Origin: Clostridiales bacterium
GTDB taxonomy: Bacteria; Bacillota; Clostridia; Christensenellales; Aristaeellaceae
Assembly: GCA_015056055.1 (NCBI GenBank)
Contig: SVHC01000003.1
Coordinates: 1-64,000 of the forward strand
DNA: 64,000 nt
Reading direction: 5' to 3'
Positions within the stretch are counted from its first letter, which is position 1. Each line of letters opens with the position of its first letter. The position numbers were made by a program, and so were the translations under genes. The notes below the pieces were generated by a model, which made no database searches, was not told the origin of the DNA, and saw only the letters and a program-made list of their open reading frames with translations. Shown piece after piece: positions 1-64,000 of the stretch.

Positions 1-29
1 CCTTCGTTATACTTGCCTAAGCGACTGAA

Positions 30-1043
30 TTATGCCAGCTCGGAGAAGTACTTAATGGTGCGGACCATCTGAGAAACGTAGGAGTTCTCATTGTCGTACC
101 AGGAAACAACCTGAACCTGAGAGGTGCCGTTTTCCAGATTCTGAACCATGGTCTGGGTGGCATCGAACAGGGAGCCGAAGCGCATGCCGATAACGTCGGA
201 GGAAACGATTTCGTCAGTGTTGTAGCCGAAGGACTCGGTGGCCTGGGACTTCATCTGAGCGTTGATTTCTTCCTTGGTGGGGGTGCCCTTAACGACTGCG
301 GTCAGGATGGTGGTGGAGCCGGTGGGGGTGGGGATACGCTGGGCTGCGCCGATCAGCTTGCCGTTCAGAGCCGGGATTACCAGGCCGATAGCCTTGGCTG
401 CGCCGGTGCTGTTGGGAACGATGTTGATAGCGCCTGCGCGGGAGCGACGGAGGTCACCCTTGCGCTGCGGGCCGTCCAGGATCATCTGGTCGCCGGTGTA
501 AGCGTGGATGGTGCACATGATACCGGACTCGATGGGAGCCAGGTCGTTCAGAGCCTTAGCCATGGGAGCCAGGCAGTTGGTGGTGCAGGAAGCTGCGGAG
601 ATGATGTTGTCCTCAGCGGTGAGGGTGTTGTGGTTTACGTTGTAAACGATGGTGGGCAGGTCGTTGCCGGCGGGAGCAGAGATAACAACCTTGCGAGCGC
701 CTGCATCGATGTGAGCCTGAGCCTTAGCCTTGCTGGTGTAGAAGCCGGTGCACTCCAGAACTACGTCAACACCCAGCTCGCCCCAGGGCAGCTCAGCAGC
801 GTTTGCCTTAGCATAGATGGTGATCTTCTTGCCGTCTACCTCGATGAAATCTTCGCCGGCAACAACGGTCTCACCAAGAGCGTAACGGCCCTGGGTGGAA
901 TCGTACTTGAGCAGGTGAGCCAGCATCTTGGGGGAGGTCAGGTCGTTGATAGCAACAACTTCGTAGCCCTCAGCGCCGAACATCTGACGGAAAGCAAGAC
1001 GACCAATGCGGCCGAAACCATTAATAGCAACCTTAACAGCCAT
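30..1043 (-). CDS. gap: Glyceraldehyde-3-phosphate dehydrogenase, type I
   Basis: Cytosolic glycolytic enzyme that oxidises glyceraldehyde 3-phosphate to 1,3-bisphosphoglycerate with NAD. 337 aa, normal family length. The N-terminal Rossmann motif GFGRIGRL is at residues 9-16 and the catalytic cysteine is in [12 protein letters not shown] near residue 150. The start is fixed by an AGGAGG site 10 bases upstream. It is a single gene with its own promoter, facing away from the next gene. No usual glycolytic neighbours (pgk, tpi) are seen, but the window ends 29 bases after the stop, so they could lie outside. Confidence 0.98.
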
Positions 1044-1108
1044 GATAATATGCCTCCTAAAAATTGTCGGGTCGGGTTTATACCCTAAGTACCCTAATTA
1101 CGGTTATT

Positions 1109-1137
1109 ATTTTACCGCATCAATAGTGAAATAACAA
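1109..1137 (-). promoter_or_regulatory. Promoter of gap
   Basis: Read leftward: TTGTTA, 17 bases, TAAAAT. It lies about 65 bases before the gap start codon. Confidence 0.6.
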
Positions 1138-1262
1138 GTACATTTACCGTAAAATGTAAGCCACGAATGCGTTCATACCGCCGTAAATATCCAATAAATA
1201 TGCGCGCAGATACAGTATTTCCCCGCTCCTGCAATTATATTCACGTTTTTTGCCGTCAGGCA

Positions 1263-1292
1263 TTGCAATGCATCGGGGGTTCACGGTATAAT
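1263..1292 (+). promoter_or_regulatory. Promoter of the 968-aa gene
   Basis: TTGCAA, 18 bases, TATAAT. It is followed after about 45 bases by the gene's AAAGGAG ribosome site and ATG. Confidence 0.6.
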
Positions 1293-1338
1293 TGGTGCAT
1301 AGAATTATCCTCCAGCAAAATACAAAGGAGCGATCTAT

Positions 1339-4245
1339 ATGCACGAAAATACCTTCCTTCTGGATTTCCGGATTGACTGGGGATACCAGTATCTGTATTC
1401 CCGCAGACATTATCATCCCGAGTACCTGTGGCACGGAAATCTCGCCTGCGAAGGCGGCGAAATCCTTGAATCCTACAAACTGGATTACCCCGTGGTATGG
1501 TACGGCCCGGGTCTGAGCGCCATTGAAACGCCGCTTGACAAACCCGAATGGGAAAGCCGCACCAAGCGCGGTATTGCCGGCGCACGTTTTGTGGCACGCG
1601 TTACGGAAGATGCTGTTTTCACGCTGACCACCGTTTCCGGCACGTTCACCTTCACCGCAAAGGATGTTCTGGAAAAAGGCCGCATTGAATTCCCCGTCGG
1701 CCCCAAATATCTGCAGTGCGGCGTGATCGTAACCCGCACGAATTTCTACTGGTTCCGCCCCGAACCGAAGGCTGACGCTGTTCTTTTCAACGAGGACCAG
1801 CTCGGCCTGCCCATGCATATCTGGGGAAGAACGCGCCTTGCCTATCTTGCGCCCGGCGAAAAGGTCGCCATGAAGCTTTCGGTTCCCGCTTCGCAGGCCG
1901 ATTACAGCGAGACTCTCATGCACCTGATCGCCATGGCTGCACCGGAATACAAAATCCCGGAAACGCCCGTGGACGAATACATCCCGATGGAGCTGTTCTG
2001 CGACGGCAAATCCGTCCTTAAATTCCGCCATTTTTACCGCAAGCACGATGCGGTCATCCAGATTCTGGACGACGTATGGCGCCGCTTCCAGATCGAACCC
2101 GGCGAGCATGTGATTGAGCTGCAGAACCATCACGAATGGGCCAATCTTGCCATCAGCCGCATAAGCTTCACCCAGAAAGAAAAGACCCACGCTCAGCTCA
2201 GCATTCCCGAATGGGCTCTGCGCGGCGAAAAAGTCACCGGCGCGGTATTTGCCGCCCGCGACGGACAGATCACCGTAACCACGCCCGCAGGCGACATCAC
2301 CGTGGACTGCGTAGTTGGCTGGAACAATTTCCCCGTACGCATCGAGGAACCCGGCGTTGCATCCTTCTCCACCGCAGCAGGCAGCGCGACCATCGAAATC
2401 CTCGACTTTGAAGAGGAAGCCATCCCTGTCAAGGTCGGCTACGACATGACGCAGATCGCACATGACGATACGGGAGAAATGGACTGGCTGCTTAATTACA
2501 CACACCGCACTCGCCTTGGCAACTATGTTTTGTTCCGCAGCTTCACCGGTCCGGTACCGGATGAACTCAACGAAAAATGGGGCCGCTATTGCGAAGAAAA
2601 CGGTCTGTACGTTTCTGCATCCGAATACTTCATGAGCGGCGCTCTGGTAAAGGGCGCTGGCAGCATGTTCCACGATTGCGGCAGGCACGAATATTCCGGC
2701 ATGGTATATGCCCATGATCCCAAGCCGCACATGACCTGCGATGATATGAAGAAGGCCACCGAAGCCTATCAGGAATATATGAAGCAGGAAATCGACCTTG
2801 TGCACACGGTTTCCCCGTCCGTTGCGTTCGGCGACGCCTCCGGCGCAATCCGCCATGCGTTCATCTCCGGCGCAGACTTCATCCGCGCGGAAACCATGGT
2901 CGGACACACGATGGTTCTGCTCAGCCAGGCACGCCCTGCGGCAGAGGCTCTGGGCAAGGGAACCTGGGGCGTTCATATCGCCATCCAGCATTCCAAGGAG
3001 CCCTATTACGAAACCCATCTGGGCGAATATTTCCTCAGCGTCATGCAGCCGTGGATGATGGGCGCAGAGACCATCTATGAGGAAGATTCCCTCTTCGGCA
3101 TGTGGAGCGAGGAGCGCATGTGCTGGGATGACGCGCTCACCAAGGGCAAGCGCGATATGACGCGCAATTTCTTCCGCTTCGCAAAGACGCATCCGCGCAA
3201 GGGTAAGAACGTGCGCAATATCGCCTTCCTCGAAGGCCGCTACGCTGCTCCCTTCAACGGCTTCATCTGCGACGTGGAACAGGATCCGCACTATTCCGTA
3301 TGGGGCGCATTCGGCTGCAACAATCCTGAATGGGGTCATGGTCAGCCCGAAAAGTGCCGCCAGCTGCTGGATGTGCTGATGCCCGGTGCAAGCACCCATC
3401 CGCTGCGCCAGAAGTTCGATAAGCGCCGCTTCTACTTCGCCGGTACGCCCTACGGCGATTTTGACTGCCTGCCCGTGGAAGCAAAGCAGGATTATGTAAA
3501 TCAGTACGATCTTCTCCTCAATCTCGGCTGGAATACCATGATCGAGGAAGACTATACCAAGCTCACGGACTATGTCAAAAACGGCGGCACGCTGCTCACC
3601 GGCATTCCGCAGTTCTCCACGCACACCCGCCGCGAATTTCTGAAGGATATGAAGGATCTTGCACTGTGGAAGGGCGGCGACCTTTCCGACCTGTGCGGTA
3701 TCCGCGTAAACGGCGCAGGCGTAAAATACTGCGGCCAGTGGAACGCCCTGAACAAGGAAACCGTTCCCGCACCCGTTTTGAGCGCACTGCCCAGCGACAG
3801 CCCGGATGAAGACGGCGATGCACTGCTTGCAGACGTTACCCTCGCAGGCGCCGAGATCGTCGCCTGGGACGCCGTCACCGGCAAGCCCATGCTCGTGCGC
3901 AACAAGGTCGGTAAGGGCTGGGTATATACCTTCACCCTGTGGGCATACCCCGGCCATGAGGATTTCCAGAATTTCTGCGCCGCATGGATTGCAGACCTTG
4001 CACAGAAGGCTCAGCCCGCCGTGCATGTGGACGATCCCTCGGGCGAAGTATTCTGGACCCGCTGGATTGATGGCGAGGATACCATCGTCATGCTCCTTAA
4101 CACCGACTGGACCAAGCGCGGCAACGAAAAGCCTGTGACCCTCTGCACGCCGGACGCAGCCTACCCCGTTTCCGTCCGCGAACGCGAGGCACAGATCATC
4201 CGCATCAAAAAAGACGGTCTCGAAACCGAAACCGTCACGCTGTAA
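1339..4245 (+). CDS. Large protein of unknown function, probably carbohydrate-active
   Basis: 968 aa with no signal peptide, so probably cytoplasmic. I cannot place it in a named family. The first 350 residues look beta-rich, like carbohydrate-binding or sandwich domains. The middle (about 380-680) has the helix/strand rhythm and many aromatic and acidic residues of a TIM-barrel glycosidase. Residues about 720-770 (YDLLLNLGWNTM, then YVKNGGTLLTG) resemble the class I glutamine-amidotransferase-like trimerisation domain that follows the barrel in several glycosidase families. The start is set by AAAGGAG 9 bases upstream. It ends in a strong terminator and is a single-gene unit beside a GH3 gene. 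A role in glycan breakdown is inference from fold and neighbours; catalytic residues could not be assigned. Confidence 0.7.
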   Translation: MHENTFLLDFRIDWGYQYLYSRRHYHPEYLWHGNLACEGGEILESYKLDYPVVWYGPGLSAIETPLDKPEWESRTKRGIAGARFVARVTEDAVFTLTTVSGTFTFTAKDVLEKGRIEFPVGPKYLQCGVIVTRTNFYWFRPEPKADAVLFNEDQLGLPMHIWGRTRLAYLAPGEKVAMKLSVPASQADYSETLMHLIAMAAPEYKIPETPVDEYIPMELFCDGKSVLKFRHFYRKHDAVIQILDDVWRRFQIEPGEHVIELQNHHEWANLAISRISFTQKEKTHAQLSIPEWALRGEKVTGAVFAARDGQITVTTPAGDITVDCVVGWNNFPVRIEEPGVASFSTAAGSATIEILDFEEEAIPVKVGYDMTQIAHDDTGEMDWLLNYTHRTRLGNYVLFRSFTGPVPDELNEKWGRYCEENGLYVSASEYFMSGALVKGAGSMFHDCGRHEYSGMVYAHDPKPHMTCDDMKKATEAYQEYMKQEIDLVHTVSPSVAFGDASGAIRHAFISGADFIRAETMVGHTMVLLSQARPAAEALGKGTWGVHIAIQHSKEPYYETHLGEYFLSVMQPWMMGAETIYEEDSLFGMWSEERMCWDDALTKGKRDMTRNFFRFAKTHPRKGKNVRNIAFLEGRYAAPFNGFICDVEQDPHYSVWGAFGCNNPEWGHGQPEKCRQLLDVLMPGASTHPLRQKFDKRRFYFAGTPYGDFDCLPVEAKQDYVNQYDLLLNLGWNTMIEEDYTKLTDYVKNGGTLLTGIPQFSTHTRREFLKDMKDLALWKGGDLSDLCGIRVNGAGVKYCGQWNALNKETVPAPVLSALPSDSPDEDGDALLADVTLAGAEIVAWDAVTGKPMLVRNKVGKGWVYTFTLWAYPGHEDFQNFCAAWIADLAQKAQPAVHVDDPSGEVFWTRWIDGEDTIVMLLNTDWTKRGNEKPVTLCTPDAAYPVSVREREAQIIRIKKDGLETETVTL

Positions 4246-4261
4246 AACGTATTGTTTTTAT

Positions 4262-4299
4262 AAAAGGAGAGTTGCCGTACGGCAGCTCTCCTTTCTTTT
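4262..4299 (+). terminator. Intrinsic terminator
   Basis: Near-perfect hairpin (AAAGGAGAG / CTCTCCTTT arms with a GCCG-type inner stem) followed by TCTTTTG, directly after the 968-aa gene. Confidence 0.8.
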
Positions 4300-4304
4300 G
4301 TAAC

Positions 4305-4574
4305 CACCTCATCCGCCAGTCCTCCGGACTGCCACCTTCCCCTCAAGTAATCGATGATTTAATGAGATGATGCAGTGGCGGAAGAATTTTGCGGCAGATG
4401 CAATTGCAAAAATCGCAGGCCTAGCGGCGCTAAGTCAAGATTTTTGCAGGCAGCAGATGCCGTAAAAGGCAACGCCAATGTCGTCATCGAATAAATCAGC
4501 GATTACTCTAGGGGAAGGCTACAAGGCTTCTCCTTGAGGAGAAGCTGTCACGGCTTGCCGTGACTGATGAGGTG
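4305..4574. repeat. MITE-like intergenic element with terminal inverted repeats
   Basis: 270 bases bounded by CACCTCATC at 4305-4313 and its exact complement GATGAGGTG at 4566-4574. The match continues imperfectly inward (CAGTC / GACTG). Inner segments are themselves palindromic (CAGTCCTCCGGACTG, CTTCTCCTTGAGGAGAAG, TCACGGCTTGCCGTGA). No ORF of substance or transposase is present. It fills the gap between the convergent 968-aa and GH3 genes. Mobility is inferred from structure only; there is one copy in the window. Confidence 0.6.
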
Positions 4575-4582
4575 TTCATTCC

Positions 4583-6790
4583 TTATGCCATTTCAACCTT
4601 ACCGCCGCGAACCTTTACTTCGAAGGTATGGACGATATTGTCGCTTGCGTTGCCGATCATGACCTTATAGTCACCATCGTGCATATCGAACTTCATATCG
4701 AGGTTCCAGTAGCAGAAAGCTTCCTTATCCAGCTTGATCTGCGCGGAAACCGTTTCGCCCTTTGCGGCAGATACTCGCTTATAGGCCTTGAGGGACTTGA
4801 TCGGCATAACGACATCGCAGTTCATGCCGCGGAAATAGACCTGAACGACCTCGGTACCGTCGAAATTGCCGGTATTGGTGAGGGTGAAATCGATCGTGAG
4901 ATCGGTTCCCTCTGCCTTTGCGGCGACGTTGCCGATTTCAAAGTTCGTGTAGCTCAGACCGTAACCGAATGCATACAGCGGCGTACCATCGTTATCATTG
5001 TAAGCATAGCCGCGTCCGCTGGGCTTGAAATCATAGAACAGCGGCAGCTGACCGACAGAGCGCGGGAAGGTGATGGGCAGCTTTGCGCTGGGATTGCATT
5101 CGCCGAAAATGATTTCGCACATCGCCTGAGAACCCTGCTCGCCCGGATACCATGCTTCCACGATAGCCTTTGCGCCGTCCATCCATGCGGACATATCGAT
5201 CGGTGCACCGTTGAGCAGCATTACAACAGAATTTTCATTCGCTGCCAGCATCTTGGAAATGGCTGCTTCCTGATCTTCCTTAAGGTCGAATTCGATCTTG
5301 CCGACGATCATGGCAGCTTCATCTTCCTGAGCAGCCTTTGCCATCTTCGGAAGCTTGATGTTGCAGCGGTCAAGACCTTCACCCTCGACTACCGTAGTGA
5401 AATACAGGCATGCATCGCACTGCGGAGCAACGGTTTCAATCTCAGCTTCGGATGCATAGATAACTTCTGCCGTGCCTTCCAGATACTTCTTCAGGTATTC
5501 AATGGGCGTTACGGCATCGTCCGCCTCCCAATCCCTGCCGTAGGGACCGGAGTAGTTCTGACCGACGGGGAAGATATCTGCGCTCGAACCGAATACGCCT
5601 AGCTTCTTGATCTTCGCCTTGTCAAGCGGCAGAACGCCTTCGTTCTTGAGAAGGATAATGGATTCGCGGGCAGCATCGAGCGCAACCTGCTTGTGTTCTG
5701 CGCAGCGAACAATTTCGTTCGCCTTTTCGGCATCTACGAAGGGATCGTCCATCAGGCCGATGGCAAACTTCATTTTCAGAACGCGCAGTACGGCCTTGTT
5801 CAGCGCCTCCTCGGAGAGGTGACCGTCTTCATAGGCCTTCTTCGACAAATGGTAGGAGATGTTCGGCAGGTTGATATCCAGACCGGCCTCGATGCACTTG
5901 CCGTGTGCCATAGATTCCGTAGCTGCAACCCTGTGTGCGCCCCAGGAACCGCCTACTCCGCCGTAGTCGGAAACGACGAAACCATCGAAGCCCCATTCCT
6001 TGCGGAGAATATCATCCAAAAGACGACGGTTGCAGGAGCAGGGCATGCCGTCCCATGCGTTGTAGGACGCCATGACGGAATGTGCGCCTCCTTCCTTGAA
6101 GCACTTCTCAAAGGGCTTGAGGAACACTTCGCGCAGAGTGCGTTCGGACGTATCGGAATAGTTGGAATCGCGTCCGCCTGCGGCATAGTTATCAACATAG
6201 TGCTTGGGCGTTGCGATAACGCCGTTCTTTTCAAGACCACGGCACATAGCCACGCCCATATTGGCATTGACCATTGCATCTTCGCCGTAGGTTTCCATGG
6301 TGCGGCCCCAGCGGCAGTCGCGCGTTACATTGATAACGGGAGCAAATACCTGACGCACGCCGACAGCAATGCACTCTTTGCCGACGATATCGCCGACCTT
6401 TGCCATGAGTTCATCGTCAAACGTGGACGCCATGGAAATCGGCTGCGGGAAACAGGTTGCCATACCCCACTGTGCGCCGTGCAGCGCCTCGCCGTTTTGA
6501 ATGGGCGGGATGGCATTTTCGCTTGCTTCCATGGTGAGCTTCACATCGCGGTTGATGCGCTCAGCCACTTCGCGGGGCGTTGCCGGAACTTCACGCTTAT
6601 AGTGCATAAAGTGACCGGGATTGCGATAATGACCATGACGGTTTTCGCGCTTTTCTTCATAATCGGGCTCATCCACGCCAAAAATCATCTCGCCGGAAAT
6701 CTGCCACATTTTCTCATCCAGGCTCATTTCAGCCAGAAGGAGTTCCGCCCTTTTTTCCGGGCTCAGACTCTTATCCATGTATGCTTTCAT
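4583..6790 (-). CDS. Glycoside hydrolase family 3, beta-glucosidase/xylosidase type
   Basis: 735 aa with no signal peptide, so an intracellular enzyme releasing terminal beta-linked sugars from imported oligosaccharides. N-terminal GH3 barrel (about 20-330) with the conserved substrate-binding KHYVDN near residue 195 and the nucleophile aspartate in VVSDYGG near 280. The C-terminal alpha/beta sandwich (about 370-600) contains AWYPGEQGS. A fibronectin-III-like tail ends the protein. I chose the ATG at 6790 because GGGGG lies 6 bases before it; an in-frame ATG 42 bases earlier has no ribosome site. Exact sugar specificity cannot be read from the sequence. Confidence 0.92.
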   Translation of the reverse strand: MKAYMDKSLSPEKRAELLLAEMSLDEKMWQISGEMIFGVDEPDYEEKRENRHGHYRNPGHFMHYKREVPATPREVAERINRDVKLTMEASENAIPPIQNGEALHGAQWGMATCFPQPISMASTFDDELMAKVGDIVGKECIAVGVRQVFAPVINVTRDCRWGRTMETYGEDAMVNANMGVAMCRGLEKNGVIATPKHYVDNYAAGGRDSNYSDTSERTLREVFLKPFEKCFKEGGAHSVMASYNAWDGMPCSCNRRLLDDILRKEWGFDGFVVSDYGGVGGSWGAHRVAATESMAHGKCIEAGLDINLPNISYHLSKKAYEDGHLSEEALNKAVLRVLKMKFAIGLMDDPFVDAEKANEIVRCAEHKQVALDAARESIILLKNEGVLPLDKAKIKKLGVFGSSADIFPVGQNYSGPYGRDWEADDAVTPIEYLKKYLEGTAEVIYASEAEIETVAPQCDACLYFTTVVEGEGLDRCNIKLPKMAKAAQEDEAAMIVGKIEFDLKEDQEAAISKMLAANENSVVMLLNGAPIDMSAWMDGAKAIVEAWYPGEQGSQAMCEIIFGECNPSAKLPITFPRSVGQLPLFYDFKPSGRGYAYNDNDGTPLYAFGYGLSYTNFEIGNVAAKAEGTDLTIDFTLTNTGNFDGTEVVQVYFRGMNCDVVMPIKSLKAYKRVSAAKGETVSAQIKLDKEAFCYWNLDMKFDMHDGDYKVMIGNASDNIVHTFEVKVRGGKVEMA

Positions 6791-6823
6791 GAAAAATCCC
6801 CCTGTATTTATTTCCGTGTTTTC

Positions 6824-6852
6824 ATTATACAAAAGCTTCGTTCAATTCGCAA
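6824..6852 (-). promoter_or_regulatory. Promoter of the GH3 gene
   Basis: Leftward TTGCGA, 17 bases, TATAAT, about 35 bases before the chosen start. Confidence 0.55.
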
Positions 6853-6944
6853 TATACCTGCAAATTTTTTTGTTTTCCTGCTGCAAAATACGCGTTTTTG
6901 TGATATGATAGAGTCAGTAAATTTCCGCAAAGGAGTAGATAGAT

Positions 6945-7592
6945 ATGGATATCCTTTTCGTTTCGGATTATGTATGCCCCTACTGCCTCGTAGCAAAGGA
7001 AGCCCTCCGCCGCGCACTGGCAATCACCGGCATTGATGCCGATATTACCTGGCAGCCCTTTGAACTTACGCCTGAACCGAGGCCGCAAATCGATACATAT
7101 CATGATGACTCACGCCGCGCCGGCTACCAGATTCTCGTCGACCCCTGCAAGGAAATGGGACTCGATATGAAGCTTCCCCCGAACGTTGTTCCGCGCCCGT
7201 ACACGCGCCTTGCTTTTGAAGGATGGTACTACGCCTGCGATCACGGCAAGGGTGATGAATATGATGATCTCACCTACCGCACCTATTTCATGGACGAAAA
7301 GAACATCGGCGATATCGCCGTTCTTCGCACCATTGCAGAAAAAATCGGTCTTGACGGCGATGATTTTGTAAGCGCCCTCGAAAACGGCGTTTATACCGAA
7401 AAGGAAAAAGCCGCCATCAGCTACGCCCGCAACGAAATCAAGCCCATCGGTGTTCCCGCAATGTATATCAACGGCAAAAAGGTCTCCATCGGCAACTATA
7501 CGATGCGCGAAATGATCCGCCTGCTCACTGACAATACTACCCTCACCGATGATTCCTACGTCTGCTCCGAGGACGGCTGCGGCGATATCTGA
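6945..7592 (+). CDS. DsbA-family (FrnE-like) thiol oxidoreductase
   Basis: 215 aa with a thioredoxin fold. The active-site CPYC is at residues 11-14, right after the first strand, as in the cytosolic FrnE / 2-hydroxychromene-2-carboxylate isomerase branch of the DsbA superfamily. The cis-proline segment is GVPAMYING near residue 162. There is no signal peptide, so it should act in the cytoplasm on thiols or disulfides. AAAGGAG 9 bases before the ATG sets the start, and an extended -10 promoter (CTGCAA, 17 bases, TATGAT, 6881-6909) lies upstream. The C-terminus carries two more cysteines (CSEDGC). The substrate is unknown. Confidence 0.85.
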   Translation: MDILFVSDYVCPYCLVAKEALRRALAITGIDADITWQPFELTPEPRPQIDTYHDDSRRAGYQILVDPCKEMGLDMKLPPNVVPRPYTRLAFEGWYYACDHGKGDEYDDLTYRTYFMDEKNIGDIAVLRTIAEKIGLDGDDFVSALENGVYTEKEKAAISYARNEIKPIGVPAMYINGKKVSIGNYTMREMIRLLTDNTTLTDDSYVCSEDGCGDI

Positions 7593-7600
7593 TCGCCACC

Positions 7601-8383
7601 CTATTTTTCCGGCAGAGGCGCCCTTGAAAACGCAGCTCCGAAATCGACAATATAATCTGCAACGCTATTGAGCATTTCACGTCCCCACTCGGCATCTGCC
7701 CGGGTGGGGACGTCGCCTCCAAAGGCGTGTGCCAGCCATCCGTTATCGGTGATGGAGCGGATTTCGCGGGGAATGGTAATGGAAACGCCTTTATAGGTTA
7801 CGTTTGTCCATGCGCCGGTGGGAAGTTCATCGGAAATATCGTTGCGGATGTTCTCAGGCAAGGTGAGATATTCGGTCTTGATAAGCGCCGGATCAACCGC
7901 CATAACGCCTGCAGTTTCCTCTCCGCCGCCGTGGCCGCCGCCCCATTTGGGATTCAGCTGCCCCGCCATCAGCCACCAGTTCAGATTGGCAAGGTATGCC
8001 CCCTTTCGATACAGATGCATACCGACCGCCTGAATGGCTGCGCTGTTTCCGCCATGACCGTTCAGAATCATGAAATGACGGAATCCGTATGCAAAAAGCT
8101 GGTCGCAAATCGTGCGCAAAAGGGCAATAAGCCCTTCCGTGCCCAGGGACACCGTACCCGCAAAGCCCACAAGATCGTCCGTTGCTCCGTAATTGATGGT
8201 CGGCGCGATCACAAACGGCGCGCGTGCATCAATGAGCTCTGCAATCTTATCCGGAATCAAAGTATCCGTTCCAAGCGGCATATGCTTTCCGTGATTTTCA
8301 AGACTGCCTACGGGAATAATGATCGTATCGCTGGTTTTCAGGTATTCTTCCACCTCAAGGTAATTCATCTTTGCCAGAAACAC
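7601..8383 (-). CDS. Creatininase-family amidohydrolase
   Basis: 260 aa. The family binds two divalent metals and opens cyclic or linear amides; members include creatinine amidohydrolase and the FAPy deformylase of flavin and deazaflavin pathways. Visible metal ligands are ENHGKHMPLGTD near residue 30 (Glu, His, Asp), the His of NGHGGN near 110, and GGGHGGGEE near 145. The start is GTG at 8383 with GAGGTG 7 bases upstream; the first in-frame ATG lacks a ribosome site. It is convergent with the DsbA-like gene, separated by only 8 bases. True substrate unknown. Confidence 0.88.
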   Translation of the reverse strand: MFLAKMNYLEVEEYLKTSDTIIIPVGSLENHGKHMPLGTDTLIPDKIAELIDARAPFVIAPTINYGATDDLVGFAGTVSLGTEGLIALLRTICDQLFAYGFRHFMILNGHGGNSAAIQAVGMHLYRKGAYLANLNWWLMAGQLNPKWGGGHGGGEETAGVMAVDPALIKTEYLTLPENIRNDISDELPTGAWTNVTYKGVSITIPREIRSITDNGWLAHAFGGDVPTRADAEWGREMLNSVADYIVDFGAAFSRAPLPEK

Positions 8384-8474
8384 AGGCTTTCACCTCGCGT
8401 TGTATTTTATAGAAGCATTATAGCATAAAAAGCGTGCCTCCGCACTCACAAAGTACGAAGGCACGCTTTGCATA

Positions 8475-8636
8475 TTATTCTTTCTTTGCGCAGCAGGAAC
8501 AATTTCCCTTGGATGCGCATTTGGATCCGTTCGGACAGCCGATGCATTTGACGCCGCGCTTCTTTGCGCGAATGACATAGCCCGCCGCTGCACCGATAAT
8601 CGCCAGAACGATCACAATGACGATGATATCCGTCAT
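8475..8636 (-). CDS. FeoB-associated cysteine-rich membrane protein
   Basis: A 53-aa gene just downstream of feoB. One N-terminal hydrophobic helix (residues 3-20) is followed by a basic linker and a cysteine cluster with the pattern CIGCPNGSKC then CSCC. This is the layout of the small FeoB-associated Cys-rich proteins of Firmicutes. It probably sits in the membrane with FeoB and may bind or pass on ferrous iron; that role is inferred from position. It follows feoB by 22 bases, so is likely co-transcribed. Confidence 0.85.
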   Translation of the reverse strand: MTDIIVIVIVLAIIGAAAGYVIRAKKRGVKCIGCPNGSKCASKGNCSCCAKKE

Positions 8637-8658
8637 AGCATTTCCCCGCTTTCTTGGC

Positions 8659-10659
8659 TTATGCCTTGCAGGAGTATTCCCGCTTGATTTCGCGGCTGCT
8701 CTTATTGATCATGGCAATAACAATAGCCGCAAACGCGATCACTGCGATCAAACCGCCGATAAAGCCGGCGCCGACAGAGCCGGTAGCAAACAGGGTACCC
8801 AGCTGATATACGAGGAAGCCAACGGTGAAGCCTACGCCCAGCTGCAGACCGATTCCGCCCCAGAGCCATTTTGCGCTCTTCATTTCGGCATTCATTGCAC
8901 CGATGGCAGCGAAGCACGGCGGAGTGTAAAGGTTGAACATCAGATATGCAAGTGCAGCCGCCTTGGTAATGGCGAATACGGCAGCAACTTCTGCGCCTGC
9001 GCCTTCCATGAGAGCCAGTTCTTCCGTGTCGATCAGATTCTCAAGACCGACAAAGCAAACTGCCAGCGTGCCAACAACATTTTCCTTGGCGATGAATCCG
9101 GTAACAGCCGCTGCTGCCAGCTGCCAGCTCAATACACCCACAACCGGAATCAGCAGATAGGCAAAGGGGCTTGCGATGGATGCCAGAATGGACTGATCGG
9201 CGCTCTCCGCCACCTGGAAGGACCAGGTAAAGGTCTGCATGATCTGAACAGCGGTATTGCACAAAAGAATGATGGTGGCTGCCTTTACGATATAAGCCCA
9301 GCCGCGGCTGCACATGGATTTGAAAGCATCCCAGATGCTGGGAATCTTGTATTCCGGCAGTTCAATAATGAAGAAGGACTTTCTCACCTTATGGCCCGCG
9401 ATCTTGTTTACCAGCAGAGCGCACAGGAAAATCAGAATGATGCCGCAGGCATACATTACAAAGCTTACCCAGCCGGCATTCGCGAAGAATGCCCCCGCAA
9501 ACAGGGAAATAACCGGGATCTTTGCTCCGCAGGGCATGAACGGAGCCAGCATTGCTGCTGCACGGCGTTCGCGCTCGTTGCGGATGGTACGGGTGGCCAT
9601 AACGCCGGGAACGGCGCAGCCGATGGTAATGACGAACGGAATTACGGACTTACCGGACAAACCGACACGTTTGAAAATCGGATCCAGCACAACGGCAACA
9701 CGAGCCATATAGCCGCAGTCCTCAAGCAGCGCCAGCAAGAAGTACATAACCATGACCAGCGGCAAAAAGCCGATGACCGCAATAACGCCGCCGATAACGC
9801 CGTCAACCAGCAGAGCATACAGAAGCGGATTGGCATTCTCCATCAGACCGCCGACCCATCCCTGGAAGCCTTCGAGCCATGCCACCAGCGTATCCGCAAC
9901 AAAAGGACCGACCCACGCCTGAGAAATCTGGAAAACCAGATACATGATCACCGCAAAAATCAGGATGCCGCCCACCTTGTGGGTCAGAATCGCATCAATC
10001 TTGTCCTGATAATTGAAATTCTTCGTGAAAACCTTACGGGTTTCAACCTCCGAAACAATTCCGTTTACAAATTCAAAGCGTTTGCGGTCCGCCGCCTCAA
10101 CGACACGCTTGTCAGAAAGATCAATATCGCCCTGCACATAGGGAGCCTTCTGTACCTTTCCCACCTGACCGACAGCAGCTTTAACAACATTCTTGAGTCC
10201 GCTGTGCTTTCCGGAAGTGGAAACAGTTTCAATTACAGGGCAGCCCAGTTTTGCGGAAAGAGCCTTTACATCGATGCGGGTTTCCTTTGCCGCATTGATA
10301 TCGGACTTATTCAGAGCAACGACCATCGGGACGCCCATTTCCAAAAGCTGCGTCGTAAAAAACAAGCTGCGGCTCAGGTTGGTTGAATCCACGATGTTGA
10401 CAATAACATCCGGCTGTTCATTCTTTATATATGTATTGGTGATGCTCTCTTCCGAGGTGAAGGGAGACATGGAATATGCTCCCGGAAGGTCAACCGCGAT
10501 CAATTCCTCATCACCGGGGCAAAACATCTTTTTGATGGGGCTCATCTTTTTCTCGACGGTAACGCCCGCCCAGTTGCCGACCTTCTCATTGCGGCCGGTC
10601 AAGGCATTAAACATGGTGGTCTTTCCGCTGTTCGGATTGCCTGCAAAAGCAATTCTCAT
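8659..10659 (-). CDS. feoB: Ferrous iron transporter FeoB
   Basis: 666 aa. Membrane transporter that takes up Fe2+, with an N-terminal GTPase domain. G motifs: GNPNSGKTT at residues 7-15 (G1), DLPG near 57 (G3), NKSD near 119 (G4). From about residue 280 there are Gate-type membrane segments, including the conserved GCAVPGVMATRT and PCGAKIPV. The ATG at 10659 has CCTCCT (AGGAGG on the coding strand) 8 bases away; an earlier in-frame codon lacks one. Part of a feoA-feoB-small protein operon transcribed leftward. Confidence 0.97.
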   Translation of the reverse strand: MRIAFAGNPNSGKTTMFNALTGRNEKVGNWAGVTVEKKMSPIKKMFCPGDEELIAVDLPGAYSMSPFTSEESITNTYIKNEQPDVIVNIVDSTNLSRSLFFTTQLLEMGVPMVVALNKSDINAAKETRIDVKALSAKLGCPVIETVSTSGKHSGLKNVVKAAVGQVGKVQKAPYVQGDIDLSDKRVVEAADRKRFEFVNGIVSEVETRKVFTKNFNYQDKIDAILTHKVGGILIFAVIMYLVFQISQAWVGPFVADTLVAWLEGFQGWVGGLMENANPLLYALLVDGVIGGVIAVIGFLPLVMVMYFLLALLEDCGYMARVAVVLDPIFKRVGLSGKSVIPFVITIGCAVPGVMATRTIRNERERRAAAMLAPFMPCGAKIPVISLFAGAFFANAGWVSFVMYACGIILIFLCALLVNKIAGHKVRKSFFIIELPEYKIPSIWDAFKSMCSRGWAYIVKAATIILLCNTAVQIMQTFTWSFQVAESADQSILASIASPFAYLLIPVVGVLSWQLAAAAVTGFIAKENVVGTLAVCFVGLENLIDTEELALMEGAGAEVAAVFAITKAAALAYLMFNLYTPPCFAAIGAMNAEMKSAKWLWGGIGLQLGVGFTVGFLVYQLGTLFATGSVGAGFIGGLIAVIAFAAIVIAMINKSSREIKREYSCKA

Positions 10660-10788
10660 ATGGTTTCCTCCTAGCCATCTCAATGAATCTATATGGTTGT
10701 TTCAGCATTATCTGCTGCAAAACACAATTTGATGTTTTACGGTAAGTTTCAACTAACTTGCTCCCATAAAAAAATCGCAAAGCGATTT

Positions 10789-11001
10789 TTATACGGTAAT
10801 GGCTTCTGCCAGGTAGTTATCAATATTATAGCGACCGTCCTTGATGGAAACCACGCATCCGCTTCTGGAACGGGAAATCACGGTAATCGGTTCGCCGCTG
10901 TAGCAGCCCAGCGAAAACAGAAACGAATTGAGTTCTTCATCGTCCGTATTGATTTCGAGGATAATATATTCTTTTCCGATTTCTGCATTTTTCAGATTCA
11001 T
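10789..11001 (-). CDS. feoA: Ferrous iron transport protein FeoA
   Basis: 70 aa, the normal size of a lone SH3-like FeoA domain. It starts with the typical amphipathic lead (MNLKNAEIGKEY) and contains SLGCYSGEPITVISR, matching the family's LGhxpGs.I.V pattern. It is thought to assist FeoB at the cytoplasmic side. The start at 11001 is set by AGGTGA 7 bases upstream. A gap of 129 bases separates it from feoB. Its own near-consensus promoter and a palindrome near +1 lie just upstream. Confidence 0.92.
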   Translation of the reverse strand: MNLKNAEIGKEYIILEINTDDEELNSFLFSLGCYSGEPITVISRSRSGCVVSIKDGRYNIDNYLAEAITV

Positions 11002-11035
11002 AAATATCACCTGATCCATTCTGCCTTTTACGGAA

Positions 11036-11049
11036 TTAGCCTTGCCTAA
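11036..11049. promoter_or_regulatory. Candidate iron-responsive operator of feo
   Basis: TTAGCCTTGCCTAA, an inverted repeat (TTAG...CTAA) lying just downstream of the predicted start of transcription. It resembles half-sites of DtxR/IdeR-type iron repressors (TTAGG...CCTAA). The assignment is inferred from position and partial match. Confidence 0.45.
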
Positions 11050-11059
11050 CTTCGCTTTA

Positions 11060-11088
11060 ATTATATATTCGCCTGCATCGGTTGTCAA
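11060..11088 (-). promoter_or_regulatory. Consensus promoter of the feo operon
   Basis: Leftward TTGACA, exactly 17 bases, TATAAT: a perfect match to the housekeeping consensus. This makes feo independent of the RNA array upstream. Confidence 0.85.
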
Positions 11089-11140
11089 CACTGTATTCTG
11101 TGAAATTTTGGTTTTACTCTCTCAAGCTGTTTAACTGCAT

Positions 11141-11191
11141 AAAAAAATGACCCTTGACTGACTTTCTTTCGATTTCATCAGTCAAGGGTCA
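11141..11191 (-). terminator. Terminator of RNA module 1
   Basis: Perfect 14-bp stem (TGACCCTTGACTGA at 11148-11161 with its complement at 11178-11191) and a seven-base U tract leftward. The first stem bases are the stop codon of micro-ORF 1. Confidence 0.9.
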
Positions 11192-11218
11192 GTGTGCTAT
11201 CTTGTTATCTAACATCAT
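11189..11218 (-). CDS. Micro-ORF 1, MMLDNKIAH
   Basis: Nine codons at the 3' end of RNA 1. AAAGAGAGG lies 8 bases before the first of two ATG codons. The first six residues (MMLDNK) are identical in all three modules, although codons differ silently. Stop TGA is the start of the terminator stem. The peptide is hydrophilic with no membrane segment, so not a typical type I toxin. Confidence 0.55.
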   Translation of the reverse strand: MMLDNKIAH

Positions 11219-11879
11219 TTGTGTACCTCTCTTTCTATTGATTCAAACGCTTTCGGCTTACGGGATGATCTTATCCGATGTTCATGATCTCCGGAATCTT
11301 TCGCGATATATTTTTTTGCGACTGTTTTGTTCCGTAATGTATGATCTTTTGATCTGGTGTATTGATCCTGAACTATCTTTTGATCCGTTGATCATTTGAA
11401 TTCCGAATTCACGAACTATAATCTTTCGATTCTTTGAAGTCCCGACTTTCCGAATTCCTGATCTGCCCTTTGGGGATTTTAATCTTCGATTTTACCGGGC
11501 TGTTCTGCTCGGCTCTTTCGATTCTTATAAATACCGTTCATTGGCTATTGCTGCGAAATCCATTGAATTCAGCTTCTTTTACTCAGCGCCTTCTTCATTT
11601 CTTCCTGCAATGCTTCCGATTCGGTCTTTATAAATCCCTGTCACCAATCCTCATTGAATTTGGGGATTCCATCTGATAGATTTTGTGACTTTGCCAAGGT
11701 ATAATTGCGGATTGGCGATCTTTTGAACCGATTGAAAATCTGATCTTCGTTTATTATCCTTCAATTGTGGTTTCAGGACTTCTGTGAAGGTCTTATTCCC
11801 AGTCATGCTCTTTTTGATCGTTCCCAAGCCAGCGTTTGTGTCTCAGGGTTTTTTATTACTTGTTCTTCCCTGTGACAAT

Positions 11880-11908
11880 AATATACCACAATCAAGCATC
11901 TTTTGCAA
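11880..11908 (-). promoter_or_regulatory. Leftward promoter of RNA module 1
   Basis: TTGCAA, 17 bases, TATATT. The surrounding CCAATTGCAA and the bases around the -10 are conserved in the other two modules. Confidence 0.75.
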
Positions 11909-11971
11909 TTGGCATTTTTAACAATTTTATTTTGCGTTAATTATCGTAATTCGAGATTCTTTTCCAACCTC

Positions 11972-12035
11972 TTGATTTTCATCTTTGTTTGTGCTATTCT
12001 TAATATGTTGGGCGTGAAAAAGCGCTCATTTTTTT
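11972..12035 (+). ncRNA. Rightward promoter-terminator pair, module 1
   Basis: Promoter TTGATT (11972-11977), 17 bases, TATTCT (11995-12000). The hairpin GGGCGT/GCGCTC (12010-12027) and seven T's follow at once, so the transcript would be only about 30 nt and consist almost wholly of the hairpin. Confidence 0.5.
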
Positions 12036-12053
12036 GTATCCTTACTCCCGCAT

Positions 12054-12104
12054 AAAAAAATAACCCTTGACCGTCTTATCTCCCATCAACGGTCAAGGGT
12101 TATT
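12054..12104 (-). terminator. Terminator of RNA module 2
   Basis: Perfect 16-bp stem (12059-12074 with 12089-12104) built on AACCCTTGACCGT, with A and T runs on both sides so it could act in both directions. The stop codon of micro-ORF 2 lies inside the stem. Confidence 0.9.
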
Positions 12105-12132
12105 CATGGGACTTCTTATTATCTAGCATCAT
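12100..12132 (-). CDS. Micro-ORF 2, MMLDNKKSHE
   Basis: Ten codons. AAAGAGAGGTAACCA leads directly into ATGATG. Leu is CTA here and TTA in modules 1 and 3: a silent change. Stop TAA is in the terminator stem. Confidence 0.55.
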   Translation of the reverse strand: MMLDNKKSHE

Positions 12133-12283
12133 TGGTTACCTCTCTTTCTGCGAATCGGCGGCAGGTCTTTGTTGACTCCATTTGTTCCTCTTGAGTGCTT
12201 ACATTGCAGATCATTCAAGGCTGCTCCCCGCCAAAGATTCCGCCTTTTGTTATCAGGGTTTTGTTTTCCTTCCCTGTGTCTAT

Positions 12284-12312
12284 AATATATCACAATTAAC
12301 GCTACTTTGCAA
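12284..12312 (-). promoter_or_regulatory. Leftward promoter of RNA module 2
   Basis: TTGCAA, 17 bases, TATATT with TG one base before the -10 (extended -10). Confidence 0.75.
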
Positions 12313-12376
12313 TTGGCAATTTATACGCAAATGATAACCTCACATTGTTCATTTTACTGATTCTTTTCGTTTCCCA

Positions 12377-12436
12377 TTGACTTCTTCGCACATTTGCGGT
12401 ATACTGAATCTGTTGGGCGCATAAAAGCGCTTTTTT
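12377..12436 (+). ncRNA. Rightward promoter-terminator pair, module 2
   Basis: TTGACT (12377-12382), 17 bases, TATACT (12400-12405), then GCGC-ATAAAA-GCGC (12417-12430) and six T's. The predicted product is about 30 nt. Confidence 0.55.
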
Positions 12437-12453
12437 CTTTCCTTTTTGCAGAC

Positions 12454-12513
12454 GCATAAAAAATAACCCTTGACCAATCTATCTTTCGATCTCATCGGTC
12501 AAGGGTTATTTTT
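12454..12513 (-). terminator. Terminator of RNA module 3
   Basis: 17-bp perfect stem (12459-12475 with 12497-12513) based on AACCCTTGACC, followed leftward by an A-rich stretch. Confidence 0.85.
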
Positions 12514-12538
12514 CTGTCATTTTATTATCTAACATCAT
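12506..12538 (-). CDS. Micro-ORF 3, MMLDNKMTEK
   Basis: Ten codons with AAGAGAGG 8 bases before the ATG pair. Lys6 is AAA here and AAG in the other copies: a silent change. The tail after MMLDNK differs in every module. Confidence 0.55.
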   Translation of the reverse strand: MMLDNKMTEK

Positions 12539-12707
12539 TGGTTACCTCTCTTTTCTGCAGCTTACGACGAGCATTTTCTTCTCATTCGGACCACTTACAA
12601 TAACTGTGACATTTTCAGCGTTTTCTCTGCTGCTCTTTGTCCCTTTTGAAGTCCCGTCGTTTTCGGCTTTCACCGTTTCACAGGTTCTTTTCCTTCCCTG
12701 TGTCTAT

Positions 12708-12736
12708 AATATATCACAATCAGTCACTCTTTGCAA
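12708..12736 (-). promoter_or_regulatory. Leftward promoter of RNA module 3
   Basis: TTGCAA, 17 bases, TATATT with an extended -10 TG, nearly identical to module 2. Confidence 0.75.
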
Positions 12737-12800
12737 TTGGTATATTTGCTAAACATGATAACTGAACATTGTTCAAAAATCGAAATCTTTATCATTCCAC

Positions 12801-12866
12801 TTGCCACGCACAAATATCTCTGCTATAATTGGTATATTGGGCGCTCAAAAAAAGTGTCCTTTTTTC
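12801..12866 (+). ncRNA. Rightward promoter-terminator pair, module 3
   Basis: TTGCCA (12801-12806), 17 bases, TATAAT (12824-12829), then the hairpin GGGCGCT/AGTGTCC (12839-12859) and seven T's. The predicted product is about 30 nt. Confidence 0.55.
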
Positions 12867-12879
12867 TTTTCCATTCGCC

Positions 12880-12908
12880 TTGCCATAATCGTGCATTTAT
12901 TGTATAAT
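12880..12908 (+). promoter_or_regulatory. Promoter of the symporter operon
   Basis: TTGCCA, 17 bases, TATAAT, about 60 bases before the symporter ATG. Confidence 0.7.
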
Positions 12909-12969
12909 AAGTCCCGCAACGTCGCCTGCAGAATGAGCTGCATGCTGCGACAAGGAAGGATGGTAAGAA

Positions 12970-14505
12970 ATGTTTATCAAGGTTCTGCTTCTCGTGGTCT
13001 TTTTCTCCTCAATGGTAGGAATCGGCCTGTACTGCCGCCGCCGCGTGAAAAACGTGGGCGACTTCGTACTGGGCGGAAGAAGTGTCGGCCCATGGCTCAC
13101 TGCCTTCTCGTACGGCACAAGTTATTTCTCCGCAGTAGTATTTATCGGTTATGCCGGTCAGTTCGGCTGGGCATACGGTGTAAGCGCAACATGGATCGGC
13201 ATCGGCAATGCCGTCATCGGCAGTCTGCTCGCCTGGATGATTCTCGGCCGCAGAACACGAATTATGACGAAAGCTCTTTCGGCATCCACCATGCCGGAAT
13301 TCTTCGAAAAACGCTATGGCGGCAGGCTTATAAAAATCGTCGCCAGCATGATCATTTTCACTTTCCTCGTTCCCTATACCGCATCGGTATACAAAGGTCT
13401 TTCTTCCCTGTTTGCTCAGGCATTCAACATTGACTACATTTACTGCATGATCGGCATGGCCGCACTGACAGGTATTTATGTGATCCTCGGCGGTTATATG
13501 GCTACATCAATCAGCGATTTCATTCAGGGAATTATTATGCTGGTAGGCATTGTATGCGTAATCGGCGCAGTGCTGAACGGTCAGGGCGGTTTCATGGAAG
13601 CAATCAACCGTCTTTCCCAGTTTGAAAGCGAAGCGGCAGTGACCGCAGGCCAGCAGGGTGTATATTCGTCCTTCTTCGGCCCCGACCCGATCAATCTGCT
13701 GGGTGTTGTTATACTGACCTCTCTTGGCACCTGGGGTCTTCCTCAGATGGTCCACAAGTTCTACAGCATTAAGGACGAGCGTTCCATCAAGACCGGCACC
13801 GTTATCTCCACCGCATTTGCCCTGATCGTCGCAGGCGGTTCCTACTTCAACGGCGCATTTGGCCGCCTGTATGTGGATACGCCCGCCTCCGTAGGCGGCT
13901 TTGACGGCATCATCCCGGCAATGCTCGGCGGTCAGCTCAATGATCTGCTTATGGGCATCGTTATCGTGCTGGTGCTTTCCGCATCCATGAGCACGCTTGC
14001 TTCTCTGGTTCTCACTTCCAGTTCGACGCTTACGCTCGACCTGATTCGCGACCAGTTCGTGCCCAACATGAAAAACACACACCAGATGCTCATAATCCGC
14101 ATTCTGTGTGCCGCCTTTATCGTGCTGAGTGTAGTAATCGCCGCGGTTCCGAATTCGTTGATCACCTCCCTAATGTCCCTTTCCTGGGGCGCACTGGGCG
14201 GCGCATTCCTGGCTCCGTTCATGTACGGCCTGTTCTGGAAAGGCGCGACCCGCGCCGCAGCGTGGGTATCCTTCGCAATCGGCGTAGGCTTCACCAGCCT
14301 GAACATGGTATTCGAATGGATTTCTCCCACCAACGCAGGCGCAATCGTAATGATTGCCTCTCTGATTATCTTCCCGCTGGTCAGCCTCGTAACGAAGAAG
14401 CAGCCCAGAGAACAGCTCGACAAGATTTTCTCCTGCTACGACGAAGAGGTCACCGTGCGCAAACGCTATGCCCTGAAGGAAGAAGAGGAAACTATCGTAC
14501 ACTAA
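12970..14505 (+). CDS. Sodium:solute symporter (SSS family)
   Basis: 511 aa with about 13 hydrophobic segments. Membrane transporter coupling solute uptake to Na+. The N-terminal segment is followed by GDFVLGGRSVGPWLTAFSYGTSYFSAVVFIG (residues about 31-60), typical of the family, and GTWGLPQMVHKFYS lies near residue 255. AAGGAAGGA upstream sets the ATG. It leads an operon with an SGNH hydrolase and an iron alcohol dehydrogenase, next to a GH51 gene. The solute is probably a sugar or organic acid from glycan breakdown; that is inference. Confidence 0.93.
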   Translation: MFIKVLLLVVFFSSMVGIGLYCRRRVKNVGDFVLGGRSVGPWLTAFSYGTSYFSAVVFIGYAGQFGWAYGVSATWIGIGNAVIGSLLAWMILGRRTRIMTKALSASTMPEFFEKRYGGRLIKIVASMIIFTFLVPYTASVYKGLSSLFAQAFNIDYIYCMIGMAALTGIYVILGGYMATSISDFIQGIIMLVGIVCVIGAVLNGQGGFMEAINRLSQFESEAAVTAGQQGVYSSFFGPDPINLLGVVILTSLGTWGLPQMVHKFYSIKDERSIKTGTVISTAFALIVAGGSYFNGAFGRLYVDTPASVGGFDGIIPAMLGGQLNDLLMGIVIVLVLSASMSTLASLVLTSSSTLTLDLIRDQFVPNMKNTHQMLIIRILCAAFIVLSVVIAAVPNSLITSLMSLSWGALGGAFLAPFMYGLFWKGATRAAAWVSFAIGVGFTSLNMVFEWISPTNAGAIVMIASLIIFPLVSLVTKKQPREQLDKIFSCYDEEVTVRKRYALKEEEETIVH

Positions 14506-14513
14506 TTTCACAT

Positions 14514-14540
14514 GGCGGGGAGGCTTTCCCCGCCTTTTTT
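14514..14540 (+). terminator. Hairpin with T run between symporter and SGNH gene
   Basis: GGCGGGGA/TCCCCGCC stem and six T's, 9 bases after the symporter stop and touching the next gene's ribosome site. It could act as a partial terminator that lowers expression of the downstream genes. Confidence 0.8.
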
Positions 14541-14555
14541 GAAAGGAATACTGAT

Positions 14556-15200
14556 ATGAAAAAACGCATTCTTTGCTTTGGCGATTCCAACACCTACGGT
14601 TCCAACCCGTCCGGCGGCCGTTATGACGAGAATACCCGCTGGCCCATGCACCTTGCGCAGCTGTTGGGCGATGAATACACCGTCATCGAAGAAGGCTTCG
14701 GCGGTCGTACCATCTGCTTTGACGACCCGGTAGAGGGCGGCTTCAAAAGCGGCGCAGCGTATTTCCCGCCGTGCCTGATGTCCCACACGCCGATCGATCT
14801 GGTCATCTTCATGCTGGGAACAAACGACCTGAAAGAGCGTTTCAACATGAACGCGCACACCATCGCGCAGAGCATGCAGCAGCTGGTGATGCAGACGCGT
14901 ATCTACGGCATGAATGCAAGCGGCGCAAAGCCCGCAGTTTTAATCGTTTCCCCTCCTCACATCGGTGAAAATCTTCGCGAAACCTCCCTGTACTCCAATT
15001 TCGGCGAGAATTCCATCTCGGAATCCCGCGCATTCCGCCAGGAATTCCATAAGATTTCCCGTATTCAGAAAGCCGAATTCCTGGATGCCGCCGAATTCTG
15101 TCAGCCTTCCGTGCGCGACGCCGTGCACCTGACCGCCGATGGCCACCGCGCACTCGCAGCCGCCATCGCAGACAAGATCCGCATCATTTTTGAAAAATAA
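14556..15200 (+). CDS. SGNH-family hydrolase (esterase)
   Basis: 214 aa with no signal peptide. SGNH/GDSL hydrolases remove acyl groups, often acetyl from sugars. Block I FGDSNTYG with nucleophile Ser11, block III GTND near residue 90, and block V DAVHLTADGH near 190 with the catalytic Asp and His are all present. AAAGGA 9 bases before the ATG sets the start. It sits between the symporter and a dehydrogenase, and 1.3 kb before an arabinofuranosidase, so deacetylation of imported xylan-type oligosaccharides is plausible but unproven. Confidence 0.9.
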   Translation: MKKRILCFGDSNTYGSNPSGGRYDENTRWPMHLAQLLGDEYTVIEEGFGGRTICFDDPVEGGFKSGAAYFPPCLMSHTPIDLVIFMLGTNDLKERFNMNAHTIAQSMQQLVMQTRIYGMNASGAKPAVLIVSPPHIGENLRETSLYSNFGENSISESRAFRQEFHKISRIQKAEFLDAAEFCQPSVRDAVHLTADGHRALAAAIADKIRIIFEK

Positions 15201-15220
15201 TCAGTAAAGGAGAACTGAAC

Positions 15221-16402
15221 ATGCTTGATTTTATGCACTATCTTCCTACCCGTTTCGTATTCGGACGCAGCGCCGAAGATAAGGCAGGCGAAATGGTTCG
15301 CACCTGCGGCGGCACGCGCGTTCTGGTTCACTTTGGCGGCGGCAGCGCCGTAAAAAGCGGCCTTCTTGACCGCATTACTGCATCCCTTGAAGCCGCAGGT
15401 CTGGAATACATTACCCTTGGCGGCGCACAGCCCAACCCGGTTGCTTCCAAGGTTTACGAAGGCATCGACATCATCCGCAAGAACAATCTGGATTTCGTAC
15501 TGGGCGTAGGCGGCGGCTCCACGCTGGACTCCTCAAAGGCAATGGCTCTGGGCGCAGTATATGACGGAGATTTCTGGGATTTCTTCAGCGGAAAGGCTCT
15601 GCCGAAGGCACATCTGCCCATGGGCGCAGTGATCACCCTTGCCGCATCCGGCAGCGAAAGCTCCAACAGCGCCGTAATCATGAAGGACGAAACCATGGAA
15701 AAGCGCGGCCTGAACGTGGAATTCAACCGCCCCGTATTCGCGCTGATGAATCCCGAGCGCACCTTCACCCTGCCGCCGTATCAGACCGCATGCGGCGCAA
15801 CGGACATCATGGCACACGTTCTGGAGCGCTACTTCACCAACGAAACCTGTGTAGACCTGACGGACCGCATGTGTGAGGCCGTTCTGAACGCAGTCATTGC
15901 CGCCGCGCACAAGGCCATGAAGGACCCCTGCGATTACGATGCCCGCGCACAGCTGATGTGGGCCGGCACCATCGCCCACAACGATACGGTCGGCGTAGGC
16001 CGCCTCGGCGATTGGGCAAGCCATCGCATTGAGCATGAACTAAGCGCCAAATACGGCGTGGCACACGGAGCAGGTCTGGCCGTGGTATTCCCGGCATGGA
16101 TGCGCTATCACCTGAATCTGAAGCACGATGTTGCCCGTTTTGCACGCCTCGCAGTGAATGTGTTCGGCTGCGAAATGAACTTTGCCAATCCGGAAGCAAC
16201 CGCATGGGAAGGCGTCGAGCGCTTTGAAGCATTCCTCACCTCCATCGGCATGCCGGTGACCTTCCGACAGATGGGCGGCGACCCCGCAGATATTCCCGCC
16301 CTTGCCGAATCCACCAAGAAGGACGCCCAAGGACTGGTCGGCAATTTCACCCGCCTTGACACCGCAGCAGTTGAAACGATCCTGCGTCTTTCCGACAGAT
16401 AA
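15221..16402 (+). CDS. Iron-containing alcohol dehydrogenase (YqhD/butanol dehydrogenase type)
   Basis: 393 aa. Cytosolic NAD(P)-linked reduction of aldehydes to alcohols. The nucleotide-binding motif GVGGGSTLDSSKA is at about residue 95. Metal ligands lie in DIMAHVLERY (near 190) and HRIEHELSAKYGVAHGAG (near 268-285). AAAGGAG 8 bases upstream of the ATG sets the start. It is the third gene of the symporter operon, followed by a terminator. Probably a fermentation or aldehyde-detoxification enzyme. Confidence 0.93.
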   Translation: MLDFMHYLPTRFVFGRSAEDKAGEMVRTCGGTRVLVHFGGGSAVKSGLLDRITASLEAAGLEYITLGGAQPNPVASKVYEGIDIIRKNNLDFVLGVGGGSTLDSSKAMALGAVYDGDFWDFFSGKALPKAHLPMGAVITLAASGSESSNSAVIMKDETMEKRGLNVEFNRPVFALMNPERTFTLPPYQTACGATDIMAHVLERYFTNETCVDLTDRMCEAVLNAVIAAAHKAMKDPCDYDARAQLMWAGTIAHNDTVGVGRLGDWASHRIEHELSAKYGVAHGAGLAVVFPAWMRYHLNLKHDVARFARLAVNVFGCEMNFANPEATAWEGVERFEAFLTSIGMPVTFRQMGGDPADIPALAESTKKDAQGLVGNFTRLDTAAVETILRLSDR

Positions 16403-16412
16403 ATTTTTCAAT

Positions 16413-16446
16413 TTTAGTGCCCCGCACTTTCCGTGCGAGGCACTTC
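16413..16446 (+). terminator. Intrinsic terminator of the symporter operon
   Basis: Stem GTGCC..GCAC / GTGC..GGCAC followed by TTCTTG. Confidence 0.65.
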
Positions 16447-16451
16447 TTGTA

Positions 16452-16480
16452 TTGCAAATTCAGCGTAAATCTGTTAAAAT
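16452..16480 (+). promoter_or_regulatory. Promoter of the GH51 gene
   Basis: TTGCAA, 17 bases, TAAAAT, about 60 bases before the start codon. Confidence 0.6.
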
Positions 16481-16542
16481 ACACATAACACTGCACATAT
16501 ACCCGCAATACCAATGTTCAATTTCAAAAGGAGCATACCATT

Positions 16543-18021
16543 ATGAAAAAAGTCTACCTGGTATATCCCAAGAAAATCGGCACCATTGAACCGGAAGTTT
16601 ACGGCCATTTCAGCGAGCACATCGGCGGTGTATTCTATGACGGCCTGTGGGTCGGCAAAGATTCCGACATTCCCAACATCCGCGGCTTCCGCAAAGATCT
16701 GGTAGAAAAGCTGCGCGCAATCAATCCGCCCGTACTGCGCTGGCCCGGCGGATGCTTTGCCGAAACCTACGACTGGCGCGACGGTATCGGCGAAAATCGC
16801 CCCGTTCGCTATAACTGGTGGACGAGCTGTGACAATCGCTACGAAGACAACGCCGTCGGCACGCATGAGTTCCTCGACCTGTGCGAAATCATCGGCGCAA
16901 AGCCCTATTTCGCCGCAAATATGACCTCCGTCACTCCCATGCACATCCGCAACTGGATGGATTACTGCCTTTCCCCGCGCGGCACCACCACGCTGGCAAA
17001 AGAGCGCGAAGCTAATGGTCATCCCGAACCCTATGTGATCCCGTTCTGGGGCGTAGGCAACGAAAACTGGGGCGGCGGCGGCAACATGCGCGCCGAATAC
17101 TACATGGATGAATTCCGCCGCTATGCCGAAATCATGCAGAACATCACCGGCATCCCCGCCATTATCGAAAACAACGGCGGCAAGCGCATTGAACTGTTTG
17201 CCTGCGGTTCGCCTCAGGACGATTATTCCTGGACGCACGGCATTGCGCAGGCCTGCCACCGTTCCGGTAAGCAGATGCGCGGCTTTGCGATGCATTACTA
17301 CTGCGGCGCTGCAGGCGATCCTATCACCTTTACCGAAGCCGAATGGACGCAGATGCTCGTACAGGCGCAGCTTATGGAGGACATCATCGTCCGCAACTGG
17401 AACATCATCAGCGGTCACGGCCTGCAGGAGCACCTTAAGCTCGTCATCGACGAATGGGGCTGCTGGCATCCCGGCGGATCCGGCCCCAGCAAGGGATACA
17501 ACCTGTTCGAGCAGCAGAGCACCATGCGCGACGCAATGGTCACCGCACTCACGCTCAACATCTTCAACCGCCACTGCGAAAAGATCCGCATGGCAAACGC
17601 CGCTCAGCTGGTCAACAACCTGCACTGCTGCTTCCTCGCAGGCGGCGAAAACTGCATCACTACGCCCACCTATCATGTATTCGACATGTTCAAGGGCCAC
17701 CAGGGCGCAGAAGCAATCGATACCGTCGTAACCGACAATGACGATTTTGCATCCTCCCTCAGCGTTTCCGCATCCGTAAAGGACGGCAAGACGCTGCTCA
17801 CCATCGGCAACCTCTCCTGCACCGAGGACGCCGTTATCTCGCTGGAGAGCGTCGGACTCCCGCTCGCAGCAAAGGGACAGGCTGTGCTGCTCGTCAACGA
17901 CGATATCCACGCCCACAACACCTTCGAAAATCCCGACGCTGTCACGCCCGTGGAATTCGAATTTGATCCCGCCCAGCCCATCACGATCCCGAAGGCCGGT
18001 ATCATTGCACTGACTTTCTAA
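16543..18021 (+). CDS. abfA: Alpha-L-arabinofuranosidase, GH51
   Basis: 492 aa, intracellular (no signal peptide). It removes terminal arabinofuranose from arabinoxylan or arabinan oligosaccharides. The acid/base Glu is in WGVGNENWGGGG near residue 175 and the nucleophile Glu in VIDEWGCWH near 303. The protein begins with the strand of the usual GH51 barrel (FSEHIGGVFYDGLW near 24-37) and ends with the beta-sandwich. AAAGGAG sets the start. It has its own promoter and is followed at once by the 84-base tandem array. Confidence 0.95.
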   Translation: MKKVYLVYPKKIGTIEPEVYGHFSEHIGGVFYDGLWVGKDSDIPNIRGFRKDLVEKLRAINPPVLRWPGGCFAETYDWRDGIGENRPVRYNWWTSCDNRYEDNAVGTHEFLDLCEIIGAKPYFAANMTSVTPMHIRNWMDYCLSPRGTTTLAKEREANGHPEPYVIPFWGVGNENWGGGGNMRAEYYMDEFRRYAEIMQNITGIPAIIENNGGKRIELFACGSPQDDYSWTHGIAQACHRSGKQMRGFAMHYYCGAAGDPITFTEAEWTQMLVQAQLMEDIIVRNWNIISGHGLQEHLKLVIDEWGCWHPGGSGPSKGYNLFEQQSTMRDAMVTALTLNIFNRHCEKIRMANAAQLVNNLHCCFLAGGENCITTPTYHVFDMFKGHQGAEAIDTVVTDNDDFASSLSVSASVKDGKTLLTIGNLSCTEDAVISLESVGLPLAAKGQAVLLVNDDIHAHNTFENPDAVTPVEFEFDPAQPITIPKAGIIALTF

Positions 18022-18028
18022 TCTTCGT

Positions 18029-18460
18029 ACTGCCCTGCGCTTCGCTTGCGCAGTATTCCGCAGCTGCGCACTACGTGTGCTCGCTGCTTCAGCCTTCGGC
18101 CTTCGATAACGCACTGCCCTGCGCTTCGCTTGCGCAGTATTCCGCAGCTGCGCACTACGTGTGCTCGCTGCTTCAGCCTTCGGCCTTCGATAACACACTG
18201 CCCTGCGCTTCGCTTGCGCAGTATTCCGCAGCTGCGCACTACGTGTGCTCGCTGCTTCAGCCTTCGGCCTTCGATAACGTACTGCCCTGCGCTTCGCTTG
18301 CGCAGTATTCCGCAGCTGCGCACTACGTGTGCTCGCTGCTTCAGCCTTCGGCCTTCGATAACGCACTGCCCTGCGCTTCGCTTGCGCAGTATTCCGCAGC
18401 TGCGCACTACGTGTGCTCGCTGCTTCAGCCTTCGGCCTTCGATAACGTACTGCCCTGCGG
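18029..18460. repeat. 84-base tandem repeat array, five full copies plus a partial sixth
   Basis: Copies start at 18029, 18113, 18197, 18281, 18365 and 18449 (partial), nearly identical apart from one base before ACTGCCCT. Each unit is a string of small palindromes: CTGCGC-TTCGCTT-GCGCAG, GCAGCTGC, GCAC-TACG-TGTGC, AGCC-TTCG-GCCT. There are no spacers, so this is not CRISPR. 84 is a multiple of three, which leaves several frames open without any gene. It fills the gap between abfA and nth. Confidence 0.95.
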
Positions 18461-18490
18461 ACTTTCGTCCCAGGGCTCGGAGAATTACCC

Positions 18491-19129
18491 ATGACCAAAC
18501 AGGAACTGGCGCTTGCCGCCATTGAAAAACTGAAAGAAGCCTATCCCGATGCAGAATGCTCACTGGAATACAGCGAAGCATGGAAGCTGTTGGTGAGCGT
18601 GCGCCTTGCCGCGCAATGCACGGATGCCCGCGTGAACATCGTCGTAGAAGACCTCTACAAAAAGTTCCCGGATGTGAATGCGCTTGCAGCCGCGTCCGTT
18701 GACGAAATTGAGGAAATCGTGCGCCCCTGCGGCCTCGGGCCGAGCAAAGCAAGGGATATTTCCGCCTGCATGAAAATCCTGCGCGACGAATACGCAGGAA
18801 ATGTGCCTGATGATTTCAACGCGCTTTTACGTCTGCCCGGCGTAGGCAGAAAAAGCGCAAACCTCATCATGGGCGATGTATTCGGAAAGCCAGCCATCGT
18901 AACGGATACGCACTGCATCCGCATCGTGAACCGCATCGGTCTTGTGGACGGCATAAAAGACCCAAAGCGTGTGGAAATGGCGCTCTGGAAGATTATTCCG
19001 CCTGAAGAGGGGAACGACTTCTGCCACAGGCTTGTGCTGCACGGCAGAGCCGTTTGCACTGCACGCACGCGTCCGTACTGCGACAAATGCTGCCTGAACG
19101 ACATCTGCGAAAAGCACATTGACAACTGA
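18491..19129 (+). CDS. nth: Endonuclease III
   Basis: 212 aa DNA repair glycosylase/AP lyase for oxidised pyrimidines. The helix-hairpin-helix LPGVGRKSANLIMG (about 115-128) carries the catalytic Lys, and the catalytic Asp follows in VTDTHCIRI. The C-terminal 4Fe-4S cluster cysteines are in CTARTRPYCDKCCLNDIC; the first gap is seven residues, one more than in the usual C-x6-C-x2-C-x5-C. GGAG 9 bases before ATG sets the start. It is transcribed away from the repeat array, with a strong terminator after it. Confidence 0.95.
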   Translation: MTKQELALAAIEKLKEAYPDAECSLEYSEAWKLLVSVRLAAQCTDARVNIVVEDLYKKFPDVNALAAASVDEIEEIVRPCGLGPSKARDISACMKILRDEYAGNVPDDFNALLRLPGVGRKSANLIMGDVFGKPAIVTDTHCIRIVNRIGLVDGIKDPKRVEMALWKIIPPEEGNDFCHRLVLHGRAVCTARTRPYCDKCCLNDICEKHIDN

Positions 19130-19183
19130 TTGACTTGCACATCAAAATAGTGGCTGCCTTTACGGCAGTGCGCGTAAAACAGC

Positions 19184-19220
19184 AAATCGTCCCTATGCAA
19201 TGTTCATAGGGACGATTTTT
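19184..19220 (+). terminator. Terminator of nth
   Basis: 14-bp stem AAATCGTCCCTATG/CATAGGGACGATTT with a T run. Confidence 0.85.
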
Positions 19221-19230
19221 GTTGAAATCA

Positions 19231-19308
19231 CAAGAATAGCGGACGGACGCGAGAATCCCCTCCGTCACCTGCGGTGACGCCTCCCCTTGCTCCAAGGGGA
19301 GCCCGGCA
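19231..19308. repeat. CAAGAATA-type element, copy A (one end only)
   Basis: Begins CAAGAATAGCGGACGGACG, continues through CCCCTCCGTCACCTGCGGTGACG and the hairpin CTCCCCTTG-CTC-CAAGGGGAG. It matches copy C (62697) almost base for base, then stops; the right end is missing. Confidence 0.8.
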
Positions 19309-19354
19309 TATAGAAGTTCGCCATTTATCTGGTCGATAAATTGGAATTGGTTGA

Positions 19355-19717
19355 TTACAGCGGTGTTCCTACTTCAATTAAGTTACCATCTAAATCGTAG
19401 AATCTGACCACCTTTTGCCCCCAGCTGTGTGTCATCAGGCGATTGACATATTCGATTTCAGGGTAAAGTGTTTCAAGACGCTCTACAAATTGTTCTATGT
19501 TTGGCTCTTCAAAATACAACTCAGATTGATTGCCGTTTGGAATTACACTTCTTTTTGTGAATTGTTCCCAGTATCCCGCTTCCTGTAAATATAAATTATT
19601 CGTCAATTCCATATTCCCATCGTTGTCTTGAAGAAGTTGAAATCCAAACACATCACTATAGAACTTTAACGCACGGTTACAATCTTTAACAACAATAAGC
19701 GTTCCTTTGTATTTCAT
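19355..19717 (-). CDS. Glyoxalase/bleomycin-resistance (VOC) superfamily protein
   Basis: 120 aa with one full VOC fold. The N-terminal strand GTLIVVKDCNRALKFYSDVFGFQL and the C-terminal VVRFYDLDGNLIEVG are characteristic, the last Glu being a usual metal ligand. Members bind a metal and act as glyoxalases, dioxygenases or drug-binding proteins; which applies here cannot be told. GAGGAG before the ATG at 19717 sets the start. The gene is clearly more AT-rich than its neighbours and lies beside a repeat element, suggesting recent acquisition. Confidence 0.88.
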   Translation of the reverse strand: MKYKGTLIVVKDCNRALKFYSDVFGFQLLQDNDGNMELTNNLYLQEAGYWEQFTKRSVIPNGNQSELYFEEPNIEQFVERLETLYPEIEYVNRLMTHSWGQKVVRFYDLDGNLIEVGTPL

Positions 19718-19875
19718 ATACGTTCTCCTCGTCAAACTCAAGTTTAACCAACTGATTTTATACTATCATCATTTACCCAGATATACAAGAACAGGCACAC
19801 CGGATGAAACTTTGTGCCTGTTAACTGTGTTATGAATACTGCCCTTTAAAGCAGTCCCTATTTTTATGTATACCT

Positions 19876-20670
19876 TTATTCTATTCCCAGCAGCCTCTTC
19901 GCATTTCCGGAGGAAATCATTTCCATTTCCGCACCGGAGATGCCCAGCGATTTCAAAAGGCGCATTTCCTGCGGTGCGCAGCGCCACGGGGAATCGGTGC
20001 CAAATACCATTCTTTCCGGCCCGTGCTTTTCCAGAATCATTGCGGCATAAGCTTTGGGCATCATATTGTAACCCATGGACACATCAAAATACACATTCTT
20101 TCCGCACAGATGCTTCAAAACATCCTCGTTGCAGTTGATACCGCCCCAGTGCGCAGCAACCACCGGCGAATCGAACCATTCAATTGCACGGGCCATTGCC
20201 TCCGGCATGCCGCCATAGGGCGGGGCATAGCCATAGTCCATGCCTGCATGGAACACGGTGATCAGTCCAAGGGACGATATCTTTTTATACAGCGGCTTCC
20301 ACTTGGGATCATCCACAAAAAATCCCTGATAATCCGGATGCAGCTTTACTCCCTTAAGACCCAGTTCTTTGATGCGGTCCAGTTCATCCAGCGCGTCCGG
20401 GCTGTCCGGATAGACCGAGCCGAAGGCAAAAATCATCTTTTCATCATTGATCTGTGCCGCAAAATCGTTGACGCTTTTCTGCTGGCGTGCGTTCGTGGCA
20501 ATATTCAGAACGACCGCCGCATCAACTCCATCCTGTGCAAGGCGATTTTTGAGACCTTCCACCGTGCCGTCAGCATAATTTTCGATTCCGCCGGATGCAT
20601 CCGCAAGCTTTTCGATGGCACGCGCTGCGATTTTATCCGGGAAACAATGGGTATGAAAATCAATCAACAT
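19876..20670 (-). CDS. Amidohydrolase 2 family metal-dependent hydrolase
   Basis: 264 aa TIM-barrel hydrolase or decarboxylase. The metal motif HTHCFPD is at residues 6-12, with further ligands in LKLHPDYQG (near 115), VFHAG (near 144), AAHWGG (near 175) and the closing FGTDSPW (near 226). AAGGAGT 7 bases before the ATG at 20670 sets the start, inside the previous gene (11-base overlap), implying translational coupling. It is the third gene of an overlapping trio. Substrate unknown. Confidence 0.9.
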   Translation of the reverse strand: MLIDFHTHCFPDKIAARAIEKLADASGGIENYADGTVEGLKNRLAQDGVDAAVVLNIATNARQQKSVNDFAAQINDEKMIFAFGSVYPDSPDALDELDRIKELGLKGVKLHPDYQGFFVDDPKWKPLYKKISSLGLITVFHAGMDYGYAPPYGGMPEAMARAIEWFDSPVVAAHWGGINCNEDVLKHLCGKNVYFDVSMGYNMMPKAYAAMILEKHGPERMVFGTDSPWRCAPQEMRLLKSLGISGAEMEMISSGNAKRLLGIE

Positions 20671-21313
20671 ACGTAAACTCCTTAATTGCAATCGCGCGGA
20701 TGGGGGAACCGTCCGCCTGCGGGTATTTCAAAGGCAGCGCGCAGAAGGTAAACATACCGCCTGGCACGCTTGCAAGATTCGTGAGGTTTTCGACGATTAC
20801 CATCCTGCCGCCCTCCAGCACGATGCGATGCAGCTTGAGAGATGCAACTGGGTCAAGGCTGATGGTATCCGTTCCCACGCCTTTTTTGCCCATTCGCACA
20901 AGATATTGCGCAACTTCCTCATCGATGCACGGGTAATTCTCAAAGTATTCCGCCGTTCCCCAATATCGGTCCCAGCCTGTGCAGAACAAAAGAAAATCGG
21001 CCTTATCAGCCACTTCACGGCATGAGGCTATACATTCCATGGTAATCTTTTCACCGGCTTGCAGGTGTCTGCAATCGATCACAACGGCGCTTCCCACGAA
21101 CTGCCCGATATCCAGATCACCCAACCAGGCTTTATCGGTGAAAACATGCCCCGGAGCATCCACATGGGTGCCCGTGTGACTGTACATGGAAAGAACCGTT
21201 TCCTGAAACTTGTCTTTTTCAACGGTGCTGGCAAGTGAAAATTGCGGCCCTTCCGTACCCGGATACACCGACATTTCGGGGCAAATAAGATGGGTAAGAT
21301 CTATGGTTTTCAT
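20660..21313 (-). CDS. Cyclase-family protein (kynurenine formamidase-like)
   Basis: 217 aa. The family signature HTGTHVDAPGH is at about residues 46-56, where His and Asp residues bind a metal that activates water for amide or ester hydrolysis. The C-terminal half has the usual KGVGTDTISLDP. The start overlaps the stop of the previous gene by 4 bases (ATGA) and its end overlaps the next gene by 11. The name reflects the fold; no other tryptophan-degradation genes are nearby, so a different small amide is likely. Confidence 0.9.
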   Translation of the reverse strand: MKTIDLTHLICPEMSVYPGTEGPQFSLASTVEKDKFQETVLSMYSHTGTHVDAPGHVFTDKAWLGDLDIGQFVGSAVVIDCRHLQAGEKITMECIASCREVADKADFLLFCTGWDRYWGTAEYFENYPCIDEEVAQYLVRMGKKGVGTDTISLDPVASLKLHRIVLEGGRMVIVENLTNLASVPGGMFTFCALPLKYPQADGSPIRAIAIKEFTYVD

Positions 21314-22101
21314 TCCGCCTCCTGCGCCATATACAGGTCATATGCTCCGCGGCGCATCAGGTCTTCCCAGCGGTATACATCGGTATCGTGACCGGCAAAG
21401 CAGATGACAAACGGCTGCTTTGCATATACGATGCCCACATCGTTGCTGAGATTATCGTCCTCGCCGGTTTTGTGCGCCACGTCGACCGCACCGCAGATTT
21501 TGCCGTTGAGCTTGTGATCGACCTGCTGCTTAAGCAGCGTATCGATCGCCTCATGGCAGACATCTTCATTCACAAATTCGTTTCTGTAAAGCTTTTCCAG
21601 CAGCATACCCATTTCTTCCGGGCAAATGGTATTCTGAATTCCGGCACGGGAAGCAACGGAATCAAACAAAAGCCTTCTGAGGCAGGTCTTTTCCAGACCC
21701 ATCTTTTTAAAGCCTTCATTTGCGCCGGGAATGGTATTGTAATTGATCAGTTTGTTGGTCGCGGTGTTATCGCTCAGGTCAATCATCAGGCGGCAGAGCG
21801 TGCGGATATTGACATCCACATCGCCGGTGAACAGAGTCAATGCGCCGCAGCTGGGCACCTTATCGTCCGCAGTTACGGTGAGCACCTCATTCATATCCAC
21901 GCTGCCCTCTGCGGCACGCGTGAGCACATGCAGATACAGCGGCAGTTTGATAACGCTCGCGGCGAGATATGCCTCGTCCCCGCGAACGGAAAAGGTCACT
22001 CCGGTGACCAGATTTTTATAGTAAAATCCCAGATGGCCGGGCAGCTGTTCCATCTCGCTGCGAATGGCCTCCAGAGCTTTCATTTCAGCCGGATTTGCCA
22101 T
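21310..22101 (-). CDS. Class A beta-lactamase-like serine hydrolase, apparently cytoplasmic
   Basis: 263 aa. Penicillin-binding-type motifs are all present: SVIK (about 48-51), SDN followed by TATN (about 109-115) and KTGE near residue 213. No convincing ExxLN omega-loop glutamate is seen, and there is no signal peptide, both unusual for a true secreted beta-lactamase. AGGGGGAA before the ATG at 22101 sets the start; an earlier in-frame ATG lacks a site. First gene of the overlapping trio with the cyclase and amidohydrolase, so it may act on an intracellular amide rather than on antibiotics. Confidence 0.85.
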   Translation of the reverse strand: MANPAEMKALEAIRSEMEQLPGHLGFYYKNLVTGVTFSVRGDEAYLAASVIKLPLYLHVLTRAAEGSVDMNEVLTVTADDKVPSCGALTLFTGDVDVNIRTLCRLMIDLSDNTATNKLINYNTIPGANEGFKKMGLEKTCLRRLLFDSVASRAGIQNTICPEEMGMLLEKLYRNEFVNEDVCHEAIDTLLKQQVDHKLNGKICGAVDVAHKTGEDDNLSNDVGIVYAKQPFVICFAGHDTDVYRWEDLMRRGAYDLYMAQEAE

Positions 22102-22165
22102 GGATATTCCCCCTAAAAAAGTTTCCTGCAATATTTTAGCGCAGAATGTCTGTTTTGACAAGCAT

Positions 22166-22201
22166 GAAAAAACGGAGCCTCGCCGCAGCGAAACTCCGTT
22201 T
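22166..22201 (-). terminator. Terminator after the TraB-like gene
   Basis: Leftward AAACGGAG ... CTCCGTTT with an inner TTCGC/GCGAG pairing, followed by a T run. It ends the eight-gene operon. Confidence 0.8.
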
Positions 22202-22210
22202 GTCTTTTTG

Positions 22211-23128
22211 CTATCCGATTCTGCGCACGGCGCAGCCGGCTTCCTTCAGGCTGTCCACCAGTCCCGTAGGTCCCAGGACATGGGCTGCACCGACAACGAC
22301 GAACACATTCTTGTTTTCCCGCAGATATTCCAGCACCTTGAGCTGCATCTTTGCATCGCGCTGCGTAAGAAGCACATCGGTATACTGGGCATACAGCGCG
22401 GCATCCGCTTCATCCACAAAGCTCTCTTCCATTGCAAGCAGACCGGAAATTGCGGTTGCGTCGCCCACGAGCATCGCATCGTACATAAGGCGCGTCATCA
22501 GCACGGAAGTTTCCTTTTCCGGCGGCAGATAGCTTTCCAGAAGAACATCCCATACATGGGGCGAAAGCCGGTTCATAAGCAGATCCATCTGCTCATCAAC
22601 GGATTCGATCTCCAGAATGCTCTTGTTTTCGTCCTTTGCAAGTTCAAGGAAGTACCTGTCCAGACCATACTCATAGTCCAGGCCGCTTTCGGTGATCTGC
22701 GCAAGTTCCAGCATCGACATAAGCATGTACGGATGATACTGTTCGTACATATCCACGTACATTCCCTGACCGGCGAGATATTCCTTCACGCGGTCGTAAA
22801 CTTCCTGCGACACATAATTGTAAACGGTCTGTCCGTCAGGCAATTTGATTCGCCGCGTCATTCTGACCTGATTGGCAATGCTTTCCGCCGCAATGATATC
22901 GCACTCCACCGCGAGATATTCGCTCGCCTCATAAGCGCTTTTCACCGCCTGAGAAAGGGGATAGGCCGATTCATTCGCCGCATGGATGGAGGGAAACAGA
23001 TACACCGTGGCAGAGCAGCCCGGCATACGCACCTCATACAGCGGGAAATGCGAATCCGCCAGCGCGGCGGAAGAGGTCGTAAGAAGCAAAATTACAAGAA
23101 TGCATATCCTTGCCATCGTCTTTTTCAC
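22211..23128 (-). CDS. TraB/GumN-family secreted protein
   Basis: 305 aa. Signal peptide MKKTMARICILVILLLTT... cleaved near ALA. The family pattern has a glycine/His motif near the N-terminus (here YLFPSIHAANESAYPL) and a second His in VVVGAAHVLGPTGLVDSLKEAG near the end; both are present, consistent with a metal-dependent hydrolase fold (Tiki-like). GTG at 23128 is chosen since GGAGG is 9 bases away; an earlier GTG is only one base from it. Last gene of the operon. Function unknown in bacteria. Confidence 0.82.
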   Translation of the reverse strand: MKKTMARICILVILLLTTSSAALADSHFPLYEVRMPGCSATVYLFPSIHAANESAYPLSQAVKSAYEASEYLAVECDIIAAESIANQVRMTRRIKLPDGQTVYNYVSQEVYDRVKEYLAGQGMYVDMYEQYHPYMLMSMLELAQITESGLDYEYGLDRYFLELAKDENKSILEIESVDEQMDLLMNRLSPHVWDVLLESYLPPEKETSVLMTRLMYDAMLVGDATAISGLLAMEESFVDEADAALYAQYTDVLLTQRDAKMQLKVLEYLRENKNVFVVVGAAHVLGPTGLVDSLKEAGCAVRRIG

Positions 23129-23153
23129 GGGAGCCACACCTCCATTGCACTGT

Positions 23154-23747
23154 TTACATCTCCTGCCTGCCCTGGAAAGCGCGCAGGAGGGTCATTTCAT
23201 CGGCATATTCCAGTTCGCCGCCCACAGGCACGCCATGGGCAATTCGCGTGACCTTTACGCCCAGTGGGCGAATCAGGCGGGAAATATAGGAGGCAGTCGC
23301 TTCGCCTTCGACATCGGGGTTGGTAGCCAGAACGACTTCCTTCACCGTGCCATCCTGCAAACGATCCATCAGTTCACGGATGCGGATATCATCCGGTCCA
23401 ACGCCGTCCATAGGCGAAATTACGCCGCCAAGCACGTGATACATGCCCTGAAATTCGCGCATACGCTCAATCGCGTTTACGTCACGCGGGTCGCGCACAA
23501 CGCAGATCACATCCTTGCGCCTGCGCGGATCCGCGCACATTTCGCAGGGATCGGTATCCGTATAATTTCCGCATACCGGGCAGGAATGTACCTGCTTTTT
23601 GGAATTAAAAATCGCCACGGCAAGATCGCGTACGCGCTCTTCCTCCATGGCGAGTATGTGGTACGCGAGCCGCTGCGCGGTTTTCTGGCCGATGCCCGGG
23701 AGACGCGAAAGCTCCCGGGTCAGCCTTTCAATCGGTTCAACGGCCAT
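23154..23747 (-). CDS. recR: Recombination protein RecR
   Basis: 197 aa. DNA-gap repair factor working with RecF/RecO. An N-terminal helix-hairpin-helix (LSRLPGIGQKTAQRLAYHIL, residues 13-32), a C4 zinc finger CPVC...CEMC (about 56-71) and a Toprim domain (VRDPRDVNAIER; ATNPDVEGEATASYI) are present in order. It starts 3 bases after ybaB, the standard partner. Confidence 0.97.
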   Translation of the reverse strand: MAVEPIERLTRELSRLPGIGQKTAQRLAYHILAMEEERVRDLAVAIFNSKKQVHSCPVCGNYTDTDPCEMCADPRRRKDVICVVRDPRDVNAIERMREFQGMYHVLGGVISPMDGVGPDDIRIRELMDRLQDGTVKEVVLATNPDVEGEATASYISRLIRPLGVKVTRIAHGVPVGGELEYADEMTLLRAFQGRQEM

Positions 23748-23750
23748 GGC

Positions 23751-24092
23751 TTAGAACAAACCGGGCATATTGATGCCGCCGGTCAGCTTGCCCATGGTCT
23801 TTTCGGAATCCTCTTCCGCCTGCTTCATAGCGGTGTTGACAGCCGCAACGATCAGGTCGGTGAGCATTTCAACATCATCGGGATCCACTGCTTCGGGCTT
23901 GATATTGAGAGCAACCAGCTCATGCTTGCCGTTTACGCGTGCGGTCACAACGCCGCCGCCTGCTGCTGCCTCGTATTCACGCTGCGCAAGTTCTTCCTGC
24001 GCATTCTGAATCTGCTGCTGCAGCTTTGCTGCCTGACGTGCGAGCTGCTGCATGTTTCCTCCGCCCATTCCGGGAAATCCACCTCTGGCCAT
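23751..24092 (-). CDS. YbaB/EbfC nucleoid-associated protein
   Basis: 113 aa DNA-binding dimer. A glycine-rich start ([14 protein letters not shown]) leads into the long helix [26 protein letters not shown], then the strand region [26 protein letters not shown] before the ATG at 24092 sets the start. Usually dnaX precedes this gene; here a GH123-like gene does. Confidence 0.95.
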
Positions 24093-24108
24093 TGGTAAGT
24101 CCTCCTTT

Positions 24109-25695
24109 TTACTGTAAACAACTTTCAATTTCGGCATTTACCCGCTCACGCAGGATAAGAATACCGTCTGAAGTACGAGGGTATTCCGTAAAGGAAATGT
24201 CCTTTACGATTTCAAGCGCCGCATCCCGCCCTTTCAGGGATTCCAGAAGCTGCAGCGCGCGCAGGTCACACATTGCATGCGACGTGACCATCATGCGGAT
24301 AGATTCTTCCGGCACTCCGCCTTCGCCGGGATATACCTGGAAGGGATCGCCGGCAGGGAACGCACCATCCGCATCGCAGATGCGATAGGGGTCAATGGGG
24401 TAGTCGGACAGCTGTGAATTATAGAAATTCAAGCCCCATTGCAGGAAACCCACAATATTATACTTGTACAGCTGCCATCCAAGAATTCGATTGCGCCATG
24501 ACGGCATACCAATGAACTGATTGCTGACCTTCTTATACTGACCACAGCAATAATAGGTCCACAATCCCTGCACACCGTTTTCCAGGAATTCCGTCATGCT
24601 GTCGATTCCGGGAATGGGCAATCCCACCGTGCCGGATTTATAGAGCGAATACTCGGAAAGCGCATCCATAACAGGGAAATCCGCAATAATATCCGCAACC
24701 AGCTTACGGCAGCGCATATAAGTATCACGCGACGCTTCGGAGGGTTCATCCGAAATGTGGAAGAAGCACCTTTTCTCCACGCCCGCGCGGCGAATTGCAG
24801 CAACGATCGCCGTTACATATTCGCGCACAAACGCACCGTATCGCTCGCCGGTAGACTTGTCCGCCCAACCGAACAGCTGCTTTCCGTCGACAGAAACGAT
24901 TTTCGGCGCACACTCTGCGCCCCACTGGGAGAACAGGTGCGCCATTTCAAAGTATTCCACGCCCCAGCTGCTCAGCCGCGCAAACCAATCTTCCAGTTTT
25001 GCGGTATCAAACCGCCATCCATCCGCGGTTTCATACACATCCACCAGCTGAACCGTCATGCGTTCGCTGCCAACACGCGTGTCAAGCGGCGGCGTATGGA
25101 TCGGAGTCAGGATCATATTGATTCCGCGGGATACCACAAGGCGGATCAATTTTTCCAGCACCCCGTAAAACTCTTCCGTAAAGGGTTTCAGATCGTATAT
25201 GCGGCACATCCCATCCAGATGCAGCCAGCGGGTATAGATCAGCTTCTGCGGCGGAAGCTGGGCGTTTGCCACATGAATTTTCTGGCACACTTCTGCCAGT
25301 ACATTACCTTCCACAGAAAGCGCCTGCACATAAATCTCATGGTCGCCGGGCGTATCCGTGCAAACATCCAGCCAGGCACTTTCCCAGCGATCCGAAAACG
25401 CGCGGAAAGGGTGATCCCATTCCCGCAAAAGATCGGGATACAGTCCGGAATTCTTGCGCGCATCTTCATCCGCATCGGGAAACGCCGCAAGTCCTACCGG
25501 AACATGCATCACTTTGCGGATACGCGCACCCGGCGCACGCAGAACGATATGCCCCGGCCAATGTCCCGCAGGCAATTTCCATGCCACCTGAAACGACGCA
25601 ATTTCCCCGCGCATTACGCTCAACGGGCGCGAAAATTCCGCCGGTTCCTCACCGTAAAAAACTTTATCCAAGGGGGAAATCAATCTCAGTTCCAT
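24109..25695 (-). CDS. GH123-like (DUF4091) glycosidase
   Basis: 528 aa with no signal peptide. A beta-sandwich N-terminus (about 1-150) precedes a TIM barrel. The motif [16 protein letters not shown] near residue 310 contains the adjacent Asp-Glu pair that GH123 beta-N-acetylgalactosaminidases use in substrate-assisted catalysis. Mid-barrel aromatic loops ([21 protein letters not shown]) fit a sugar site. Its location between whiA and ybaB inside a housekeeping operon is odd. Activity on N-acetyl sugars is inferred from the motif. Confidence 0.8.
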
Positions 25696-25732
25696 TGTTC
25701 ATCCTCCCTGTTATTTGTACCGCAGCATACCT

Positions 25733-26671
25733 TTACGCCTCATACTGTTCTGTGCCGACCATCTTTTCCGCAATATCCATCAGACGGCGAATCCGGCTGT
25801 TTACGCTGGATTTGCCCAGCGGCGGATCCATCATTGCACCCAGTTCGGAAAGCGGCGCATTGGGATTGTCCAGCCTTGCCTGTGCAATATCGCGCAGCGG
25901 CGGCGTAAGCGAGGCAAGGCCCGCCACACGCATAATCGTTTCAATGGCGCGCACCTGTGCCTCGGCAGCGGTCAGGGCGCGATTGATATTGCTTTCATCG
26001 CAATTGATCTGCCTGTGAATCTCATTGGAGATGCTTTTCATCGTGCTGGTATTCTGCAGCTTCATCATGGAATTCGTAGCGCCAAGCAGTGTAAGCACAT
26101 CCGACACCGTTTCCATGCCGTTTAAGTATACCACAAACTGACCGCGTCTGCATACCCCTTTTGCGGGAAAACCCTCGTTTTGCAGAATTTCACGTACAAA
26201 ATCAGCCATTGCCGCATTGTGCAGCGCAAACTCCATCCTGTATTCCGTCTGCGGATCAGCCACATAGCCCGTGAGCAAAAAAGCTGCCCGGAGCGCAGCG
26301 CGCACACAGCAGGGATTTTCCAATACCGGCGTCTGCCGAATGCCGAAAAGACTGTCCGGGTCCGAAAGACCAAGCTGATCGACAAGCGTATCCGCATCCA
26401 GATGCAGTTCATAGCGCGTGGTCTTGGAAAGTTTTTCTGTCTTTGCCGCGCGCAGTTCGCCGCTTGCGCCGCAGCAGGTTTTTGCAATTTCAAAAAAGCG
26501 CCTTACTACCGTTGCGCGGCCGGAAGCCACGGTCAGATGAATCTTTCCGAGCCCCGCAAAGGAAACGCCGCCGCTTGCCAGAATCGCGGTTGCCAGCGCC
26601 GCTTTTTCGCAGCACATATCCTCCACGATAGGAACCAGCATTTCGGCGCGAACATCGTCCTGAAACGCCAT
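25733..26671 (-). CDS. whiA: Sporulation/division regulator WhiA
   Basis: 312 aa. Two LAGLIDADG-like halves (for example LATAILASGGV near 30 and AAFLLTGYVADPQTEYRMEF near 125) and a C-terminal helix-turn-helix with TPPLRDIAQARLDNPNAPLSELGAMMDPPLGKSSVNSRIRRL. The ATG at 26671 overlaps the murB stop as TGATG, so translation is coupled. The typical upstream partners rapZ and yvcK are absent; murB is directly adjacent. Confidence 0.96.
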   Translation of the reverse strand: MAFQDDVRAEMLVPIVEDMCCEKAALATAILASGGVSFAGLGKIHLTVASGRATVVRRFFEIAKTCCGASGELRAAKTEKLSKTTRYELHLDADTLVDQLGLSDPDSLFGIRQTPVLENPCCVRAALRAAFLLTGYVADPQTEYRMEFALHNAAMADFVREILQNEGFPAKGVCRRGQFVVYLNGMETVSDVLTLLGATNSMMKLQNTSTMKSISNEIHRQINCDESNINRALTAAEAQVRAIETIMRVAGLASLTPPLRDIAQARLDNPNAPLSELGAMMDPPLGKSSVNSRIRRLMDIAEKMVGTEQYEA

Positions 26672-27510
26672 CAGAGAACGCAAACCTCCATTTCCAGTTC
26701 AATCCCGTACTTTTCTCGTACAACGGATTGCACCTTTTCGATCAGACCAAGCACATCCGCGCACGTTGCGCCGCCGGTATTCACCACAAAGCCCGCATGC
26801 TTTTCACTCACCTGAGCACCGCCCACGGAGAATCCTTTGAGCCCTGCGCCTTCGATCAGTGCACCGGCAAAATGGCCTTCCGGACGCTTGAAGGTGCTGC
26901 CTGCGCTGGGCATCTCCAGCGGCTGCTTATCACGCCGTTTCTGCGCAAGTTCACGCATACGCGCACTGATTGCTTCCGGCGAATCGGGCGTAAGCAGAAA
27001 ACGCGCACCTGCAATGATGTATCCCATTTCCATTGCAAGACTTTTGCGGTAGCCAAATTCCAGCTGCTCATTTGTCAGCGTTTTGATTTCGCCATCCGCA
27101 ATCACACGGACATCGATCAGAACATCCTTGATTTCGCCGCCGTACGCACCCGCATTCATCACGACCGCGCCGCCGACCGTACCGGGAATGCCTGCCGCAA
27201 ATTCCAGACCGGAAAGTCCCGCACGCATGGCTGCCATAGCGATCTGAGAAAGCCTTGCACCCGCCTGCGCCGTGAGAATATTTCCTTCGATGGAGATATC
27301 CGCCATCTCCGCGCCGATTTTTACAACAAGGCCGGAAATCCCCTCATCCCGGACGAGAAGATTCGTTCCCGCGCCGATGATCGCCGCAGGTTTCTGTAAA
27401 ACCAGTTCCAAAAGCTCCGTTTCATTTTCAGGCGCGGCCATACGTTCCGCCGGGCCGCCGATTTGAAAGGAGGTATGCCGACTGAGCGGCTCATTCATCC
27501 ATAAACGCAT
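26671..27510 (-). CDS. murB: UDP-N-acetylenolpyruvoylglucosamine reductase
   Basis: 279 aa FAD enzyme of peptidoglycan precursor synthesis, making UDP-MurNAc. FAD-binding GAGTNLLV, then GLEFAAGIPGTVGGAVVMNAGAYGGE, and the catalytic Ser region PSAGSTFKRPEGHFAG; the family glutamate is in YGIELEMEV at the end. The start MRLWMNEPLSRHTSF has GGGAG 7 bases away and overlaps the AlgX-like gene by 20 bases. Upstream in-frame codons have no site. Confidence 0.96.
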   Translation of the reverse strand: MRLWMNEPLSRHTSFQIGGPAERMAAPENETELLELVLQKPAAIIGAGTNLLVRDEGISGLVVKIGAEMADISIEGNILTAQAGARLSQIAMAAMRAGLSGLEFAAGIPGTVGGAVVMNAGAYGGEIKDVLIDVRVIADGEIKTLTNEQLEFGYRKSLAMEMGYIIAGARFLLTPDSPEAISARMRELAQKRRDKQPLEMPSAGSTFKRPEGHFAGALIEGAGLKGFSVGGAQVSEKHAGFVVNTGGATCADVLGLIEKVQSVVREKYGIELEMEVCVL

Positions 27511-28687
27511 AATTCTGCTCCCGAAGCATGTCCTGACAGTAAAATACAACGACCGCATCCGGCTTGTATTCATCCACATATTCCTGTGCGCTGGTCTGCG
27601 ATTTGCGCTGGTCGGTGGCAAGCAATTCGCCCACGGAAGTGGCAAGGAATGCAGCCGCCGGCGTGCCGTAGGAATCCTTCAGCACCAGTACGCGCCCATC
27701 CGATTCTACATCCGCCTGATAGCGGCTCTCCCACGCATGCGGACCGTATGCACCGTAGCAGTTAATGGAATATCCCTCTGCATTGCGCTCCATGGCTGCG
27801 TCCGCACGCATGACGGAATCGTAAAACGCACCTTCAAGGCTTTCGGTTTCCTTTCCCTCGGTGTGCGTGACCTTTATATATGATTCGTATTCCGGAATCA
27901 GAAGACCGAAATCCTCGGGCGCAATGTTTTTCGGACCGATGCGCTGACCGAGTCTGCCAAGAAATACGTTTTCCACGATTTCCTCGCGATAGGCTTCATC
28001 CGCAAGGCGGCTCATTTCAACCGCAACGCCATTCGCCGTCAGCCATTCGCCCGCGCCGCGTGCCGCAGCCAGCGCAGCCTGCACCGTCCAGTGGAAATCG
28101 GTGGCATAAATGATTTCGTCCAGTTCATAGTCCCGCAGGAATTCGCGGCTGTCGAGCACATCCACGCCGCCTTCGCGCAGAATGGCAAGCGCCTTATCGG
28201 CAGCGGCATCGTTATAGTCCACTGCGCCCACGGGGAGAATATCATCCTCATACAGCGAAGTATGCGCATACACAAACAGCATGGGAATGCCTTTTCCCTC
28301 GCAATATGCGTTCAGGGCAACAAGGTCATGCACAGTTTCAGAAAGGTTTTCGTCGCTTCTGAGTTCGTACAGCTGCCCATCCCTGAGCTTTACCATCGTG
28401 GAATCGCCGAAGAAGAGCATATCCTTTCCGATGGCATACTGCATGGAGGCGTTCATCTGCTGGAAGGATTCCTTCCTGTAGAACACGTTGCCGAGGCTGT
28501 CCTCAAAAGATGCGATGCGCGCGGAAACATTGTCAAACAAATCTGCGCCCGAAGGCAGGTACATGGTATAGCGTTTCAGCACCGCATAGCCGAATTCGCG
28601 GATATTCGGCACGAACGTCATCACGCTCAGGAACAATACAAACACGCAGAACACAGCCGCAAGAATGCGCGTAGTCCACTTTTTCAT
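27491..28687 (-). CDS. AlgX/DHHW-like SGNH protein, partner of MBOAT
   Basis: 398 aa with one N-terminal membrane anchor (residues about 8-28) and an extracytoplasmic domain. FFGDSTM (near 93) and YATDFHWT (near 190, the DHHW-type Asp-His pair) with LVLKDSYGTP (near 340) match alginate O-acetyltransferase-type SGNH partners. It probably takes an acetyl group exported by the MBOAT protein and puts it on a surface polymer. AGGAGG 8 bases before ATG sets the start. It follows the MBOAT gene by 12 bases. Confidence 0.85.
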   Translation of the reverse strand: MKKWTTRILAAVFCVFVLFLSVMTFVPNIREFGYAVLKRYTMYLPSGADLFDNVSARIASFEDSLGNVFYRKESFQQMNASMQYAIGKDMLFFGDSTMVKLRDGQLYELRSDENLSETVHDLVALNAYCEGKGIPMLFVYAHTSLYEDDILPVGAVDYNDAAADKALAILREGGVDVLDSREFLRDYELDEIIYATDFHWTVQAALAAARGAGEWLTANGVAVEMSRLADEAYREEIVENVFLGRLGQRIGPKNIAPEDFGLLIPEYESYIKVTHTEGKETESLEGAFYDSVMRADAAMERNAEGYSINCYGAYGPHAWESRYQADVESDGRVLVLKDSYGTPAAAFLATSVGELLATDQRKSQTSAQEYVDEYKPDAVVVFYCQDMLREQNYAFMDE

Positions 28688-28699
28688 ACCGCTCACCTC

Positions 28700-30061
28700 C
28701 TAGAAATTGAAGTAGATAAACGGATTGTAGCTGCCCATGACCACATAGGTGAGGGCTGCAAACGTGCAGGCAGCAAGACCGATGGCACGCACCGGTTCGG
28801 GAATCCTCTTCGGCACAGGCAGCGCACACACGAAGCTCGCCGCGAGGAACACGCCATATTCCCGGATAAACATGCGGGCGGTATCGTCAAACAGGAGGGA
28901 ACCATCCAGCGCAAACATTGAGCGGAACATCTCCATCGCCTGCGCCATATCCACAGAGCGGATAAGCACCGTAATGGTCGTTACGACCACACACATGTAA
29001 ATGTGCCCAATCCAGTGCTTGCCGAGCCACTTGCCTGCGCCCGAAAAGCGCTCGAATGCAAGGAATACGAAGAACAGGAATCCCCACAGCGCATACGTCC
29101 ATTCCGCGCCGTGCCACAGACCGGTAAGTGTCCATACCATGAACATATTGAACACCAGTCTCGGCAGCTTTACCCGGCTTCCGCCAAGGGGAATGTACAG
29201 ATAATCGCGGAACCACGTTGCCAGCGAGATATGCCACCTGCGCCAGAATTCCGTGACCGAACGGGAGATAAACGGCAGATTGAAATTCTCCAGAAGGTCA
29301 AATCCGAACATCTTCGCAAGGCCGATGGCCATATCCGAATAGCCGGAAAAGTCGTAATAAACCTGCAGAAGATATGCCGCAGCTGCCATCCAGGTTGCAG
29401 CCGTGGAAAGCGCAGACGCCTCCATGGCAAAAGCCGTATCGACAAGAGCCGCCAGGTTGTTCGCAAGAAGCACCTTCTTCGAAAGACCCAGCATGAAACG
29501 GCGCACGCCTGCAAAGAAATCATCCAGCGATTCCCTGCGGTTTCCGATTTGGTTATCAAACGTCTGATAGCGGACGATGGGACCCGCAATCAGCTGCGGA
29601 AAGAACGATATGTACAGGCATACGTTCATAAAGTTTTTCTGTACCCTGCCGTCGCCGCGGTAGACGTCCACGATATAGGAAATCGCCTGGAACGTAAAAA
29701 ACGATATGCCAATAGGCAACGCAATTTGCGGCACGGGAAGAGAAAGCCCAAATCCCCCGTTGACATTGCGCAGGATAAACGTGAGATACTTGAATACGCC
29801 CAGCAGTCCCAGGTCAAATACCACGCCTGCACACATCCAGCCCTTGCGATGTTTGCCCGCATCGATTCTGAGCGCAACAAACCAGTTCGCAAGGATGGAA
29901 ACAAGCATCACCAGTGCAAACCACGGTTCACCCCACGCATAGAAAAACAGGCTGGCCAGCGTCAGAAATACGTTGCGCGCTGTCCTTCCGCGCAGAAGAT
30001 AATATACAATCACCGCACACGGCAGAAACGCAAACAAAAACGGTGCGCTTGAAAATATCAT
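28700..30061 (-). CDS. Membrane-bound O-acyltransferase (AlgI/DltB-like)
   Basis: 453 aa with about 11 membrane segments. Conserved features: FFYAWGEPWF, LPIGISFFTFQAISYIVDVYRG, FPQLIAGPIVRY, EFWRRWHISL and the catalytic-type His in LTGLWHGAEWTY. Exports acyl (acetyl) groups across the membrane for polymer modification. GGAGG before ATG at 30061 sets the start. It is the first gene of the eight-gene operon, so O-acetylation is tied to murB, whiA and recR transcription. Confidence 0.93.
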   Translation of the reverse strand: MIFSSAPFLFAFLPCAVIVYYLLRGRTARNVFLTLASLFFYAWGEPWFALVMLVSILANWFVALRIDAGKHRKGWMCAGVVFDLGLLGVFKYLTFILRNVNGGFGLSLPVPQIALPIGISFFTFQAISYIVDVYRGDGRVQKNFMNVCLYISFFPQLIAGPIVRYQTFDNQIGNRRESLDDFFAGVRRFMLGLSKKVLLANNLAALVDTAFAMEASALSTAATWMAAAAYLLQVYYDFSGYSDMAIGLAKMFGFDLLENFNLPFISRSVTEFWRRWHISLATWFRDYLYIPLGGSRVKLPRLVFNMFMVWTLTGLWHGAEWTYALWGFLFFVFLAFERFSGAGKWLGKHWIGHIYMCVVVTTITVLIRSVDMAQAMEMFRSMFALDGSLLFDDTARMFIREYGVFLAASFVCALPVPKRIPEPVRAIGLAACTFAALTYVVMGSYNPFIYFNF

Positions 30062-30112
30062 GCGAATTCCTCCCTGCATTGCTTTGCCAAAACGGATAAA
30101 TTACCATTATGT

Positions 30113-30141
30113 ATTATATCACGATAACTGCTTTGCCGCAA
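30113..30141 (-). promoter_or_regulatory. Promoter of the MBOAT-to-traB operon
   Basis: Leftward TTGCGG, 17 bases, TATAAT, with TG one base before the -10. Confidence 0.65.
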
Positions 30142-30227
30142 CCGAAGAATTGTTTTTGCCCATATTGCACCGATTCGTCATACGCCGCGTCTTGTCCGTA
30201 TATGAATATGGAAGGAGGTGCTTGCAC

Positions 30228-31397
30228 ATGAAGACGATTTTGAGCCTTATCCTCGCCTTCGGGCTGATATTTTCCTCTGCTGCGGCGGAAAACCTTACCG
30301 GGGAGGCGCTTGTAAATCCCGTTCCGGTGCCGCTTCTGTGCCCGAGCGCCATACTGATCGAACCGGAAAGCGGACAGATCATTTTTGAAATGGACGCAGA
30401 CGAAAAACGCCCCGTTGCCAGCGTAACAAAAATCATGGCTATCCTGCTGGCATGCGAAGCGCTGGAAGAAGGCCGCGCGAAGGCGGATGATATCGTGACC
30501 GTATCAAAAACCGCCGCCGGAATGGGCGGCTCGCAGGTGCTGCTGGACGTAGGGGAAGTGCAGCCCTTTCATGTGCTTCTGAAAAGTATGATCGTGGGCA
30601 GCGCAAACGATGCGACCGTCGCCATGGGTGAATATCTGTATGGTTCGCATCCGCTTTTTGTTGACCGCATGAACGAGCGCGCAAAGGAGCTCGGCTGCAC
30701 GGATACGCATTTTGTGAATTCCACCGGTCTTCCCGCCGAGGGGCATTATACCACTGCACGCGACGTAGCACGCATGGCAAGAGAACTTTTCCGGCACGAT
30801 GCATATTTTGACTACTCTACAATATGGCTGGATTCGGTTTCCCATCCCGACGGACGCGAAACCACCCTCACCAACACAAACCGGCTTATTCGCCTGTATG
30901 ACGGCTGCGACGGCGGCAAAACCGGCTCCACCAGTGAAGCGGGCTACTGCCTCTGCGCCACTGCCCAGCGCGGCGGGATGCGGCTGATTGCCGTGGTGCT
31001 GGGCGCACTGAATTCCTCCGACCGTTTTGACACCGCGAGTGCCATGCTCGATTATGGGTTTGCCAATTACCGGCTGTATCCCGTAGCGCAAAGCGGTGCA
31101 AAGGTAAAAGGGGAAATCCCTGTAACCGGCGGCGACGAGGACAGCGTTCCCCTGATGCTCGCGGGCGACCTCACTCTGCTTGTAAAAAAAGGCGGCACTC
31201 CGGATATCTCCCTGAATCCCACTCTTCCCGAAAGCATTGCCGCACCGGTCGAAACGGGGCAGAAGGTCGGCAGCGTGGAAGTGCTTTTTGAGGGAAAATC
31301 CGTTGCTTCCATTGATGTCGTCGCCGCCGAATCCGTCAGCAGGCAGGGATTTGGCGATGGACTTGCAAAAGTTGTGAGGAAATGGCTGTTTCAATAG
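30228..31397 (+). CDS. D-alanyl-D-alanine carboxypeptidase (DacF/PBP5 type)
   Basis: 389 aa. Signal peptide MKTILSLILAFGLIFSSAAA. Serine peptidase motifs: SVTK (about 65-68), SAN (near 126) and KTGS (near 230). It trims the terminal D-Ala of peptidoglycan stem peptides outside the membrane. A C-terminal beta domain follows, and the last helix (GFGDGLAKVVRKWLFQ) is amphipathic, as in membrane-bound PBP5 enzymes. AAGGAGG before ATG sets the start. Divergent from the MBOAT operon. Confidence 0.95.
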   Translation: MKTILSLILAFGLIFSSAAAENLTGEALVNPVPVPLLCPSAILIEPESGQIIFEMDADEKRPVASVTKIMAILLACEALEEGRAKADDIVTVSKTAAGMGGSQVLLDVGEVQPFHVLLKSMIVGSANDATVAMGEYLYGSHPLFVDRMNERAKELGCTDTHFVNSTGLPAEGHYTTARDVARMARELFRHDAYFDYSTIWLDSVSHPDGRETTLTNTNRLIRLYDGCDGGKTGSTSEAGYCLCATAQRGGMRLIAVVLGALNSSDRFDTASAMLDYGFANYRLYPVAQSGAKVKGEIPVTGGDEDSVPLMLAGDLTLLVKKGGTPDISLNPTLPESIAAPVETGQKVGSVEVLFEGKSVASIDVVAAESVSRQGFGDGLAKVVRKWLFQ

Positions 31398-31421
31398 ACA
31401 AAAATCCCACAACCATAAACA

Positions 31422-31456
31422 AACCTCTGCAGTTATCTGAAACAGCTGCAGAGGTT
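31422..31456 (-). terminator. Terminator between dacF-type gene and HTH gene
   Basis: 11-bp stem AACCTCTGCAG/CTGCAGAGGTT; leftward it is followed by TTGTTT. It overlaps the HTH stop codon. Confidence 0.6.
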
Positions 31457-31667
31457 AATCATATTCCGTATCCGGAATGTATTCGATTATATCGCTTACT
31501 TTGCAATCCAGAATTTCGCACAAAGCATTCAGCGTTTTCGTGCTGATCGCTTCGCCATGCTTCATGCGATGAAGTGTATTTGCAGAAATACCCTGCTTAA
31601 AAATCAGGTTGTATTCCGTTATCCCTTTCCTGAATAGCGTCTGATAAAACGGCTTGTAAGAAATCAT
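31455..31667 (-). CDS. Small Cro/CI-type HTH regulator
   Basis: 70 aa, a single XRE helix-turn-helix (SANTLHRMKHGEAISTKTLNALCEILDCKVSDIIEYI). This is the compact YozG-like type often found on mobile or accessory segments. The ATG at 31667 (MISYKPFY) matches homolog starts and has GGTG 6 bases before it. More AT-rich than neighbours. A perfect 6-4-6 inverted repeat lies 27 bases upstream and is a candidate self-binding operator. Confidence 0.85.
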   Translation of the reverse strand: MISYKPFYQTLFRKGITEYNLIFKQGISANTLHRMKHGEAISTKTLNALCEILDCKVSDIIEYIPDTEYD

Positions 31668-31693
31668 CGGCATCACCGATTTTATTGTACCCT

Positions 31694-31709
31694 AGTCAAC
31701 CTCTTGACT
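31694..31709. promoter_or_regulatory. Inverted-repeat operator candidate for the HTH regulator
   Basis: AGTCAA-CCTC-TTGACT. It covers the -35 of the rightward promoter at 31704 and lies just upstream of a TACAAT (-10-like) facing the HTH gene. Confidence 0.5.
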
Positions 31710-31732
31710 ATGCCTAATTTATTGAGTATAAT
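31704..31732 (+). promoter_or_regulatory. Rightward promoter reading into element copy B
   Basis: TTGACT, 17 bases, TATAAT. No gene with a ribosome site follows; the predicted RNA would cross the repeat element to the terminator at 32102. Confidence 0.6.
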
Positions 31733-31804
31733 CAATGATGCGCAATATTCCATTGACCCTTCCGCTTCCAAACAATGCATATCCTGCGGAAGCGACAAAC
31801 ACAG

Positions 31805-32090
31805 CAAGAATACCGGCGTATTCCTTTCTCCGCACTGGCCTGCACTACGTTTGCCCAGTGTTCCGTGGCGGCGCTCGAAGTTTGCCGCCACTTCAGCCTT
31901 CGGCCTCCGGAATCCGCCGGTCCGCGCGACATCAGGCTCCCCTTGGAGCAAGGGGAGGTGTCATCGAGGCCGTAGGCTGAAGCCCTGAGGACAGGACGCA
32001 GTCCTCCGCAAGGGCGCAACACTGTTCAAGCGCAGCGCAGAACAGTGCGATGATGACGGAGGGGATTCTCGCGTCCGTCCGCTATTCTTG
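31805..32090. repeat. CAAGAATA-type element, copy B (full, 286 bases)
   Basis: Bounded by CAAGAATA (31805-31812) and TATTCTTG (32083-32090). Opposite orientation to copies A and C: its complement shows the same GCGGACGGACGCGAGAATCC end and the same CGCGCGGACCGGCGG segment as copy C. It also contains, at about 31838-31910, a sequence resembling a single diverged 84-base unit (exact match CTTCAGCCTTCGGCCT). Confidence 0.8.
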
Positions 32091-32101
32091 ACACAGCAAG
32101 C

Positions 32102-32142
32102 AAAAAGCCTTACGACTTTCCTTTCATTCGTAAGGCTTTTTG
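32102..32142 (+). terminator. Strong bidirectional terminator
   Basis: AAAAAGCCTTACGA / TCGTAAGGCTTTTT stem with A and T runs on either side. Confidence 0.85.
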
Positions 32143-32168
32143 CATTGCAGATTTTATCAGAAGTCTGA

Positions 32169-32198
32169 CAGCCCCTTTGCCGTTTGGCAAAGGGGCTG
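32169..32198 (-). terminator. Hairpin after the Gfo/Idh gene
   Basis: CAGCCCCTTTGCC-GTTT-GGCAAAGGGGCTG, a 13-bp perfect stem 18 bases after the leftward stop. The U tract is poor. Confidence 0.55.
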
Positions 32199-32216
32199 CA
32201 TCATTCCTATATTCGA

Positions 32217-33263
32217 TTACAGCATAACCTGCTCGCCGGTTTCGGCAGAGCGGAATGCGGCTTCCAGCACTTTGAATACGGCGCGAACCTGGCAGGGCTT
32301 GACGATGAGTTCGGCCTTGCCGTCGATGGCGTCGCGCAGGTTGGCGTAGTATTCGCGCAGGTCGGCAGGAACATCGGGAAGGTTCTTCTCGATAATTTCC
32401 TCCTTGGCTCGCGGCGCGAAGGTACGGGTGGGGCCGGAGGTGGTCATGATAGGCTCGGCCTCGCCATGAACACTTTCATCCACACAGATAATGCCGCCTT
32501 CTTCGCAGCTGAAGTCACGAATCCAGAGAGTGCCCTTGTTGCCTGTAACAAGCCAGCGCGGGTTGGGCTTCAGAACGAAAGTACCGATTTCAACCTGAGC
32601 ATATTTGCCATCCTTGAAATCGAGCATCATGCAGAAGTAGTCCTCTACATCCGGGGTTTTGACGTTCTTCGTCTTGCAGAAAACGCTCTTCACACTGTCA
32701 TAGCCGAACAGGTTGAGAAGCTGATCAACAAAGTGAACACCCCAGTCGTAAATCATGCCGCCGCCGTGAACGGGGTCGGCGCGCCAGCCGAACATTGCGC
32801 CGCGTGCGCCATGCAGCGTGGAACGAACGGCATATACCTCGCCAAGGTCACCGGATTCCACCACGTTTTTCACGGTGAGATAATCCTTATCCCAACGGCG
32901 GTTCTGGTGAACAGTGAACAGGCGGCCCGCTGCCTTTGCGGTATCGATCATCTGATCAAGCTCTGCAAGCGTCATGGCCGGGGGCTTTTCGCAGATAACG
33001 TGCTTGCCGGCTTTCAGTGATGCACAGGCAAGAGCGCAGTGCGAATCATTCGGCGTAGCAACCAATACCAGATTAAAAAGATCGCTTTTCAGAAAATCAT
33101 CCAGATTGTCGAATCCGACAAGTCCGGCTTCCTTTGCGGCTGCAACGCGCGCGGGATCAATATCGTAGGCTGCGACGACCTCGACATTTTCCACACGGGG
33201 CGCATTGTTCAGGTGCCATTTTCCCATGTACCCGAAGCCGATAATTCCCATTTTAATTCCCAT
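32217..33263 (-). CDS. Gfo/Idh/MocA-family oxidoreductase
   Basis: 348 aa NAD(P)-dependent sugar or polyol dehydrogenase. Rossmann motif GIIGFGYMGKWH (residues 5-16) and the family EKP motif in GKHVICEKPPAMT (about 90-102), with a catalytic-type DWGVHFVDQLL (GxHxxD-like) near 180. GGAGG before ATG at 33263 sets the start; a CAGGC-TAT-GCCTG hairpin lies just before that site. The promoter is at 33310-33338 (TTGAAA, 17, TATAAT). Substrate not evident. Confidence 0.9.
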   Translation of the reverse strand: MGIKMGIIGFGYMGKWHLNNAPRVENVEVVAAYDIDPARVAAAKEAGLVGFDNLDDFLKSDLFNLVLVATPNDSHCALACASLKAGKHVICEKPPAMTLAELDQMIDTAKAAGRLFTVHQNRRWDKDYLTVKNVVESGDLGEVYAVRSTLHGARGAMFGWRADPVHGGGMIYDWGVHFVDQLLNLFGYDSVKSVFCKTKNVKTPDVEDYFCMMLDFKDGKYAQVEIGTFVLKPNPRWLVTGNKGTLWIRDFSCEEGGIICVDESVHGEAEPIMTTSGPTRTFAPRAKEEIIEKNLPDVPADLREYYANLRDAIDGKAELIVKPCQVRAVFKVLEAAFRSAETGEQVML

Positions 33264-33373
33264 AGTATCCTCCCGCAGGCATAGCCTGACGATGCAAGTT
33301 TTTACGGATATTATAACAAAAGGGCATGCACATTTCAAGCTGTATTTTAAGGAATGAGCGCTTCCCAAAAGTA

Positions 33374-33403
33374 CAAAAAGGGTCTGCCCGGAAGCAGACC
33401 CTT
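33374..33403 (-). terminator. Terminator of murA
   Basis: AAGGGTCTGC/GCAGACCCTT stem with a T run leftward, 6 bases after the murA stop. Confidence 0.85.
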
Positions 33404-33409
33404 CGCTTA

Positions 33410-34669
33410 TTACTTTGTCACGCGCTCGATCATTGCGCCAAGGGAACGAAGTTTTTTATCAATGCGCTCATAGCCGCGCTCAATGTGACCGATGTTGGTA
33501 ATCTCGGTCGTGCCTTCGCCAATCAGTCCTGCAACGATCATGGCAGCACCTGCGCGCAGGTCGGTTGCGCAGATAGAGGTGCCAACCAGATGATCCACAC
33601 CTTCGATAATTGCAGTGTTCTCAATCACGCGGATGCGCGCGCCCATGCGTTCCAGTTCGGCAACGTACTTGAAGCGGGAATTGAAGATATTCTCCGTTAC
33701 AAGACTGGAACCGGAGCATATGCTCAGAAGTGCAGTCATCGGCTGCTGCAAATCCGTCGGGAATCCCGGATAGCCCTGCGTCTTCAGCGAAATACCGCGC
33801 AGGCGACCGTTGGAACGAACGTGAATAAGGTCATCCTCTTCACGGATATAAACGCCCATTTCCAGAAGCTTTGCAGAAAGAGCCTCCATATGCGTGGGGA
33901 TCGCGCCGGTGATGATCACATCGCCGCCCGTAGCCGCTGCTGCGATCATCAGGGTTCCGGTTTCGATCTGATCGGGAATGATGGTATAATTGGAGCCGCG
34001 CAGCGGTCTGCCGCCGCGAACGCGGATGATGGAAGTACCCGCGCCCATTACGCGTGCGCCCATACTGTTCAGGAAGTTCGCAAGATCAACAACATGCGGC
34101 TCCTTTGCAGCATTGTATATCGTGGTAGTACCGACTGCCGATACAGCAGTCAGCACGGTATTTATCGTTGCGCCGACACTGGGACAGTCAAGATAGACTT
34201 CCGAACCGATGAGCTTATCGCTCTTTACATTGATAACGCCGCCCAGCGTATCCACCTGAGCACCCAGCGTGGACATGCCTTTGACCGTCTGGTCGATCTG
34301 GCGGGTGCCGATATTGCATCCGCCGGGCATGGGAACCTCCGCCCGCATGAAAATGCCCAGAAGAACCGGAGCGAGATAATACGAAGCGCGCATGCGCTGC
34401 GCCAGATATGCCGGAGGATTGTACTTATCTACGGTGGTGGGATCAATGCGCATGACCGAACCATCAAATTCGACCTTTGCGCCCAGATACCTGAGCATTT
34501 CCACCAGAACATGGACATCCTCAATATCCGGCAGATTTTCGATGACGCTGGCAGAAGAGCCCAACAACGCCGCCGGTATGATGGCGACAGCAGCGTTCTT
34601 ACCGCCGCTGACTGCAACCTGGCCTTCCAGCCGGATGCCGCCGTGGATAATATATCTATCTTCAGCCAT
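33410..34669 (-). CDS. murA: UDP-N-acetylglucosamine 1-carboxyvinyltransferase
   Basis: 419 aa; first committed step of peptidoglycan synthesis (PEP transfer to UDP-GlcNAc). Two inverse alpha/beta domains. GKNAAVAIIPAALL near 20; the active-site Cys is in PGGCNIGTRQID near 118, the form sensitive to fosfomycin; RAGAAMIVAGL near 377. GAGGTAACT before ATG sets the start. It begins 2 bases after the zinc-ribbon gene. Confidence 0.96.
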   Translation of the reverse strand: MAEDRYIIHGGIRLEGQVAVSGGKNAAVAIIPAALLGSSASVIENLPDIEDVHVLVEMLRYLGAKVEFDGSVMRIDPTTVDKYNPPAYLAQRMRASYYLAPVLLGIFMRAEVPMPGGCNIGTRQIDQTVKGMSTLGAQVDTLGGVINVKSDKLIGSEVYLDCPSVGATINTVLTAVSAVGTTTIYNAAKEPHVVDLANFLNSMGARVMGAGTSIIRVRGGRPLRGSNYTIIPDQIETGTLMIAAAATGGDVIITGAIPTHMEALSAKLLEMGVYIREEDDLIHVRSNGRLRGISLKTQGYPGFPTDLQQPMTALLSICSGSSLVTENIFNSRFKYVAELERMGARIRVIENTAIIEGVDHLVGTSICATDLRAGAAMIVAGLIGEGTTEITNIGHIERGYERIDKKLRSLGAMIERVTK

Positions 34670-34671
34670 AG

Positions 34672-34884
34672 TTACCTCTCATGTGATTTGCAGCAGCCCG
34701 GGCAATGCATGGGGCATTCGCCGCTTTCTGCGCCGCTTGTTTTATGATAAAGAAACTGTCCCTTCCATTCGCGCTGCACGGGCTGCGCGCACTTTTCGCA
34801 CACAGCGTCCTTCACCTGATCAGAAGACATCAACAATTCAAACCGGTGACCGCACGAAGGACAGATAAATGAAAAAATGGGCAT
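34672..34884 (-). CDS. FmdB-type zinc-ribbon protein
   Basis: 70 aa. An N-terminal zinc ribbon CPSCGHRFELLM...CEKC (residues 8-32), as in the FmdB putative regulatory family. An extra C-terminal cysteine/histidine cluster CPMHCPGCCKSH may bind a second metal. GGAGG before ATG. Co-transcribed with murA. Role unknown. Confidence 0.85.
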   Translation of the reverse strand: MPIFSFICPSCGHRFELLMSSDQVKDAVCEKCAQPVQREWKGQFLYHKTSGAESGECPMHCPGCCKSHER

Positions 34885-34963
34885 AGAGTGCCTCCGAAGT
34901 GCAGTACTTCAGTATTATTATAACCGATTTAAGATTATGAATCAAGCATTGAGGCCGCAGATG

Positions 34964-36346
34964 CTATTCAAACAACATATTCTCTACAAACGAATCCTGA
35001 AATTCCTTCATTTCGGACAGCTCGATATACTGCGTTTCGCGTGCAAGAGCCTCTGCACGCTCGCGTGCGGAGCTGCTCAGGAGCATTTCAACCGCACCCA
35101 TACCGGCCGCATTGCCGATGGGAACGATATTTTTGCAGATGGATGCCGGAAGCAGTCCGATGGCAAGTGCGCTTTCCGGGTCGATATGGGAGCCGAATCC
35201 GCCCGCCAGATAGACCGTTTCAATCTGCTTTGCGCCCATTTCCTTTGCCAGAAGTTCAATACCCGCTGCAATAGCTGCCTTTGCCAGCTGAATTTCGCGG
35301 ACATCCTTACGGGTGAGATAAACACCATCCGCAATCAGAACATCCTCGTCCATACGCCCGGTTTCATCAATGATTTCCGCGCGCACGAGTTCTGCCGCTA
35401 TATCAATCAGACCGCTGCCGCAGATACCGCGGGGTGCAGTATTTCCGATAGTTTCAAGTTCCCAGGTTCCGTCCTCCAGAAGACGGGCTTTGCGGATTGC
35501 GCCCTCGGTGCCGCCCATGCCGTATTCAATGTGTGCGCCTTCAAATGCCGGGCCGGCAGCTGCCGCACAGGCACCGATTTTTCCGTTGTGGGAAAGCAGC
35601 ATTTCGCCGTTTGTGCCTACATCCAGCAAAAGACGGGTGCCGCCGGGCATATCCATATCCGCATAAATGCCGGCTGCAACCGCATCCGCGCCCACAAATC
35701 CGGAAATCAGCGGCGCAACATAGGCTCCGTTTTTGCAGATTGCTTCCGTGTAGGCAGGTGTAAACGGCGCACGGGAAATCCCTTCAACCGAAAGACCGCA
35801 CAAAAGCTGCATCATTGCCGGATTTCCAACGACCGTCCACGCCGATGCATCCTTTGCGATTTCGCCCAGTGACTCACGGATGGGTGTGGTAAGGTCGCTT
35901 CCTTCAAGGGAGGACTTGATGCGGCTGATTACATCCGCACCAAAGCGGCGCTGCGGATTCATGGCAGAATGCGTGGAAAGAATCTTTCCCGTTGCAAGGT
36001 CAACCTCGTAGACTGCGACCGTTGTCGTACCCACGTCGATTGCAAAGCCCTTGCCTTCCATACCTGCATCAACGGCGAGCTGTTTTTCACGCGCGTCAAG
36101 CTGAACTTCGCCGGTATCCTTTTCATATTCCACCGTAACTTCGCCCAGCGCCTTTGTCTGGCAGGCCAGACGCCATCCGTTTGCAATCTCTTCGGCAGAG
36201 AGCACCCGTTTTTCCGCTTCCGTCAATTCGGAAAGCTCGCCCCAGGCACGCACGCGGCATTTTCCGCAGCGGCCCTGACCTGCGCAAGGTGCGCTCAAAC
36301 CCGGAATCAGGGTGCTGAGCATTTCGCCGTTTCCGTATATCTTCAT
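34964..36346 (-). CDS. RACo-like reductive activator of corrinoid proteins (DUF4445/ASKHA)
   Basis: 460 aa. An N-terminal [2Fe-2S] domain (CAGQGRCGKC near residue 20 and a fourth Cys in RLAC near 62) is joined to a central and an ASKHA ATPase domain (FAIDVGTTTVAVYEV near 102; LLLDVGTNGEM near 240; PRGICGSGLID near 305; YLAGGFGSHID near 400). Such proteins use ATP to reduce inactive Co(II) corrinoid. The first domain is shorter than a full ferredoxin. The start at 36346 has GAGG 9 bases before it. No corrinoid protein or methyltransferase is nearby. Confidence 0.88.
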   Translation of the reverse strand: MKIYGNGEMLSTLIPGLSAPCAGQGRCGKCRVRAWGELSELTEAEKRVLSAEEIANGWRLACQTKALGEVTVEYEKDTGEVQLDAREKQLAVDAGMEGKGFAIDVGTTTVAVYEVDLATGKILSTHSAMNPQRRFGADVISRIKSSLEGSDLTTPIRESLGEIAKDASAWTVVGNPAMMQLLCGLSVEGISRAPFTPAYTEAICKNGAYVAPLISGFVGADAVAAGIYADMDMPGGTRLLLDVGTNGEMLLSHNGKIGACAAAAGPAFEGAHIEYGMGGTEGAIRKARLLEDGTWELETIGNTAPRGICGSGLIDIAAELVRAEIIDETGRMDEDVLIADGVYLTRKDVREIQLAKAAIAAGIELLAKEMGAKQIETVYLAGGFGSHIDPESALAIGLLPASICKNIVPIGNAAGMGAVEMLLSSSARERAEALARETQYIELSEMKEFQDSFVENMLFE

Positions 36347-36486
36347 ATTATAAATCCTCATAATGCCATTTTTCTGTATTATACCATGCTTTATCAAAAT
36401 CTGTCCAGTGTGCAGACGTATCGGATAGACTTTAACAAAAATATACCGCGCTTCTGCATAAATTTCTTCCCGAGTCAAAAAACCGA

Positions 36487-36515
36487 TTGTAAATCCGCTT
36501 CAAATATAATATAAT
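36487..36515 (+). promoter_or_regulatory. Promoter of GH31 gene 1
   Basis: TTGTAA, 17 bases, TATAAT. Confidence 0.65.
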
Positions 36516-36549
36516 AAAGCCACAACAAATGGAAGAGAGGTACTTCTAT

Positions 36550-38529
36550 ATGCTTTATAGAAAGGACAATTTCCTCGTTTACCAGTTTAATGATGAAAAA
36601 GTATATGTAGAAGCATGGGGCACCAACGGTGTTCGTGTTCGTATCACCAAGAAGGAAAATCTGCGCGGCGAGCGTCTGAGCGCGCTGATTCCCTCCAAAC
36701 CCATTGAGCCCGAAATCACCATCATGGACGAGAAGCGCGATGCCAAGCTGGTGAACGGCAAAATCACCGCTGAATTCAAGCACAACGTTCTGCATTTCTT
36801 CAATGACAAGGGCGAAGAGCTCCTTAAAGAATTCTGGCAGGGCGCATCCGGCGGCCGCAGCGTTCCCCACAATTCCATCTGGTTCCAGAGCCGCACCTGG
36901 CGCGTTCAGGCCGGCGGCGCCTATCGCGTAGAATATCGATTCAAGGCCTATGAAAACGAAAAGATCTTCGGTATGGGCCAGTATCAGAACGATATCTTCG
37001 ACCGCAAGGGTTCCACTCTTGAAATCGTTCCGCGCAATACGCAGGCTCCGGTTCCGTTTATCTACTCCAACCGCAACTACGGCTTCCTGTGGAACAACCC
37101 CTGCGCAGGCCGCGTAACCTTCGGCACCAACTACACCCAGTGGGATTGCGATTCCACCGATGAACTTGATTTCTGGGTAACCGCAGGCGATTGTGCAGCC
37201 GAAATCATGGCCCAGTACGGCGAAGTAACCGGTACTGTTCCCATGATGCCCGATTACGCCATGGGCTTCTGGCAGTGCAAACTGCGCTACGTCAATCAGG
37301 AAGAACTGTTGAACGTAGCACGCGAATACTACCGCCGCAAGATCCCGGTAAAGGTTATCATCATCGACTTCTGGCACTGGATCCATCACGGCGAGTGGTT
37401 CCTGGATCCCAAGTGCTGGCCGGATCCGAAGGCCATGTATGACGAGCTCAAGTCCATGGGCATTGAGTTGGTAGTTTCCGTATGGCCCGCAATGGAAAAG
37501 AAGAGCGACAACTACGCAGAAACCCTCGAAAAGGGCCTCTTGCTGCGCGCAAACAACGGCCTGCCCTATGCAAGCGACTGCGGCGACGGCAATACCTTCA
37601 TCGACGCTACCAACCCCGAAGCACGTGCCTACATGTGGGAGAAGATCAAGAAGAACTACTGCTCCTACGGCATCTTCAACTTCTGGCTGGACTGCGCAGA
37701 GCCCGAGTATCTGTTCGCTGATTTCGATCACTACACCTACAATGCAGGCCCCGCTGCAATGACCGCCAACCAGTACCCCATCGATTACACCCGCACCTTC
37801 TACGACGGTCTGCGCGAGATGGGCGTTGAAAGCCCCATCAGCCTTACCCGCTGCGCATGGGCCGGCGCACAGCGTTTCGGCACCCTGCTGTGGTCCGGTG
37901 ATATCTGGTCCACCTGGGAGTCCTTCAAGCGCCAGATCCCGCTGGGTCAGAACGTCGGCATGAGCGGTATCCCGTGGTGGAACACCGATATCGGCGGCTT
38001 CATGGGCGGCGATCCCCGCAAGCCGGAATATCGCGAACTGCTCACCCGCTGGTTCCAGTGGGGCACCTTCTGCCCGGTCATGCGTCTGCACGGCATCCGC
38101 GAAGGCGTACCGCAGGAAGGCCCCGAAGGCTACACCCCGCCGAACGAAATCTGGACCTACGGCGAGGAGACCTGCAAGATTCTGGAAGACCACATCTTCC
38201 TGCGTGAAAAGATGCGTCCCTACATCACCCGCTGCATGAAGGAAGCTCACGAAGTCGGCGCACCGGTTATCCGCCCGATGTTCTATGAGTTCCCGAATGA
38301 CGAAAAGGCATGGAATCTGCCCTATCAGTACATGTTCGGCAGCGACCTGCTCGTTGCTCCCGTTCTCGAAGCCGGCGCACGCAGCGTGGAAGCATACCTG
38401 CCCGCAGGCGAAGACTGGATCGACATCCGCGACGGCAAGGAATATGCAGGCGGCCAGATGGTAACCCTCGATGCTCCCATCGAGAGCATTCCGGTTCTCA
38501 GAAGGAAGAGCGCAGAAGCTATGTTCTAA
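36550..38529 (+). CDS. Glycoside hydrolase GH31, paralog 1 (alpha-xylosidase/glucosidase type)
   Basis: 659 aa with no signal peptide, so cytoplasmic. N-terminal beta-sandwich (1-220), then the (beta/alpha)8 barrel from MMPDYAMGFWQCKLRY. The catalytic nucleophile Asp is in FWLDCAEPEY near residue 387 and the acid/base Asp in LLWSGDIWSTW near 455. Proximal C-terminal sandwich: NLPYQYMFGSDLLVAPV. AGAGAGG 9 bases before ATG at 36550 sets the start. Closely related to the genes at 60667 and 62832. Specificity for alpha-xylose or alpha-glucose cannot be decided from sequence alone. Confidence 0.94.
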   Translation: MLYRKDNFLVYQFNDEKVYVEAWGTNGVRVRITKKENLRGERLSALIPSKPIEPEITIMDEKRDAKLVNGKITAEFKHNVLHFFNDKGEELLKEFWQGASGGRSVPHNSIWFQSRTWRVQAGGAYRVEYRFKAYENEKIFGMGQYQNDIFDRKGSTLEIVPRNTQAPVPFIYSNRNYGFLWNNPCAGRVTFGTNYTQWDCDSTDELDFWVTAGDCAAEIMAQYGEVTGTVPMMPDYAMGFWQCKLRYVNQEELLNVAREYYRRKIPVKVIIIDFWHWIHHGEWFLDPKCWPDPKAMYDELKSMGIELVVSVWPAMEKKSDNYAETLEKGLLLRANNGLPYASDCGDGNTFIDATNPEARAYMWEKIKKNYCSYGIFNFWLDCAEPEYLFADFDHYTYNAGPAAMTANQYPIDYTRTFYDGLREMGVESPISLTRCAWAGAQRFGTLLWSGDIWSTWESFKRQIPLGQNVGMSGIPWWNTDIGGFMGGDPRKPEYRELLTRWFQWGTFCPVMRLHGIREGVPQEGPEGYTPPNEIWTYGEETCKILEDHIFLREKMRPYITRCMKEAHEVGAPVIRPMFYEFPNDEKAWNLPYQYMFGSDLLVAPVLEAGARSVEAYLPAGEDWIDIRDGKEYAGGQMVTLDAPIESIPVLRRKSAEAMF

Positions 38530-38748
38530 GGCTTCGGCTGTCAAAATATTTTGCCAGCCTTGTGGACGGGGAAGCAAGCATTCCTCAATGCGCAATAGTC
38601 GCCCAGCGTCGCTAAGCTAGCTGTGCTCCTTTGCTTATTGGACTCACGCCGTGCTGTTTCGCCCACTGGGCGCGCACTTCGTTCGTCCCCCGCCACTGCG
38701 GTTCTGAATTCTTTTTCGTATCACCCTATTTAAGTCTTTAACAAGCTA

Positions 38749-38778
38749 AGGGCGGCGGGTATCCGTCGCTCTGTTTTT
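38749..38778 (+). terminator. Hairpin and T run upstream of the 103-aa gene
   Basis: AG-GCGGCGG-GTAT-CCGTCGCTCT followed by GTTTTT, just before the next gene's ribosome site. It may end GH31-1 transcription 230 bases after its stop or attenuate the next gene. The preceding stretch is rich in short palindromes (for example CGCCCACTGGGCG). Confidence 0.65.
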
Positions 38779-38799
38779 AACTACAAGGAGGAAATAAAA

Positions 38800-39111
38800 A
38801 TGGCAAATGTTCAGGATTTTATTGCACGCATCACGGAAGACAGCAATCTTCTTGACAAGGTAAAGGATATATTGCTGGAAAAGGGTCTGAACACGGACGC
38901 TGTTGAAAAGAAACTGGAAGAATTTGCCGCCAAGCTGGGATTTAAGCTTTCCGGCGAAGAGATTCTTGAAAAGGTTACCGACCTGCTCAAAAACATGGAC
39001 GCCGGTGATCTGGCAGAAACCGCCATGTCCTTCCTGAAGGGCAAGGTCGCCTCCGAAGGCGCAGGTTCCATGCTTTCCGGCCTTGCAGGTCTTTTCGGCA
39101 AAGACAAATAA
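38800..39111 (+). CDS. Small acidic-helical protein of unknown function
   Basis: 103 aa, all-helical in appearance: FIARITEDSNLLDKVKDILLEKGL, then EKKLEEFAAKLGF and a Gly/Leu/Ala-rich tail GAGSMLSGLAGLFGK. The N-terminal third faintly resembles Nif11-type leader domains (short helix with ED..L..KV), but there is no modification enzyme nearby. AAGGAGG before ATG sets the start. It is 15 bases ahead of the fucosidase-like gene and likely shares its transcript. Confidence 0.75.
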   Translation: MANVQDFIARITEDSNLLDKVKDILLEKGLNTDAVEKKLEEFAAKLGFKLSGEEILEKVTDLLKNMDAGDLAETAMSFLKGKVASEGAGSMLSGLAGLFGKDK

Positions 39112-39126
39112 GAGGGAGAATTGATT

Positions 39127-41097
39127 ATGCGCAAAATGCCGAGCCGTCAGGTTCATCTGGACTTTCACACTTCCCCTTCCATTCCCGGCGTAGGAAGCCG
39201 ATTTGACAAGGAGCAGTTTCAGGCCGCACTGCGCGAAGGCAACCTGAACTCCATCACCGTATTCGCCAAGTGCCACCACGGCTACTGCTATTATCCCACC
39301 AAGTACGGCACGCCGCATCCCACCCTGCCCGAAGGATTCGACCTGACCGGCGCTATGGTGGACGCCGCGCATGAAATCGGCGTGGCAGCACCCATTTACA
39401 TCACCGGCGGATGGTGCGCACTGGATGCCGAAAACCATCCCGAATGGCATATGTACAATAAGGATGGCAACCCCACCAACGTAAATATCGAGCCTGATGC
39501 CAAGCCCGATGATCCCCGTCCCGAATGCGCATGGCACAATCTGTGCGTAACCGGCGCATATGCCGAACATATCTACGACATCACCCGCGAAATCTGTGAT
39601 CGCTATCCGGTAGTGGACGGCCTTTTCTACGATATTATCTTTATTGATAAGGAATGCTATTGCCCCAGCTGCATGAAGGGCATGAAGGAAGCGGGACTTG
39701 ATCCCGACAATCCCGAAGACGCCCGCGCCTACTACATTCAGGCGCACCGCAAATTCATGTTGGAATGCAAGCGCATCCTGCACGAAAAGCATCCCAAAGC
39801 CACCATCTTCTTCAACGGCGGCGCGGACATTTACCGCCCGGAATATCACGACATTCCCACTCATATGGAAATGGAAGATCTGCCCACCTCCTGGGGCGGA
39901 TACAACAAGATGCCCCCGCGTGCCAGCTTCATGGATCGCTATGACAAGGAATACCTCGGCATGACCGGCAAGTTCCATACCACCTGGGGCGAATTCGGCG
40001 GCTATAAGAATCCCGAAGCCCTGAAATACGAAGTTCTGCTTATGTCCATGTACGGCGCAAAGTGCTCCGTCGGCGACCAGATGCCGCCCGAAGGCATTAT
40101 GGACATGGAAACCTACCGTATCATCGGCCATGCCTACCGCGCACTGGAAAAGATGGAACCGTGGGTATATCCGGCAAACAGCACCGCAACGCTGGGCGTT
40201 TACCTGTGCGGACGCGCCAAGGCGGACGAAGGCCTGCACATAATGCTGCTGGAAAACAAGATCGACTTTGAGGTCGTTATGCCCGGCGATTCTCTTGAGC
40301 CCTTCAAGGCGCTGATTCTGCCCGACGCAGTAAAACTTTCGGAAGAAGAAGCTGCCCGCATCCGTGCATTCGTTGAAAAGGGTGGCTCCGTTCTGCTCAT
40401 CGGCGAAAGCGGCATTGCGGACGGCAAATTCCAGCTGGATGTCGGCGCCGAATACGTGGGCGCGGCTCCGTGGACGCAGGATTACTTCTGCGCGGGCGAA
40501 AAGATCCGCCTGCCCTACGGCAACGCACCGTTCCTCTGCTACCGCGGCGCGCAGGAAATCCGCCTGACGGACGGCGAAAAGCTGGCCGACCTCTACGCGC
40601 CGTATTTCAACCGCACCTATGCGACCTACTGCTCGCATTCGAACACGCCTTACCGTCTCGAGCCCGCCGAAAATCCGGCAGCCGTAAAGAAGGGCAATGT
40701 AATCTATCTTGCGCATCCGATGTGCGAAATGTACTATGTGGACGGCGCACAGCTTTTCCGCGAAATCGTCGTAAATGCACTGCGCCTGATTTATCAGCCG
40801 CGCTATGACGTAACCATGCCCAGCGCAGGACGCACCCGCCTGACCTTCCAGCCGGAGGAAAAACGCTATGTACTCCACGCTGCCTACGGGAGCCCGGTAA
40901 GCCGCGGCCGCACGCTCGTTATCGAGGACCTGCCGCCCATCCATCAGGTGCCCGTAACCGTACGTCTTGATGAAACCGTAAGAAGCGTTACCCTCGTTCC
41001 GCAGGGCGAGGAAATCCCCTTCACGCAGATGGATGGAAGCATTTCCTTCACCATCCCGTGCGTACAGTGCCATCAGGCAGTTGAAATTCAGGTATAA
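39127..41097 (+). CDS. Putative alpha-L-fucosidase-like glycosidase (GH29/GH151-type fold)
   Basis: 656 aa with no signal peptide. It begins RQVHLDFHTSPSIPGVGSRF and VFAKCHHGYCYYPTKYG, the pattern of the GH151/hypothetical glycosyl hydrolase 6 group related to alpha-L-fucosidases. A likely nucleophile Asp is in VVDGLFYDIIF near 170, and candidate acid/base residues lie in HMEMEDLPTSW near 245. Residues about 365-430 (FEVVMPGDSLEPFKALILPD then FVEKGGSVLLIGESG) form the amidotransferase-like trimerisation domain. GGGAG 8 bases before ATG at 39127 sets the start. Substrate assignment is inference. Confidence 0.78.
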   Translation: MRKMPSRQVHLDFHTSPSIPGVGSRFDKEQFQAALREGNLNSITVFAKCHHGYCYYPTKYGTPHPTLPEGFDLTGAMVDAAHEIGVAAPIYITGGWCALDAENHPEWHMYNKDGNPTNVNIEPDAKPDDPRPECAWHNLCVTGAYAEHIYDITREICDRYPVVDGLFYDIIFIDKECYCPSCMKGMKEAGLDPDNPEDARAYYIQAHRKFMLECKRILHEKHPKATIFFNGGADIYRPEYHDIPTHMEMEDLPTSWGGYNKMPPRASFMDRYDKEYLGMTGKFHTTWGEFGGYKNPEALKYEVLLMSMYGAKCSVGDQMPPEGIMDMETYRIIGHAYRALEKMEPWVYPANSTATLGVYLCGRAKADEGLHIMLLENKIDFEVVMPGDSLEPFKALILPDAVKLSEEEAARIRAFVEKGGSVLLIGESGIADGKFQLDVGAEYVGAAPWTQDYFCAGEKIRLPYGNAPFLCYRGAQEIRLTDGEKLADLYAPYFNRTYATYCSHSNTPYRLEPAENPAAVKKGNVIYLAHPMCEMYYVDGAQLFREIVVNALRLIYQPRYDVTMPSAGRTRLTFQPEEKRYVLHAAYGSPVSRGRTLVIEDLPPIHQVPVTVRLDETVRSVTLVPQGEEIPFTQMDGSISFTIPCVQCHQAVEIQV

Positions 41098-41105
41098 TCA
41101 ATCCA

Positions 41106-41150
41106 CAAAAAAACGGTGCAGCCTTGTGTAGTGGCTGCACCGTTTTCGTT
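41106..41150. terminator. Bidirectional terminator
   Basis: AAAACGGTGCAGCC/GGCTGCACCGTTTT stem with A and T runs, between two convergent genes. Confidence 0.85.
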
Positions 41151-41156
41151 TGGGGG

Positions 41157-41846
41157 TTATACTGTTTTCTTGCCGCGCATCATCCTAAGAAACATCGAGA
41201 ATGCCAGCAGACACAGCGCCGGATAGTATGTTCCCATGCAGGCGTTGCTCGTCCAGTCCCACAGACCGATGAACCAGTCAAATACCAACATCAGATCGGA
41301 AAAAAAGAACAGCGCGCTTCCGACCATCATCGTTCCGGTTACAGCGTTGCGCTCCGTGACAAAATTTCCGATCGCCTTGCCGAGCATCAGGCTGATAATC
41401 AGAGCATATACGATACACACGATTTTGAAAACCGGAACTTCAAAGCTGAGAAGAGGGCAGCACAGCAGGAATATCGCTGCGCCCGCAAACAGCAGCGCAC
41501 TGAAAATCCAGTCCCATTTTCCAAACTTCTGCATGAAGCAATAGGCCACGACAAAGAACACATGGCCCAATGCGAAGGTCCCTGCGCCTATAATAAAATC
41601 ATATCCGATCAGAACATCGCCGAGGAATGCCAGCACAAGACCGATTGCCATGCTGACATAAAAACGAATTTCCTTCTGCTTTGTCGCAAGCGCATAGCAG
41701 AGATTGATGATACCAAGCGTTGCAAAGCTTGCGCTGCAGATGCATTTCAGCGTAAAGTCAAAACCGTTGCTCTGGTAAAAATAGTTCATAACAAGGATCG
41801 CGGAAACGATTGCAAGGTTTACCGCGAGCATAATCTTATTTTTCAT
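41157..41846 (-). CDS. YhhN-family membrane protein (lysoplasmalogenase-like)
   Basis: 229 aa with about eight membrane helices. Family features AFLGDVLIGYDFIIGAGTFALGHVFFVVAYCF and a late SALFFFSDLMLVFDWF supply the acidic and His residues of TMEM86/YhhN lysoplasmalogenases, which cleave the vinyl-ether bond of lysoplasmalogens. Anaerobic clostridia make plasmalogens, so the role is plausible. GAGGTG before ATG. It follows the aldehyde dehydrogenase gene by 3 bases. Confidence 0.88.
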   Translation of the reverse strand: MKNKIMLAVNLAIVSAILVMNYFYQSNGFDFTLKCICSASFATLGIINLCYALATKQKEIRFYVSMAIGLVLAFLGDVLIGYDFIIGAGTFALGHVFFVVAYCFMQKFGKWDWIFSALLFAGAAIFLLCCPLLSFEVPVFKIVCIVYALIISLMLGKAIGNFVTERNAVTGTMMVGSALFFFSDLMLVFDWFIGLWDWTSNACMGTYYPALCLLAFSMFLRMMRGKKTV

Positions 41847-41849
41847 AAC

Positions 41850-43232
41850 TCACCTCAAAAAAATATGCAGCAAAGCTTCATAGAGTTTATTCTTGTACGG
41901 CTGATAGCGCATGGGCAAATCGATCCATGTCTTTTTATTAACGATGGACTTGTGATGAGAGAATGCATCGAAGCCCGTTTTTCCGTGATAGGAGCCCATG
42001 CCGCTTTCGCCCACGCCGCCAAAGCCCATTGAACTTGTGGCAAGGTGGATGACCACATCATTGATGCAGCCTCCGCCGTAGGAAATTTCGGTGGTAACGC
42101 GCCGGACGTGCGTTTTATCGCTCGTAAACAGATACAATGCCAAAGGCTTCGCCTTGTCCTTCAGCCCATCGACCATCGCATCAAAATCATCAAACGTCAG
42201 AATCGGCAGGATAGGTCCGAAGATTTCCTCACCCATAACCGCATCGTTTTCCGTAACACCCGTCATCACGGTGGGCGCAATCTGATGCGTCTTTGCATTT
42301 GTTTCGCCGCCGATTACAACCTTGCTTTTGTCTATCAGGTTGCACAGTCTGGAAAAGTGCTTTTCATTGACGATTTTGCCGTAATTCATGTTTTCAAGCG
42401 GCCGGTCGCCATACTGCTTTTTGATCTGCTTTATGACCTCGGCCACAAAGCTGTCCCGAACACTGCTGTCGCAAAGAACATAGTCAGGCGCAACGCAGGT
42501 CTGACCGCAGTTCAGGAATTTGCCGAACACAATCCTCTTTGCGGCAAGGCGTATATCGGCGCTCGCATCCACGATGCACGGGCTTTTTCCGCCAAGTTCC
42601 AGTACGGTGGGCGTCAGATGCTCTGCCGTATGGCGCAGAACCTCTTTTCCCACTGCCTGGCTTCCCGTGAAGAACACAAAATCAAATTTCTGTTCCAGCA
42701 GCGCGGCATTTTCGGCTCTGCCGCCGGTAACCACCGCCACGTATTCGGGGTCAAAGCATTCCGCAATGATTTTTTCGATGATTCTGCTCGTCGCCGGGGA
42801 ATAGGCGCTGGGCTTTACGATGGCCGTATTTCCCGCAGCGATGGCATCGGTCAAAGGATCCATCGCCAGGAGGAACGGATAGTTCCACGGGCTCATGATC
42901 AATACGTTTCCGTAGGGCACAGGCTGAACAAAGCTGTGCGAGGCAAACTGCGGAAGCGGCGTGTATACCGTCTTTCGCCGCGCAAAGTTCTTCGCATGGC
43001 GAATCATATACGAGATTTCGGAAAGCACCAATCCGCTTTCGCACATGAATCCCTCATAGCTGCTTTTGCCAAGGTCACAGAAAAGCGCCTCGTGAATCTC
43101 TTCCTGATATTTCTTTATGGCGGCATACAGCTTTTTGAGCTGCTCAATTCGGAATTTCACCGGAATCGTCGCGCCGCTTTTATAATATTTGCGCTGTCCT
43201 GCCAGCAGGCTGCCGATTTGTTCATTCGTCAT
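41850..43232 (-). CDS. Aldehyde dehydrogenase (NAD(P)-dependent, class 3-like)
   Basis: 460 aa. Catalytic Cys in FLNCGQTCVAPDYV near residue 240, general base Glu in LELGGKSPC near 207, NAD-binding FFTGSQAVGKEV near 185, and MSPWNYPF near 105. The C-terminus has the membrane-proximal type tail of fatty-aldehyde dehydrogenases (GKTGFDAFSHHKSI then basic-aromatic end). It overlaps the upstream alcohol dehydrogenase gene by 11 bases. Together they could interconvert alcohol, aldehyde and acid, perhaps acting on fatty aldehydes released by the lysoplasmalogenase-like protein. Confidence 0.94.
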   Translation of the reverse strand: MTNEQIGSLLAGQRKYYKSGATIPVKFRIEQLKKLYAAIKKYQEEIHEALFCDLGKSSYEGFMCESGLVLSEISYMIRHAKNFARRKTVYTPLPQFASHSFVQPVPYGNVLIMSPWNYPFLLAMDPLTDAIAAGNTAIVKPSAYSPATSRIIEKIIAECFDPEYVAVVTGGRAENAALLEQKFDFVFFTGSQAVGKEVLRHTAEHLTPTVLELGGKSPCIVDASADIRLAAKRIVFGKFLNCGQTCVAPDYVLCDSSVRDSFVAEVIKQIKKQYGDRPLENMNYGKIVNEKHFSRLCNLIDKSKVVIGGETNAKTHQIAPTVMTGVTENDAVMGEEIFGPILPILTFDDFDAMVDGLKDKAKPLALYLFTSDKTHVRRVTTEISYGGGCINDVVIHLATSSMGFGGVGESGMGSYHGKTGFDAFSHHKSIVNKKTWIDLPMRYQPYKNKLYEALLHIFLR

Positions 43233-44442
43233 GTTGTTTGCTCCAATCTGCCACACGGCAGTAGAATTGCTCCAGTTCCCTGCGGGTCATAAGTTTCGGA
43301 ACGGGGTAGAGGGGATTTGCCTCCCGCTCGGCAAACTTAGCCATGGCAGGAATATCCTCTTTTTTGATGCCGGAGAGTTTGGTGGGAATGCCCATTTTTG
43401 CATTCAGTTCCCGGGTGGCTGCAATAAACTTTGCCGCGCCAACCGCATACGAATCGTTCGCAGAGCAAACCCCCGCTGCAATGCCAAGCATATGCAGCTT
43501 TTTATGAACCTTTTTGCCATAGGCTTCCAGTACATACGGCATCAGCACGGCATTTGCAAGCCCGTGCGGCGTGCCGTATTTTCCGCCCAGCGAATGCGCC
43601 ATGGCGTGAATGTAACCCACATACGACTTTGAAAACGCTATGCCCGCCTTGTGCGCGGCATGCAGCATATTTTCCCGCGCCTCATGATTTTTTCCGTCCC
43701 TGTAAGCCGCTTCAACATTTTCGAATACAAGCTTCGCGGCTTCCAAAGCAAGCCTGCGCGTTTCTTTTGTGGTGGAACGGCCAATATATGCCTCCACTGC
43801 ATGGACAAGCGCATCCACTCCGGTTGTAGCGGTAAGATGCGGCGGCAGGGAATATGTAACCTCCGCATCCAGAACCGCATAGCGCGGAATCAGCGGAAAA
43901 CTCATAAGCGCATATTTGAAATGCTTTTCGGTATCGGTAATCAGCGCTGCAAGCGTGGTTTCGCTGCCCGTGCCTGCGGTTGTGGGAATGGCAATCAGCG
44001 CGGGCAGTTTTCGCCATACCTTCAGTATTCCGCCAAGCTGGTTTACCGTTCTTTTCGGATAGGCTACCCGCGCGCCGACCGCCTTTGAGCAGTCGATGGA
44101 AGAACCGCCGCCAATGGCAATTATGGCATTGCAGCCGTGCGCCTTATACAGCGCCAGCGCATCTTCGACGTTGCGGACGGTAGGATTGGGCAAAGTTTCA
44201 TCATAGGTGACATACGGAACGCCGCCATTCTCCAATGCGCGTTCCACATGCCTCACCAGCCCGCTGGCAACGATGCCTTTGTCCGTGACAACAAGCGCGC
44301 CTTTGATCTTCTCCTGCTTTAAAACCGCATCCAGCTTTGCGCAGGAAGGCACGATTTCCGGCTCCGTATACGGAAGAACCGGCAAAGCCACCCTGAATCC
44401 CGCCTGAAAGATGCGGCAAAATACGGCTTTGAGAAAAAACAT
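43222..44442 (-). CDS. Iron-containing alcohol dehydrogenase
   Basis: 406 aa. GGGSS motif (IIAIGGGSSIDCSKA near residue 105), metal ligands in TGVDALVHAVEAY near 205 and YIHAMAHSLGGKYGTPHG near 270-285. It begins with a hydrophobic stretch (MFFLKAVFCRIFQAGFRVAL), longer than in most relatives, perhaps membrane-associated. GAGGGGAG before ATG at 44442 sets the start. It leads a three-gene operon with the aldehyde dehydrogenase and YhhN protein, controlled by a promoter with two identical-type operators. Confidence 0.92.
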   Translation of the reverse strand: MFFLKAVFCRIFQAGFRVALPVLPYTEPEIVPSCAKLDAVLKQEKIKGALVVTDKGIVASGLVRHVERALENGGVPYVTYDETLPNPTVRNVEDALALYKAHGCNAIIAIGGGSSIDCSKAVGARVAYPKRTVNQLGGILKVWRKLPALIAIPTTAGTGSETTLAALITDTEKHFKYALMSFPLIPRYAVLDAEVTYSLPPHLTATTGVDALVHAVEAYIGRSTTKETRRLALEAAKLVFENVEAAYRDGKNHEARENMLHAAHKAGIAFSKSYVGYIHAMAHSLGGKYGTPHGLANAVLMPYVLEAYGKKVHKKLHMLGIAAGVCSANDSYAVGAAKFIAATRELNAKMGIPTKLSGIKKEDIPAMAKFAEREANPLYPVPKLMTRRELEQFYCRVADWSKQHDE

Positions 44443-44469
44443 ATTTGCTCCCCTCTTTTCCTTACAACA

Positions 44470-44485
44470 TGTTGAAATATCAACA
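44470..44485. promoter_or_regulatory. MarR-type operator, site 2
   Basis: TGTTGAAATATCAACA, inverted repeat TGTTGA-N4-TCAACA, between the start of transcription and the alcohol dehydrogenase ribosome site. Confidence 0.65.
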
Positions 44486-44494
44486 AGCACAGAG

Positions 44495-44523
44495 TATACT
44501 ATATGCTTGTTGAAATGTCAACA
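44495..44523 (-). promoter_or_regulatory. Alcohol/aldehyde dehydrogenase promoter with operator site 1
   Basis: Leftward TTGACA, 17 bases, TATACT. Operator TGTTGAAATGTCAACA at 44508-44523 covers the -35. It differs from site 2 only at one base in the loop; centres are 38 bases apart. Operator halves of this kind are typical of MarR-family repressors; none is encoded in the window. Confidence 0.7.
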
Positions 44524-44637
44524 TCCTTTCTGTAGTATTCTCTAGCTTTTTGGTAGATAGAGGAGAACAAACGTAGACCGCTGCGGATTTGAATATGTTT
44601 TTTCTGATAGTGCTATTAGTTTTTTGGCAAAAGCAAA

Positions 44638-44668
44638 GACCGCCGCAGAAAAATCCGCGGCGGTCCAA
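44638..44668 (-). terminator. Terminator of the cytidylate-kinase-like gene
   Basis: GACCGCCGC(A)GAAAAATCCGCGGCGGTC hairpin then a T-rich stretch leftward. Confidence 0.75.
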
Positions 44669-44679
44669 TTTTTTCTGTT

Positions 44680-45282
44680 TTACAGCTTTTTGAAGAGTTC
44701 CGATACAATGTCCACACAGTTTTCAATGCCGAGCGCCTGGCTGTCCAGCGAGAGGTGATAATTCTGCGAAATACCCCAATCGCGGCCGGTGTAGCGCTTA
44801 TAATACAGGCGGCGGCGCTTATCCTTATCCTCAAGACGCTTTTCGGCAGGCTTATCGCTTTCGCCATACAGGCGCACAATGCGTTCGGCGCGCGCATCCA
44901 TCGGCGCATGGATAAAAATGTTCAGACAATCGTCCCTGTCGCGCAGAATGTAATCCGCGCAGCGACCAACGATAACGCAGGGTTCATCCTTCTCGGCAAT
45001 TTCAAGAATGACCTTGCGCTGAATGGCCCAGAGGAAATCGTCCGCCGAAAGCATATTCGGAAGTGGCCCGCCGCGCTGCGAAAGGGCATAAGCGAACCAG
45101 TTGCCGGAGGTTGCGTATTCTCCCTGCTGTTCAACAAAGTCCTCATGGAAGCCCGTTTCGGTGGCGACCTGTTTTACAAGCTCCTTGTCATAATATGCGA
45201 GGTTCAGTTTTTCGGCAATCTGCCGCGCAATTGTGCGGCCGCCGCTGCCGAATTCGCGGCTGACGGTAATGATCTTTTTCAC
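44680..45282 (-). CDS. Cytidylate kinase-like family protein
   Basis: 200 aa P-loop-type kinase. SREFGSGGRTIARQIAEKL at residues 8-26 is the nucleotide-binding segment with a GSGG in place of the usual GxxGxGK; a conserved R/D region VGRCADYILRDRDDCLNIFIHAP is near 108-130. It belongs to the clostridial cytidylate-kinase-like family, not Cmk proper. GTG start at 45282 with AGGAGG upstream. The promoter is at 45329-45357 (TTGCGT, 17, TAAAAT). Substrate unproven. Confidence 0.88.
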   Translation of the reverse strand: MKKIITVSREFGSGGRTIARQIAEKLNLAYYDKELVKQVATETGFHEDFVEQQGEYATSGNWFAYALSQRGGPLPNMLSADDFLWAIQRKVILEIAEKDEPCVIVGRCADYILRDRDDCLNIFIHAPMDARAERIVRLYGESDKPAEKRLEDKDKRRRLYYKRYTGRDWGISQNYHLSLDSQALGIENCVDIVSELFKKL

Positions 45283-45459
45283 AACAAACGCCTCCTTTTG
45301 AGTTTTCGGGCGTAATGCCTGTACCTATATTTTAACACAATCTTCGTCGAAACGCAAGCGCAGCCGCATGTTTTCCCGCTCTACAGTGCGTTCTACTGCC
45401 GGTAGAGCGCGTTTTTTGGCCCTTCTACCAATGGTTTCTCCCGGGAAACGACGTGTGGG

Positions 45460-45488
45460 TTGCCTCAAAGCGACTCTCCTCCTATAAT
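45460..45488 (+). promoter_or_regulatory. Promoter of the hemolysin III/DegV unit
   Basis: TTGCCT, 17 bases, TATAAT. Confidence 0.6.
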
Positions 45489-45548
45489 CAGACCATATCA
45501 ACCATGCGGTCAATCCAAATTTGCACCATCAGAACGGAGGGAAAATCA

Positions 45549-46223
45549 ATGACGCGTACAAAGCTTCGCGACCGGAGATTGCCGGATTACACCAGAGGAG
45601 AAGAATGGTTCAGCGCCATTTCGCATATAACGGGAGGCGCGCTGGGAATCGCCGCGCTTGTTCTGTGTGTCGTGCGGGCAGCGCTCAACAATGATACTTG
45701 GGGCGTGGTCGGCAGCGCGATATACGGTTCCATGCTGATTATACTGTACACAGTATCCAGTGTATACCATGCGCTGAAACCGGAAATGGGGAAGAAGGTC
45801 ATGCAGGTAATCGACCACTGCACCATCTATTTCCTGATTGCGGGAACATACACGCCGGTTCTGTTCTGCGCGGTACGCAGCGTATCGGCAGCATGGTGCT
45901 GGGTGCTTTTCGGCATCGTATGGGGGCTTGCATTCATGGCCGCAACGCTGACAGCAATTGACCTCAAACGCTATTCCAAGCTCTCCATGGCATGCTACAT
46001 CGGCATGGGCTGGTGCATCGTGATCGCATTCCGCTCTGTAATGGCCTCCATTGCACTGCCCGGCATTCTCTGGCTGGTAGCGGGCGGCCTTGCCTACACC
46101 ATCGGCGCAGTTCTTTACGGCATCGGCAAAAAGCACCGCTATGTACATTCCATCTTCCACCTTTTTGTTGTACTGGGCAGCGTATGCCAGTTTGTATGCA
46201 TTTACTTCTACGTTCTGATCTGA
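45549..46223 (+). CDS. Hemolysin III / PAQR-family membrane protein
   Basis: 224 aa with seven membrane helices. Conserved residues: EEWFSAISHITGGALG (His near 27), SSVYHAL near 73 with DHCTIYFLIAGTYTP near 90, and the late KKHRYVHSIFHLFVVLGS with paired His. This matches the PAQR metal-site pattern of S..H, D, and H..xH. GGAGG before ATG at 45549. It is 15 bases ahead of the DegV gene. The physiological role in bacteria is probably membrane-lipid homeostasis; haemolysis is a legacy name. Confidence 0.92.
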   Translation: MTRTKLRDRRLPDYTRGEEWFSAISHITGGALGIAALVLCVVRAALNNDTWGVVGSAIYGSMLIILYTVSSVYHALKPEMGKKVMQVIDHCTIYFLIAGTYTPVLFCAVRSVSAAWCWVLFGIVWGLAFMAATLTAIDLKRYSKLSMACYIGMGWCIVIAFRSVMASIALPGILWLVAGGLAYTIGAVLYGIGKKHRYVHSIFHLFVVLGSVCQFVCIYFYVLI

Positions 46224-46238
46224 AAGGGGATATAAAAC

Positions 46239-47129
46239 ATGGCTCACTCCTTCATTCTTTCCTGCGAATCCACGGTGGATATGCCCTATTCCTATATGCA
46301 AAGCCGCGACATTCCCGTCATCTTCTATTCCTACACGATGGGCGGCGAACAATACGAGGATGATATGGGGCGCGACAGCGGTGCCCTTCCTCGCTTTTAT
46401 GAAATGCTCAAGGCCGGAAAAATGCCCTCCACCTCTCAAATCAACGAATACACCTACGTAGAGCATTTTGAAGAGCTTTTGCAGAAGGGCGATGTTCTGC
46501 ACCTTGTATTCAGTTCCGGACTGACCGCCTCCCTCCGCAATGCGCAGGACGTTGCAAAAGAGCTCTCCGCAAAATATCCCGACAGGAAAATCATCGTTAT
46601 CGATTCCCTGTGCGCCTGCACGGGTTACGGTCTGCTGGTGGAAGGCGCCGCCGACCTGCGGGATGCGGGCGCATCCATTGACGAAGCCGCAGAATGGGCG
46701 AGAAAATATTCCACGCGCGTACAACATCAGTTCTTCTCCACAGACCTGACGCAGTTCAAGCGCAGCGGCCGCGTTTCCGGCCCGGCGGCAACATTCGGAA
46801 CGCTGCTTGGCATCTGCCCCTTGATGCACCTGAATCGCGAAGGCAGGATCATTGCCTATGATAAGGTGCGCGGCAAGAAAAACGCTATCGAAGCAACCGC
46901 AAAAGCCGTCGCAGAACTTGCGGAAAATGGCAGCGCATATTCCGGCCGCTGCTATATCAGCCATTCCAATTGTCCCGACCTGGCCGAAGCCATGCGCGAG
47001 GCTCTGCGCGACAAAATCCCCGCCGCATACGACAACATTTCCATCCTGAATATCGGAACCATCATCGCATCCCATTGCGGTCCCGGCACCGTAGCGGTGT
47101 TCTTCTACGGCAGCGAAAGAGGGGAATAA
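46239..47129 (+). CDS. DegV-family fatty-acid-binding protein
   Basis: 296 aa, two-domain EDD fold. The lipid-head contacts are in STVDMPYSYM near residue 12, KMPSTSQINEYTYVEHFE (TSQ motif) near 62-80, LVFSSGLTASLRNA near 90, and SDLTQFKRSGRVS (DL..L.RGGR-like) near 165. Such proteins carry a fatty acid to the FakA kinase; fakA is not seen here. AAAGGGG before ATG. It follows the hemolysin III gene and ends in a strong terminator. Confidence 0.93.
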   Translation: MAHSFILSCESTVDMPYSYMQSRDIPVIFYSYTMGGEQYEDDMGRDSGALPRFYEMLKAGKMPSTSQINEYTYVEHFEELLQKGDVLHLVFSSGLTASLRNAQDVAKELSAKYPDRKIIVIDSLCACTGYGLLVEGAADLRDAGASIDEAAEWARKYSTRVQHQFFSTDLTQFKRSGRVSGPAATFGTLLGICPLMHLNREGRIIAYDKVRGKKNAIEATAKAVAELAENGSAYSGRCYISHSNCPDLAEAMREALRDKIPAAYDNISILNIGTIIASHCGPGTVAVFFYGSERGE

Positions 47130-47148
47130 CTTCCCAATCGCATCCATA

Positions 47149-47195
47149 AACCGGCATGCTCCGTCCGATTGCGGGCGGAGTATGCCGGTTTTTTC
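47149..47195 (+). terminator. Terminator of degV
   Basis: AACCGGCATGCTCCG / CGGAGTATGCCGGTT stem and TTTTTT. Confidence 0.9.
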
Positions 47196-47314
47196 GTTCT
47201 TATATGGATAAAAAACAGCAGTGCTTATTTCGTCCATGGCACAGCCGAAAAGGCAACTTTTTGAAATCCCGCTCCGTCCAAGAAATATCAAAAACAGAAA
47301 GTAAGGTATATTCA

Positions 47315-48082
47315 GTGAAAAAATTTCTTTCCATTTTCTTGGTCGCAGCACTCCTTTGCTTGTTTCCCGTATGTGCTGAAGTTCTAATTGAGGAAGAAGA
47401 GCTTCCCGAAGTCCCGTGGTATGAACTCAGCGGCGAAGGTACCATTCTCACCGTCCGCCTGCCCGGCAATAACAAGGATGGTATGGACTGGGAATTTGAA
47501 ATCTCCAATCCCGATGCGCTTGAACTGATTACCCATGAAGTTATCGAAGGCGAAAGCGAAGGTATGGCAGGCGCTCCCACTACTTATGTTGCCAGCTTCA
47601 TGAGCACTGCTTCTGCCGAAAACACGGTGAGCCTGATTCTGCGCTATGCATCCGACGATCCGAGTGAAGCTGCTTTTGCTACCCGAGTGCTGGAGTTGAG
47701 CGTATCCGCCGACAACGTGATCTCTATTGTTTCTGTACTTGAACGCGACCAGAGCGCTGACTGGCTCGAATATGATGAGGACAATTTCATTCTGACCGTC
47801 CGTCTCCCCGCCCCGGAAAGCGGTTCGCAGGCATGGGAACTTTCTCTTCTCAATCCGGAGTTTTTTGAACTGATCACCTGCGAAACCGAAAACGGTTATG
47901 TCGGCAGCTTCCTGTCGAATCTTGAAGGAGCAGGGTTCACCGAGCTGTCTCTCACCAATGAAAACATCACCTATACCGTCAATCTGTTCGCAAGCGAAGC
48001 AGGCGACCTGTTTGTGCAGTGGGTGGATGTATTCACCGTTCTGCTCCCGGACGCAATCGAAGAAGCTCCTGTCGCAGAATAA
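47315..48082 (+). CDS. Secreted protein with two internal repeats, unknown function
   Basis: 255 aa. Signal peptide VKKFLSIFLVAALLCLFPVCA (GTG start; TAAGG 8 bases upstream), then two related segments of about 110 residues. Each has ILTVRLP followed by W-E-(F/L) and NPx(A/F)(L/F)ELIT, at about residues 46-75 and 153-185. The spacing suggests two beta-sandwich domains. I do not recognise the family. It could be lipid-free and exported; no anchor is seen. Confidence 0.75.
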   Translation: MKKFLSIFLVAALLCLFPVCAEVLIEEEELPEVPWYELSGEGTILTVRLPGNNKDGMDWEFEISNPDALELITHEVIEGESEGMAGAPTTYVASFMSTASAENTVSLILRYASDDPSEAAFATRVLELSVSADNVISIVSVLERDQSADWLEYDEDNFILTVRLPAPESGSQAWELSLLNPEFFELITCETENGYVGSFLSNLEGAGFTELSLTNENITYTVNLFASEAGDLFVQWVDVFTVLLPDAIEEAPVAE

Positions 48083-48144
48083 AACTTCTTCCGTACCTAC
48101 AAACAAACCGTTTGCTGAGCATCCCGTTTGGCGCAAATAACCCC

Positions 48145-48186
48145 AAAAAATCAGCTTTCAACGTTGCTGTTGAAAGCTGATTTTTT
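48145..48186. terminator. Bidirectional terminator
   Basis: AAAAAATCAGCTTTCAACG... / ...TTGAAAGCTGATTTTTT perfect outer stem between convergent genes. Confidence 0.9.
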
Positions 48187-48216
48187 ATCTGTTGCGTCTG
48201 GTTCCAAGCCCTGAAA

Positions 48217-49395
48217 TCAGAACTTTGCAAATTTCGATATGAGTTTGCTTCCCACCTTATAGACGGCGCCTTCCAGTTCCTTCTGCGCGTCTTTCAGATG
48301 GCTGCGAATCTCGATATGCTGCGGGCAGTGGGTTTCGCATTTGCCGCAGCCAATGCAATTGGATGCGGCGGTGGCATTGGGGCGAAGGGTGGTGCAGATC
48401 ACATAGTCTACCAAACCCCAGAATTTTCCTTCCTGATAGCAGCGATTATACGCAGCAAACACGCCGGGGATGTCCACGCCCTTGGGGCAAGGCTGGCAAT
48501 AGCCGCAGCCCGTGCAGCCAACCTTCATTTTGGCATTGATAGCGCCGACAATCTTCTGCAAAAATTCTTCTTCCTCAGCTCCAAATTCGCCTACGCGAAC
48601 GGCGGATGCGGTTGCCATATTATCGCACACCATAAAATCCGAATTCATGCCGGAAAGCACCACCGTGACCTCCGGCTGATTCCAAAGCCAGCGGAACGAC
48701 CACTGTGCAGGCGAATAACCCAGAGGATGCTCAGAAAAAAGCTTTTTCGCACCCTCCGGCAGATGATTCACAAGCTTTCCGCCGCGAAGCGGTTCCATGA
48801 TAACAACAGGAATGCCTTTGCTGTATGCATAGCGCAGACCGCGTCTGCCGGCCTGGGAATTTTCGTCCATATAGTTATACTGAATCTGGCAGAAATCCCA
48901 GTCATACGCATCGATCAATCGGCAGAACATTTCCGAATTGCCGTGGTATGAGAATCCCACCTGCCGAATCTGACCGCTTGCGCGTTTTTCACTGAGCCAC
49001 TCCTCGATACCCAAATCCTTCAGCCGCGCCCATGTATCCGTATCCGTAAGCATGTGCATCAGATAATAATCCACATGGTCCGTGCGCAGGCGGCGGAGTT
49101 CCTCATTAAACATCTTGTCAAGCCCCTGACGGTTCTTGATCAGATAATGGGGAAGCTTGGTGGCAATGTTCACGCGGTCCCGCACACCGTTTTTCTCCAG
49201 AATTTCGCCCAGCGCGGCTTCGCTGCCGGGGTAAATATAGGCGGTATCAAAATAATTCACGCCGCCTTCAATCGCGGTCATGATTTCGCGCTCGGTTTCT
49301 TCCATATCAATGCGACCCAGCTTCTGCGGAAAACGCATGCAGCCAAAGCCCAGAATGGAAAGCTCGTTTCCGTACTTGTCCTGCCTGTAATTCAT
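48217..49395 (-). CDS. Aldo/keto reductase with C-terminal 2[4Fe-4S] domain
   Basis: 392 aa. AKR barrel with the catalytic tetrad: Asp and Tyr in YFDTAYIYPGSE near residue 45-56, Lys in IATKLP near 76, His in DYYLMHML near 108. From residue about 280 a ferredoxin module has CTGCGYCQPCP and CIGCGKCETHCP, enough for two clusters. Such fused reductases are common in anaerobes and may exchange electrons with ferredoxin. The start at 49395 (MNYRQDKYGNELSILGFGCMRFP) matches the family. Confidence 0.93.
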   Translation of the reverse strand: MNYRQDKYGNELSILGFGCMRFPQKLGRIDMEETEREIMTAIEGGVNYFDTAYIYPGSEAALGEILEKNGVRDRVNIATKLPHYLIKNRQGLDKMFNEELRRLRTDHVDYYLMHMLTDTDTWARLKDLGIEEWLSEKRASGQIRQVGFSYHGNSEMFCRLIDAYDWDFCQIQYNYMDENSQAGRRGLRYAYSKGIPVVIMEPLRGGKLVNHLPEGAKKLFSEHPLGYSPAQWSFRWLWNQPEVTVVLSGMNSDFMVCDNMATASAVRVGEFGAEEEEFLQKIVGAINAKMKVGCTGCGYCQPCPKGVDIPGVFAAYNRCYQEGKFWGLVDYVICTTLRPNATAASNCIGCGKCETHCPQHIEIRSHLKDAQKELEGAVYKVGSKLISKFAKF

Positions 49396-49467
49396 GCTTT
49401 CACCCACCAAAATATTTGTAGCATTATTATACAATGTTTTCTTTCGCGGTGCAAATCCAAAGCCATC

Positions 49468-49499
49468 AAAAAAGAGCTGCCTTTCGGCAACTCCTTTTT
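49468..49499 (-). terminator. Terminator of the LRR gene
   Basis: GAGTTGCC-GAAA-GGCAGCTC with TTTTTT leftward, 8 bases after the stop. Confidence 0.85.
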
Positions 49500-49506
49500 G
49501 AATGGA

Positions 49507-52500
49507 TTATTCGTTGACAGCCACAAAATCAATGCCCACTTCTGCGGCATATTCCTGTGCATAGCTTCCGCCAGGCGCGTAAATCGTTACGTTTGCACTG
49601 CCCGCGAAAGCATCCGCCGCAATCGAAGTTACGGTAGCGGGGATATCAATCCGCAGGAGAGATGCGCAGCTCGCAAACGCGCGGGAACCGATGCTCGTTG
49701 CACCGTTGGGAAGGATGACCCTGTCAGCCTTCATACCCATAAAGGCTTCGGTGTTAATTACCTTGATCGCAGCCGGGAGCTTCAGTACGGAGTTGTACGT
49801 CGGCTCAGTCGATTCGATCGCCTCAAACGTATAGCCCGCGTTGGTCAGAGTCTGGGCGGTGGTGCTGCCGGCGTTACAACGGATGGTCGTGTTTCCCGCA
49901 AATACCTCAACGCCGATCGTCCCAATCGAATCCGGCAGAATCAATTCATTCAGAGAAGCGCATCCTGCGAAGGCGGAATCAAAAATGTGCGTCACAGAAT
50001 CCGGAATCGTTACAGATGTAAGTGCAGCGCAATTGCTGAAAGCCGAATCCAAGATACGTGCAACGCCCTCCGGAATGATTACCTCTTCCAGCAGCGTGCA
50101 GTCCTTAAATGCACAATATCCGATGTTTATAACATCTTCCGGAAACTGAACCTCTGTAATCAAAGGATTGCGGCAGGAAACAGAAATCTTATAAATATCA
50201 GGATCCATAGAAACCAATCCTTTGTATAGAACAAGATCCGGATAGTCGGGATCGATAAAGGATCCGCCATATTGCGATATTGCAATCGCAGCCGGATTGT
50301 TGGTGTCGCAGTAGAAGGATATGTCGGTTCCCATTTTTGCAAAAGCACCGTCTCCCACAACAGTTACAGAATCCGGGATCACCATCTTTGTAATACCGAT
50401 GCAGTTCATGAACGCCTTGGAACCGATGCTCAAAACCCCTTCAGGAATGATCACTTCCGAAAGAGAGGAGCAACCATAGCAGGCTTGTTCACCAATGCTC
50501 GTCACACCGTCCGGTATGTCGATTTCTTCAAGCATAATACAACCGGCAAACGTCCACGGATTGATTGCGCCAAGAGATTCGGAGAGAGTAATCTCTTTCA
50601 GGGATGCACAATTTCTGAAAGCTGCATTTCCGATTACAGTAACGGAATTCGGAATAACAATTTCTTCAAGTGCGGAACAGCCAAAGAATGCACCCACTGC
50701 AATCGTCGTTACAGAATCCGGGATGACCACGTTCGTAAGAGAGGAACATTCTCTGAACAGGCTTTCTTCAATAAACTCTACTCCTTCCGGAATCGTAACC
50801 GCTTCAAGCGAACTGCAGAAACTGAATGCAAACCCGCCAATGGCCTTCACGCTGTCCGGAATCGTAATCGTTGCAAGCGATGCACAGTGGTCGAATGCAC
50901 CTCCTCCAATGCTCGTTACACCATCAGGAATAACGACGGATGTAATCGCAGTATTTCCACTAAATGCATTATTGCCAATTGCAGTTACGCCATCCGGAAT
51001 CACCACATTTGTCTCATCACCGACATATCCGGTCAGCACGCCATTACTATCGATGATAAAGGGCCTGAAGATAGCAATGCCGTCATTCAGGGTGTATCCT
51101 GCATTTCTCAAAGCGGCTTCCGTCGCAGTGCCAACAGTATACTTCAGCTGCGTATTAGCCTCTACTGCATCCGAAGCAATGGATGTGATATTATCCGGCA
51201 GAACCAGTTCGGAAAGGGACGTGCAGTTTACAAACGCATTCGGCTCAATCGTTTTAAGGCTTGCCGGAAGCTCAACCGATGTAAGTACCGTGCAATCCAC
51301 AAAGGTATTACTCGGAATCTTCATAATCCGATCCGAAAGAATCACGGTTTCAAGCGCACTGCATCCGGCAAAGGCATCGTTCAGGATATTTACCGTATCC
51401 GGAATCACGATAACCTTCACGCTGGTGTTCCCGCTGAATGCATTTCTACAGATGCACGATGCGCCCCACGGTACAACAACAATTTCATCCGTACCCAGAT
51501 ATTTCCAGATATTGCCCATCTCGTCATAATCGAAATCCGCAAAGGGGCTATCGAAATAACGGCAGGAATATCCCAACTCAGTCAGGGTCTGTGCAGTCGT
51601 GCTGCCATAGCTGCATTTGAGAGCAGCATTCGTCGGGAATGCATTGTCAAGAACAACGGTAATACCATCCGGCAGAATGATCTCGTTCAGCGCGGTACAG
51701 CCGTTGAATGCATAGTAACTGATGCTTGTTACCCCTTCAGGAATCTCGATGCGCCCGAGGGAGGGGCAGCCCAGGAAGACAGCCTCTCGAATCTCCGTAA
51801 GAGAGGCGGAAAGCTTGATTTCCCGCAGTGCCGAGCAGCCCAGGAAGGCCATATCGCCAAGATACACCACCGTATCCGGGAGTGTAACCGTTTCGACCGC
51901 CGAGTTGCTGAACACGCTGTTGGCAATATGTGTGATTCCCGCGGGGATCACAGGCTGTTTAACCGTCTTATCGACTCCGGCCAGCGTAATACCGCCTTCA
52001 AACGCCTTCAGTACGGTAAGATGCGGATAATCCGGATCCATAAAGCTTCTGCCTACATTCGTAATTGCGATTGCAGCGGCGCTGTTCATATCGCAGTAGA
52101 ATTGGCAGCTGCATGCGTCAAAAGCGCGGTTCTCAATGGTTTCCACCGAATCCGGCAGCACAAGACTTTCGATCGAAGAGCAGCTTTCGAATGCGGCCAT
52201 ACCGATAGAGTCAAGCGTATCCGGAAGCGTTACATCCTTCAGGCTTGTGCAGCCGAAAAATCCAAACGAAGGAACAGCCGTGATGTCCGCCGGGATTTCA
52301 ATCGCCTTAAGAGCGGAGCAGTACCGGAATGCAGCCGAACCGAGGCTCGTCAGCGAGGCAGGAAGATCGATTTCCTCCAGTGCAGAGCAATAATCAAATG
52401 CATACTCGCCGATGGTATCAACGCTGTCAGGAAGCACCACGTTCGTCAGCGCAGAGCAGTTTTTAAAGACGCTGTTGCCGATGGTGACTACGCCCTCTGC

Positions 52501-52797
52501 CATGGTAACGCTTTCCAGCGCGGCGCAATTTCCAAATGCGTAATTTTCGATGGTCTGAACGCTGCCCGGGATCACGACGGACTTGATCGAAGCGTTATTC
52601 TGGAATGCAACATTGCTGATCACCGTTACAGTGTCCGGAATCACAACATTTTCATCCGTTCCGGTGTAATGCATCAGAACACCGTTTTCGTCGATCACGA
52701 AATCAGAGGCTGTCCTTTCCGCTAGCGCAATAGGCGCGGCAAAAATGGTCGACAAGGTAAAGAGCACCAGAATCAACCAACTTAACGAACGCTTCAT
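49507..52797 (-). CDS. BspA-like leucine-rich repeat surface protein
   Basis: 1096 aa. Signal peptide MKRSLSWLILVLFTLSTIFA (cleavage near ALA). The rest is built from dozens of about 23-residue repeats of the LRR_5 type (for example LTSVTIPDSVTHIFDSAFAGC), in three blocks each opened by a DENGV-type segment (FVIDENGVLMHYTGTDENVVIP; FIIDSNGVLTGYVGDETNVVIP). No LPXTG-type tail or membrane anchor is seen. BspA-like proteins in gut and oral bacteria bind host or microbial surfaces. No close partner gene is evident; it stands alone with its own terminator. Confidence 0.92.
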   Translation of the reverse strand: MKRSLSWLILVLFTLSTIFAAPIALAERTASDFVIDENGVLMHYTGTDENVVIPDTVTVISNVAFQNNASIKSVVIPGSVQTIENYAFGNCAALESVTMAEGVVTIGNSVFKNCSALTNVVLPDSVDTIGEYAFDYCSALEEIDLPASLTSLGSAAFRYCSALKAIEIPADITAVPSFGFFGCTSLKDVTLPDTLDSIGMAAFESCSSIESLVLPDSVETIENRAFDACSCQFYCDMNSAAAIAITNVGRSFMDPDYPHLTVLKAFEGGITLAGVDKTVKQPVIPAGITHIANSVFSNSAVETVTLPDTVVYLGDMAFLGCSALREIKLSASLTEIREAVFLGCPSLGRIEIPEGVTSISYYAFNGCTALNEIILPDGITVVLDNAFPTNAALKCSYGSTTAQTLTELGYSCRYFDSPFADFDYDEMGNIWKYLGTDEIVVVPWGASCICRNAFSGNTSVKVIVIPDTVNILNDAFAGCSALETVILSDRIMKIPSNTFVDCTVLTSVELPASLKTIEPNAFVNCTSLSELVLPDNITSIASDAVEANTQLKYTVGTATEAALRNAGYTLNDGIAIFRPFIIDSNGVLTGYVGDETNVVIPDGVTAIGNNAFSGNTAITSVVIPDGVTSIGGGAFDHCASLATITIPDSVKAIGGFAFSFCSSLEAVTIPEGVEFIEESLFRECSSLTNVVIPDSVTTIAVGAFFGCSALEEIVIPNSVTVIGNAAFRNCASLKEITLSESLGAINPWTFAGCIMLEEIDIPDGVTSIGEQACYGCSSLSEVIIPEGVLSIGSKAFMNCIGITKMVIPDSVTVVGDGAFAKMGTDISFYCDTNNPAAIAISQYGGSFIDPDYPDLVLYKGLVSMDPDIYKISVSCRNPLITEVQFPEDVINIGYCAFKDCTLLEEVIIPEGVARILDSAFSNCAALTSVTIPDSVTHIFDSAFAGCASLNELILPDSIGTIGVEVFAGNTTIRCNAGSTTAQTLTNAGYTFEAIESTEPTYNSVLKLPAAIKVINTEAFMGMKADRVILPNGATSIGSRAFASCASLLRIDIPATVTSIAADAFAGSANVTIYAPGGSYAQEYAAEVGIDFVAVNE

Positions 52798-52901
52798 TCC
52801 ACCGCAACTCCCTCTTATATATGAATTTCCATGATAATTATACCTCTATATCTTTAAAAGGTAAAGCATCATTTCATTTTCTTTACCCAACAATAGCAAA
52901 T

Positions 52902-52946
52902 AAATCAAAGGCACTCTTCTTTAAAGCAAGAGCGCCTTTGATTTTC
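52902..52946 (-). terminator. Terminator of clpB
   Basis: AAATCAAAGGC(G)CTCTT / AAGAG(T)GCCTTTGATTT hairpin just after the clpB stop. Confidence 0.75.
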
Positions 52947-52959
52947 TGTTGTTTTGCCT

Positions 52960-55557
52960 TTATTCTGCCACAGCGTACAATACGCCGTCCTTTTCATCCA
53001 CGGTCAGAGTGGATCTGGGAGCAATGTCCTCCGCAAGGATCTTTCTTGCGATCAGGGTTTCGACCTTCCTCTGGATAAAGCGTTTGAGCGGGCGTGCGCC
53101 GTAGATGGGGTCGTATCCCTCCTGCACGACGAATGCCTTTGCCGCATCCGTCAGGCGAACGGTGAGCTGCTTATCGGCAAGGCGGTCATTGAGCGAGGCG
53201 AGCATCAGTTCCACAATCTGCGCAATTTCGGTGCGGGAAAGGGGAGTGTAGAATACGATTTCGTCCAGACGATTCAAAAATTCCGGACGGAAATGGCGCT
53301 TGAGAAGGGCTTCCGCCTGACCGCGCGCTTCCTCGGTAAGCATTCCGGATTCATCGATCCCTTCGAGAATGAAGTTGGAACCCAGGTTGGAGGTAAGGAT
53401 GATAATCGTATTTTTGAAATCCACGGTGCGGCCCTGCGAATCGGTCACGCGTCCGTCGTCCAGAATCTGCAAAAGCACGTTGAACACATCCGGATGCGCT
53501 TTTTCCACCTCGTCAAAGAGGATTACGGAATAGGGCTTTCTGCGAACCGCCTCGGTCAGCTGACCGCCTTCTTCATATCCTACATATCCCGGAGGTGCAC
53601 CAATCAGGCGGGAAACGGTGTGTTTCTCCATATATTCGGTCATATCGATGCGAATCATGTTCTTTTCGTCATCGAACAGAGCCTGCGCCAAGGCCTTTGC
53701 AAGTTCGGTCTTGCCCACGCCCGTAGGACCAAGGAACAGGAAGGATCCGATCGGGCGGTTCGGGTCCTGAATACCGGCGCGGGAGCGCAGGATGGCTTCG
53801 GATACCTTTTCGACTGCCTCATTCTGACCGATCACACGCTTGTGCAGCGTTTCTTCCAGTGCAAGCAGCTTTTCGCGTTCGCCTTCCACGAGCTTGGTCA
53901 CGGGGATGCCCGTCCAGCGGCTTACAATGCGGGCGATTTCATCCTCGGTCACCTTGTCGCGCAGAAGCGTATTGTTGCGCGAGGTAGTTTTTGCCTCTTC
54001 CTCGGCAAGCTGCTTTTGCAGTTCGGGAAGGCGTCCGTATTTGAGTTCTGCCGCGCGGTTCAGATCGTATTCGCGCTGAGCAAGTTCGATCTGTGCATTG
54101 ACCTGATCGATTTCTTCGCGCAGTCGGGTAACGGTGCCGATGGAGGATTTTTCATTCTCCCACCGGGCTTTCATTTCCTTGAAACGCTCGCGCAGATCGG
54201 CAAGTTCCTTCTGAATTTCAGCAAGATGTTCCTTCGAAAGCTGGCTGGTTTCCTTTTTCAGTGCGGCTTCTTCGATTTCCAGCTGCATGATCTGGCGCGA
54301 AATTTCATCCAGTTCCGCCGGCATGGAATCGATTTCCGTGCGGATCATGGCGCATGCTTCATCCACAAGGTCAATGGCCTTATCCGGCAGGAAACGGTCG
54401 GTGATATAGCGATTGGAAAGCACGGCTGCGGCAATGAGGGCTTCGTCCAGAATCTTCACGCCGTGGAACACTTCATAGCGTTCCTTGATGCCGCGCAGGA
54501 TGGAAATGGAATCCTCCACCGTCGGCTCGTCCACCATGACGGGCTGGAATCTGCGCTCAAGGGCCGGATCTTTTTCGATATACTTGCGGTACTCGTCCAG
54601 CGTGGTCGCGCCGATGCAGTGCAGTTCGCCGCGCGCCAGCATGGGCTTTAAGAGATTGCCCGCATCCATGCTGCCCTCGGTTTTGCCCGCGCCGACGATC
54701 GTGTGCAGTTCGTCGATGAAGAGAATAATGCGGCCTTCGCTCTTTTTGACTTCGCCGAGCACAGCCTTCAGACGCTCTTCAAATTCGCCGCGGAATTTTG
54801 CGCCCGCAATCAGTGCGCCCATATCCAGTGCAATCAGTTTTCTATCTTTCAGACTCTCGGGCACATCGCCGCGTACAATGCGCTGTGCAAGACCCTCTGC
54901 AATGGCGGTTTTACCAACGCCCGGTTCGCCGATGCAGACGGGATTGTTCTTCGTTTTGCGGGAAAGAATACGGATGACATTGCGAATCTCGCCGTCGCGC
55001 CCGATAACGGGATCAAGCTTCTGCTTTTTGGCAAGGTCGGTCAGGTCCTGACCGTATTTTGCCAGTGCGTCGTAAGTATCCTCCGGGGTCTGGCTGGTTA
55101 CCCGCTGACCGCCGCGCACCGACTGCAGTGCAGAAAGGAACGCATCTTTCCGGATGCCGTGATTGTCAAATACCGCCTTCATTGCAGGATTTGCGCACTC
55201 AATCAGGCCGAGGAATACATGCTCCACCGACACATATTCATCCTTCATATGGTCCGCCTGCGCCTGCGCTTCGTTCAGCGCACGGTCGACGTCCTGCGTG
55301 ATATAGATTCTGTCCTGCTCGCGTCCGGAACCGGAAACGCGCGGCAGACGGCCGATTGCCTGTTCGCATGCTTTGATAAAACGGTCATTATCGACATTCA
55401 GCTTCGTCAGAAGCTCGCCAATCAGACCCCCTTCCTGCGCAGAAAGCGCATAGGCAAGGTGCACCTGTTCAATTTGCTGATTTTGATACTGTATTGCAAC
55501 GCTCTGCGCAGCCTGAAGCGCCTCCAGTGATTTCTGCGTGAATTTCTGTGCATTCAT
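52960..55557 (-). CDS. clpB: Chaperone ClpB, protein disaggregase
   Basis: 865 aa AAA+ hexamer that extracts proteins from aggregates with DnaK. N-domain (1-145), NBD1 with Walker [16 protein letters not shown] near 203 and Walker [10 protein letters not shown], a coiled-coil middle domain (about 400-525; [23 protein letters not shown]), NBD2 with [15 protein letters not shown] near 600. The M-domain distinguishes it from ClpC. AGGAGG before the ATG at 55557 sets the start; an earlier in-frame start lacks a site. A CtsR operator sits in its promoter. Confidence 0.97.
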
Positions 55558-55574
55558 ATTGGAACGCCTCCTTC

Positions 55575-55591
55575 TTTGACTTTCTTTGACT
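55575..55591 (-). promoter_or_regulatory. CtsR heat-shock operator
   Basis: Leftward AGTCAAAGAAAGTCAAA, an exact fit to the CtsR direct-repeat consensus (RGTCAAA-NAN-RGTCAAA). It lies between the -10 and the ribosome site of clpB. Confidence 0.9.
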
Positions 55592-55620
55592 ATTATATAC
55601 TTTCCCTGACCTTCTGTCAA
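55592..55620 (-). promoter_or_regulatory. Promoter of clpB
   Basis: TTGACA, 17 bases, TATAAT: perfect housekeeping consensus, with the CtsR site directly downstream. Confidence 0.85.
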
Positions 55621-55697
55621 TCTAAAAATTCGTTAAGTGCCCAAATGAGCGAGAAATTGTGGTATACTGTCTGTATCAAAATACAACGAGGTATAGT

Positions 55698-55988
55698 ATG
55701 GCAAGAATCTGGATGCGAACCATCAAAAAGCATAAAATCGTTGAAAGCCGCACCGCCCCCTGCGAGCTGACCACCGCGCCCGAAGCGCTGGAAAACCTCC
55801 TGCGCGAGGCGGATATTGCGCGCCCCATCTGGCTGGAAAAGCACCTGAAGGAATGGGCCAATTTCCAGCGCACGGCATTTCTGCCCGAGCACTTTATTGA
55901 AGAAACGGATTTTGACAAACTTGAGATCGAATTTTTGCCCGATGACGGAAAACAGCGCAAAAGCAACGATCCCAGGAACGCATTTTAA
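55698..55988 (+). CDS. Conserved small hypothetical protein
   Basis: 96 aa, highly charged, no membrane segment or cysteine pair. It starts MARIWMRTIKKHKIVES and has a helical middle (EALENLLREADIARPIWLEKHLKEW). The ATG at 55698 has CGAGG upstream; the promoter's TATACT with TG one base before it is at about 55664. The N-terminal pattern recalls a widespread clostridial hypothetical family, but I cannot name a function. Divergent from clpB. Confidence 0.8.
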   Translation: MARIWMRTIKKHKIVESRTAPCELTTAPEALENLLREADIARPIWLEKHLKEWANFQRTAFLPEHFIEETDFDKLEIEFLPDDGKQRKSNDPRNAF

Positions 55989-56067
55989 TTTGAAAAGCAC
56001 CTGTATTGACATTCCCCCGGGCAGCAATATATAATATTCCAATACAGTTCATGCGGAGTGATCCATA

Positions 56068-56496
56068 GTGAGAATTCTGATTATTGACGGCCAGAGCGGT
56101 CGCCTTGGCGCGCAGATCATAGAAGGCTTGCGAAAAGCCGGAATTGCCGACAATCACGCAATCGTGGCAGTCGGCACAAACTCGCTGGCCACCAGCGGTA
56201 TGCTCGGCGCGGGCGCACATCAGGGAGCAACAGGGGAAAATGCGGTTGTCGTTCAGTGCAGAAAGGCGGACGTGATTGCAGGTCCCATCGGAATCACATT
56301 GGCGGATGCCATGCTGGGCGAAGTAACGCCGCAAATGGCAGCAGCCGTCGGTCAAAGCGATGCGGTGCGCGTTTTTCTGCCCTCCGATCGCTGTGATACG
56401 TTCGTGGTCGGCACGATTCCGTTGCCCCGAAAGCAGCTGGTGGATGCAGCCGTTTCCAAAATCGTTGAACTGTGTGAAGGCAGCTCTGATAAATAA
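56068..56496 (+). CDS. DUF3842 family protein
   Basis: 142 aa with a Rossmann-like start (MRILIIDGQSGRLGAQIIEGL) and the glycine/alanine-rich middle ATSGMLGAGAHQGATGENAVV typical of DUF3842. GTG start with GGAG 9 bases upstream. Function not known. It precedes the ECF S-component gene by 63 bases and may share its transcript. Confidence 0.85.
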   Translation: MRILIIDGQSGRLGAQIIEGLRKAGIADNHAIVAVGTNSLATSGMLGAGAHQGATGENAVVVQCRKADVIAGPIGITLADAMLGEVTPQMAAAVGQSDAVRVFLPSDRCDTFVVGTIPLPRKQLVDAAVSKIVELCEGSSDK

Positions 56497-56512
56497 CCGT
56501 GCCATGAAGGCA

Positions 56513-56552
56513 CTTCTCCCGTCCAAGATGGAGAATATACAGCAGGGAGAAG
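56513..56552 (+). promoter_or_regulatory. Hairpin sequestering the ECF gene's ribosome site
   Basis: CTTCTCCC at 56513-56520 is the exact complement of GGGAGAAG at 56545-56552, which contains the Shine-Dalgarno site of the ECF S gene. A second small hairpin GTGCC-ATGAA-GGCAC precedes it. It could lower translation unless opened. Confidence 0.5.
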
Positions 56553-56559
56553 AATATCC

Positions 56560-57105
56560 ATGAATTCCTATCGTATTCACATTCAGAAGCTTGTGCTTGC
56601 GGCGCTGTGCCTTGCGCTGTGCATGGTGCTTCCGTTCCTTACAGGGCAGATTCCCGAAATCGGCTCTATGCTCTCGCCGATGCACATTCCGGTTCTGCTG
56701 TGCGGATTTATCTGCGGTCCCGTATGGGCAGCGCTCATCGGCGCAGTTGCTCCGCTTCTGCGCTTTGCACTGTTTGGCATGCCGCCGCTTTTCCCGGCAG
56801 GCGCTGCCATGTGCTTTGAACTGGCCGTCTATGGGCTGGTATCCGGTTTGCTGTACGGCTCGCTTCCGAAGAAAAAGGCCAGCATTTACATTTCGCTTCT
56901 TACCGCCATGCTGGTTGGCCGCGTAGTATGGGGCGCGGTGAGAATGATTATCTCCGGCGTGAGCGGCAGCGCTTTCACCTGGGCAGCATTCCTTTCCGGC
57001 GCATTTACTTCTGCGATTCCCGGCATTATTCTGCACATCGTGCTGATTCCCCTTCTGGTTATCGCGCTAGAACGCGCATTGCCGTGGCTGAAATCCGGCA
57101 GATAG
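56560..57105 (+). CDS. ECF transporter substrate-binding (S) component
   Basis: 181 aa with five or six membrane helices. The N-terminal IHIQKLVLAALCLALCMVLPFL with an LxAL(x)hAL type helix contacts the shared T component in vitamin ECF transporters. SPMHIPVLLCGFICGPVWAALIGAVAPLLRF is the signature of a common clostridial S-component subfamily. It binds a vitamin or cofactor precursor at the membrane; the ligand cannot be read. Shared EcfA/EcfT genes are not in the window. Confidence 0.88.
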   Translation: MNSYRIHIQKLVLAALCLALCMVLPFLTGQIPEIGSMLSPMHIPVLLCGFICGPVWAALIGAVAPLLRFALFGMPPLFPAGAAMCFELAVYGLVSGLLYGSLPKKKASIYISLLTAMLVGRVVWGAVRMIISGVSGSAFTWAAFLSGAFTSAIPGIILHIVLIPLLVIALERALPWLKSGR

Positions 57106-57183
57106 CATTCCGGTTTAACCGTATCTTTCCATACAAAACCATTGACAAACGCAGAATTATGGTATATAATGTTTCTTGCGTTT

Positions 57184-57260
57184 GGGGTTATAGCTCAGTT
57201 GGTTAGAGCGTTACGTTGACATCGTAAAGGTCGATGGTTCGAGCCCATTTAACCCCACCA
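57184..57260 (+). tRNA. tRNA-Val (anticodon GAC)
   Basis: 77 nt including encoded CCA. Acceptor GGGGTTA/TAACCCC, D arm GCTC...GAGC, anticodon stem TTACG/CGTAA around TTGACAT, T arm GATGG-TTCGAGC-CCATT. It reads GUC and GUU codons. The promoter is just upstream (TTGACA at 57142, 17 bases, TATAAT at 57165). A terminator follows. Confidence 0.95.
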
Positions 57261-57262
57261 AC

Positions 57263-57298
57263 AAAAAACCGTATTTGCAATAGCAAATGCGGTTTTTT
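57263..57298 (+). terminator. Terminator of tRNA-Val
   Basis: AAAAAACCGTATTTGC / GCAAATGCGGTTTTTT hairpin. Confidence 0.9.
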
Positions 57299-57300
57299 GC

Positions 57301-57735
57301 ACGATGCGTTCCTGTCGGAACACGATGCGCACTTTGTGCGTGGTGTCGGCTTCGCCTGTGATGCACGCCTTCGGCGCGTGTTGGTACGCATCGCATCACT
57401 TATCACTCTTCACTTTTCTCTCATTTTCAAAAAACTGCACAGGATACGCTGCAACGATGCGTTCCTGTCGGAACACGATGCGCACTTTGTGCGTGGTGTC
57501 GGCTTCGCCTGTGATGCACGCCTTCGGCGCGTGTCGGTACGCATCGCATCACTTATCACTCTTCACTTTTCTCTCATTTTCAAAAAACTGCACAGGATAC
57601 GCTGCAACGATGCGTTCCTATCGGAACACGATGCGCACTTTGTGCGTGGTGTCGGCTTCGCCTGTGATGCACGCCTTCGGCGCGTGTCGGTACGCATCGC
57701 ATCACTTATCACTTTTCACATTTCTCTCACTTATA
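57301..57735. repeat. 153-base tandem repeat array, two full copies and a partial third
   Basis: Units start at 57301, 57454 and 57607, each beginning ACGATGCGTTCC and nearly identical (single changes such as GTTGG/GTCGG and CTGTC/CTATC). Units contain small palindromes (GCACTTTGTGC, GCGCC/GGCGC around TTCG). No spacers. It begins right after the tRNA terminator and runs to within 20 bases of the four-helix-bundle gene. Frames stay open because 153 is a multiple of three; no ribosome site supports coding. Confidence 0.93.
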
Positions 57736-57753
57736 AAAAGCGAGGCTTCGGGA

Positions 57754-58107
57754 ATGGCAGAATCAAAACTCAGAGAACTTTCCTTGGAATTTTCCGTGGA
57801 TATCATTGCACTGGTCAAATATCTGAAATCCGGCAAAGAATCCATCATCTCTAACCAGATCGGCCGAAGCGGTACTTCTATCGGTGCAAACATCCACGAA
57901 GCGCAATATGCACAAGGCAAGAAAGACTTTGTTTCCAAGCTTGAAATTGCCCTAAAAGAAGCAAGCGAAACCGGTTATTGGCTTGAACTTCTGTACAGAA
58001 CGGGCTATATTGACGAACAAACTTACAAATCACTTTCAAGCAAATGTGCATCCCTTCGCGCAATGTTAATCGCCTCCTGCAAAACAGCCAAAGAAAATAC
58101 AAAATAG
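57754..58107 (+). CDS. Four-helix-bundle protein (S23/23S rRNA intervening-sequence type)
   Basis: 117 aa. The family pattern is clear: LSLEFSVDIIALVKYL, then SIISNQIGRSGTSIGANIHEAQYAQGKKDFVSKLEIALKEASETGYWLELL. These proteins form pentameric four-helix bundles and include those encoded in 23S rRNA intervening sequences and the accessory Avd of retroelements. Neither an rRNA gene nor a reverse transcriptase is nearby. The ATG at 57754 follows a weak GCGAGG; the upstream frame through the repeats is treated as non-coding. Confidence 0.88.
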   Translation: MAESKLRELSLEFSVDIIALVKYLKSGKESIISNQIGRSGTSIGANIHEAQYAQGKKDFVSKLEIALKEASETGYWLELLYRTGYIDEQTYKSLSSKCASLRAMLIASCKTAKENTK

Positions 58108-58169
58108 CTTTTAATGGAATATAGTATTGCGGAGAAGTTTCCAAATATTTTTGAGTCGCTCTTTCGCAG

Positions 58170-58213
58170 AAAAACCACCTTTTGCCTGCAGCTGCACAAA
58201 AGGTGGTTTTTTT
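58170..58213. terminator. Bidirectional terminator
   Basis: AAAAACCACCTTTTG / CAAAAGGTGGTTTTT 15-bp stem between convergent genes. Confidence 0.9.
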
Positions 58214-58218
58214 CAATT

Positions 58219-59004
58219 TTATTCCCCACTCCTTTTTTCGCGGCAAACGATCACGAGCATACCGTTTTCATCGCCGAGTTCGTTGGAGCAGGTGGAAAGG
58301 GTCAGAAGCCGATCTCCAAATGCCGTATCCACGTCAAGGTCAAAAAGGGAGCGCCACTTGACCTCAGAGGTATAGTCGTCAAAGGCGGCTTCATCGTCGA
58401 GCTCGGTCACAATATAGTCGAAGTGGTTATCCATTGCAAAATCGGTCGAGGTATAGAACACGGAGAACGGAACAAATTCATGCGTTTCATACAACCCCGC
58501 AAATCGGATGACAGGGTATTTTTCGATATATTCGCGATCGGCAAATCGCTTTAGCTTTCCGAACCGGGTACCGTCGTTCATATTATGGCCGTAGAGAATG
58601 ATATTTTCACTCTCCTTCGTACAGGCATAATCCATAAAGATCATCCCGCCCGGGTCTTCGCTTCCGTCAAGGCGGTGGGAAGCATAGTAAACATTGTCCT
58701 CCCCCCGGCACACATACAGCGCCATATCGGCAAATTCCACGATACCCACGAAATCGTCATTCTGCATGTACAAATCCCGCATATCCCCTCGCATGGCAGA
58801 GGTCGCCTCGGGCGCCGTTTCGCTCAGCGATTCCATCTGAGCAAGGGATGCATTCTCCTCAGCCTTCCGCCGGTGCGTTTCATGCATCCGCACGGCAATC
58901 AGAATGACCATCAGCAAAAATACAAGCAGGCAAAGCACCTCGAGGGTCTGCCAGAAGCGCCTTGCCTGCCATTTGATTTTGCCTGCATTTTCAGGCCGCT
59001 GCAT
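58219..59004 (-). CDS. Class B sortase
   Basis: 261 aa. An N-terminal cytoplasmic basic segment and membrane anchor (about 20-42) lead to an extracellular sortase domain. Catalytic His in ILYGHNMNDGTRFG near 140, Cys in LTLSTCSNEL near 240, Arg in VIVCREKRSGE at the end. Class B features: the HNM..G..F motif and a helix before the Cys. It cleaves a C-terminal signal and links the protein to peptidoglycan. ATG at 59004 (AAAGG 8 bases upstream) lies inside the last substrate gene, overlapping 14 bases. Fourth gene of the operon. Confidence 0.93.
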   Translation of the reverse strand: MQRPENAGKIKWQARRFWQTLEVLCLLVFLLMVILIAVRMHETHRRKAEENASLAQMESLSETAPEATSAMRGDMRDLYMQNDDFVGIVEFADMALYVCRGEDNVYYASHRLDGSEDPGGMIFMDYACTKESENIILYGHNMNDGTRFGKLKRFADREYIEKYPVIRFAGLYETHEFVPFSVFYTSTDFAMDNHFDYIVTELDDEAAFDDYTSEVKWRSLFDLDVDTAFGDRLLTLSTCSNELGDENGMLVIVCREKRSGE

Positions 59005-59551
59005 GCTTTGCCTTTCTGTGCGCAAACACCGCGCCGGAAACGGCGATTACTGCCGCACCGCAGAGAAGAAGGACATCCGCTCTTCCATCGCCCATACGGA
59101 TGGGATTGCCAAATTCGTCCGCGCGCATGTATTTGTCCATGTATTCTCTGTCACCATAACGAGTGTCCCACGAAAGTACAAACATCAAATCATCGTCCCA
59201 AATGCTTTCGTATACATTGCCGGCAGGGGTCACAATGTGCCCATCTTCGTTATAATAAAATCCTTCCGGAAGCACATATCGCACTTCATCACGGATAGGA
59301 TTTCCAAATTCATCCGCGCGCATATATTTGTCCATGTATTCCTTACTGCGATAGTTAGAGTTCCACCTGAGCTCATCTATGATTTCCTCATCAAAAATGC
59401 TATCGTATACTTTTCCTGAATTCGTTACGATTTGCCCGGCTTCGTTATAATGAAGCCAATCGGGAAGTACGTAGCGATACTCATCCGCACAAGCAGAAAC
59501 AGAAGCAAACAACACAAATGCAACTAACACGCTCACAATCATTCTTTTCAT
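58991..59551 (-). CDS. Putative sortase substrate 3, two-domain secreted protein
   Basis: 186 aa. Signal peptide MKRMIVSVLVAFVLFASVSA, two copies of a domain of about 63 residues (YVLP...YNE.G.IVT..G.VY.SI.D...; both end KEYMDKYMRADEFGNPIR or REYMDKYMRADEFGNPIR), then MGDGRADVLLLCGAAVIAV... with a basic end (AHRKAKH). Only the last repeat is followed by MGDG. The tail has the motif-hydrophobic-basic order of a sorting signal, but is not LPXTG or NPQTN. GGAGGTG before ATG. The adjoining sortase makes it a likely substrate; that is inference. Confidence 0.85.
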   Translation of the reverse strand: MKRMIVSVLVAFVLFASVSACADEYRYVLPDWLHYNEAGQIVTNSGKVYDSIFDEEIIDELRWNSNYRSKEYMDKYMRADEFGNPIRDEVRYVLPEGFYYNEDGHIVTPAGNVYESIWDDDLMFVLSWDTRYGDREYMDKYMRADEFGNPIRMGDGRADVLLLCGAAVIAVSGAVFAHRKAKHAAA

Positions 59552-59584
59552 AATACACCTCCATCGGCCTTACCGATTCCTGCT

Positions 59585-59947
59585 TTATTGTACATGCTTT
59601 GCTTTTCTGTGTGCAAACGCTGCACCGGAAACGGCAATTACTGCTGCGCCGCAGAGAAGAAGGATGTCCGCTCTTCCATCGCCCATACGGATGGGATTGC
59701 CAAATTCGTCCGCGCGCATGTATTTGTCCATGTATTCCCTGTCGTTATAACGGCCATACCACTCAAGTACAAAATTTAAATCATCGTCCCAAATGCTTTC
59801 GTATACATTGCCTGCAGGGGTTACGATATGCCCGTCTTCGTTATAGTAAAATCCTTCCGGAAGTATATACCGTACTTCGTCCGCGCAGGCGTGTACGGAA
59901 GCAAGCAGCATAAATACGATCAGTATGCTCAGAACTACTCTTTTCAT
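59585..59947 (-). CDS. Putative sortase substrate 2, one-domain secreted protein
   Basis: 120 aa. Signal peptide (MKRVVLSILIVFMLLASVHA), one 63-residue domain (VRYILPEGFYYNEDGHIVTP...), and the shared C-terminal NPIRMGDGRADILLLCGAA...HRKAKH. GGAGGTG 5 bases before ATG. Intergenic spacers of 33 bases on both sides are almost identical, showing tandem duplication. The mature, anchored part would be only about 75 residues. Confidence 0.85.
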   Translation of the reverse strand: MKRVVLSILIVFMLLASVHACADEVRYILPEGFYYNEDGHIVTPAGNVYESIWDDDLNFVLEWYGRYNDREYMDKYMRADEFGNPIRMGDGRADILLLCGAAVIAVSGAAFAHRKAKHVQ

Positions 59948-59980
59948 AATACACCTCCATCGGTCTTACCGATTCCTGCT

Positions 59981-60343
59981 TTATTGTACATGCTTTGCTT
60001 TTCTGTGTGCAAACGCTGCGCCGGAAACGGCAATTACTGCTGCGCCGCAGAGGAGAAGGATGTCCGCTCTTCCATCGCCCATACGGATAGGATTTCCAAA
60101 TTCATCCACGCGCATATATTTGTCCATGTATTCTTTGTCGTTATAATGGTCGAACCAAGTGCGCACAGAGCTTAATCCCTCGTCCCACCAGCTTTCATAT
60201 ACATTCCCTGAACTTGTTACAATATATCCATCTTCGTTATAGTAAAACCCTTCCGGAAGTATGTATCGTACTTCATCCGCACAGGCGGAAACAGAAGCAA
60301 ACAACACAAATGCAACTAACACGCTCACAATCATTCTTTTCAT
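59981..60343 (-). CDS. Putative sortase substrate 1, one-domain secreted protein
   Basis: 120 aa with the same plan as substrate 2. Its signal peptide equals that of substrate 3, and its tail equals that of substrate 2. It is the first gene of the operon, but the GGAGG found before the other two is replaced (ACGTGTGTTGTT before ATG), so initiation may be weaker. The domain has changes in the second half (SWWDEGLSSVRTWFDHYNDKEYMDKYMRVDEFGNPIR). Confidence 0.82.
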   Translation of the reverse strand: MKRMIVSVLVAFVLFASVSACADEVRYILPEGFYYNEDGYIVTSSGNVYESWWDEGLSSVRTWFDHYNDKEYMDKYMRVDEFGNPIRMGDGRADILLLCGAAVIAVSGAAFAHRKAKHVQ

Positions 60344-60410
60344 AACAACACACGTATCGGTTTCACCGACTCTCCCTTCATTTCATTTTTGTAAAACTCA
60401 TTACAAAAGT

Positions 60411-60440
60411 ATTATGGCACAGAGGGCAGGATTTTGTCAA
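60411..60440 (-). promoter_or_regulatory. Promoter of the sortase operon
   Basis: Leftward TTGACA, 18 bases, CATAAT, about 65 bases before substrate 1. Confidence 0.65.
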
Positions 60441-60554
60441 CCTTATGCATACCAAAATGGAAAAAACAGGTTTCCAACCGGAAAAACAGGGTTCCCAATG
60501 AGCCCACGTCCCCATCTGCGCGAAATATAAATCTCGCATCTCCCCTTGATAATA

Positions 60555-60577
60555 CAGCCTGTGCAGCGGGCTTTTTT
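60555..60577 (+). terminator. Orphan rightward terminator-like hairpin
   Basis: AGCCTG/CGGGCT short stem and six T's, with no rightward gene before it. The rest of the 60344-60600 gap shows only the two promoters. Confidence 0.4.
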
Positions 60578-60600
60578 ATGTGTAAACGTCAAAAAACCGG

Positions 60601-60629
60601 TTGCACCAAATGCCGTTTCATATTATAAT
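60601..60629 (+). promoter_or_regulatory. Promoter of GH31 gene 2
   Basis: TTGCAC, 17 bases, TATAAT. Confidence 0.7.
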
Positions 60630-60666
60630 GATGTTATCCCAAATTTGATTACAAAGGGGTGTCACT

Positions 60667-62646
60667 ATGCTTTTCCAGAAGGACCATATGCTGGTTTCCC
60701 GCTTCAACGATGAAAAAATCTTCGTGGAAGCATGGGGTGAAAACGGCGTACGTGTACGCATTACGAAAAATGCCGCACTGCGCGGCGACCGCTGGAGCGC
60801 ACTGCTTCCGGACGGCGCAAAGCAGGCTGATGAAATCAACATCACCGCAAACAACTGCGCCACGCTGAAAAACGGCAAAATTACCGCCTGTTTTGAACAA
60901 AACGTTCTTGTTTTCCGCAACGAAAAGGGCGAAGAGCTGCTGGCCGAGTTCTGGCAGGGCAACCGTCCGCTGGACAAGAAAGTGCCGCACAATCCCATCT
61001 ATTTCGCCAGCCGCATCTGGTATCCGCAGGCTGCAGGCGCATCCCGCATCGAATACCGCTTCAAGGCATATGACGATGAAAAGATCTTCGGCATGGGCCA
61101 GTATCAGGACGATCGTTTCGACCGCAAGGGCTCCACGCTGGAGCTTGCTCCCCGCAACACGCAGGCGAGCATTCCCTTCTATTATTCCAGCCGCGGCTAC
61201 GGCTTCCTGTGGAACAATCCGTGCCTGGGCCGCGCAACCTTCGGCGCAAACTACACCCAGTGGGAAGCAGTTTCCACGGATGAACTCGATTTCTGGGTAA
61301 CCGCTGGCGATTCCCCGCGCGAAATCGAGCGCCAGTATGCCGAAGTAACCGGCAAGAGCCCCATGATGCCCGATTACGCCATGGGCTTCTGGCAGTGCAA
61401 GCTGCTGTACGCCGACCAGAACGAACTGATGACCGTTGCCCGCGAATACTATCGCCGCAAGATCCCGGTAAAGGTTATCATCATCGACTTCTTCCACTGG
61501 ACCAAGTTCGGCAACTGGTTCCTGGATCCCAAAAAGTGGCCGGATCCCAAGGGCATGGTTGAAGAGCTCAAGTCTATGGGCATGGAGCTGATGGTTTCCG
61601 TATGGCCGTCCATTGAAACCGAGAGCGATAACTACGAGGAGATGCTGGAAGCGGGCTACATGATCCGCACCAAGGCAGGTCTGCCCTTCGGCTGCCTGTT
61701 CGGCTCCAACATCACGTTCGTGGATTCCACCAATCCCGATGCACGCAAGTACCTGTGGGAAAAGATCAAGAAGAACTATTACGAGCTGGGCATCCGCAAC
61801 TACTGGCTGGACTGCGCCGAGCCCGAATATTCCAACCCCACCTTCTCCAACTTTGTATATGATGCAGGCCCGGCCGAAATGTGCGCAAACCTGTACCCCG
61901 TGGAATACTCCAAAGCATTCTATGAGGGACTGCGCGAATCCGGCGAAGAGCTGCCCATCAGCCTGACCCGCTGCGCATGGGCCGGTACCCAGCGCTACGG
62001 CACCCTTCTGTGGTCCGGCGATATTTACGCCACCTGGAAGGCATTCAAGCAGCAGATTCCCTCCGGTCAGAACGTCGGCATGAGCGGCGTGCCGTGGTGG
62101 AACACCGATATCGGCGGCTTCATCGGCGGCGACCGCGCCGATCCCGATTACTGCGAACTGATCACCCGCTGGTTCGAGTGGGGCACCTTCTGCCCGGTCA
62201 TGCGTCTGCACGGCGCACGCGAAGGTCAGCGTGAGGAAGGCTACACGCCGCCGAACGAGATCTGGGTATACGGCGAAAAGGCCGACGAGATCATGGAGAA
62301 GCACATCCGCCTGCGCGAGAGGATGTTCCCGTACATCAAGCGCTGCATGCAGGAAGCTACCGAAACCGGCGATCCCGTTATCCGCGCCATGTTCTATGAA
62401 TTCCCGAATGACGAGAAGGCATGGAACCTGCCCTATCAGTACATGCTGGGCAGCGACCTGCTCGTCGCTCCCGTGCTTGAGCCCGGCGTTACCGAACTGG
62501 CTGTTTACCTCCCCGAGGGCGAAAGCTGGATCGATATCCGCGACGGCAAGGAATATGCCGGCGGCCAGACCGTAACCCTGCCCGCTCCCCTGGAGAGCAT
62601 TCCCGTACTGCGCAGAAAGAGCGCGGAGGCCATGTTCGAATTCTAA
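60667..62646 (+). CDS. Glycoside hydrolase GH31, paralog 2
   Basis: 659 aa, the same length and layout as the gene at 36550, with long identical blocks (PMMPDYAMGFWQCKL, NVGMSG, WWNTDIGGF). Nucleophile Asp in YWLDCAEPEY near residue 382, acid/base Asp in LLWSGDIYATW near 455. Differences cluster around substrate loops, for example FFHWTKFGNWF against FWHWIHHGEWF in paralog 1, so specificity may differ. AAAGGGG before ATG. It is followed by a terminator-like hairpin, an element copy and paralog 3. Confidence 0.94.
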   Translation: MLFQKDHMLVSRFNDEKIFVEAWGENGVRVRITKNAALRGDRWSALLPDGAKQADEINITANNCATLKNGKITACFEQNVLVFRNEKGEELLAEFWQGNRPLDKKVPHNPIYFASRIWYPQAAGASRIEYRFKAYDDEKIFGMGQYQDDRFDRKGSTLELAPRNTQASIPFYYSSRGYGFLWNNPCLGRATFGANYTQWEAVSTDELDFWVTAGDSPREIERQYAEVTGKSPMMPDYAMGFWQCKLLYADQNELMTVAREYYRRKIPVKVIIIDFFHWTKFGNWFLDPKKWPDPKGMVEELKSMGMELMVSVWPSIETESDNYEEMLEAGYMIRTKAGLPFGCLFGSNITFVDSTNPDARKYLWEKIKKNYYELGIRNYWLDCAEPEYSNPTFSNFVYDAGPAEMCANLYPVEYSKAFYEGLRESGEELPISLTRCAWAGTQRYGTLLWSGDIYATWKAFKQQIPSGQNVGMSGVPWWNTDIGGFIGGDRADPDYCELITRWFEWGTFCPVMRLHGAREGQREEGYTPPNEIWVYGEKADEIMEKHIRLRERMFPYIKRCMQEATETGDPVIRAMFYEFPNDEKAWNLPYQYMLGSDLLVAPVLEPGVTELAVYLPEGESWIDIRDGKEYAGGQTVTLPAPLESIPVLRRKSAEAMFEF

Positions 62647-62658
62647 TGTTGATTTCCG

Positions 62659-62683
62659 GCAGACGGGTACAAAACCCGTCTGC
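62659..62683 (+). terminator. Hairpin after GH31 gene 2
   Basis: GCAGACGGGT/ACCCGTCTGC 10-bp stem followed by CTCTATT; the weak T run suggests leaky termination. Confidence 0.55.
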
Positions 62684-62696
62684 CTCTATTAAATGA

Positions 62697-62816
62697 CAAG
62701 AATAGCGGACGGACGCGGAATCCCCTCCGTCACCTGCGGTGACACCTCCCCTTGATTCAAGGGGAGCTTGGCGTCGCGCGGACCGGCGGGTTCGAAGTCA
62801 TACGCCGGTATTCTTA
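62697..62816. repeat. CAAGAATA-type element, copy C (short, 120 bases)
   Basis: Bounded by CAAGAATA (62697-62704) and TATTCTTA (62809-62816). Same left end and CTCCCCTTG/CAAGGGGAG hairpin as copy A and the same CGCGCGGACCGGCGG as copy B. It ends 2 bases before the ribosome site of GH31 gene 3, separating it from gene 2. Confidence 0.85.
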
Positions 62817-62831
62817 TAAGGAGAGACTGCA

Positions 62832-64000
62832 ATGATCTATCAGAAAGACCATATGCTGGTTTTCCAGTATGATGACGAAAAAGTATTTGTGGAAGCATGG
62901 GGCAAAAACGGCATCCGCGTGCGCGCAACCAAAAAGAATGCCCTGCGCGGCGAAGCATACAGCGCACTTCTGCCGGCAGAACCCATGACCGCCGATGCGA
63001 TCGAAATCGGCGAAAACGGCGATGCAAAGCTCGTGAACGGCAAGATCACCGCCGAATTCAAGCATAACGTGCTGACCTTCTATAACGACAAGGGTGAAGA
63101 GCTCATCGGTGAAAGCTGGCGCGGCGGTCCGCTGAACTATCCCGTGCCGCATGATCCGAATCTGCTTGCCGCACGCGAATGGCGCAAGAAGGATAACGGC
63201 TACCGCGTGCAGTGTCGTTTTAAGGCCTACGAAGGCGAAAAGATCTACGGCATGGGCCAGCATCCGGAAACCGTGTTCGACCGCAAGGGCACGACCCTTG
63301 AACTTGCCCCGCGCAACAAGCAGGCAAACATCCCCTTCTATGTTTCCAGCCGCGGCTACGGCTTCCTGTGGAACAATCCGGCCATCGGCCGCGCGACCTT
63401 TGCCACCAACTATACCCAGTGGGAAGCCGACCTGACCGACGAGATCGATTTCTGGGTGACCGCAGGCGATACGCCGCGCGAAATCGAGCGCCAGTATGCA
63501 GAGGCAGGCGGCAAGACGCCCATGATGCCCGATTACGCCATGGGCTTCTGGCAGTGTAAGCTGCGCTATGTCACGCAGGATGAGCTGCTTGAAGTCGCCC
63601 GCGAATACTACCGCCGCAAGGTGCCCGTAAAGGTCATCATCATCGACTTCTGCCACTGGACCAAGCACGGCAACTGGTTCCTCGATCCCGAATACTGGCC
63701 GGACCCGCAGGCTATGGTGGACGAGCTCAAGTCCATGGGCATGGAAGTTGTGGCATCCGTATGGCCCTCCATGGAACCCGGCAGCGACAACTATAAGGAA
63801 ATGACCGAAAAGGGTCTGCTGGTGCACAACAATTTCGGCCAGCACTACGGCCAACAGAACACGCTCACCTTCGTTGATACCACCAATCCCGAGGCATGCA
63901 AGTTCCTGTGGGAAAAGATCAAAAAGAACTATTACAGCTACGGCATCCGCAACTTCTGGCTGGACTGCGCAGAGCCCGAATATTGGAAACCCGATTTCTC
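62832..64000 (+). CDS. Glycoside hydrolase GH31, paralog 3 (cut by window end)
   Basis: 389 codons visible, starting MIYQKDHMLVFQYDDEKVFVEAW; AAGGAG about 9 bases before ATG. It covers the N-terminal sandwich and the barrel up to the nucleophile region FWLDCAEPEY. The substrate loop reads FCHWTKHGNWF, closer to paralog 2 than 1. The acid/base region lies beyond the window. It probably shares transcription with gene 2 if the hairpin between them is leaky. Confidence 0.92.
   Translation, partial: MIYQKDHMLVFQYDDEKVFVEAWGKNGIRVRATKKNALRGEAYSALLPAEPMTADAIEIGENGDAKLVNGKITAEFKHNVLTFYNDKGEELIGESWRGGPLNYPVPHDPNLLAAREWRKKDNGYRVQCRFKAYEGEKIYGMGQHPETVFDRKGTTLELAPRNKQANIPFYVSSRGYGFLWNNPAIGRATFATNYTQWEADLTDEIDFWVTAGDTPREIERQYAEAGGKTPMMPDYAMGFWQCKLRYVTQDELLEVAREYYRRKVPVKVIIIDFCHWTKHGNWFLDPEYWPDPQAMVDELKSMGMEVVASVWPSMEPGSDNYKEMTEKGLLVHNNFGQHYGQQNTLTFVDTTNPEACKFLWEKIKKNYYSYGIRNFWLDCAEPEYWKPDF

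What the first reader, a model, noticed from the sequence alone, without database searches (positions are those of the whole stretch)
11141..12866. Three tandem copies of an undescribed divergent RNA module
The 1.8 kb between feoA and the symporter has no conventional gene but is highly organised. Each unit holds a leftward promoter TTGCAA-N17-TATATT, an RNA of about 225-730 nt opening with a small hairpin, a conserved AAAGAGAGG site and micro-ORF, and a perfect terminator. Facing away, 60-70 bases upstream, is a rightward promoter running into a hairpin at once. All parts recur three times in the same order while the RNA bodies differ greatly in length and sequence. The paired change CAGGG/CCCTG to CACAGG/CCTGTG supports a selected 5' stem. 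I know of no named family with this layout.
Basis: partly seen in the sequence, partly recalled or inferred. Interest (0 to 1): 0.85.

Follow-up and report, generated by a model that had tools for sequence, protein, structure and literature searches.

The report
Dispersed RNA genes with micro-ORFs
The stretch holds three copies of a previously unnamed kind of bacterial RNA gene, found scattered through gut and rumen Clostridia, whose predicted RNAs carry unusually strong ribosome-binding sites followed by tiny reading frames, so they look built to catch and hold ribosomes.

Summary
The three units are real and the same genome holds five more. A covariance model of the 3' part finds relatives in 48 of 117 contigs of one pattern scan and in 17 of 390 other genomes drawn from the class. 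No Rfam family, phage or plasmid matched the units. Conserved parts: a divergent promoter pair; on one side a minimal RNA that starts near UGUUG and enters a hairpin at once; on the other an RNA that opens with a strong Shine-Dalgarno site plus a 2-3 codon ORF or, as in window units 1 and 2, a 5' hairpin; a variable body of 29-626 nt; and a second strong Shine-Dalgarno site with an ORF of about nine codons whose stop codon lies in the covarying terminator stem (77 of 80). Best reading: stable, ribosome-engaged RNAs resembling the microcin C mccA message and toxic minigenes. Their use to the cell is unproven; a translation brake or a stabilised regulatory RNA lead. No transcript was seen. No known family tested fits.

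The parts
11139..11873 (-). unit 1 long RNA (predicted start about 11873, end at the terminator)
   Evidence: promoter 11908-11880; fold z -7.8 against 20 shuffles
11880..11908 (-). unit 1 leftward promoter TTGCAA-N17-TATATT
11844..11872 (-). unit 1 5' hairpin (CAGGG/CCCTG)
11189..11218 (-). unit 1 micro-ORF MMLDNKIAH* with SD AAAGAGAGGT just upstream
   Evidence: strong SD
11139..11197 (-). unit 1 terminator; stop codon lies in the stem
11972..12037 (+). unit 1 divergent minimal RNA: promoter TTGATT-N17-TATTCT (about 11972-12000), then TGTTGGG hairpin and T-run
   Evidence: hairpin 12009-12028; alignment; promoter read by eye
12053..12277 (-). unit 2 long RNA
   Evidence: promoter 12312-12284; fold z -2.9
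12284..12312 (-). unit 2 leftward promoter
12254..12276 (-). unit 2 5' hairpin (CAGGG/CCCTG)
12100..12132 (-). unit 2 micro-ORF MMLDNKKSHE*
12053..12104 (-). unit 2 terminator overlapping the stop codon
12377..12438 (+). unit 2 divergent minimal RNA: promoter TTGACT-N17-TATACT then hairpin 12415-12432 and T-run
12457..12701 (-). unit 3 long RNA
   Evidence: promoter 12736-12708; fold z -6.4
12708..12736 (-). unit 3 leftward promoter
12679..12702 (-). unit 3 5' hairpin (CACAGG/CCTGTG)
12506..12538 (-). unit 3 micro-ORF MMLDNKMTEK*
12457..12513 (-). unit 3 terminator overlapping the stop codon
12801..12865 (+). unit 3 divergent minimal RNA: promoter TTGCCA-N17-TATAAT then hairpin 12839-12859 and T-run

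Best explanation
Each unit is a small RNA gene whose long transcript is built to stay loaded with ribosomes. Shown from sequence: a divergent promoter pair; a 5' end that is either a very strong Shine-Dalgarno site with a 2-3 codon ORF or, in many other members, a 5' hairpin; a variable body that can be nearly absent; and a second very strong Shine-Dalgarno site with an ORF of about nine codons that ends inside the terminator stem. Inferred: ribosomes bind these sites and translate the tiny frames over and over without leaving. This shields the RNA from 5' exonuclease at one end while the terminator shields the other, so a stable, ribosome-engaged RNA builds up when the promoter fires. Inferred and less certain: the selected effect is the engagement itself, a brake that ties up initiating ribosomes or peptidyl-tRNA. 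In the window copies the 5' site is a hairpin and the 3' ribosome site remains. The opposite promoter fires almost straight into a hairpin and would make an RNA of roughly 25-60 nt; it may tune the main promoter (by supercoiling or occupancy) rather than act as antisense.
For: Strong-SD micro-ORFs upstream of the 3' element, so not counting the one that defined the set: 0.57 per RNA over 74 order-level members against 0.075 +/- 0.03 in 100 shuffles, maximum 0.16. Counting the 3' ORF as well and adding 17 class-level members: 1.43 against 0.16 (there the 3' ORF, and for the class level the 5' site, are partly present by selection). SD pairing energies average -12.8 (5' ORF, 56) and -12.7 (3' ORF, 78) kcal/mol, against -7.1 for the best in-frame start of 35 large ORFs of the window (one reaches -16.1) and -3.3 at random sites (1st percentile -11.2; the 16S tail was recalled). 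A 5' ORF of at most 4 codons with an SD in 39 of 74 order-level members (shuffles 6.2, max 11) and 17 of 18 class-level members, of which 15 were found by searching for such a site, 2 with patterns written after reading the sequences, and L217 has none. Stop codon at the stem base in 77 of 80: TGA 39, TAA 29, TAG 9, TGG 0 (chance of no TGG about 0.001 if members were independent). The stem covaries: 15 of 17 pairs show double changes. The body is 60 nt or less in 12 of 74. Some members have extra minigenes: L229 three MFR* frames plus the 3' ORF, L086 and L230 two. Precedents: ORFs of 2-8 codons can be translated reiteratively without ribosome dissociation; in vitro the 7-codon mccA gave about 71 rounds, an 11-codon form 30 and a 15-codon form 6 (PMC6495379, passages). 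A 5' SD blocks RNase J1 (PMC4113751, passages). Ribosomes stalled on minigenes stabilise their RNA, and strong-SD minigenes can be toxic (PMC8708949, passages).
Against: No transcript, ribosome footprint or half-life has been seen. Twelve of 18 class-level members carry a long conserved body with a paired core, which argues that the RNA does, or once did, something beyond holding ribosomes. 35 of 74 order-level members, window units 1 and 2 among them, show no 5' minigene by the test used; unit 3 passes only by a borderline GTG frame, VKR*. The conserved MLDxK start of the 3' ORF suggests that the peptide or the codons matter too. The 3' ORF, at about nine codons, is a little longer than the 2-8 codons cited for reiterative translation. 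The minigene studied in PMC8708949 was itself not toxic. The divergent minimal RNA is not explained by this reading.
Confidence: 0.42

Rival explanations
1. The ribosome-binding ends and terminator are only a stabilising chassis; the variable body is the working part, a trans-acting regulatory or structured RNA, with copies diversified for different targets.
For: Twelve of 18 class-level members share a conserved core: motif ACACGACGGTG (in most of them), closing stem GCCTTTTG/CAAAAGGC with double changes in 5 of 9 pairs, hairpin TTCTCCTTAGAGAA. 18 of 57 order-level bodies of 110 nt or more have a 4-bp hairpin with an RCHHWN loop, 16 of them 69-88 nt before the 3' element (shuffles 2.0, max 5 of 30). 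Bodies fold slightly better than flanking DNA (mean z -1.70 of 68 against -1.05 of 65, one-sided p 0.0003).
Against: 12 of 74 members have a body of 60 nt or less. The class-level core model finds nothing at E below 0.1 in any order-level locus searched or in the window. The unit 1 body has no match elsewhere in its genome longer than about 36 bases or better than E 0.2. The hairpin motif was defined after seeing the data.
Confidence: 0.28
2. A type I toxin-antitoxin-like or abortive-infection unit: the long RNA is a toxic minigene message and the divergent minimal RNA its antitoxin.
For: Divergent arrangement with a small hairpin RNA. Strong-SD minigenes can be toxic through peptidyl-tRNA accumulation (PMC8708949, passages). 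Tandem, patchy, multi-copy distribution.
Against: The minimal RNA does not pair better with its own long RNA than with those of other members (65 units, Wilcoxon p 0.86; 5 of 65 had z below -2), and the two do not overlap. The 3' peptide is hydrophilic (reading). No phage or plasmid copies were found. The minigene of PMC8708949 was not toxic.
Confidence: 0.1
3. A non-autonomous mobile or interspersed repeat kept by its own spread, with no host function.
For: Up to 8 copies per genome, tandem arrays, patchy within genera. The nearest relative of a copy is often in the same genome (19 of 37 against 1.5 expected, max 8). Flanking genes rarely recur (137 flanking ORFs in 107 clusters).
Against: No terminal repeats or transposase were noticed, though no systematic search for them or for target duplications was made. 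Copies keep shared neighbours in two genomes of one genus (L138/L140, L144/L145). Promoters, SDs, stop codon and paired terminator are maintained while sequence drifts. No clean empty site was obtained.
Confidence: 0.1
4. A gene for a nine-residue peptide with a function of its own (signal or modified peptide).
For: MLD[TNI]K...K* of near constant length, ATG nine codons before the stop in 74 of 80. Synonymous or related forms in far members (L201 CTG GAC ATT; MMEPKDLGK, MKEPKEFGK). The 7-codon mccA is a known precedent (PMC6495379).
Against: No modifying enzyme or exporter recurs among the flanking ORFs as far as clustering shows; no profile search was run on them. The last four residues vary. 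Nucleotides TTAGAT are kept more strictly than the residues require; that is partly built into the search pattern.
Confidence: 0.07
5. A leader or attenuator of the neighbouring gene.
For: In several members the minimal RNA points at a likely gene start, an SD and ATG that follow closely (L101, L116, L138; read from the listing). Terminators close to promoters are typical of attenuators.
Against: Neighbours are mostly unrelated; the largest recurrent groups outside tandem or orthologous copies are three members each (L041/L065/L113 and L032/L104/L180). In the window, feoA and the symporter have promoters of their own (12880-12908), and the minimal RNAs of units 1 and 2 face the next unit.
Confidence: 0.03

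Closest known systems
mccA message of the microcin C operon
   Same: ORF of 7 codons directly before an intrinsic terminator; reiterative translation; ribosome binding linked to termination (PMC6495379, passages)
   Different: the peptide rarely ends in Asn (3 of 80), no operon of biosynthetic genes was seen to recur, and there is a divergent RNA and often a second 5' minigene
STAB-SD 5' stabiliser of cry3A mRNA
   Same: strong SD close to the 5' end, able to block RNase J1 (PMC4113751, passages)
   Different: here it is followed by a start codon and a 2-3 codon ORF, in an RNA with no large gene; window units 1 and 2 lack it
Toxic or regulatory minigenes (lambda bar, recalled; axe-txe mg2, PMC8708949)
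   Same: strong SD with 2-3 codon ORFs; ribosome engagement stabilises the RNA
   Different: mg2 acts in cis in the leader of a toxin gene; here minigenes sit in dedicated multi-copy RNA genes together with a nine-codon ORF fused to the terminator
Divergent type I toxin-antitoxin pairs such as tisB/istR (recalled)
   Same: divergent small RNA plus a small-ORF message
   Different: no overlap or cognate complementarity; the peptide is shorter and hydrophilic
3161 unnamed candidate structured RNAs of human microbiomes (PMC8040213, passages)
   Same: a search of that kind could have met pieces of this family
   Different: the supplementary tables could not be read here, so overlap is unknown

Membership tests
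Any Rfam 15 family | covariance model match at the gathering score | tested here: not met
   No match on the modules in the window or in 18 order-level loci (the three hits there are a TPP and a purine riboswitch and a tRNA in the flanks). At E up to 1 in 11000-13000 only miRNA and snoRNA models far below their gathering scores. In 15 of the 18 class-level loci at E up to 0.1: tRNAs, a Gut-1 RNA beside the L219 unit, and below-threshold matches, of which mir-4477 lies on the terminators of L216 and L222
Microcin C-type (mccA) | ORF of about 7 codons abutting an intrinsic terminator | tested here: met
   about 9 codons, stop inside the stem
Microcin C-type (mccA) | C-terminal Asn (recalled) and an adjacent mccB adenylyltransferase | tested here: not met
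   C-terminal residue K 51, E 8, N 3 of 80; flanking ORFs rarely recur; no mccB profile search was run
Type I toxin-antitoxin | antisense complementarity between the two RNAs | tested here: not met
   cognate not better than non-cognate, p 0.86, 65 units
Type I toxin-antitoxin | toxic hydrophobic peptide of about 20-60 residues (recalled) | tested here: not met
   peptide mostly 9-10 residues, charged
cis-regulatory leader/attenuator | constant type of gene downstream on the same strand | tested here: not met
   137 flanking ORFs in 107 clusters; the largest clusters, of four, are tandem or near-identical loci
Toxic minigene | strong SD followed by a 2-3 codon ORF | tested here: met
   for the family: 39 of 74 order-level (about 6 by chance) and 17 of 18 class-level members; not for window units 1 and 2, and for unit 3 only a borderline GTG frame
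Toxic minigene | growth inhibition or peptidyl-tRNA accumulation on expression | not testable with these tools
   needs expression
Transposable element / MITE | terminal repeats, target duplication, empty sites | tested here: inconclusive
   no such ends noticed in the repeat listing of the window copies, no systematic search; no clean empty site
Phage- or plasmid-borne element | copies in phage, plasmid or viral contigs | tested here: not met
   0 true members in 7 pattern hits; no BLAST match for unit 3

The most novel reading that the evidence does not exclude
A new class of bacterial RNA gene whose product works by holding ribosomes: dedicated, multi-copy, often tandem transcripts made of strong Shine-Dalgarno minigenes plus a nine-codon ORF locked to the terminator, used by gut and rumen Clostridia as an inducible translation brake, with a conserved RNA core in some lineages that others have shed.
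Probability: 0.2. Interest if true: 0.9.

Novelty: categorically new. Interest (0 to 1): 0.75.

Why it matters
It is a conserved, dispersed genetic unit with no Rfam name in poorly studied gut and rumen bacteria. It puts three separately known tricks (5' ribosome-binding stabiliser, minigene, mccA-like ORF-terminator fusion) into one stand-alone RNA gene. If ribosome engagement is its job, it would be a natural ribosome sink. If not, it is a new RNA family with a ready stabilising chassis. Both are directly testable with RNA-seq and ribosome profiling.

Tried and rejected
Known RNA families: Rfam on the window and on 33 related loci gave nothing on the modules above gathering score; mir-2363, SNORD72 and mir-4477 hits are far below their gathering scores and sit on terminator stems. 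Antisense pairing of the two RNAs: none beyond chance. Mobile element: no plasmid, phage or viral copies found. The empty-site test failed for lack of usable data: the contig of the same-genus genome G001 ends just upstream of the symporter; three genomes of the genus of G322 have other genes where its unit lies, and the fourth had only weak partial matches. Neighbour association: little. Body homology: the class-level core model R2 does not reach order-level members or the window, and of the six class-level loci outside its seed it finds L226 strongly, L225 and L217 weakly, and L228, L229 and L233 not at E below 1, so I do not claim that the window bodies hold that core. Search of the unit 1 body in its own genome: nothing. 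Literature: searches for descriptive terms and for peptide or DNA words found nothing on this layout; of the four papers listed I saw passages of one (PMC8040213) and only the listing of the others, among them PMC6429828.

Limits of the counts. The relatives were found with a pattern that fixes ATGTTAGATA, so conservation of those letters is partly by construction; the stop codon, terminator, 5' region and minigene were not in the pattern. The genome draws over 40 genomes used stricter filters that lose weak matches. Alignment A5 was fitted to the model's structure, which leans pair counts towards it, and related members are not independent. The tiny-RNA listing covers 66 of the 74 units with a 5' region hit and was anchored on the CAACA word, so its conservation is better judged. 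The class-level set of 18 was in large part picked up by having a 5' site when its 5' ends were assigned. Flank controls contain other terminators.
Full report
What is in the window. On the minus strand each has a promoter TTGCAA-N17-TATATT with a TG before the -10, a short 5' hairpin, a body, a Shine-Dalgarno (SD) site AAAGAGAGGT, a micro-ORF (MMLDNKIAH*, MMLDNKKSHE*, MMLDNKMTEK*) and a terminator. About 65 bases from the leftward -35, a rightward promoter runs into a hairpin and T-run. feoA has its own promoter TTGACA-N17-TATAAT and a TTAGGCAAGGCTAA palindrome (DtxR-like, a recalled motif) downstream of unit 1, and the symporter has TTGCCA-N17-TATAAT at 12880-12908. The units are therefore not needed as promoters for these genes.

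More copies in the same genome. BLAST with unit 3 found further 3' elements on contigs C5, C63 and C49. The covariance model counts eight in all. Two of the five extra copies are of the window type (C5, and C63 near 36.4 kb). Three are a second type with a 5' ORF ATG-TAC-xxG-TAA (MYR*, MYR*, MYT*) soon after the predicted start site and a longer terminator.

The family. Model R1 (eight own copies, 107 positions, 17 pairs) finds members in 48 of the 117 contigs of a single pattern scan, all 117 being tested. By record title these are Oscillospiraceae, Ruminococcaceae and other Clostridia bins, many from rumen and gut. By genome, own genome excluded: 5 of 150 in the family, 3 of 395 in the order, 1 of the 10 further genomes in the family of G299, 17 of 390 in the class and 0 of 397 in the phylum draw. 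The 20 carrier genomes reached through loci hold 1-6 matches each; some weak matches there are antisense or divergent. The family is thus patchy, and in these samples no genome outside the class had it.

What is conserved. In alignment A5 (81 hits, 80 distinct) 97.7% of cells of the 17-pair terminator stem are paired, and 15 of 17 pairs show changes on both sides, against 8.4 in shuffles. Three of those stem positions are the stop codon: TGA 39, TAA 29, TAG 9, other 3, and TGG never. The hypergeometric chance of no TGG, taking members as independent, is 0.001. ATG stands nine codons before the stop in 74 of 80. Far members keep the frame with other residues: MMEPKDLGK*, MKEPKEFGK*, MEPQDVMG*, MIDPIYF*, and a form with synonymous codons, MMLDIKNEG* (translated by eye).

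The 5' side. A profile of the region from the divergent hairpin to the start site, made from 29 sequences, is found upstream of 74 of 78 members with enough flank, 44 of 48 of them not in the seed, with none below E 0.001 in reversed sequence. Three further members had too little upstream sequence to test. The distance to the 3' element is 29-626 nt, median 160. The divergent RNA begins TGTTG in 50 of 66 listed; 62 of 66 fold at -7 kcal/mol or better within 45 nt, and 34 of 66 pass a strict test of a perfect stem followed by a T-rich run. The hairpin sequence differs from member to member.

Ribosome sites. A 5' ORF of at most four codons with an SD is found in 39 of 74 order-level members (shuffles 6.2 +/- 2.2) and in 17 of 18 class-level members, L217 being the exception (the class-level ones were mostly located by such a site). 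Many of the other 35 order-level members, window units 1 and 2 included, can form a small hairpin there (listing, judged by eye). SD pairing is very strong at both ends. Upstream of the 3' element, order-level members hold 0.57 strong-SD micro-ORFs each against 0.075 in shuffles. L229 has three minigenes in a row; L086 and L230 have two.

The body. Twelve of 18 class-level members share a long body; most of them have the motif ACACGACGGTG..ATATAGAT, and they share a closing stem with double changes in 5 of 9 pairs and a hairpin TTCTCCTTAGAGAA. A model of that core (R2) built from these twelve finds class-level L226 at E 6e-16, L225 and L217 weakly, and no order-level member at E below 0.1. A related hairpin may persist in 18 of 57 longer order-level bodies (motif chosen after looking). 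Bodies fold only modestly better than flanking DNA. The body is 60 nt or less in 12 of 74, and I do not assign it a function.

How it most likely works. Shown: the parts, their conservation and their strength as sequence signals. Inferred: transcription, ribosome binding and effect. Short ORFs can be translated again and again without dissociation: in vitro the 7-codon mccA ORF gave about 71 rounds, falling to 30 at 11 codons, and the authors cite 2-8 codon ORFs as capable of this (PMC6495379, passages). An SD near the 5' end of cry3A mRNA blocks RNase J1 (PMC4113751, passages). Strong-SD minigenes stay engaged by ribosomes, which stabilises their RNA, and can be toxic, though the one studied there was not (PMC8708949, passages). 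An RNA with one such site at its 5' end and another locked to its terminator should be stable and ribosome-bound. The exchange of minigene for 5' hairpin in the window type fits a shared stabilising role at that position. Whether the cell uses this as a brake or as a chassis for a working RNA body cannot be decided here.

Evolution. The nearest relative of a copy, judged on the 3' element, is in its own genome for 19 of 37 copies in multi-copy genomes (expected 1.5, maximum 8 in 2000 shuffles), so units seem to multiply within genomes, while L138/L140 and L144/L145 keep shared neighbours in two genomes of one genus. No copies turned up in phage, plasmid or viral collections.

Novelty. No Rfam family matched, and five literature searches found no paper that describes this layout; only open-access papers were searchable. 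Searches were aimed at the precedents used above. Microbiome-wide surveys list thousands of unnamed candidates (PMC8040213, passages) whose tables could not be read, so pieces may have been listed without a name. I rate it categorically new because the whole layout matches no family tested here; each single trick has a precedent.

Noticed in passing
window 18029-18459: An 84-bp tandem repeat, 5.1 copies at 98% match, just after the end of a 492-codon plus-strand ORF.
   Followed up: no
window 11060-11088 and 11036-11049, minus strand: feoA has a near-consensus promoter followed by TTAGGCAAGGCTAA, which looks like a DtxR/IdeR-type metal-repressor box (motif recalled).
   Followed up: no
L219, L220, L222, L230: Four of 15 class-level loci scanned have a tRNA gene within the fetched flank, and L219 also has a Gut-1 RNA (RF01706, 72.6 bits) about 200 bases downstream of its unit.
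   Followed up: no
members: Units between two co-directional genes point against them more often than with them (25 against 8; tandem copies counted separately, so the bias is overstated).
   Followed up: partly
L218-L233, about 100 bases upstream of the long-RNA promoter: Similar DNA (TTCTGC..ACAAAAA....TTTTGTCAATTGAAAA) between the two promoters in many of these genomes suggests a shared regulator or upstream element (read by eye).
   Followed up: no
L229 (unit near 1501-1740, minus strand): Three consecutive copies of an SD plus MFR* minigene about 45 nt apart, then the 3' ORF: nearly a pure minigene array.
   Followed up: partly
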